Origin: an uncultured Verrucomicrobiales bacterium
GTDB taxonomy: Bacteria > Verrucomicrobiota > Verrucomicrobiia > Limisphaerales > JAYPXF01
Direction: 5' to 3'
Assembly (NCBI GenBank): GCA_937893495.1
Contig: CALBIE010000823.1
Coordinates: 1 to 32,565, forward strand
Length of the DNA: 32,565 nucleotides
Shown: one piece after another, positions 1 to 32,565 of the stretch
Position numbering within the stretch: the stretch's first letter is position 1
Layout: each line of letters opens with the position of its first letter
Made by a program: the position numbers and the translations under genes
Notes under the pieces: generated by a model
Told to the model about the DNA's origin: nothing
Databases searched by the model: none
Seen by the model: only the letters and a program-made list of their open reading frames with translations

Positions 1-2
1 AC

Positions 3-851
3 GGGCTGGCCATCGGGGATTGGTATGACGTTCGCACGTATTTCAACGAGGGGTTCGTCGAGGGCTACCAGGTCGGCGCGGTCAACGTGGGCGAGGCGCT
101 TGCGGACCTGGTCAAGTCGCCGTATTACGCGGCGGAATCGGGCGGGCAGGTGCTCGGTTATCTGTCCACGGCCTACGGGCGCGAGCAGTTCTCATTGTAT
201 CTGGATCAGGCGACGGTGCTGATCGGGCGCTTCCGCGAGGATGAATGCTTCCGCAAGGCGATCCTGAGCGAACTGGGCGAGGAATTCCGGGAGTATTTCA
301 CCGATCCGGAGAAGCTCAGCCGGTTGCTGGCGGACATCGGGGTGACGGCGGCCACGGGTGGACTGGGCCTGGCGAGCAGCGGGCTTAACGGCGTGGGCAA
401 GCTGGGCAAATTGGCCAGGTTGCTGGAGCGGTTCTTGCCGGATGACGACACGATCTCCTCAGCGATGACGGGGCGGCGAGCTCCGGGAAAAATACTCGGG
501 CTGTCGGAACTCCAACGGATTCAGGTAGGCCTTGAGCGCAGGGGCGCGAGATTCGTACCCAACGCAGACCATTTAATTGATAGATACGGTAAAAACAAAG
601 TTGCTTTACACGTTATTGAAGACGGCGATGAATACATTTATACAAGAAAAAATGCTACGCGAAGCGAACTGTTTCACGAGATTAGGCATCATGTTCAGTT
701 CCGTCGCGAGGCAGGGGGAAATCAGGCTGCGTGGAACAAGATTTCTGAAGAGGCCAAAGAACGTTTTGTCTTGAGGTATATGCTACAACAAAAGTGGTTG
801 ACAGACGGAGAACGGAAACAAGCAATACGGCAAGTTACACAATTTCGCTAG
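3..851 (+). CDS. C-terminal part of a polymorphic-toxin-like protein with a zincin-like (HExxH) toxin tip; 5' end outside window
   Basis: Frame is open from the window edge (GLAIGDWYDVRTYFNEGFVEGYQVGAVNVGEAL...). The C-terminal region contains SELFHEIRHHVQF (HExxH). Base composition becomes AT-richer from about 550, as is common for exchangeable toxin tips. A small ORF follows directly. Confidence 0.65.
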   Translation, partial: GLAIGDWYDVRTYFNEGFVEGYQVGAVNVGEALADLVKSPYYAAESGGQVLGYLSTAYGREQFSLYLDQATVLIGRFREDECFRKAILSELGEEFREYFTDPEKLSRLLADIGVTAATGGLGLASSGLNGVGKLGKLARLLERFLPDDDTISSAMTGRRAPGKILGLSELQRIQVGLERRGARFVPNADHLIDRYGKNKVALHVIEDGDEYIYTRKNATRSELFHEIRHHVQFRREAGGNQAAWNKISEEAKERFVLRYMLQQKWLTDGERKQAIRQVTQFR

Positions 852-878
852 CATGACCGCGATACAATATTCTTGATT

Positions 879-1133
879 ATGATAAGTGAATCAGAGGCAG
901 TTGAACTGGCGACGCGCTACGTAGAGTTGGACGGACAAAGACATGGTCCCCTGATGGCAGTCAATTTGGAATCGGCTTTTTTGGAAGAGTTCGAAATGAG
1001 AACAGACAATGATCGATGGATTGTGGTGTTTGAAGGACTTCCGACGACGCCTGGATTGACTGTTACTCCAAATAGGATTTCCGTGTTAGTTGATGTATCG
1101 ACTGGGAATGCAGAATATGACGTGGTGCTGTGA
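879..1133 (+). CDS. Small protein, candidate cognate immunity protein (Imm35/YrhB-like appearance)
   Basis: About 84-aa acidic ORF 27 bp after the toxin stop: MISESEAVELATRYVE...DRWIVVFEGLP...RISVLVDVSTGNAEYDVVL. Position and size fit an immunity gene. ATG at 879 preferred over the upstream TTG. Confidence 0.5.
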   Translation: MISESEAVELATRYVELDGQRHGPLMAVNLESAFLEEFEMRTDNDRWIVVFEGLPTTPGLTVTPNRISVLVDVSTGNAEYDVVL

Positions 1134-1434
1134 GCGAGAACTCGTAGTGTCGAAATATTCGGATACAGAAAAGGGGTCTGTGGTGTGGCGCTTGATTGAC
1201 GGGGAAGGAGCGGAGGCAAAGTCGTTCTTTTGTTTCCTCGCGACAGTCGGCAACATTCGGTTGTGACAAGCGCTCGGGCAGTGATGCGGTTGGTCTTGCC
1301 GATTCTTCGGCTGACGGTTTGCGTTGCCCTCCTTCAAGCGAATGCCTGGGGAGACTTTTCGCGCAACGGACATTGGTTCACCTGTAGCCCCACGTCTGTC
1401 AATTCATTGATACAGCCGGATTACTTCATTGACC

Positions 1435-1466
1435 AAAAAACCCGCACCGGCAGGGCCGATGCGGGT
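1435..1466 (-). terminator. Rho-independent terminator (outer copy)
   Basis: Minus strand: ACCCGCATCGGCCCTGCCGGTGCGGGTTTTTTGG, a GC stem followed by a T-run. Confidence 0.8.
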
Positions 1467-1487
1467 GCTCTGTTCCGGCACAGCCGG

Positions 1488-1538
1488 TCAAATGTATTCG
1501 TTGATGAGGTTCTCGAGGAATTCCTGGCGGCCACTCTG
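1488..1538 (-). pseudogene. Remnant of the 3' end of a second xylA (last 16 codons plus stop)
   Basis: Reverse complement encodes [16 protein letters not shown], identical in protein to the end of the xylA at 2399-3712. Confidence 0.8.
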
Positions 1539-1539
1539 G

Positions 1540-1929
1540 TCAGACGGTCCACTCGATGCGCGCCAGGGAGTGGCGTTTGCACCGCCAATAATCAATTCCG
1601 CCCTGATGCACCCGGGCCGCCACTCCCATGCGCTTTGCCGCCGTGTCAAACGAAGAGTGTCTCAAGAATTCCCGGACGTACCGGGCAGCCGCCCCGTCGA
1701 ACACATCCAGCCAAACAAGGCAGTAGGCCGGATGCGCAAGCCGCTGGCGGAAAAAATCACGGTCATGCGTGAACAGGGTGGCGTGCTTCAATCGATGCAA
1801 CAGAGGAATGATGTCCGGATCCTGAATGCCGGAAGGTGCGAAGTCTTCGATCAGAAAGCGGCAGGGCACCCGCCACCGCCGCAATTGTTGTCCTTGATCG
1901 TGCCGGATGTTTTCATCCAGCAGATTCAT
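1540..1929 (-). CDS. DUF5615-like PIN-fold toxin (VapC-like)
   Basis: MNLLDENIRHDQ...LFTHDRDFFRQR... has the acidic DEN and THDRDF motifs of Mut7-C/DUF5615 PIN-like proteins. Start overlaps the upstream antitoxin stop (ATGA). Confidence 0.7.
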   Translation of the reverse strand: MNLLDENIRHDQGQQLRRWRVPCRFLIEDFAPSGIQDPDIIPLLHRLKHATLFTHDRDFFRQRLAHPAYCLVWLDVFDGAAARYVREFLRHSSFDTAAKRMGVAARVHQGGIDYWRCKRHSLARIEWTV

Positions 1930-2204
1930 GCGACGGCCGGCGTTTCTTCCGGGTGACGCAATTGTCCGCAATCATCCAGAAGCGAAAGCCGGGCCAACTG
2001 CACGCTCTCGGCAATGGCAGCACGGGTTACCTTGCCTCCCCAGGCCTTCTCGATTTCGGCCGGCGTCATGCCCTGCGCCAATTCGTCGAGCACCTGCCAG
2101 ACCATAATCCGCGTACCCTTGAACGTGGGTTTGCCATGACAAATGTCGGGGTCGGCGACCACATACTGTCCGAGTTCACAACGTTGTTTCGGGCCGTTCT
2201 TCAC
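1926..2204 (-). CDS. DUF433-family antitoxin-like protein
   Basis: YVVADPDICHGKPTFKGTRIMVWQVLDELAQGMTPAEIE...: classic DUF433 pattern (DPxICxGKPxxxGTRI). Overlaps the PIN-like ORF by 4 nt. Confidence 0.85.
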   Translation of the reverse strand: MKNGPKQRCELGQYVVADPDICHGKPTFKGTRIMVWQVLDELAQGMTPAEIEKAWGGKVTRAAIAESVQLARLSLLDDCGQLRHPEETPAVA

Positions 2205-2346
2205 GGAACGAATTTATTGTCAGGAGGCCGAAAATGCAAGCGGGCGGTTGCAATTCAGGCTTCAAACAAGCCGCTCCCAACACCGGTCTGTAGCGAAGCA
2301 GCGAATTGGCGAGGAATTCCGGGATCACTTCACCGGTTCACAACGC

Positions 2347-2377
2347 AAAAAACCCGCACCGGCGAGCCGATGCGGGT
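2347..2377 (-). terminator. Rho-independent terminator of xylA
   Basis: Minus strand: AACCCGCATCGGCTCGCCGGTGCGGGTTTTTTGCG, 22 nt past the xylA stop. Confidence 0.85.
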
Positions 2378-2398
2378 TCCGTGTTAGCGCGCAGCCCG

Positions 2399-3712
2399 TC
2401 AAATGTATTCGTTGATGAGATTCTCGAGAAATTCCTGACGACCGCTCTGGAGTTTCGGTTCGCCTTTCTTGATGATGTATTTTTCGAGTTCGCGGAAGTT
2501 GGTCTTCCCATTCTCAATCTTCTCGCCGATGCCAGAATCCCACGTGCTGTAGCGCTGCTTCACGAAGTCTGCCAGGCGGCCGTCCTTGCGGATGGCGGCC
2601 GCAATCTTCAGGCCGCGGGCGAAGGCATCCATGCCGCCGATGTGCGCGTGGAACAGGTCCACCGGTTCGAAGCTTTCGCGACGCACCTTGGCGTCGAAGT
2701 TCACGCCGCCGGTCTTGAAGCCTCCATACTTCATCAGGCTCAACATGCATTGCGTGGTGAGGTAGATGCTGGTCGGGAACTGGTCGGTATCCCAGCCCAG
2801 CAATTCGTCACCCGTGTTCGCGTCGATGGATCCCAGCGCATCGGATGAACCCGCCACTTCCATTTCGTGCTGCATGGTGTGGCCGGCCAGTGTCGCGTGA
2901 TTGGTTTCCAGATTCAGCTTGAGATGATTCTTCAGGCCGTAGGCGCGCAAGAAGTTCAGGCACGCCGCCGCATCGGAATCGTATTGATGCTTGGTCGGTT
3001 CCTTCGGCTTGGGCTCGATGTAGAACTGACCCTTGAAGCCGATCTTCTTCTTGTAATCGACCGCCATGTGCAGGAACTGCGCGAGGTGATCCACTTCGCG
3101 GCCGAGGTCCGTGTTCCACAAGGTCGAGTAACCCTCGCGACCGCCCCAGAAGGTGTAGCCTTCGCCGCCCAGTTCCTTCGTGACTTCCAGTGCCTTTTTT
3201 ACCTGGGCCGCTGCGTAGGCGAATGCGTCGGCATTGCAGCTCGTCGCGGCACCGTGCATGTAGCGCGGATTTGCAAACAGACACGCGGTGCCCCACAACA
3301 ATTTGATGCCGGTGCGCTGCTGTTCCTCCTTGAGCACTTTGACGACGGCGTCGAAGTTTTTGTTGCTCTGCGCCAGCGTGCGGCCTTCTGGTGCGACGTC
3401 GCGATCGTGAAACGCGTAGTATGGGTTGCCAAGCTTCTCCATGAACTCGAACGCGACCCTTGCACGATTCTCGGCGTTCTTGACCGAGTCCGTGCCGTCA
3501 TCCCACGGGCGCACTGCAGTACCCGCGCCGAACGGATCGCTGAGCGGATTCCGAAAAGTATGCCAATAGACCACCGAAAACCGCAGATGATCCTTCATCG
3601 TCTTGCCTTCGACGACCTCGCTTTCGTTGTAGTGCTTGAAAGCCAGGGGATTACGGGAGTCCGGACCGTCGAACTGGATCTTCTTGATTTTGGGGAATGC
3701 TGCTTTGGCCAT
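2399..3712 (-). CDS. xylA: Xylose isomerase
   Basis: [29 protein letters not shown]...; motifs [56 protein letters not shown] are diagnostic of XylA. Confidence 0.95.
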
Positions 3713-3821
3713 AGTAATTCTTTCGTTTAAAAACGGTCCGGTTTTGCTAAAGGAAAGGCGTGTCCCGCGCAAGCCTGAAAGGGGCTGGCACTGTAATGAG
3801 CGGTCGAAAAACGACCCACCG

Positions 3822-3898
3822 GGAGCAGCCGACGTAAGGAGGTTCGTTTATCTTCTGATAGGCCGAAGGTGTGTGAGCCTCCTCACGTCGGCTGCTAC
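3822..3898. repeat. Palindromic repeat, family A copy 1
   Basis: GGAGCAGCCGACGTAAGGAGG ... CCTCCTCACGTCGGCTGCTAC inverted arms; relatives at 5877 and 15261. Confidence 0.85.
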
Positions 3899-3983
3899 GA
3901 CTACAGTTTTACGAACGAGCCGTCGCTCTCCTGACCCGCCCTGGTGAGATGTCTTGCGTTGAGGCACACGCAATGATTAGCTC

Positions 3984-4409
3984 ATGCCAATCTGGGGCGT
4001 GCCGATGAACAAGAATCAGCCAATTGCGGACGATGGACCAACGGCGAATACCGTGGTGTTACCCGGAATGAAGTTTTGTCCATTCATGCTGGCCGGTCCC
4101 GCCGCAGTCGTTCTGCCTTTCTGCGTCCTCGGGTTGATTACTCTTCCCAGGTTGAAGGAGATATTCGCGGATGTGTTTGGTAAGGAATCTTTGCCGTTAG
4201 GCACCAGGGTTCTGGTCGACTTTGGCGCAGTCGGACTGATTGGCAGCGGCCTGGTGTGCGGATTGTTGCTTTTGCTGGGACAGATGCTTCCGCGAGGCAG
4301 ATGTTTTTTGGTGAGTGGGTTTATTTTGGTAATGCTGGTGATGATAATTGTCATGTGGGGTTTGTACGAGCCGATTGTTATCCTGAGGCAAAAGGTTTCC
4401 GTCGATTAA
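3984..4409 (+). CDS. Hypothetical membrane protein
   Basis: 141-aa ORF with three hydrophobic segments; no family recognised. Confidence 0.5.
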   Translation: MPIWGVPMNKNQPIADDGPTANTVVLPGMKFCPFMLAGPAAVVLPFCVLGLITLPRLKEIFADVFGKESLPLGTRVLVDFGAVGLIGSGLVCGLLLLLGQMLPRGRCFLVSGFILVMLVMIIVMWGLYEPIVILRQKVSVD

Positions 4410-4484
4410 GCGGTTCGACAGGCGAACCGACCATTGCAGAGACCGTTTCGGACACCGCGTGGCCTACTTGGTTGAACACTTTTC

Positions 4485-5021
4485 ATGACTATCTGGGATG
4501 CTTTGGGAAGACTGTTGAGCGAGGATTTCAAACCGAAGTATCTGTTTCGGCCCGAACGCGCAGCGGACGATCTTCAGGCGGGCAGGTTTTCCGCCGGGGA
4601 AAAGTTCGCCTATTTTTTCCTGTGGCTGACGATGATTTATGGGCAGACGCTATTTCGCCACTGGCTGTACTCCGGTCCGGAACCCCGATCAGATTATCCC
4701 ACCATTGCAATCCTGATTCAGGACTGGGTTGGTGGAATGATTATTCTCGCCGGCTACCTGCTTGCGTTCGTTGCCAATCAGCGCGGCGACGGGAAGGACT
4801 TTATCGAACGTTCGGTCATTCTTTCAATTCCCGTATGGTTCAACACTGGCCTTTTGTATTTCCCAATCATTCTGTTTATCGTCATCCTGGAAGAAACCCT
4901 GAAGATGTCGATGACATGGACCAATGTCGCGGTGCATGTCACGGCCTGCCTCGTCGTTTCCCGGCGTCTCCGTTTCGCGATGAAACTTGCATCCGAATCG
5001 CCGGGATCAGAAAATAACTGA
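4485..5021 (+). CDS. Hypothetical membrane protein
   Basis: 178-aa ORF with several hydrophobic segments. Preferred over the overlapping 4256-5017 ORF, which looks compositionally non-coding. Confidence 0.55.
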   Translation: MTIWDALGRLLSEDFKPKYLFRPERAADDLQAGRFSAGEKFAYFFLWLTMIYGQTLFRHWLYSGPEPRSDYPTIAILIQDWVGGMIILAGYLLAFVANQRGDGKDFIERSVILSIPVWFNTGLLYFPIILFIVILEETLKMSMTWTNVAVHVTACLVVSRRLRFAMKLASESPGSENN

Positions 5022-5026
5022 AACTT

Positions 5027-5848
5027 ATGATTCAATCTTTGACGGCCTTACTCCTTGCTTTGCTTGTTAACGGCTTGTCTGCGAATCTTGCCGCCGTGGA
5101 AATCGTCGCCCATCGCGGAGCCTCGCACGACGCCCCGGAGAACACTCTGGCCTCCATCAACCTCGCGTGGCGGCAGAATGCCGGCGCGGTGGAACTGGAT
5201 GTGATGCTCTCAAGTGACGGTCGCATCGTGGTGATTCACGACAAGGATTTGAAACGACTGGCGGGTGTGGACGGCAAAGTCGTCGAAAAATCTTTCGACG
5301 AATTGCGCCAGCTTGACGTTGGCGAGTGGAAAGGCGCGCGATGGAAAGGTGAGCAGATGCCCACGCTCGGCGAAGTACTGGCCACCATTCCCGAAGGCAG
5401 GCGGATGTTTGTCGAATTGAAGACCGGGCCCGAGATTGTTCCCGCGTTGCAACGGGCCATCAAGGCATCGGGCAAGCGGGCGAAACAAATCGTCATCATC
5501 AGTTTCAGTCTCGCTGCCTGCGCCGCCTCGAAGAAGGCGTTGCCGGAACATGAGGTCGCCTTGATCAGCGGATTCAAAACGCGTGATGGCAAGTCGTCGC
5601 CGACCATCGCAACTTTAATACGCAATGCGAAGAAAGCTGGACTGGATGGCCTGGATCTGGACGCTCGGGGTCCGTTGACGGATGACGCCGCGAAACGAAT
5701 CCGGAAGGCCGGGCTGAAGTTCTACGTCTGGACGGTGGACGATCCGAAGCGGGCGAAGGAGCTGCAACGCATTGGAGTCGATGGCATCACCACCAATCGC
5801 CCCGGCTGGATGCGGGAGCAGTTGGGGGTGGTGAAGGACGGTCGCTGA
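5027..5848 (+). CDS. Secreted glycerophosphodiester phosphodiesterase (GDPD family)
   Basis: Signal-like N-terminus then EIVAHRGASHDAPENTLASINLAW...ELDVMLSSDGRIVVIHD, the GDPD signature; C-terminal FYVWTVDD...GVDGITTNRP. Confidence 0.93.
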   Translation: MIQSLTALLLALLVNGLSANLAAVEIVAHRGASHDAPENTLASINLAWRQNAGAVELDVMLSSDGRIVVIHDKDLKRLAGVDGKVVEKSFDELRQLDVGEWKGARWKGEQMPTLGEVLATIPEGRRMFVELKTGPEIVPALQRAIKASGKRAKQIVIISFSLAACAASKKALPEHEVALISGFKTRDGKSSPTIATLIRNAKKAGLDGLDLDARGPLTDDAAKRIRKAGLKFYVWTVDDPKRAKELQRIGVDGITTNRPGWMREQLGVVKDGR

Positions 5849-5876
5849 TCGGATATAGGGGCGATTTCAAAGCCCC

Positions 5877-5941
5877 GTAGCAGCCGAGGTGACGAGGCTC
5901 AAACTTCATTAAGATCAGAGCCTCCTCACGTCGGCTGCTAC
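5877..5941. repeat. Palindromic repeat, family A copy 2
   Basis: 65 nt: GTAGCAGCCGAGGTGACGAGGCTCAAACTTCATTAAGATCAGAGCCTCCTCACGTCGGCTGCTAC. Confidence 0.92.
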
Positions 5942-5975
5942 CAATAATGCAATTTCCCGCTGTCATTGTGCGGCT

Positions 5976-7568
5976 TCAACGCACCCGCTTTTCGAGGCCG
6001 GCCCAGAAGCGTTCGCGCAGCACGGTTTTCTGAACTTTTCCAGTCGCAGTCCTTGGCAGCGCATCGGTGAATTCCACCGAAGCCGGGCATTTGAAATGAG
6101 CAAGATTCTCGCGGCAGAAGGCGATCAACTCCGCCTCAGTCGCCTCGATTCCGTTCTTCAGAACGATGATTGCTTTCGGTGCTTCCCCCCACTTTTCATG
6201 CGGGACGGCGATGATTGCCGCTTCAAGAACCGCCGGGTGTTTGTAGAGGACACCCTCGACTTCGATGGACGAGATGTTTTCGCCGCCGGAGATGATCAGA
6301 TCCTTCATCCGATCCACAACCTCGATATACCCGTCGCTGTCAATCGTTGCGACGTCGCCCGTGTGAAACCAGCCATCGACAATGACCGCGTCCGTCGCTT
6401 CCGGTTGATTCCAATAGCCGGCCATGACGACGTTGCTTCGGGCGATCACTTCGCCGGTTTGAACTCCATCCGGTTTCACGTCGGTTCCCTGATCATCGAC
6501 GACCCGCAGGGCAACTCCAATCATCGGGTAACCGGAGCGGGTCTTGACGCGACATTTCTCGTCGTCGGACCAGTCTTGCATGTGCGGCTTCAGTTTGGAG
6601 ACCGTGAGGAAAGGCGATGTCTCCGTAAGCCCGTATACCTGAATCACCTCGCAATCAAACCGTTTTTGCAGTTCCTTGATGACTGCCATCGGGGGCGCTG
6701 ATCCGGCGGTTCCCACCCGGATGTTTCGTGGCACGGTTCGAGACGCGGAAACGGGGGCGTTGAGCAACATCGTGATCATCGTGGGAGCCAGGCACGTGAT
6801 GCTGATGGCTTCCTGATCGAGGAGATTGAACACGGCCTCCGGATCAAATTTCTTGAGAATGATCTGTGTTCCACCGACTGCGGTGAGGGCATAGGGAAGT
6901 CCCCATCCGTTGCAGTGAAACTGGGCCGTCACCTGAAGAAAACGATCGGTGTCGCGCAGACCGAACTCGATGATGGTGTTGATCGCATTCAGATAGATGT
7001 TTCGATGGGTGAGCATGACGCCCTTGGGTCTTCCCGTCGTGCCCGAGGTGTAGAGGAGGGCTGAGGTTTCGTTCTCATCAATTTCCACCGGAGCGGGCGC
7101 TTCAGGTTGCGCGGCGGAGAGCAGTTGCTCGTAGTCGATCCACGTTGACTCCGTCTGCCGACCGCTGTCAGCTATGAGAATGAAATGCTCCACCGATTTA
7201 AGTTTGCCGCGAATTGCATCGATCTGACCCGCAAGCCCTCCCTCGACGATCAGGGCCCTGGCCTTGCCGTGATTCAGGATGTATTCGAAATCTGAGGGCG
7301 TGAGCCGAAAGTTCATCGGCATGGTGATAAGGCCGATTTGCGGCGCGCCGAAAAACGCCTCAATCAGACGATGATCGTTCTGTGAGAGGATTGCCACGCG
7401 GTCGCCTTTCTTCAGTCCCAGCCCGAGCAGTGCGTTGGACCAGCGATTGACCCGGGCACCGAGCTGGTTGTAGGTGAGACGGTTCTCGCCGCACACGACG
7501 GCCTCTTTATTCCCATAAACTGCGAGCGCGCGATTCAGAAAGTCGGTTTCGTTGAGTGGAATTTGCAT
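5976..7568 (-). CDS. Acyl-CoA synthetase, AMP-binding (ANL superfamily)
   Basis: LLYTSGTTGRPKGVMLTHRN; VYGLTETSP; GWFHTGDVATIDSDGYIEVVDRMKDLIISGGENISS; TATGKVQK. Confidence 0.93.
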   Translation of the reverse strand: MQIPLNETDFLNRALAVYGNKEAVVCGENRLTYNQLGARVNRWSNALLGLGLKKGDRVAILSQNDHRLIEAFFGAPQIGLITMPMNFRLTPSDFEYILNHGKARALIVEGGLAGQIDAIRGKLKSVEHFILIADSGRQTESTWIDYEQLLSAAQPEAPAPVEIDENETSALLYTSGTTGRPKGVMLTHRNIYLNAINTIIEFGLRDTDRFLQVTAQFHCNGWGLPYALTAVGGTQIILKKFDPEAVFNLLDQEAISITCLAPTMITMLLNAPVSASRTVPRNIRVGTAGSAPPMAVIKELQKRFDCEVIQVYGLTETSPFLTVSKLKPHMQDWSDDEKCRVKTRSGYPMIGVALRVVDDQGTDVKPDGVQTGEVIARSNVVMAGYWNQPEATDAVIVDGWFHTGDVATIDSDGYIEVVDRMKDLIISGGENISSIEVEGVLYKHPAVLEAAIIAVPHEKWGEAPKAIIVLKNGIEATEAELIAFCRENLAHFKCPASVEFTDALPRTATGKVQKTVLRERFWAGLEKRVR

Positions 7569-7709
7569 GGCGTCTTCGAGGATTGATAAACGTCAGGGTA
7601 TCGCCCGGCAAGCCGGTATCCTATTGCGGGCGATGTTGAGTCGCGCCCGGTTGCGGGCAGAAGATGGTATCCAATCGGGTGCCCGTGAAAACGCGGCAGT
7701 TCGCAGTAC

Positions 7710-7817
7710 GGGAGCGCGGACTTTAGTCCGCTTCAATGTGGCCGGGCAAAACGCGTGAATCTGTCCGGAGATCGCGATTCCAAGAGCGGGCTGAAGCGGA
7801 ATGAATTCCGCGCCCCG
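7710..7817. repeat. Paired-hairpin (REPIN-like) element
   Basis: GGGAGCGCGGACTTTAGTCCGCTTCA ... CTGAAGCGGAATGAATTCCGCGCCCCGG: two inverted arms, each with its own hairpin (GCGGAC/GTCCGC and GCGGAAT/ATTCCGC). Confidence 0.8.
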
Positions 7818-7897
7818 GTTCGTAATGTGAATTGCCGGTGAAATCGTGACAATCCGCCGGGAACAAGTGAGACTCCGAAGACCGCTATTGAATTGCC

Positions 7898-9118
7898 ATG
7901 AGTGATACCCCGGAAAGTCGCACCCTCGCTTTTTACAATGGAACGGTCGTCCTGCCCGAATCAACGGTCGCAGATGCCGTCGTAGTTTGTCGCGATGGCC
8001 GTATCAGGGCCGTCGGTGCTGCGAGCGATACGTCCATTCCTGATGATACGGAACGAATCGACGCCGGCGGCGGTTTCATCGCTCCGGGTTTCGTTGACCA
8101 GCATGTTCACGGCGCGCTGGGTGCCGACTTCATGGACGGAACGACGGACGCGGTGAAGCTGGCGATTCGCGGCCACACGCGCTACGGCACGACAAGCATC
8201 TTTCCAACCACGACAACGGGGACACCGGAGTATCTGAATCGCATGTTGGATGCATGTGTGGCCGTGCGCGATTCGTGGAAGCCGGGTGACCATGCCCGCC
8301 TTGCCGGGGTGCATTGGTATGGCCCGTATTTCAGTTCAGACAAAGTCGGCGCGCATCCGTCCGGGTTCGAGCGGTTTCCTGACCCGGCCGAATACATCGC
8401 GGCTTTCGGTCTCGGCATCGTGCGAATTGCCACATGCGCCGCCGAATTGCCGGGAGCAGACGAATTCTATCGTGAAGCGCAACGCCGCGGCTTCCTCGCG
8501 ACTTGCGGTCACTCCAATGCCTCATATCAGGAAATGCAGCGCGGCTTCGACGCGGGACTGCGTCACGTGGATCATTTCTGGTGCGCCATGAGCAGCACGG
8601 CCAGCATCGGTCAGCGACTGGGCACACCGTATCAAGGCAGCATGGCGGAGTTTGTCATCATGAACGATGAGATGAGTACTGAAGTGCTGGCCGATGGGGA
8701 ACATCTCGCGCCGGAATTGCTCGAGTTTGCGTGGCGCTTCAAGGGTCCGAAACGTTTGTGTCTCGTGACCGACGCCAATCGTGCTGTCGATATGCCGAAG
8801 GGCGAGTATCTCATTGGACCTAAAGAGGCAGGCAAGCCATTTACCCATAACGGCCGAGTGGGAGTGGGTTCAAATGGCGGACTGGCCAGCACGGCGTTTG
8901 GCATGGATCACATGGTTCGCACAATGCTTGAACAGACATCCGCCAGCCTGTCTGACGTGATTCGCATGGCGAGCCTGACCCCGGCGGAGCGCATCGGGAT
9001 GGACAACGAAATCGGCAGTCTCGAAGTCAACAAACTCGCTGATGTTCAGATCCTTGACTCGGACCTGCGCACTCAGCGTGTCTTCATCGAAGGAGTGGAG
9101 TTCAAAACCGCGATTTGA
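7898..9118 (+). CDS. nagA: N-acetylglucosamine-6-phosphate deacetylase
   Basis: GGFIAPGFVDQHVHGALGADFMDGT; HLEGPY-like HWYGPY; GHSNA; HxxNAM-like HFWCAMSS; LVTDA; ASLTPAERIGMDNEIGSLEVNKLADVQILD. Confidence 0.88.
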   Translation: MSDTPESRTLAFYNGTVVLPESTVADAVVVCRDGRIRAVGAASDTSIPDDTERIDAGGGFIAPGFVDQHVHGALGADFMDGTTDAVKLAIRGHTRYGTTSIFPTTTTGTPEYLNRMLDACVAVRDSWKPGDHARLAGVHWYGPYFSSDKVGAHPSGFERFPDPAEYIAAFGLGIVRIATCAAELPGADEFYREAQRRGFLATCGHSNASYQEMQRGFDAGLRHVDHFWCAMSSTASIGQRLGTPYQGSMAEFVIMNDEMSTEVLADGEHLAPELLEFAWRFKGPKRLCLVTDANRAVDMPKGEYLIGPKEAGKPFTHNGRVGVGSNGGLASTAFGMDHMVRTMLEQTSASLSDVIRMASLTPAERIGMDNEIGSLEVNKLADVQILDSDLRTQRVFIEGVEFKTAI

Positions 9119-9148
9119 AACAGGGAAGCCTGTCTGGATGGCCGTCAA

Positions 9149-10642
9149 TCAATCGGATTTTTCTTCCCAATCGCGAGAGCGACCGAGTGCTTTATTCCAT
9201 CCTTTCAACAGTCGATCCCGGTCGCGGGATTTCATGGCTGGTTTGAATTTCCGATCCACCTGCCATTGCCTGGCGATGGTTGCCTGATCCTTCCAGTAGC
9301 CGACTGCCAGCCCGGCGAGGAACGCCGCGCCAAGGGCCGTCGTTTCCTGAATCCGGGGTCGGACCACGGGAAGTCCCAGCAAGTCTGACTGAAATTGCAT
9401 CAGGAAATCGTTGGCACAAGCTCCGCCATCCACGCGCAGTTCTTTCAGGCGAATGCCGGCATCGGCGCGCATGGCCTGAAGCACATCGGCGACTTGATAG
9501 GCGATACCTTCGAGCGCCGCCCGGGCAATGTGCGCACGGGTTGAACCCCGGGTCAGGCCGACAATGGTTCCGCAGGCATATTGATCCCAATGTGGAGCGC
9601 CGAGACCCGCGAATGCGGGCACCAGATAGACGCCGCCGTTGTCCTCGACAGAAGTGGCCAACGCCTCAACGTCTTGCGATCGCTTGATGATTCCCAGTCC
9701 ATCCCGCAGCCATTGCACCACCGCGCCGGCCGTGAAGATACTGCCCTCCAATGCATATTCGGTGTGATCACCGATTTTCCACGCGATGGTCGTAAGAAGA
9801 TTGTTCTTTGACGCAATCGGTTTGGGGCCGGTATTCAGCACCATGAAACAACCGGTGCCGTAGGTGTTTTTGACCATTCCCGGCCGGGTGCAGGCTTGGC
9901 CGAACAAGGCGGCCTGTTGATCGCCGGCAATTCCCGCAATGGGAATCTGACCACCAAGCAGACTCGTCTCGCCATAAACCTCGCTGGATGAGCAAACGCG
10001 GGGCAACATGGATTCGGGCACGTCAAGGATGCCCAGAATCTGCTTGTCCCATTTCCCGGTCTTGATGTCGAAGAGCATGGTGCGCGAGGCATTGGTCACG
10101 TCAGTGACGTGCTGTCTGCCTCCCGTCAGTCTCCAGATGAGCCAGGAATCGATCGTGCCGAATGCCAGCTTGCCTTTCTCGGCGAGTGCCCGCGCGCCTT
10201 TGACGTGTTTGAGCAGCCACTGGATTTTTGTTCCCGAAAAGTAGGCGTCAATGATGAGGCCGGTCTTTCGCCGGATGGTCGATCCGAGCTTTTGTGCCTT
10301 CAACTGATCGCAGACGGACGCGGTTCGTCGGTCCTGCCAGACGATTGCGTTGGCGATGGGTTTGCCCGTGTCACGATTCCAGACAAGCGTTGTCTCGCGT
10401 TGATTGGTGATACCGATGGCGGCCACGTCGCCGGCATCCGCGCCCGCATTTTTTAACGCCTGTCTAGCCATCGCGATTTGCGTGGACCAGATCTGTTCCG
10501 CATCATGTTCCACCCATCCCGGCTTGGGAAACATCTGGGGAAACTCCTTTTGCGCGGCGGCGACGATGGAGCCGTTTCTGTCGAATACGATGGCACGAGA
10601 ACTCGTGGTCCCCTGGTCGAGGGCGAGAATATATTTTTTCAT
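9149..10642 (-). CDS. glpK: Glycerol kinase
   Basis: [27 protein letters not shown]...; [57 protein letters not shown]. Confidence 0.97.
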
Positions 10643-10692
10643 GGGAAAGATGCGGGACGTTTAAATTTCATCCAGCTGTCAATGGGTCGATT

Positions 10693-11433
10693 TCAACCTG
10701 CTACGGGTGGCCAAAGGAGTTGGTAAAACAGCGCGCCGGTCACGCCGCCAATGATGGGTCCCACGACCGGAATCCATGCGTAACTCCAGTCGGAATCGCC
10801 CTTGCCGTGGATGGGCAGAAAATGATGCGCGATCCTCGGCCCCAGATCGCGCGCGGGATTGATGGCATAACCCGTTGGACCGCCCAGCGAAAGACCGATT
10901 GCAAACACCAGCAGGCCGACCAGCAGCGGACCCAATCCGGTGTTCCAGCCGGCGTCCGGATTCAGGTTATCCGGTCGGAGAATGGCCAACACTCCGAGCA
11001 CGAGCAGGAAGGTGCCGATGATTTCGGTGGCCATATTGGCCCACGGCTTGCGGATGGCGGGAGCCGTGCAGAAAACGGCAAGCTTGCTTGCTTGATTCTT
11101 CGTGGCTTCCCAATGCGGCAGGTAAGCCAACCAGACGACACAGGCGCCGGTAATGGCTCCGCAAAATTGAGCCAGCAAGTATCCGGGCACATAACTCGCG
11201 TTCAGTTCGCCGATGGCCGCCATTCCGAGGGTGACCGCCGGATTAATGTGGGCACCACTGATCCAGCCGACACAGTAAACGGCGATGGCAACAGCAAGGC
11301 CCCAACCCGCGGTAATAACGATCCAGCCGGATGAGTTGCCCTTGGTTTTATCGAGGACGACATTGGCGACCACACCATCTCCCAGAATGATCGGGATCAT
11401 GGTGCCGAGGAATTCTGCGAGATACGGTGACAT
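10693..11433 (-). CDS. glpF: MIP-family glycerol uptake facilitator / aquaglyceroporin
   Basis: MSPYLAEFLGTMIPIILGDGVVANVVL...; dual NPA motifs GAHINPAVTLG and GYAINPARDLGPR (the D-containing motif is typical of GlpF). Adjacent to glpK on the same strand. Confidence 0.93.
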   Translation of the reverse strand: MSPYLAEFLGTMIPIILGDGVVANVVLDKTKGNSSGWIVITAGWGLAVAIAVYCVGWISGAHINPAVTLGMAAIGELNASYVPGYLLAQFCGAITGACVVWLAYLPHWEATKNQASKLAVFCTAPAIRKPWANMATEIIGTFLLVLGVLAILRPDNLNPDAGWNTGLGPLLVGLLVFAIGLSLGGPTGYAINPARDLGPRIAHHFLPIHGKGDSDWSYAWIPVVGPIIGGVTGALFYQLLWPPVAG

Positions 11434-11680
11434 GGCAGTATGACAAATTGAGTGGAGTCGGTTACAAAATAGCAGGACTGACGAAGCCGTGTCCACCAGC
11501 AATGCGGGGTGCGCAGCGCGCGCGCCATTGGACGCTTGTTGCTAACCGGTGGAACACTTGGAGTTCTTTATTGGGGAGCATAGGTCGCTGGCCTGTGTCG
11601 GCGACCGACTCGGTCGCCGAGTGTCAGGATCAATCTCGCCCAACGAGACGCGGGGCTTAACGGGCGAGCCGCCTGAGCTC

Positions 11681-12436
11681 GTGTGCCCGGCAGGGGCGGG
11701 TTCTATCGGGATGAAAGGTTCCCGACGGGGGGTGGTGACGCCAACCGTAGCCAAACTGCCAGGTCGTCCCCGCAAGGGGGCGGCGCGAAAGGGCGGGCGG
11801 CAAACGTTCGACCGCAGGAACACGAACGGGCAGTGAGGCAGGAAGTCGGGGGCAAGTGTGCGAGCAATCACGAAGCCCGAGGTTCACTGACGACATGCTG
11901 TAGATCCCGGCGGCGCGAACGAAAAGAATCGGTCCTGACCCGGGGAAGTCAGCAGAAACTATAGTAATGAGGAAGTCCGGTGAAAGCCGGGACGAGCGAA
12001 GGGCCGAAGAACGAAAGAGCAGAACTCAATGAGAACCTGGCGCGCCTGCGTTCGCGGCTGGTGGGGCTACTACCGGCTGGCCGAGGATCGCCGCAACCTC
12101 CATCGACTGGAAGGTTGGAAACGGCGCCACATTCGGAACTGCTTCTGGCAGCGGTGGAAGAACTGGCGCGGACGACTGCGAAAGCTGCGGCGACTGGGAC
12201 TGAGCGGACGCCTGTTGAAGGTGGCGCACAGTTCCAAAGGAACGTGGCGAATTGCGGCCAGCTCGAGCTTGCAGAGTGCGTTAAGCAACGCGGTGTTGCG
12301 ACGCCACGGGTTCTGCTTACCATCAGACCTTGCTTCCCCGTGAAATGGAAGCGGCGTTCAACCGCCGGATGCGGAAAACCGCACGTTCGGTGGTGTGGGA
12401 GGGTGGTGCCGGGGCGCAATCCCCGGCATTCGACCC
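11681..12436 (+). mobile_element. Degenerate, RT-deleted group II intron remnant
   Basis: 5' end GTGTGCCCGGC resembles the GUGYG start. A maturase X-domain fragment is present. A domain-V-like hairpin ACCGCCG-GA-TGCGG-AAAA-CCGCA-CGTT-CGGTGGT at 12361-12394 is followed by a domain-VI-like hairpin GCCGGGG...CCCCGGC. Total about 0.76 kb, too short for a full RT ORF. Confidence 0.75.
12029..12343 (+). pseudogene. C-terminal maturase-domain fragment of a group II intron reverse transcriptase
   Basis: VRGWWGYYRLAEDRRNLHRLEGWKRRHIRNCFWQRWKNWRGRLRKLRRLGLSGRLLKVAHSSKGTWRIAASSSLQSALSNAVLRRHGF matches the group II maturase-specific domain pattern; all RT blocks absent. Confidence 0.8.
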
Positions 12437-12447
12437 AATCCGCCGCT

Positions 12448-14031
12448 TCAGCTGCGGAACCAGTACGAATACAAATCGGCATCCTTGAGTACAAAGCGCA
12501 GGCGGATGGGTTTGCCGGCCAGTTTGCTGACATCTATCCCTCCGATCCAACCGACAATCCGTTCCAGCGTGTCACCAAAGTGGGCGGGGCAATCCTTTAG
12601 CGCGAATCCAGGAATGGCTTTTCCGTCCGCATGCTGAATTTCCACCCGGATGTCTCCGACCGCGGAAGTGGCGAAGTTCATCGTGAGCATCTTTCCGGAA
12701 AACACGAACGGTTTCGTCACCAGTTCGCCGCCCTTCGTGGAGGCCTTGACTGATACAAACCCGTCATTGCGCAAGGTATATCGTCGCAGTTTACCGCCGG
12801 AGCCGTGCCAATAATCCTCCGTGGAGTAAAACGACAGTTCATCCGGCGCACCGGGCAGGGTGGATTTGGTTTCCACGAAGTTGTGCGCGACGTAGTTCTG
12901 GCCGTATTGCCACGTGCCCTTGCGGCTGATACCGGGACGAATGAAGGCCTCATTCCAGCGCTTGAAATGAACGCCGTCGCGACTGGCCATGATGAGCGCC
13001 TCGGTGACGGCGGTGCCGTAGCGTTCGCTGGCCGAGGCGCGCAGTTCCCGGTTTTCGAGATCGGGCAGGGCACGGGCGGAATCCGACCAGCCGCGATCGA
13101 CGTAGCGGGTGGGGATACCGATCAGCAGGTGCGGCGCGCGCGGATAAGGTGCGACCTGATTCGTGTAAAGATGCTCGGCGGGCGAATCGACATAGGTCAG
13201 GTCGGCTTCGTTCGACCAGTTGATGAAATCCTTTGAGGTGCCGGTTCGAATGGCGCGATAACCCGATGGCTTCCACACTTTTTGTTCTGTGACGCCGGCG
13301 GTAAACGTCCGCCAATAGGCCCGGTATTTGCCGAGGGTCGGATCCCAGAAACCGATGTTCTGCGAATCGAACGCGCCGTTGGTGATCAGGGGTTTGTCGC
13401 CAATCATCGACCAGTGAATGCCGTCGGGCGACTTGAATGCGAACAGACCACCCTCCTGTTTGATTCCCGCCAACGCCTTGAAACGGGCGTCCGGGGCGCA
13501 GTCCGGATTGGCATCCTTGAACGGTGCAAAGTTATGCGTTCCCGTTCCTTCCAGGATGATGTTGTTCGCCTTCGAGCCCTTGTAATCGACGATGCCGAGA
13601 TTTGGTTTTGTCCAGCGGATGCCGTCCTTGCTTTCCGCGTAGCAGTAATACGGCTGGTGCCGGCTGGTGCTCATCTTGCCCTTGCTGACATCGAGGTGCA
13701 GTCCCCGGTAGTAAAGCCGATAGCGGTCTCCGTCCTTGATGACGGTATGATAACCGGAACCGCTTCCCTCCCACGGCGCGTCATGAACGAGCGCGACTTC
13801 GCGCGGCACGGGATGATGCAGCCGTAACTGGGCTGCGCCGGTGACGCGCTCTATCAATGCGTCCTCGACGAACAGCTCGCGGCGGGAGCCGATGTTTGTG
13901 GCGCTGCTTTCCCGGTCGGCGGCGACGAGATTAGGGAATGGTGACGTGAACGTTGCAGCGCCCAAAAGGCCAATGCTTTTGAGCCACTCGCGACGTGATG
14001 CGATATGGCGTTTGAGTGGGATGGAATCCAT
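12448..14031 (-). CDS. Secreted glycosyl-hydrolase-like (GH32/GH43-type beta-propeller) protein with TAT-like signal
   Basis: N-terminal SRREWLKSIGLLGAATF; RRELFVEDALIERV...LRLHHPVPREVALVHDAPWEG...YRLYYRG...CYAESKDGIRWTKPNLG; paralog at 16681-18852. Confidence 0.75.
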   Translation of the reverse strand: MDSIPLKRHIASRREWLKSIGLLGAATFTSPFPNLVAADRESSATNIGSRRELFVEDALIERVTGAAQLRLHHPVPREVALVHDAPWEGSGSGYHTVIKDGDRYRLYYRGLHLDVSKGKMSTSRHQPYYCYAESKDGIRWTKPNLGIVDYKGSKANNIILEGTGTHNFAPFKDANPDCAPDARFKALAGIKQEGGLFAFKSPDGIHWSMIGDKPLITNGAFDSQNIGFWDPTLGKYRAYWRTFTAGVTEQKVWKPSGYRAIRTGTSKDFINWSNEADLTYVDSPAEHLYTNQVAPYPRAPHLLIGIPTRYVDRGWSDSARALPDLENRELRASASERYGTAVTEALIMASRDGVHFKRWNEAFIRPGISRKGTWQYGQNYVAHNFVETKSTLPGAPDELSFYSTEDYWHGSGGKLRRYTLRNDGFVSVKASTKGGELVTKPFVFSGKMLTMNFATSAVGDIRVEIQHADGKAIPGFALKDCPAHFGDTLERIVGWIGGIDVSKLAGKPIRLRFVLKDADLYSYWFRS

Positions 14032-14110
14032 GAGTGATTTGATGACGATGTCAGAATCGAGATGGATTGCAACGATTCAAGCCGTCGTGAACTGGGCGCA
14101 TTTGTGTGAC

Positions 14111-14236
14111 GCCCCCGTAGCGCAGGCTTCCAGCCTGCACGAAACCGTTGCCATGCCGACCACGCTTCGAGTTTTCCGGCAGCCGCAGTTGGCCAGAGCA
14201 CCCGTTCTACAGGCGAGACGCCTGCGCTACGGGGGC
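14111..14236. repeat. Paired-hairpin (REPIN-like) element
   Basis: Perfect 17-bp inverted repeat GCCCCCGTAGCGCAGGC (14111-14127) / GCCTGCGCTACGGGGGC (14220-14236). Internal hairpins GCAGGCTTCCAGCCTGC and CAGGCGAGACGCCTG. Confidence 0.9.
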
Positions 14237-14321
14237 GGTCGGCGTATGCGCCCAATGCGCCCGTCTCAATCCGCGCGATTCGCGGATTGATTCGGCAGGT
14301 CGCTCGCGCGACACTGGTGTC

Positions 14322-15176
14322 ATGTCCATCACTCGTAGGCAATTCGCCTCGCAATGCCTTGCCGTGGCAGCGGTCACCGCGATTCCCGGCAATTGTTTTG
14401 CGAAGCCACCGCGCAGAAGAATCCAGATTGCGGTGAAATACAATATGATCACCGAGAACCTGTCGGTCAGTGACAAATTCAAACTGCTGCACGACTTGGG
14501 TTTCGACGGGGTGGAGGTTTACACGCGGGATGCGGATGATCGAAAGGCGTTTCTGCGGGCGCGCGAGCAGACGGGATTGCGGATTCACGGCGTCGTGAAT
14601 TCTTCCAGTCCGGACATTAAAACAGCCGTGGAATTGGCAGGTTATCTCGGCGGCGATTCAGTGTTGGTTCTGGCGCGGGAAGACACGAAGCGCAGTTATG
14701 ACGAGAATGTTCGGAACTGGCAGGAGTTGATTCGACCGGTTATCCCGGTGGCGGAAAGGAACAAGGTTCGCATCCTGATCGAGAATGTTCGCGCGACGTT
14801 TCTCAAAACGGCTGAGGGAATGGTGAAGTTCATTGATTCCTTCGAAACTCCGTTTGTCGGTGCCTACTACGACACGGGTAACACCGTTACCTGGACGAAA
14901 CAGTCGGCGGAGCATTGGGCGCGAGTATTGGGAAAACGGATTGGGAAGATGGACGTCAAAGACCGCGGTCACGCGGAGTTTGGCGATGAAAAGCTGAAAT
15001 CAAAGATCGCCAAAGGGACGGACGGCGGCGAAGTGCATTGGGAAAATGTACGGAAGGAATTGCGTGCGATTGATTACACGGGCTTCGGAACGGCCGAAGT
15101 GCGTGGCGGTGACCGAAAACGATTGGCTCGCATGGCGAAGTGGATGGATCAGGTTTTGGGGAATGTCGCGCGATAG
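14322..15176 (+). CDS. Sugar phosphate isomerase/epimerase (xylose-isomerase-like TIM barrel), TAT-type signal
   Basis: MSITRRQFASQCLAVAAVTAIPGNCFA; LHDLGFDGVEVYTRD; ILIENVR...; GAYYDTGNTV; DVKDRGHAEFG; GFGTAEVRGGDRKRL. Confidence 0.85.
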   Translation: MSITRRQFASQCLAVAAVTAIPGNCFAKPPRRRIQIAVKYNMITENLSVSDKFKLLHDLGFDGVEVYTRDADDRKAFLRAREQTGLRIHGVVNSSSPDIKTAVELAGYLGGDSVLVLAREDTKRSYDENVRNWQELIRPVIPVAERNKVRILIENVRATFLKTAEGMVKFIDSFETPFVGAYYDTGNTVTWTKQSAEHWARVLGKRIGKMDVKDRGHAEFGDEKLKSKIAKGTDGGEVHWENVRKELRAIDYTGFGTAEVRGGDRKRLARMAKWMDQVLGNVAR

Positions 15177-15260
15177 GGAATGGCGTCTGGGGTTTGGCGG
15201 ATGGGGCTGGGGAGTCATCAGTAAACAGTAATTCAGTATTCGGGAACGAAATGCGAAGCG

Positions 15261-15325
15261 GTAGCAGCCGACGTAAGGAGGCTCTGATCTCCGTGAAATT
15301 TGAGCCTCGTTACCTCGGCTGCTAC
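15261..15325. repeat. Palindromic repeat, family A copy 3
   Basis: GTAGCAGCCGACGTAAGGAGGCTCTGATCTCCGTGAAATTTGAGCCTCGTTACCTCGGCTGCTAC, nearly the reverse complement of the 5877-5941 copy. Confidence 0.92.
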
Positions 15326-15411
15326 GAGGTTTTGGAATCGGCTCCCGGTAAACAGTTGCCGATTGACAGGGATGGTGGGTTGACGGGAACCTCTTACGCC
15401 CCTTTTTATTC

Positions 15412-16479
15412 ATGAAGACTCGAGACAGTTTTTCCCTATTGGCCGCTTTGGCAATCGTCGGCGCTGCCGCTTCTGCGGATGCCGCTTCAACTCTGGCCCG
15501 TTTCAACGATTCCAAACCACAGCAATACCGCATCGAAGCACGGGCGAGCAAACTGGATCCACGAACGCGCGAGTATCCAAAGATTGATTTTGTATTTGCT
15601 AAAGGCGGCAAGTCGCAGGATGTGCAGCATGCCACGGTGGATACCCGGGTGAAGCCGCGCGGGAAACTTGTCATCTGGCTGATGAGTTACAATGAGCGGC
15701 TGTTCGACCGTCTTGCCGGTTACGGTTTACATGCCATCCAGCCTCACTACGCGAATCGCTGGTTCTCCAAAGTCTGCCTGGAAAAGCCGGTGGGCGAGCA
15801 CTGTCGCGGCAATATGCGCCTGGAGGCCGCGACGGGTGATGATTTCAGCAAGGATGCCGACATCCAGAAACCGGACGGCATGATGGAGCGCGCGTATCAG
15901 TTTGTGAAATGGCTCGCGAAGGAGAATCCGCAGGGGAGGTGGGATTATTTCCTGACGGCGGATGGCAAGGGATTGCGCTGGGAACACGTCATCATGGCGG
16001 GCAGTTCGCATGGTTCGACGACCGCCGCGCGTTTTGCCAAGCATCAGAAGGTGGGTCGCGTGGTGATGTTGTGCGGACCTCGCGATCAGTATCAGGTCTG
16101 GCAATCACTCCCATCCGCCACGCCGGCGAATCGTTACTTCGGCTTCAGCCATGTGCTGGATGGCGGATGGACGGGGGATCATTATTGCCGTTCGTGGGAG
16201 TTGATCGGTTTGCACCAATTCGGTCCCATCGTCAATGTGGACAAGACCAAGCCTCCGTTCGGCAATTCGCGGCGATTGATCACGGCGTGGGATGTGAAGA
16301 AGGATGCGAAGCGGGCACATTCCTCCGTACAGCCGGGGGGTGCCTCGCCGAAGAATGCCCAGGGCGAATTTGTTTTCGAATCCGTCTGGCGTTACCTCTT
16401 CACCCATCCGGTGGATCAGGTCGGCGAATCCGTGCCGCTGGATCCGGGATGTTTAAAGGACCAACGTTCGAAGTTGTAA
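15412..16479 (+). CDS. Secreted alpha/beta-hydrolase-like protein (BPSS1187-like appearance)
   Basis: Signal-like N-terminus; nucleophile elbow-like MAGSSHGSTTAARFAKH; VVMLCGPRDQYQVWQ; GNSRRLITAWDVKKDAKRAHSSVQPGG. Confidence 0.65.
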   Translation: MKTRDSFSLLAALAIVGAAASADAASTLARFNDSKPQQYRIEARASKLDPRTREYPKIDFVFAKGGKSQDVQHATVDTRVKPRGKLVIWLMSYNERLFDRLAGYGLHAIQPHYANRWFSKVCLEKPVGEHCRGNMRLEAATGDDFSKDADIQKPDGMMERAYQFVKWLAKENPQGRWDYFLTADGKGLRWEHVIMAGSSHGSTTAARFAKHQKVGRVVMLCGPRDQYQVWQSLPSATPANRYFGFSHVLDGGWTGDHYCRSWELIGLHQFGPIVNVDKTKPPFGNSRRLITAWDVKKDAKRAHSSVQPGGASPKNAQGEFVFESVWRYLFTHPVDQVGESVPLDPGCLKDQRSKL

Positions 16480-16623
16480 GCGGGAGCCCGGCATTCATGC
16501 CGCGGGAACGTGAATTTGCATTTTGTCTCGCGAGAGCTTGATCGGTTTGATTGACAACCGAGATGGTGTAGCATTCCCGACGCCGACTGTGAGTTCGTTC
16601 CTGTATGCAGCAGGCGAGTGCCT

Positions 16624-16646
16624 CTGCGGACTGAAGGCCGCGCTCC
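16624..16646. repeat. Single REP-like hairpin
   Basis: CTGCGGACTGAAGGCCGCGCTCC, related to the GGAGCGCGG... arm found at 7710 and 19189. Confidence 0.55.
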
Positions 16647-16680
16647 TGCCAATCTGAATACGGGTTTCAGGCGGAAGAAT

Positions 16681-18852
16681 TCATCGGCCGAAGCGCAAAG
16701 CGTAGAGGTCGGCATCCTTCAGTTCGAACCGGAGACGAATTGCCTGCCCGGCCAGGGCCTTGAGTTCGCTGGAGCCGTTCCAGCGCAACGGATAGTCAAT
16801 CGAATCTCCGTAGAGTTCATCGCAATCGGCGAGGCCGAAGCCCGGAATCGGTTTGCCATCCACATCCTGGATTTCACAGCGGACACTTCCGGCCGCGGAT
16901 GTGGCGAAGTTGATCAACAGTTCGACCTCGCCGGGTTGATCGGCAACGGGTCCGGTAATTGTTTGCCGACCATCGCCAGTCAGTTGATCCGTGAGTGGCG
17001 CGTCCGTTTCGTCCATCGTCAGCAGGACTCCCTCATCTGATTCCTTCAGTGCGCTGGTCGAAGTCGCCAGTTTCCCGATTTCATCCGGCGTCATTGCCCG
17101 GCGCAGGACAAGGATATCGTCCGCCGTCCCGAGGAAAGGTTCATTGGCGACCGATGTGGGCGGGTAATCCTCTCCAAAGCGGAGGTCGCCGAGTTGAAAT
17201 TTCAATTCCCCGGCACCCGGATTTCCACCCGACCCAACTTTCCGTCCATCGAAGTACAGCGTGATTCGCCCGTCGTTCCAGGTTGCCGCGATGTGGTGCA
17301 CGGCCTCTGCATCTTTGGCCGCGCTCCAGTCACCGATATCTGAGAACTTCGCGCCGATCATCACGCCGTTGTAGTTGAAGCGAATCGAGTATCCGTCGTT
17401 CTTTGAAATCGCGCCGGCGGAATTCATGTCGAAGTAAAGTTCGTCGGGCACCGTGGTGCTTCCGTTGTAGGTTGAGAACAATCGGCGATGACCGGCTGGT
17501 ACGCCCCGAACCGCGACGGCCAGCGTCGCCTTTTTTCCGAGGTTTTGTGTGCCGCCCAGTGTCAGGATGGACGCGCTCTTGAATTCCAATGAACCTGTTC
17601 CGTGAATCGGTTTTTCGGTTTCTACTCGAATGGAGACGGGCAAGTCGGAGTGAACCGTTCGCGGCGCGTTCGCATCCGGCAAGGTAAACTTGATGGGCCT
17701 GGTCAGTGCTGTGCCGCCATTCAGTGGGGCTGTAATTGAAACGAACCCATCGGGTCGCAAGGTGTAGCGGCGCATCTGACAGGAATCGCCGACGTAGTAG
17801 CCTTCGATCGAATAGAATGACAGTTCATCCGGCGTTCCCGAGCGATCGCTCGCTGTTTCGACGATTCCCCAATTGATGAAATTGTTGCGGTTGACCCAAC
17901 GTTCAGACTGCAGACCGGGGCGCAAGAATGCCTCCGGCCACCGATGAAATGTCCGGCCATCTCGGCTGGTCATGAAGACGATGTCGGAGACACCGGGGTT
18001 GACGTGTCGTAGCGGATTGCGTTGAGGCAGAAAGCGCTTGGGAAACCCCATGAAAATATGCGGCGCACGGTGGTAGGGCGTCGTCTGGTTGGTGTAGAGG
18101 TGTTCGTTGCGGTCGTCCTTGAACTCAATCCACTCAGGTTCCGTCCAGTTGATAAAATCGGAAGACGTACAAGTCATGATGGCGCGGACGCCCTTGTTGA
18201 AGCCGCGATGGAAATCGACGTAACGACCGCGCATGGCATCGTAGAATGCCAGGTTCTGGGAATCAAATGCGCCACGCGTGATGACCGGCTTGTCGTGCAT
18301 CAACTTCCAATTGATTCCGTCCGATGATTGGAACACATAAAGACCACCTTTGCCGTGCCCGATTGCCTTGTAGCGCGCTGCCGGCAGGCAATCCGGGTTC
18401 GCGTCCTTGAACGGTACGAAATTGTGCTGTCCGATACCCACCCAGATGATGTTGTTCTCCTTCGAGCCGTTGAATTCGTGCAGGCCGAGTTTCGGTTTGG
18501 TCCAGTTGATTCCATTCGGGCTTTCCGCGTAGCAGACAAGTTGGTGACCGGTCGCTTCGGGATGATTTGTCCGTTGTCCTGAGTGCGCGCCGCGGTAATA
18601 CATTCGGTAAATATCCCCGTCCCGAAATACCGTGTGGTAGTAGCAGATGTTACCCTCCCACGGTTCGTCATGAACAATGGCGACTTCGCGGGGTGTAGGA
18701 TGATGCAATCGCTGCTCGGCTCCATCCAGTTTATCGATGAGAAAATCGTCCACGAACAGCTCACGGCGATCGCCGAGTTCGATCGGATCAGCCGCCGGAC
18801 TGATGGCGATGAGTCCGAGAAAAAGTGCAAAGGAGAATAGGCGCGGGTTCAC
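16681..18852 (-). CDS. GH32/43-like beta-propeller paralog with internal LamG/concanavalin-like domain
   Basis: GTG start VNPRLFSFALFLGLIAISPAADP (signal peptide); DRRELFVDDFLIDKLDGAEQRLHHPTPREVAIVHDEPWEG; inserted LamG-like HHIAATWNDGRITLYFDGRKVGSG...LRFGEDYPPTS...GTADDILVLRRAMTPDEI. Start codon is inferred; the ORF extends further upstream through a dispersed repeat. Confidence 0.75.
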   Translation of the reverse strand: MNPRLFSFALFLGLIAISPAADPIELGDRRELFVDDFLIDKLDGAEQRLHHPTPREVAIVHDEPWEGNICYYHTVFRDGDIYRMYYRGAHSGQRTNHPEATGHQLVCYAESPNGINWTKPKLGLHEFNGSKENNIIWVGIGQHNFVPFKDANPDCLPAARYKAIGHGKGGLYVFQSSDGINWKLMHDKPVITRGAFDSQNLAFYDAMRGRYVDFHRGFNKGVRAIMTCTSSDFINWTEPEWIEFKDDRNEHLYTNQTTPYHRAPHIFMGFPKRFLPQRNPLRHVNPGVSDIVFMTSRDGRTFHRWPEAFLRPGLQSERWVNRNNFINWGIVETASDRSGTPDELSFYSIEGYYVGDSCQMRRYTLRPDGFVSITAPLNGGTALTRPIKFTLPDANAPRTVHSDLPVSIRVETEKPIHGTGSLEFKSASILTLGGTQNLGKKATLAVAVRGVPAGHRRLFSTYNGSTTVPDELYFDMNSAGAISKNDGYSIRFNYNGVMIGAKFSDIGDWSAAKDAEAVHHIAATWNDGRITLYFDGRKVGSGGNPGAGELKFQLGDLRFGEDYPPTSVANEPFLGTADDILVLRRAMTPDEIGKLATSTSALKESDEGVLLTMDETDAPLTDQLTGDGRQTITGPVADQPGEVELLINFATSAAGSVRCEIQDVDGKPIPGFGLADCDELYGDSIDYPLRWNGSSELKALAGQAIRLRFELKDADLYALRFGR

Positions 18853-18992
18853 TCGACCATTGTGCGGCGGTGGAGTTGGAAGACAAGCTTTCGCAGCCAA
18901 CCGGTCACTGAATAATGACTGGGTCAGGGAAAAAAATACGGCCGGCAAAGCGAAAAACCAACGGATGGCAAATGGTGGTTTTGAAATGTTCG

Positions 18993-19075
18993 TCCCCCTC
19001 ACCCCATCCCTCTTCCCCGGCGAGGGAGAGGGTTCCCGGCTTGTCGCGTCGAAGCAGCGCGGAGGCGGAAGTGCG
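18993..19075. repeat. Dispersed repeat family C copy 1
   Basis: CCCCCTCACCCCATCCCTCTTCCCCGGCGAGGGAGAGGGTTCCCGGCTTGTCGCGTCGAAGCAGCGCGGAGGCGGAAG; second copy at 21367. Confidence 0.85.
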
Positions 19076-19188
19076 AGTGAAAAAGGGGGGGCGGGTTCAT
19101 GGGTGCGATGCGCGATCATGGAATCGTGGGGGCTCTCCATGAACCAGCCCGACTTTTTTTCAACACAGAGGCACAGAGGACACAGAGA

Positions 19189-19298
19189 GGAGCGCGGGTC
19201 TGCGACCCGCAGCAACTTCGCCAGACAGGACGCGGACAAAACGAATGGGAGCACTTTCGATTTCGAGGCCTGCTGCGGCTCACAGAGCCGCGCGCGCG
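19189..19298. repeat. Paired-hairpin (REPIN-like) element
   Basis: GGAGCGCGGGTCTGCGACCCGCAGCA ... TGCTGCGGCTCACAGAGCCGCGCGCGC: inverted arms with hairpins GCGGGTC/GACCCGC and GCGGCTC/GAGCCGC. Confidence 0.75.
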
Positions 19299-19313
19299 CT
19301 GTTCAGCAACACC

Positions 19314-19430
19314 CCGGAGCGCCGGCTTGCAGCCGGCTTAAACCGTTGCCTGCCAATGAGACGACTCTGATCGGAATCAATCGTGCGGGACTCCGGCAGC
19401 GAATAAGCCGGCAACATGCCGGCGCTCCGG
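19314..19430. repeat. Paired-hairpin (REPIN-like) element
   Basis: CCGGAGCGCCGGCTTGCAGCCGGC ... GCCGGCAACATGCCGGCGCTCCGG: perfect 13-bp inverted ends, each with its own hairpin. Confidence 0.88.
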
Positions 19431-19479
19431 TTCATGGCCCCGATTCGCATCCAATCGTTGGAGATTTTCCCTCTTCATG

Positions 19480-19529
19480 AACCTCAAAACTGCCCCGTTG
19501 ATTATCAACGGCTTGCACATTTTGAGGTT
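19480..19529. repeat. Nested palindrome
   Basis: Outer AACCTCAAAA / TTTTGAGGTT encloses inner CCGTTGATTATCAACGG. Confidence 0.7.
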
Positions 19530-19704
19530 GCAGGGGTTCAAAGCGCGAATCCTTCGGCGAAATCTCTCCCCGGAGAGAGGGTTTGATAGTGAGGGTGGGA
19601 CGCCACGCTCGGTAGCCGGAAGCGGTTCAACCTGTCTGCGACGATGAGCGTCCGGCGAACTTTTGCTCCCACATCTGATTACAGATTGCCGACTACTGGT
19701 CCAG

Positions 19705-20607
19705 CTAACTCCGCCACTTCAAGTCCGCCCGGTCTCCGTTCCATCGATGCGCCTTCTCGTTGGTGTGGACGGTCAATGCGATTCCATCGGGCCGCATACG
19801 AGCCGTCGTCCAACCCGTCGTGGAGACAGCCTTGTTGCCGACGTAGGAGGTGGCCGGTGTGTTGATGATGTGGATACCCCGATGCTCCGCACGGCTCCAA
19901 TGATGAATGTGGCCGTGGACATAGGCCTTCACGTGGCGGCGTTTCTCCAGCATGTCCCAGAGCGGCTGCGAGTCAATCAGGCCACCCGGGAAATGGATTG
20001 GATCACCGCCCAACCGAGGGTTGTGATGAGTCACGATGATGGCTGGTTTTTCCGCGTGCGCATCGAGCGCTGCCGTAAGCCATTTCATTTGCCCCGGACC
20101 AATCTCGCCCTGCGTCACCATTGTTTTGATCAGCGAATCGAGCAGAAAAAAATTGGCATGGCGGGTCTGCACGATGGAGATGTGGCGGGACTCGACGATT
20201 GGCTTGTCTGGTTTTTCCTCTTTGAGAATGCCGTAAAACACTTCGCGATTGTCGTGATTCCCGAGCGTGAGATGAACGTTTAGTTTCGCCGTTCGAAGCG
20301 GTTTTACGAGCCGGGCGAAATGCCGGTAGTCACCGGGTTGGCCGTCCTTCAACGCGAGATCACCATTGATCAAAACGGCGGCCGGTTGCCGTTTGAGTGC
20401 GATAAGTTCGTCGATGACTTCGCGGAAATGACTGGGCACCGGGGAATTGGGCGGATGCTTTTCCCCAATGTGCGTGTCGTTGAGCAGGTAAACGAGGTCG
20501 TCATCAAGGTCGGTTCCGAAAGCCGGACGCGCACTGAAAGTGGCCAGACCGGCACCGAGGGTGCTGAGGAATTCGCGACGACTCTGCCGGGTCAGATGAA
20601 TTGGCAT
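19705..20607 (-). CDS. Calcineurin-like metallophosphoesterase with TAT-type signal
   Basis: MPIHLTRQSRREFLSTLGAGLATFSARPAFG; YLLNDTHIG; VLINGDLALKDG; LTLGNHDNREVF; IIVTHHNPR; VHGHIHHWS. Confidence 0.9.
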   Translation of the reverse strand: MPIHLTRQSRREFLSTLGAGLATFSARPAFGTDLDDDLVYLLNDTHIGEKHPPNSPVPSHFREVIDELIALKRQPAAVLINGDLALKDGQPGDYRHFARLVKPLRTAKLNVHLTLGNHDNREVFYGILKEEKPDKPIVESRHISIVQTRHANFFLLDSLIKTMVTQGEIGPGQMKWLTAALDAHAEKPAIIVTHHNPRLGGDPIHFPGGLIDSQPLWDMLEKRRHVKAYVHGHIHHWSRAEHRGIHIINTPATSYVGNKAVSTTGWTTARMRPDGIALTVHTNEKAHRWNGDRADLKWRS

Positions 20608-20741
20608 TGCTGAGGAATCGGGCACCGAGAGCTTTCCGTCAAGCGGTTTGCCGGCGTTATGCCAGTCTCGGTCTCGAAATTCGATCAGGAATATTCATGC
20701 AGATATTGCCAGTCATCACCTTTCGATTCTATGCTTGGCCA

Positions 20742-21497
20742 ATGCGCGCGGCGTTTAAAGATTGGGCGGTAGTCGTCGATGCTCTTGGGCACGGAGAACA
20801 AATCTTAATACTTCGCAAGGGTGGGATTGCCGAAGGCAAGGGCGGCTTCAGGCTGGAACACGACGAATTTCTTCTCTTCCCGACGCTCTATCATCAGCAA
20901 GGCGAAATGGTGATTCCGTCTGCCCGGAGCCGCTACGACGAACTTGCGGAAAACTTTCCACCCGAGGATATCCTTCGGCTCGAATACTTTGCCCGCGTAG
21001 TTGATTCGCGGGAAATCAGATCGTTGGATGATGCCCGACGATTGGCGGAGCAGCACATCTGGCGTGATCAGGTCATCGAGGAGCGTTTCGAGTGGGGCAA
21101 GGAACAAAAAATCTTCGCCATTGCTCTCCGGGTGTTTCGGTTGCCTGAGCCGGTTGAATTGCCGTTGCTGAAGGAATACGGCGGCTGTAAATCGTGGATT
21201 GAGTTGAACGAGGAAATCGACACCTCCCAATCCACGCCCGCCCTCGACGACGCACTATTCGCAAGTCGATTGAACGAATTCCGCGAAACCCTTCGGGCAC
21301 CCTCGCCCGCGCTCGGGGAGAGCATCACTGAGTCGCAATCCGCAGTTTGTCCCACTGAACCAGGACGCCCCCTCACCCCGTCCCTCTCCCCCGGTGGGGG
21401 AGAGGGTGCCCGACTTGTCGCGCCGAAGCGGCGCAGGGGCGGAAGGGCGGACGCGGGGGCGGAAGGGCGTCCCGGTTTATGGATCGGGATGGAGTGA
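20742..21497 (+). CDS. DUF1802-family protein with repeat-derived C-terminal tail
   Basis: MRAAFKDWAVVVDALGHGEQILILRKGGIAEGKGGFRLEHDEFLLFPTLYHQQGE...; the tail after about 21360 is translated dispersed repeat family C. Confidence 0.75.
   Translation: MRAAFKDWAVVVDALGHGEQILILRKGGIAEGKGGFRLEHDEFLLFPTLYHQQGEMVIPSARSRYDELAENFPPEDILRLEYFARVVDSREIRSLDDARRLAEQHIWRDQVIEERFEWGKEQKIFAIALRVFRLPEPVELPLLKEYGGCKSWIELNEEIDTSQSTPALDDALFASRLNEFRETLRAPSPALGESITESQSAVCPTEPGRPLTPSLSPGGGEGARLVAPKRRRGGRADAGAEGRPGLWIGME
21367..21450. repeat. Dispersed repeat family C copy 2
   Basis: GCCCCCTCACCCCGTCCCTCTCCCCCGGTGGGGGAGAGGGTGCCCGACTTGTCGCGCCGAAGCGGCGCAGGGGCGGAAG. Confidence 0.85.
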
Positions 21498-21551
21498 GGG
21501 GACCCTGAACCAAGCGCGAATCGAGACACACAATCCGTGAATTCTCCCGCC

Positions 21552-22127
21552 ATGAAGCCGCCTTTTATTCTTGCCTCGGGTTCGCCGCGCCGTGCCCAGT
21601 TGCTGCGCGAACTGGAATTGGACTTCAGCGTGGTCGTCAGTGACGCACCGGAAGCTGAGCACGAGCATCTGACCGCCCGTGAGCTCGCTCAGCTCAACGC
21701 CTATCGCAAGGCGCACGCAGTTGCCAAGTTGCATCCTCAAGCCGTGGTGCTCGGGGCAGATACGGTCGTGTGCCTTGGCACTCGGCACTTTGGCAAACCC
21801 CGGGACATCAAAGAGGCGATTGAAATGCTCCGCGCTCTTTCCGGACAGATTCACCAGGTGGTGACGGGTTGCTGTCTCGCCCTGTTGGAAGACCACCGGT
21901 GCCGAATTTTTTCGGATCAGACGGCCGTCCGATTCCTGAAGTTGAACACCACCACAATTCACCGTTATCTCCGCTCCATCAATCCGCTGGACAAAGCAGG
22001 TGGCTACGCCATTCAGGAGCATGCCGGCCTGATTGTGGACCGGATTACCGGCTCCTTCACGAATGTCATGGGTCTGCCGACCGAGGTGTTGGTGGAGGAA
22101 TTAAAAGTATTCGGCATCGTCGATTGA
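21552..22127 (+). CDS. maf: Maf-like nucleoside triphosphate pyrophosphatase
   Basis: MKPPFILASGSPRRAQLLRELELDF; VLGADTVVCL; LSGQIHQVVTGCCL; DKAGGYAIQEHAGLIVDRITGSFTNVMGLPTE. Confidence 0.95.
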   Translation: MKPPFILASGSPRRAQLLRELELDFSVVVSDAPEAEHEHLTARELAQLNAYRKAHAVAKLHPQAVVLGADTVVCLGTRHFGKPRDIKEAIEMLRALSGQIHQVVTGCCLALLEDHRCRIFSDQTAVRFLKLNTTTIHRYLRSINPLDKAGGYAIQEHAGLIVDRITGSFTNVMGLPTEVLVEELKVFGIVD

Positions 22128-22134
22128 AATCGTT

Positions 22135-22260
22135 ATGTTTCAAGGCATGGCAGCTCCTAGTTACCTTCTGATTCCCATCATCATCGGCGGAGTCGTCCTT
22201 GTTTTCGGGCTCATATTTGCCCTTTGGAAAAGCTTCGGCGGCGACAAGAAAGACGAATGA
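22135..22260 (+). CDS. 41-aa single-transmembrane small protein
   Basis: MFQGMAAPSYLLIPIIIGGVVLVFGLIFALWKSFGGDKKDE*: one TM helix plus lysine-rich tail, 7 nt after maf; below the ORF-track length cutoff. Confidence 0.55.
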   Translation: MFQGMAAPSYLLIPIIIGGVVLVFGLIFALWKSFGGDKKDE

Positions 22261-22384
22261 AGATGGGTCTGCGCGATGTACATTGCGCTTGTTTCGCGAA
22301 TGACGCGGGCCGGGACCAGTGGGGTTGAAAAAGCGAATTCCTGCTGGCAATGGCACCTCGCCGGCTGAATAGTTCCCAATAGCC

Positions 22385-23395
22385 ATGAAAGCGTATCGTA
22401 ACACTTTGCGTCTTTTCACGCTGCTGGCGGTGGCGGCTTTCTCGGTCTGCCGCGCCGGCGAAAAGGCGAAGGCGCCCCCCGTCAAGCCACCGACGGACGC
22501 GGAACTCCGCACCGTGATTTCCAAGGGGCTCGGCTTTCTTGCGAAGGAAGGCGACGAATGGATGGCAGCCAAAAACTGCAACAGTTGCCATCACCTGCCC
22601 GAGTTGCTCTGGAGCCATCGCGAGGCCAAGCGACGTGGCTTTGCCGTTGACTCGAAGAAATTCGATGAATGGCTGGCGTGGTCAATCGAGCGCGCGACGG
22701 ACAAAAAGCCGGGAGTTGAGGAGGCCGCGCTCCTGATTCTGGCCATGCCGGAGCGATCCGCTCCAGACCTGACAAAACTGCTCGCTGCCGCGCAAAAATC
22801 GGATGGCTCATGGAACCCCTCCGGGCAGTTCGCGACCATGCAGAAGCGCGGCGCACCCGATGCGAAGGACAGTTCCACGCGCCTCAACCTCATCGCCCTC
22901 GCGACGCCGCAGCCGGCATTGCCCGAGTCCGATTCCGCGCGGTCGAAGGCCCGCGCCATGCTTCAGAATATAGACGCGGCCACTTCCATGGAATCGCTCG
23001 TACTCCGCAGCTTCTACGCCCGCCGATTTGGCAAGCCGGACGAGGTGAATGCCCTGCGCGATAAGATCCTGAAACTACAGCGTGGCGACGGCGGCTGGAG
23101 TTCGATCATTGGGGAAAACATGAGTGATCCACTTGCAACGGGCCTGGTGCTCTACGCCATGGAGCCTTCATCGTCCGAGCCACCCACCGCGGACGCCATC
23201 GCCCGCGCGCAGAGCTGGTTGCTCAAGACGCAGTGCGACGACGGCAGTTGGCCTATTGACATCACGCATATCAGCAAGATGGATCGCAGTGCTCCCGCGA
23301 AGGCCAAGTCATTCAAAGAAGCCACCGACATCTACACGTACTGGGGCAGTTCCTGGGCGACGATTGGATTGTTGCAGGGTGTGCCGGTGAAGTAG
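22385..23395 (+). CDS. Secreted prenyltransferase/squalene-oxidase-repeat (alpha-alpha toroid) protein with a CxxCH motif
   Basis: Signal-like N-terminus; NCNSCHHLPELLWSH (CxxCH); QW-like repeats QKSDGSWNPSG, QRGDGGWSS, QCDDGSWPID. Confidence 0.75.
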   Translation: MKAYRNTLRLFTLLAVAAFSVCRAGEKAKAPPVKPPTDAELRTVISKGLGFLAKEGDEWMAAKNCNSCHHLPELLWSHREAKRRGFAVDSKKFDEWLAWSIERATDKKPGVEEAALLILAMPERSAPDLTKLLAAAQKSDGSWNPSGQFATMQKRGAPDAKDSSTRLNLIALATPQPALPESDSARSKARAMLQNIDAATSMESLVLRSFYARRFGKPDEVNALRDKILKLQRGDGGWSSIIGENMSDPLATGLVLYAMEPSSSEPPTADAIARAQSWLLKTQCDDGSWPIDITHISKMDRSAPAKAKSFKEATDIYTYWGSSWATIGLLQGVPVK

Positions 23396-23574
23396 CCTAC
23401 GCTTCCTTTTGAAGCCGGCTACAGCGCAGGGGCGTGTCCATCCCGTGAATTTGGGATTGAAGAAACGGAAGGCGTGCGGAAGCGGTGAGCTTGAATAGCG
23501 ATTTCTGGCTGCAACTCAACCTCAGCCGGTCTGGAATGACCTCGTTCCCGACATCATTCGTGAGAGACAGTATC

Positions 23575-24876
23575 ATGGACAGAGTTACCGGCCGGTTCCG
23601 GATTGCCCGACGGTTTGCCGCGCTTACGTTGGTATTGCAACTCGCGTTGGTAATCCAAGCGGAGGATTGGCCTCAGTTCCGCGGGCCGAACCGGGACGGT
23701 GTCTGGAACGAAACCGGCATTCTGCAAACTTTCCCGGCCGAAGGCTTGAAATTCCGCTGGCGCGCGCCGGTGGGACCGGGACACTCCAGTCCCGTGGTCG
23801 CTCGCGGCCGTGTCTATGTCACTGACCGCGAAACACAGAAGCCCAAGGCGTGGGAGCGCATTCACTGTTTTGACGAGAAAACCGGGAAGCCGATCTGGAC
23901 GTATCGGGACGAGGTGAATTTCCCCCATTCCTTTGATCCAAAGAACCCGACCGGTCCTTGTCCGACGCCCATCATTGAGGGCGACCGAGTCTTCACTCTG
24001 GGCACGACGGGCCATCTGTTGTGTCTCGATGCGGGGAATGGCCGTGTGGTTTGGAAAATGATTCTCACTGACGACTATGGGTTGATTGAGGCTCCGAACC
24101 TCACGCCCTGCCCGTTGATTGAAGGCGACCTGCTGATCCTTGTCATCGGTGGCAAACCGGGCGCGTGCGTCGTCGCATTCGACAAACGCACGGGCAAGGA
24201 GGTTTGGCGCGCGCTCGATGATCCCCCACGCGCTTTCAGTTCGCCCATCGTCGTCAGCGCCGGCGGGCAGAGACAATTGATCGTGTGGACTCCGAAAGGC
24301 GTGACATCTTTGAATCCCTCGACCGGCCAGATTTGGTGGCGAGAGAGACTCGACACGCGCGAAGACTACGCGGGGGCAAGTCCAGTTTTCCAGGGCGACT
24401 CGTTGTTGATCAGCGGACTGATGTTCCAACTCGACCGCGACAAACCGGCCGCATCCGTGCTCTGGCCGGAGAGGAAAGTCCTGTCGCTCCGGATTTTGAG
24501 CAATACCTGCATGCCGGCGATTCTGGGCGGGCAGATCTACGCTGCGGACATGAACGGTCGCCTGATCTGCCTCGACGCCGGCACAGGCGAGCGCCTTTGG
24601 GAAATCGACAAGGTAACCGGCCCGCAAAAATACGGGGCGATTCATCTGACTCCCAACGGGGAATCCGTCCTGCTTTTCACCGACCAGGGAAACCTCATCC
24701 GCGCCCGGCTCAATCGAAAGGGTTATCATGAACTAAGCCGGGTTCATCTGGTGGACCCGACTTTCCTGGTCGGTGGCCGGAAACTGGTCTGGGCCCCACC
24801 GGCTTTCGCCAATGGACATGTGTTTGCACGTAATGGCAAAGAACTGGTCTGCGCCTCGCTGGTGGCGAAGCCTTGA
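23575..24876 (+). CDS. Secreted PQQ-like beta-propeller protein
   Basis: EDWPQFRGPNRDGVWNETG; repeated blade motifs (CFDEKTGKPIW, CLDAGNGRVVWK, AFDKRTGKEVWR, CLDAGTGERLWE). Confidence 0.88.
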   Translation: MDRVTGRFRIARRFAALTLVLQLALVIQAEDWPQFRGPNRDGVWNETGILQTFPAEGLKFRWRAPVGPGHSSPVVARGRVYVTDRETQKPKAWERIHCFDEKTGKPIWTYRDEVNFPHSFDPKNPTGPCPTPIIEGDRVFTLGTTGHLLCLDAGNGRVVWKMILTDDYGLIEAPNLTPCPLIEGDLLILVIGGKPGACVVAFDKRTGKEVWRALDDPPRAFSSPIVVSAGGQRQLIVWTPKGVTSLNPSTGQIWWRERLDTREDYAGASPVFQGDSLLISGLMFQLDRDKPAASVLWPERKVLSLRILSNTCMPAILGGQIYAADMNGRLICLDAGTGERLWEIDKVTGPQKYGAIHLTPNGESVLLFTDQGNLIRARLNRKGYHELSRVHLVDPTFLVGGRKLVWAPPAFANGHVFARNGKELVCASLVAKP

Positions 24877-24976
24877 GCGAGCCGGCGATGCAGCACAGCC
24901 GGTAAATATTATTCTTCGGGCGTGCTACTACCGAGTAGACTATATTGAGGCAGCCCCGATCCGGACCTGCACAGCT

Positions 24977-26218
24977 TCACGGAAGGTTGCCAACTGTAAA
25001 AGGTCCCGCCATCCCGAACTGATTTCCAAATTGACCGATGAGGTTTCCCTTGCACGTGCCGGAAGAAGCGTCCGTAAATGTGAAGCTCAGGTCCACTTGA
25101 GTGATCGGCTCCCCGGAGGAAAGAACGAGGCCACTCACCGAACCCGTAAGGCGACCTCGATAGGCTTCTTGTGTCCAGTTATAGGCGATGATGGGGAATG
25201 TTCCCGTTGACAGACTCGTGGAATAGCTGCCGCTCGCGGCATTGGCCAAATCCCACGTGAAGGTGAATTGGCGGGGATCCGTCACGACGATGCGTTTCCC
25301 GTTCATGGTCGGCGGAGTTTGCAACGCGTCGGGATACTGCACCTTGCTGACGATGAAGAATTTCTTCGATACATCGGTGGCCACTGCGGTCACATCGCGC
25401 CCGGTTTGCGAGGGCGGTGCGATGTAAAATTCCGAGCCGCTCAACTGTTGCCAATTGGCGAGGTCTGGCGAGTGGAAAACAAAATACTCGGCATCGTCCG
25501 ACTGCGGGTAATCGAGCCGGTACGTTGAGGCGTTTCGTAGAAGTGTTGGAATGGTGTCCACCACGGTGGGAAGACTTTGCGCGTCGGGGTCGAACGCCTG
25601 AGCCGCCGTACCCACCCGTATGATCGTGGCACGCTCGATGACATCACCTGCCTGCACGGATTGGGCGATAGACAAGTTTTCCACGACCTCCCCAAAGACG
25701 CTATGGACGTCATCCAACCAGGGGGTCGCGCCGAGCGTCACAAAGAATTGGCTGCTATTCGAGTTCAGACCGCTGTTGGCCATGGAGAGAATACCTGCTT
25801 TTGAATGGCGGAGGCTCGGATGAAACTCATCCTTGATGGTGTAGCCCGGGCCATCAGTTCCCAGGCCATTCGGAGAGCCTCCTTGAATGACAAAGCCCGC
25901 AACGACACGGTGAAAAGTGATGCCATCGTAGAATGGCTTCCGGCTTGCACTGCCGGTTCTGAAATCCAGCCAACCGCCCGAGCCCGTTGCCAACCTGACG
26001 AAGTTAGCAGTGGTGCGCGGGGCCAGTTGGTAATTCAGGCTGCAGGTAAAATCACCCAGGTTCACAGCAGCACGCTTGATGGTGAATGTGACGTAAAGTC
26101 CATCCGCCGACGGGACAGCTCTCAGGTCATTTGCCAGAGGGGAAAGTGCCGCAAGAAAGAGCACGGCCAGTGTAATCAGTTTACGATTTCCGGGTAATAT
26201 ATTTCTGCACACCCACAT
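24977..26218 (-). CDS. Secreted cyclophilin-type peptidyl-prolyl isomerase with C-terminal extension
   Basis: NFVRLATG; YDGITFHRVVAGFVIQGGSPNGLGTDGPGYTIKDEF; GILSMANSGLNSNSSQFFVTLG; HSVFGEVVE. The C-terminal ~230 aa are unrelated to the PPIase. Confidence 0.9.
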   Translation of the reverse strand: MWVCRNILPGNRKLITLAVLFLAALSPLANDLRAVPSADGLYVTFTIKRAAVNLGDFTCSLNYQLAPRTTANFVRLATGSGGWLDFRTGSASRKPFYDGITFHRVVAGFVIQGGSPNGLGTDGPGYTIKDEFHPSLRHSKAGILSMANSGLNSNSSQFFVTLGATPWLDDVHSVFGEVVENLSIAQSVQAGDVIERATIIRVGTAAQAFDPDAQSLPTVVDTIPTLLRNASTYRLDYPQSDDAEYFVFHSPDLANWQQLSGSEFYIAPPSQTGRDVTAVATDVSKKFFIVSKVQYPDALQTPPTMNGKRIVVTDPRQFTFTWDLANAASGSYSTSLSTGTFPIIAYNWTQEAYRGRLTGSVSGLVLSSGEPITQVDLSFTFTDASSGTCKGNLIGQFGNQFGMAGPFTVGNLP

Positions 26219-26381
26219 ACCTGATTCCAGACCGTGGCAGGGCGTCCGTTTTTTGTAAACCGCGACGACTGTTCTGACGTGCGATTGAAAACAAATGAAA
26301 TTGGCGTGACTCGGTCGATTGAGCGCGTGCTGCCTCCGAAATGGATAACCGTGCCGTGCTAGCCGATTGGGATGCTTGGTG

Positions 26382-26453
26382 GCCACGCCGGGTGACGTTA
26401 CGCGCCCAAAGCCGCGCGGCTTGTTGTAGGCCGGGTGCCCCACCCGGCGTGGC
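26382..26453. repeat. Inverted repeat, family B copy 1
   Basis: GCCACGCCGGGTG (26382-26394) / CACCCGGCGTGGC (26441-26453), with hairpin GCCGGGTGCCCCACCCGGC. Confidence 0.85.
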
Positions 26454-26564
26454 GCCAACCCGGTAAGAGCGCGCTCCGCGCGGTAATCGGAACAAAATTA
26501 CCCGGCATGTTTTCTCCAGGTTCGCGTGTTCAGGAAAAGGGAACTGGTCGCTTCGAAAAAAATC

Positions 26565-26966
26565 TCACCCGCCGGCAAACACCGGACGAAAACCCGCCTC
26601 GCTCAGAATACGGGCGACCTCGGTGCGTCGGTCCCCCTGGATTTCAATCCGTCCTTCCTTGACCGTGCCGCCGGTGCCACAGGTCTTTTGCATCGCCTTG
26701 GCCAGCTTCTCCTTTTCCGGCAGACCGATGCCCACGAAACCCGTGACGACTGTCACCGTCTTTCCGCCGCGATGAGCCGTGTGGCGGATAATGTCCACGC
26801 GTCCGCGGCTCTTGCGGGTTTTGGCAGACGCGGCTGGCACCTGGCCGACGGCCTCGCCGGACGGGTCAGCGGAAGCTTGCGGCAGCCCCACGTTACTCAG
26901 CCCGGCGAATGGATTCTGACCAAAGCGTTCACCGCCATCGATGGGAATACGTTTCTTGCCACTCAC
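26565..26966 (-). CDS. SUI1/eIF1-family translation initiation factor-like protein (YciH-like)
   Basis: KSRGRVDIIRHTAHRGGKTVTVVTGFVGIG...LAKAMQKTCGTGGTVKEGRIEIQGDRRTEVARILSEAGFR. Confidence 0.93.
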   Translation of the reverse strand: MSGKKRIPIDGGERFGQNPFAGLSNVGLPQASADPSGEAVGQVPAASAKTRKSRGRVDIIRHTAHRGGKTVTVVTGFVGIGLPEKEKLAKAMQKTCGTGGTVKEGRIEIQGDRRTEVARILSEAGFRPVFAGG

Positions 26967-27034
26967 GGGCAGGCATTCTTTGCCGAACCATCCACTCGAT
27001 GCAATTCCGGAGAACCGGGTGAGATCAGCCGATT

Positions 27035-28135
27035 CTACCGTGATCCTTGCCTTGCGACACGCTTGCGGGCGGCGGCGATGACATCCGCCACCCGAATTGG
27101 GGTGCCGCCAGCCGAGCCGGACTGATGAGCGGCTTCCATGACGGCCCAGAGTTCGATCGTTTCGGCCGGTTGGATGGGTGACTTCCGGGTTTTGAAAAAC
27201 CGCGCGATCTCCGTCGCAACGCCTTCATAACCCTTGTAACGGCCCTTCGGGACAACGCCTTTCTCTGGTGCCTCGTATCCGTATTTTCCGGCCGGTGCGA
27301 TTCCCTTGTCACCGAAAACCAGTGCGCTGTATTTCACGGCACCGTTGCGAATGCCACGATAGGTTCCGATGCGACCATCCGCCCAGGCGCAAACAACCAG
27401 TTCTGCGTCTTCAGCCTGTGTGCGCGATACGGTCGCGACGCCGGGGCCCATGATAGTATAAAGCGTTTCGAAGCTGTGAACCGCGTGCCAGAAAAAGTCC
27501 GGGTGATGCGTCTCGGTCTCCATTCCGCCGAACACCTCGCAACCGCGCACTCGGCCCACTTCGGGATGACTTCGCATGCCGATGAACCCCGGGCTGTAGC
27601 GATGTTGGGAACATGAAAAGAGCGGAGTTCCGTTCTCGCCGGCAATGTCGAACATCGTGATCACATCTTCCAGCGACGCCGCCATGGGACGACCGATATA
27701 GACCGGCTTCTTCGCGCGCAAGGCCCGCCGGGTCGGCTCAAGATGCGCGCGGCCGTCAACGCTCATCACGATGATCGCGTCCGAGCGCGCCAACACCTCG
27801 TCGATGGTGTCCACGATTTTCACACCCTGATCGATGAGCCGCGGCTTCCAGCGCTCGATGTCGGTGAGCGTCTTCTCGATATCGGGACTTCCGCCCGGCC
27901 ACGCGGCAACAACCTGTAATCCACCAAGCATTGGGTTGTCCGCCGGTGGCTTGTGAAACAACTGGGTAAACGCCAGCGCCTGGTAGCTGTCGAAGCCGAG
28001 AATACCGACGCGAACGGGTCCGGACTGCTTCGACGAACCGGCAATCGGATCGGCGGTGAATGCCGCCAGGGGAAGCACGATCAGCAGAGCAAGCATCAAT
28101 CGCAGGCAACGGCTGGGACGAAAATGAGTGTTCAT
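27035..28135 (-). CDS. Gfo/Idh/MocA-family oxidoreductase, secreted
   Basis: Signal-like MNTHFRPSRCLRLMLALLIVLPLAAFTAD; VRVGILGFDSYQAL; DAIIVMSVDGRAHLEPTRRALRAKKPVYIGRPMAASLEDV. Confidence 0.85.
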   Translation of the reverse strand: MNTHFRPSRCLRLMLALLIVLPLAAFTADPIAGSSKQSGPVRVGILGFDSYQALAFTQLFHKPPADNPMLGGLQVVAAWPGGSPDIEKTLTDIERWKPRLIDQGVKIVDTIDEVLARSDAIIVMSVDGRAHLEPTRRALRAKKPVYIGRPMAASLEDVITMFDIAGENGTPLFSCSQHRYSPGFIGMRSHPEVGRVRGCEVFGGMETETHHPDFFWHAVHSFETLYTIMGPGVATVSRTQAEDAELVVCAWADGRIGTYRGIRNGAVKYSALVFGDKGIAPAGKYGYEAPEKGVVPKGRYKGYEGVATEIARFFKTRKSPIQPAETIELWAVMEAAHQSGSAGGTPIRVADVIAAARKRVARQGSR

Positions 28136-28258
28136 GGGCCAATGGATATCAGATTGGCCTGAAATTGCACTGGATTCTCCGGGTGTGGCTGGCCGCGCCG
28201 CGTGGCCACCGTCTTGCACGCGCCCCTCTCAATTTCGGAAGTCGGATTGAACCCAAAA

Positions 28259-28316
28259 CGCCGGGTCAGGGGACCCGGCCTGCAAGTTGTAGGCCCGGTG
28301 CCCTCACCGGGCGTTC
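28259..28316. repeat. Paired hairpins, family B copy 2
   Basis: CGCCGGGTCAGGGGACCCGGC then TTGTAGGCCCGGTGCCCTCACCGGGCG; the second shares TTGTAGGCC-GGTGCCC-CACC-GGCG with the 26382-26453 copy. Confidence 0.8.
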
Positions 28317-28590
28317 CTCGTCACGAATGGTTCATTGGAAGGGCCGGGGTGAGGTGTCGATTCTGTTTCCGGCACGGACACCTTGATGCCTTCCTTGTGC
28401 AGCAGGTACACCTCGCGGTCCGCCGCCTCCAAGCTCATGGCCGAACGGTCGCGGGTAAATTCATCCACGGCGGCGCATGACTGCCGTAAGGCTCGTATTC
28501 GACCACTCCAACGCCGCGGGCAACCGCGACACCAACACCACCTCACCCTTCGTCTCGCGCAGCAACGTGCCGGTCCAGCCGAAGGTTTCC
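28304..28590 (-). pseudogene. Decayed/frameshifted ORF downstream of mcrC, possibly a restriction-subunit remnant
   Basis: Coding-like stretches in different frames: HLTETFGWTGTLLRETKGEVVLVSRLPAALEWSNTSLTAV, then AAVDEFTRDRSAMSLEAADREVYLLHKEGIKVSVP. Confidence 0.35.
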
Positions 28591-28591
28591 G

Positions 28592-29740
28592 TTAGGTGTT
28601 GGCCAAGGCCGTAATCGGAGGTCCAGCAACCGCAACTTCCATGAGGGTCGCGTGGATTTTCTGCCACGGTTGCATGAGGTCGAGTGTAAGCGCGCGAATG
28701 CGGTGGCCGTGTGTCGTAAATTCGACCGCAAAGTCTCGCGTGGTGCGCGGGTAGAGGAGAACGCCATCGGCTTGCTCCCAGCCGGATACACACGACCGCT
28801 GACGCAAGTAGGTGAAGAGCTGATACAGATTGGCCGGAGGGAGTTTGGCCGTCCCGTAAGCGCCCCGCTTGAGTGCTTGAGCGTAAAATTTCGTGTCTAG
28901 GATGATCGCGCGGCCAGCACCGCAGAGACATACATCGGTCTCCATGCGCGGCATCAGGGCCAGCGCATCCGCGTTCGCAGCAGCAAACTGCCATTGGATC
29001 ACCGGGGCACTGACATGCCAGTCGGCGGGGAGTTCGTGCCGGTAAAAGTTGAGAACGAAGTTTTCGAAGAGCGTCGATAGGCCGTCCCGGACGAAATCGC
29101 GGAAGCGCCGGCCACCACCGTATTCGGCAGGGAGCCAGTGTTCGTGAACGAACTCACAGATGTGCAGCAGAAAACCGTAGATGCGGTTGTTACGATGGAG
29201 TTGAACACGCCGGAAGTCGTCCGCGTGAAGTTCGATCTTCCGGACTGGTGCGAGCCAGCGAAGCAAGTCATGCACGTCGGCGCGCGTGAATGCATCAAGT
29301 TCGTCCGCTTCGTGGAGCCGCTGAAGTGTGGTCTTCAGGATGCGATTCGGCAGGGTGTCATATTCGAGTTCATCCCACGCGCAGGCGGCGCGGCCGTGGC
29401 GGAGCAGATTGCGGCGCAGCGTCTGGGTCACGAGCAGTTTGCCGCGCACGCCCGGGATTTCGTCCTCGCGCGGGAGGTAGCCACGGTCCAAACCGCGCCG
29501 GAGCAAGCGGCGCGTGCCGTTCACCAACACTCGGGCAAATAGATTGAGAAGGTCTGTTGAATCCAACGCGTCCACATCGGTCAGGGTGTCCTTTTCCTCC
29601 AACACGTCCCACGCGTAGCAAAGGAGGTAATAAATGTTTGCGATGGGAATTTCGCCAGCACCGGAAGAAACAAGGCGGGAGGCGGTGCCCGACCGGACAG
29701 GAGCGCCTGCAGATTCAGCCATATTGCGAATTGAGGACAT
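28592..29740 (-). CDS. mcrC: McrC-like 5-methylcytosine restriction subunit
   Basis: IANIYYLLCYAWDVL; LVNGTRRLLRRGLDRGYLPREDEIPGVRGKLLVTQTLRRN; YDTLPNRILKTTLQRL; nuclease motif METDVCL...AIILDTKFYAQ. Directly downstream of mcrB. Confidence 0.92.
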   Translation of the reverse strand: MSSIRNMAESAGAPVRSGTASRLVSSGAGEIPIANIYYLLCYAWDVLEEKDTLTDVDALDSTDLLNLFARVLVNGTRRLLRRGLDRGYLPREDEIPGVRGKLLVTQTLRRNLLRHGRAACAWDELEYDTLPNRILKTTLQRLHEADELDAFTRADVHDLLRWLAPVRKIELHADDFRRVQLHRNNRIYGFLLHICEFVHEHWLPAEYGGGRRFRDFVRDGLSTLFENFVLNFYRHELPADWHVSAPVIQWQFAAANADALALMPRMETDVCLCGAGRAIILDTKFYAQALKRGAYGTAKLPPANLYQLFTYLRQRSCVSGWEQADGVLLYPRTTRDFAVEFTTHGHRIRALTLDLMQPWQKIHATLMEVAVAGPPITALANT

Positions 29741-29756
29741 GACTCGTTGTGCTCAC

Positions 29757-32563
29757 TCAATCGGCGAGCAACTCAGCCACGAGTTTTTCTACGCGCTCGC
29801 GTGAATCGAAGTATTCCTCCAACAGCGGCTGGATTTCGCCTGCGATGACTTCGCGATACCAAGCCTCATCCGGCCGATGGCCCTCTTGTGGGCAGAAAAA
29901 GCTGTGGCCGATGCGGAACTCCGGACCGAGATCTCGCTCCTTCTCAATCACTGCGTTCAAGTTCCCTACCTTCGCGCGAATCCGGCCAATCAACTCATCG
30001 GACGCGCTCCGCTCCTCGAGCCAAGTGGCGAACGCCGGGGAATCAAGTGCGGGTTCGAGGGTCACGAAGGCGAACCGACGGCGCAAGGCGTAGTCCACCA
30101 TCGCGAGGGAACGGTCGGCAGTGTTCATGGTTCCGATGAAGTGGAGATTCGCCGGCAGGTGAAACGTTTCATCGGGTCCTTCAGAGTAAGTAAGCGGAAT
30201 TGCGTGAGCGGGTCCACGCTTGTCGGATTCGATCAGCATCAGTAGTTCGCCGAAGATCTTGGCGAGATTGCCGCGGTTGATTTCATCGATGATGAAGAAC
30301 CAATCTCGATCTGGGTCATTCCGAGCAAGGCGAGCAAACTGATGAAAAACGCCGTCCCTACGCTCCAACCCCGTCCGGGTCGGACGGAATCCTTGCACGA
30401 AATCCTCGTAACCGTAACTCGGATGGAACTGAACCATGGCGACGCGTCGCTCATCACGTTTACCCATCAAGGCAAAGGCCAGTCGGCGGGCAATGAACGT
30501 TTTGCCGACCCCGGGTGGCCCCTGAAGGATGAGCGCTTTCTTCCGTTTCAGGCGTGCGAGAATGATATCGAGTTCATCGGGCGACATGAACAGGCCTGCG
30601 AGTGCGTCGTTTTTTGTGTACGGAGCGATTTGAAGGGACTGGATACCAACGTTTCGCGCATCAATAAGGGCGCGGATAGCCTCGTATTCGTCGGCGGTGA
30701 CAGCAAACAGGCTCCCCTGATTGCTCAAGATCGGTTCGCATTGCGCGAGGGCGGGCACGGCTTGCAACTCATCCCACGTCACCGGTTCGGCGAATTGTTC
30801 GATCTTCCGAAACTCTATCTCCTCTTGTCCGGGAGGGCCGTGAAGCGCCTTCGTGATTTCACAGATCGCGACAATTTCCTTGTCTGGAGTGGTGACGTAG
30901 CCGATGAGGAGGTCGCCGGGTTTGACAGCGGAGAAGTATTTGAATTTCTGCCGCTTGTTCCCGGCTTCGTTGTGCGACGTGTAAGTTTGAACCGAACCGA
31001 CCGGGGCGGTTCGGAAATCCCAGATCTTCGGATTTGCATTAAGCCACCAGTAACCGGTGCTGGACGGCACTGCAGTGCTTGCACGAAGCGGGTTGAGATT
31101 GAGCCCAACTTTGCTCGCAATAAGCTGGATGAAGTCGGGCTCGTTTGTGATGTCGGTCAAGGTCTTGGGTGCCATTCGGCTTTCCTCCGGCATCTCCCAC
31201 TCACCCTTCGCCAGCCACTTCACCTTGCGGATGTGTTTGTAGTGGGTTCGCGAGGTATCGAAGTCATAATCTCCCTCGACCACGCCGTAACCGAGGAGCT
31301 TGGTGAAACCCTGCTTGGCGAATATGATGTCTCCTTTCTCGATGTCGTGGGCGAATTGCCAGCAGGTGTGTGTGTCTATCTTTGGCAATGCATCACTCGG
31401 CCAAAGCTGTTGAAGCCTCTGAAGAATCTCGTCCTTGGTCTTGAACTGGCGCAGGTCGGCAGTCTCATTCCAGCCAATGGCCGCGATGCCCGTGTGGTAA
31501 AACTCCTCCCAGTGCTCACCACCCGTTCCCGCAGACCATGTCCAATACTTGCTGGATGCCGTAGCTCCGTCCGGCATCCGACCTTCACCACCTTCCAGAG
31601 TCTCCGGCGATTCTTCGTCCATCTTCTCCTGAACACGCTGAAAGATTTCGAGCGCTTCCGGCATCGACGGTTTTGCTTTCTGTCCCTCAGGTGTAAGCAT
31701 CCAAACGCCTCGTTTCACTGAACCGATGAGGCCAGCTTTGCTCAGATAGAACCGCGCCCAGTCTACCTGATTCTTGAAGCGGGAGGTTCCAGAAGACATT
31801 GTTTCGTTACGCTCGGAGTAGGATACGCCCAAGTGGTCGGCGATCCATTCCACCACGGCCCGTGGTGTTCCTGTTCCACCCAGGTCGCGCAAAGCGTCGA
31901 GGACAGGTCCAAAGAAGCGAACGAAGCGTGGACCTGCTGGGGAATCCTCCCGGAGAACCATCCCCGTCGTTTCCTCTCCGGTCTCCGCCTCTTCCTCCAC
32001 CAGACCTGATTCGTAAGCGTCGAGCGAGATTTGCGGAAAGTTCTCTCCGGCGCTTGCCACCGCTTTCTCCAGCCAAGAGAAGTAGCCTGCCGCCGTCTTG
32101 CTTTCCCAGACAATGCCGCGCTGTTTGAAATACCCTTGAGTATGCTTATCGCACGGGAGGAAACCTTTCGGATTGAGCCAAAAAAGGCTCATGGTCAACT
32201 TAGCTAGGCCCATGTGACTGACATTCAAAGCCTCATCAAAAAGTGCGTGGTTAAATGTTTGCCATGACTTTTCAACGCCTTCCCTCGCTGCTCGCCAAAG
32301 TGTCGGGATGTCAGTTGCTTTTCGGTCAACCAAATATGCAAAAGCCCAACTGTTCTGTGGGTTAGTGATTGGTATTCCGTCGAAGTCAGCTGGCACGGGC
32401 GCGGTCAGCTCCCATTTAGCCCTTATTCTCGCGAGGATTGCTTGCCGTCCGCTGACTGAACCCGTGCGATTGAAGCTGGCAAAGAAGGTGAACGGATCGA
32501 TTTCGGTTAGAGGAATTACATTTCCCCCAGCATCTCGATCATTGAGAAGGATGACCTTCAACC
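29757..32563 (-). CDS. mcrB: McrB-like GTPase/AAA+ subunit with multiple N-terminal reader-type domains; possibly incomplete at the window edge
   Basis: AAA+/GTPase core ILQGPPGVGKTFIARRLA, VQFHPSYGYEDFVQGFRP, FFIIDEINRGNLAKIFGELLMLIE, FIGTMNTADRSLAMVDYALRRRFAF. N-terminal region has a wHTH (Mrr-N-like), a PUA/ASCH-like and an EVE-like segment. First codon in the track is TTG and the frame stays open to the window edge. Confidence 0.9.
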   Translation of the reverse strand, partial: LKVILLNDRDAGGNVIPLTEIDPFTFFASFNRTGSVSGRQAILARIRAKWELTAPVPADFDGIPITNPQNSWAFAYLVDRKATDIPTLWRAAREGVEKSWQTFNHALFDEALNVSHMGLAKLTMSLFWLNPKGFLPCDKHTQGYFKQRGIVWESKTAAGYFSWLEKAVASAGENFPQISLDAYESGLVEEEAETGEETTGMVLREDSPAGPRFVRFFGPVLDALRDLGGTGTPRAVVEWIADHLGVSYSERNETMSSGTSRFKNQVDWARFYLSKAGLIGSVKRGVWMLTPEGQKAKPSMPEALEIFQRVQEKMDEESPETLEGGEGRMPDGATASSKYWTWSAGTGGEHWEEFYHTGIAAIGWNETADLRQFKTKDEILQRLQQLWPSDALPKIDTHTCWQFAHDIEKGDIIFAKQGFTKLLGYGVVEGDYDFDTSRTHYKHIRKVKWLAKGEWEMPEESRMAPKTLTDITNEPDFIQLIASKVGLNLNPLRASTAVPSSTGYWWLNANPKIWDFRTAPVGSVQTYTSHNEAGNKRQKFKYFSAVKPGDLLIGYVTTPDKEIVAICEITKALHGPPGQEEIEFRKIEQFAEPVTWDELQAVPALAQCEPILSNQGSLFAVTADEYEAIRALIDARNVGIQSLQIAPYTKNDALAGLFMSPDELDIILARLKRKKALILQGPPGVGKTFIARRLAFALMGKRDERRVAMVQFHPSYGYEDFVQGFRPTRTGLERRDGVFHQFARLARNDPDRDWFFIIDEINRGNLAKIFGELLMLIESDKRGPAHAIPLTYSEGPDETFHLPANLHFIGTMNTADRSLAMVDYALRRRFAFVTLEPALDSPAFATWLEERSASDELIGRIRAKVGNLNAVIEKERDLGPEFRIGHSFFCPQEGHRPDEAWYREVIAGEIQPLLEEYFDSRERVEKLVAELLAD

Positions 32564-32565
32564 CA

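Follow-up and report, generated by a model that had tools for sequence, protein, structure and literature searches.

A Verrucomicrobiota McrBC locus whose McrB probably carries several reader domains in series

We describe a locus in an uncultured Verrucomicrobiales bacterium that likely encodes a type IV McrBC restriction system in which McrB bears an Mrr_N winged helix, a YTH/EVE-like domain and an EVE domain in series, behind an N-terminal module common to many McrBs. The reader stack and the apparent exchange of one reader as a cassette make the locus distinct from known McrBC systems. The window, as we use the term here, is the whole stretch of DNA that was analysed, 32,565 nucleotides long; it is contig C823 of an 8-Mb assembly of 900 contigs with 6.7% contamination.

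Results

The mcrB-like gene lies on the minus strand at 29757..32564 (935 codons and a stop), and its 5' end is cut by the end of the contig. The original prediction had the position of the gene right but closed it at 32563; the frame ends one base further on. A search of the same genome with a profile of the leading module recovered the module's first 35 residues on contig G000:C514, at whose start the 36 missing N-terminal residues (MSFTWIPIYSEIAHKVLEFETRQGELLSLLAQMRSD) are encoded. The ends of C823 and C514 overlap by 4 bases, TGGG, and the reading frame is preserved across the join. The corresponding stretch is unbroken across the junction in L012, a relative with 83% identity (MSFTWIPIYSEIAQKVLEFENRQGELLRLLEEMRSEGMKVILLND). 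We infer from these sequences that intact McrB has about 971 residues.

The AAA+ GTPase domain (29772..30626, minus strand; residues 647-931) matches NCBIfam McrB with E 1.3e-94 and the E. coli McrB structure 6hz4 with E 1.2e-93, with an NCBIfam score of 317 bits that is below the strict equivalog cut-off of 637. Walker A (GPPGVGKT) begins at residue 682, in agreement with the roughly 680 residues originally counted ahead of the P-loop; Walker B (FFIIDE) is at 756, and the NxxD signature is canonical, with NTAD inside MNTAD at 813. The gene next after mcrB is mcrC (28592..29740, minus strand), which encodes a 382-residue PD-(D/E)xK nuclease partner (Pfam McrBC, E 1.5e-34; NCBIfam McrC, E 5.3e-94, 315 bits against an equivalog cut-off of 338). 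Its nuclease motif, ETD...LDTK, is intact. Judged from the sequences of its motor and nuclease, the locus belongs to the McrBC type IV restriction class.

The region in front of the GTPase had been divided into four parts, and all four are present where they had been placed. Two have Pfam families. The segment described as a winged helix resembling the Mrr N-terminal domain is an Mrr_N domain (31674..31925, minus strand; residues 214-297; PF14338, E 9.7e-22), which scores 77.4 bits against a gathering threshold of 29.5. The segment described as EVE-like is an EVE domain (30669..31052, minus strand; residues 505-632; PF01878, E 1.1e-6), which scores 29.1 bits against a threshold of 23. Its profile also matches the solved proteins 2gbs (E 1.3e-7) and 1zce (E 1.2e-4), both of which we take to have the EVE fold.

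The third part is a YTH/EVE-like reader (31095..31553, minus strand; residues 338-490) that matches PADLOC PDC-S02 with E 2.6e-17 and in which the Pfam scan found no family. An AlphaFold2 model of this segment, built from an alignment of 21 sequences, has a mean pLDDT of 93.5. Foldseek returned 24 PDB matches to the model with E<1e-3, at probability 1.0 and TM of about 0.4-0.6, and all 24 are YTH domains (E 1e-4 to 1e-3) or PH1033 (E 6e-5) or MJECL36. We take the latter two to be EVE-fold proteins. When the segment was aligned to the EVE family by hhalign, the probability was 4% (E 0.009, 47 columns); the model thus points to kinship with EVE at the level of the fold only. This part had been called PUA/ASCH-like. 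Assignment to the PUA superfamily stands, but ASCH does not: the Pfam scan gave no ASCH domain, none so named was among the best 50 fold-search matches, and EVE and YTH are closer to the model. Structure prediction with Foldseek, which had been proposed as a check for more than one reader fold, gives an EVE/YTH-like segment in addition to the Pfam EVE domain.

The YTH-like domain and the N-terminal domain of COG4127-type Mrr endonucleases are homologous. Open reading frames of L043, L047 and L054 have the domain fused to Mrr_cat, and we infer from this architecture that they are COG4127 members. The fold and function of the COG4127 N-terminal domain were left open by Kosinski et al. (2005; PMC1189080), and our fold assignment offers a testable reading for it.

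The leading N-module (32001..32564, minus strand; residues 1-188 of the cut frame) is all-helical. It is a common McrB module, not a known reader. The full module has about 220 residues, nearly all of them helical in an AlphaFold2 model of the L014 homologue (pLDDT 89), and its W, P and D are conserved as WxxP...D in an alignment of 16 sequences. It is present in 15 of 388 genomes of the window's phylum, in 4 of 349 genomes of the phylum of L017 (Rubrivivax; Pseudomonadota per its record), and in the McrBs encoded on Deinococcus radiodurans plasmid MP1 and on Proteus mirabilis pR997. Nor is the module confined to McrB, since a protein on a Parabacteroides plasmid (L115:4863-6344) combines it with FRG (PF08867, E 1.6e-20) and has no GTPase.

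A Pfam scan of 16 N-modules gave no family and no HhH-GPD match. By our own count, 27 of the 50 best PDB matches in a fold search are MutY, OGG1, MagIII and similar proteins, and 4 are RuvA, in a weak search whose best E is 0.74 and whose probabilities are at most 0.18. Alignment to HhH-GPD by hhalign (P 0.13) is no better than to unrelated controls. By eye, the WxxP...D stretch can be aligned to MutY with equal spacing. We do not claim the N-module as an HhH-GPD glycosylase, its profile being at the level of controls and the lysine not conserved; the models suggest at most a weak fold likeness to DNA glycosylases. Comparison with viral structures gave nothing significant, a tblastn search of phages found no N-module, and a search of viral contigs with a two-sequence alignment found no relative.

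In two relatives, the N-module is interrupted by an in-frame TAG (L012:3468-3860, titled Prosthecobacter, and L120:4145-4417, on a Deinococcus NW-56 plasmid). The codon replaces Q in the first and W in the second, a few residues apart. We considered recoding and rejected it on account of the different residues and sites; the two stops are probably independent nonsense mutations.

The proposed survey of McrB homologues bore out the architecture. The order N-module, Mrr_N, YTH-like, EVE, GTPase recurs in L011/L014, L012 and L013, three genomes besides that of the window and all titled Verrucomicrobiota; the L011/L014 McrB is 51% identical to that of the window over 950 residues. Protein identity across the four genomes is 58-93% for EVE and 41-87% for Mrr_N, and these domains showed no stop. 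Elsewhere the parts occur in other combinations. YTH-like, EVE and GTPase domains follow one another on two haloarchaeal plasmids (L113, L114) and, behind an N-module, in L064. Mrr_N is combined with the YTH-like domain in L016 (titled Myxococcaceae), the N-module with the YTH-like domain in L066, L069 and L073, and the YTH-like domain is placed before the N-module on a Rhodococcus plasmid (L121). Single-reader McrBs have EVE alone (L122, Butyrivibrio) or Mrr_N alone (L118, Rhizobium), and in L070 and L075 none of Mrr_N, YTH-like and EVE was recognised in front of the GTPase. Because partial orders recur in haloarchaeal plasmids, Myxococcota, Rhodococcus and others, the window's McrB is one arrangement within a modular family. 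The premise that a classical McrB has one reader is right for E. coli, but multi-reader McrBs recur in our sample, and EVE-McrBs with further domains were already on record (PMC7641849).

Some McrBs in the sample are built differently. The YTH-like reader is inserted within the GTPase in L116:4848-7763 and L127:1-2187 (Deinococcus radiodurans plasmid MP1 among them), which is a different way of attaching the YTH-like cassette; in L067:4310-6800 such an insertion is apparent in a gene split over two frames. Two McrBs are even longer than that of the window (L064:4182-7727, 1182 residues; L065:5576-8929, 1118 residues). In them, about 160-190 residues ahead of the N-module and 200-250 between it and the YTH-like domain are unassigned. 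These extra segments are possibly further readers.

The YTH-like segment differs from the rest of the gene in its divergence. At the nucleotide level, L012 is 82-92% identical to the window in the other domains, but identity drops to 74% over the YTH-like segment and to 33% over the linker that follows; for L014 and the window, the figures are 48-65% in the other domains and 75% within the segment. Third-position identity behaves in the same way, at 0.53 within the segment versus 0.75 elsewhere for L012 (p 2.6e-7) and 0.55 versus 0.39 for L014 (p 2e-4). Within the segment it is nearly equal for all comparisons, 0.51-0.56. In sliding identity, the cassette boundaries fall at about residues 331-345 and 490-503. 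Opposite shifts of divergence in the same segment are not something that a constant relative rate can produce, and these identities are most simply read as an exchange of the YTH-like cassette in one lineage: one reader appears to have been exchanged among related bacteria. In an AU test on the short YTH-like alignment, the window and L012 as sisters were not rejected (p 0.34), so exchange rests on the contrast in distance, not on topology. One reader swapped within otherwise close genes amounts to a natural experiment in which a switch of specificity can be tested.

A degraded N6-methyltransferase-like remnant of 120 residues (PF02384, E 0.0018) lies directly upstream of mcrB on C514 (L063:111-470), with apparent housekeeping genes beyond it. 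Downstream of mcrBC, the window holds ordinary chromosomal genes, such as one for a peptidyl-prolyl isomerase. Ahead of mcrB in L013 are an Eco57I-type methylase, an AAA ATPase and an HNH gene. The host genome as a whole, in an assembly contaminated to the extent given above, has about ten N6_Mtase-family loci, four N6_N4_Mtase matches and two C5-methyltransferase loci.

Discussion

Among defence systems, EVE is fused most commonly to McrB, often with further domains in the protein (Bell, Wolf and Koonin, 2020; PMC7641849). The McrB of the window resembles these fusions in having EVE ahead of the GTPase and McrC as partner, and differs in adding a second domain of the EVE/YTH superfamily, Mrr_N and the N-module in a fixed order. 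New with respect to the earlier EVE-McrB literature are the match of the YTH-like domain to the COG4127-type N-terminal domain and the apparently separate genealogy of the YTH-like segment. A census of nearly 34,000 McrBC homologues has been published (Bell et al., 2024; PMC11090510); our search of main texts found no paper naming the exact five-part order.

Several characterised proteins share parts of this design. E. coli K-12 McrBC is alike in GTPase and McrC, but its McrB has a single DUF3578 reader (PMC7641849) where the window's has several. The McrBs of Thermococcus gammatolerans (YTH, 6mA) and Staphylothermus marinus (PUA-like) likewise set a PUA-superfamily reader on the McrB motor, each with one reader in its published description (PMC12707154, PMC7680126), compared with several in the window; the window's YTH-like domain gave no sequence-level match to solved chains of this kind. 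The COG4127/PDC-S02 endonucleases have a homologous YTH-like domain, but fused to a nuclease instead of a GTPase motor. HhiV4I (PUA-wH-HNH) also combines a PUA-superfamily reader and a winged-helix sensor in one restriction protein (PMC11037411), although it is a single-chain nuclease, unlike the McrBC of the window. The uncharacterised NTD-wH-NTPase fusions are paired with McrC as in the window and also contain a winged helix (PMC11037411).

In McrBC systems, modified DNA is bound by the N-terminal readers, hexamers of McrB use GTP to translocate, and McrC makes the cut (PMC7680126, PMC12707154). In the mechanism that we propose, a hexamer of the window's McrB would display every reader six times. 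The YTH-like and EVE domains would flip and inspect modified bases; base flipping is described for PUA-superfamily readers (PMC11037411). The former would perhaps serve for N6-methyladenine and the latter for cytosines of the 5mC/5hmC type. The YTH domain of T. gammatolerans McrB reads 6mA (PMC12707154, PMC7680126), and the EVE domain of VcaM4I reads 5mC/5hmC (PMC11037411). The Mrr_N winged helix and the N-module could contribute affinity for the duplex or sequence context. Translocation, driven by GTP and stimulated by McrC, would then bring complexes together, and McrC would cut. The YTH-like reader would act as an exchangeable specificity cassette. Individual readers may, however, be vestigial or structural, and the YTH-like and EVE domains could read other bases than their distant relatives do.

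Since the host has genes for 6mA and 5mC methyltransferases, a reader firing on any 6mA or 5mC would be expected to attack the host itself, and these genes favour a reading that is context-restricted, combined or specific for hypermodification. Combinatorial recognition of hypermodified DNA, as originally suggested, is plausible, and it becomes somewhat likelier because free restriction of 6mA or 5mC would harm a methylating host. If the readers cooperate, this modification-dependent system would respond to marks in combination, and that would account for how a much-methylated host can restrict modified phage DNA. A stricter scheme would make McrB a coincidence detector, firing only where YTH-read and EVE-read bases lie close together or on a hypermodified genome that satisfies both, with a glycosylase-like (HhH) N-module inspecting bases too and a swap of the YTH-like cassette changing the code; we think this improbable.

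Another possibility, to which we give appreciable weight while leaning against it, is that a single domain, most likely the YTH-like one, sets specificity. EVE and Mrr_N would then serve general DNA binding or assembly, or be left over from earlier fusions, and there would be no combinatorial reading. The same GTPase does occur with the YTH-like domain as the only one of the three (L066, L069, L073), with just Mrr_N (L118) or just EVE (L122), or without any of the three being recognised (L070, L075). Against this, four genomes retain all three domains, and EVE and Mrr_N are normally conserved over the ranges of identity given above, with no stop found in them.

Alternatively, the system may be LlaJI-like, an McrBC that cleaves a specific sequence in unmodified DNA and is kept in check by cognate methyltransferases, its readers sensing a self-mark or a bare site. 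Methyltransferase-associated McrB groups have been described (Bell et al., 2024; PMC11090510), and both the N6-methyltransferase remnant on the adjoining contig and the Eco57I-type methylase gene upstream in L013 would fit such a system. We nevertheless consider it unlikely: no intact methyltransferase gene is seen beside the window's mcrBC, none was recognised among the part of the mcrBC-flanking frames scanned in L011/L014 and L012, and EVE and YTH folds are readers of modification where they have been tested.

It is very doubtful that the modules target RNA instead of DNA, as has been proposed for McrB relatives of the CoCoNuT type. RNA is also read by YTH and EVE domains (PMC11090510, PMC7641849), but the GTPase has NxxD where the CoCoNuT branch has NxD, neither McrB nor McrC gave a HEPN or OB domain in Pfam and NCBIfam scans, and McrC has its nuclease motif intact. 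Membership in CoCoNuT, defined by NxD and long coiled coils (PMC11090510), was rejected on the NTAD motif. Finally, although the gene sits at a contig end in a fragmented and partly contaminated assembly, an artefact of assembly or gene fusion as the source of the long N-terminus is ruled out for practical purposes by the same order in three other genome records and by the missing start recovered in frame on a second contig and confirmed by L012.

On Proteus mirabilis pR997 (L117:4506-8685), a mobilizable element carries an N-module McrB and its McrC with a further annotated restriction endonuclease, and the set adjoins restriction genes of type I and BstXI type.
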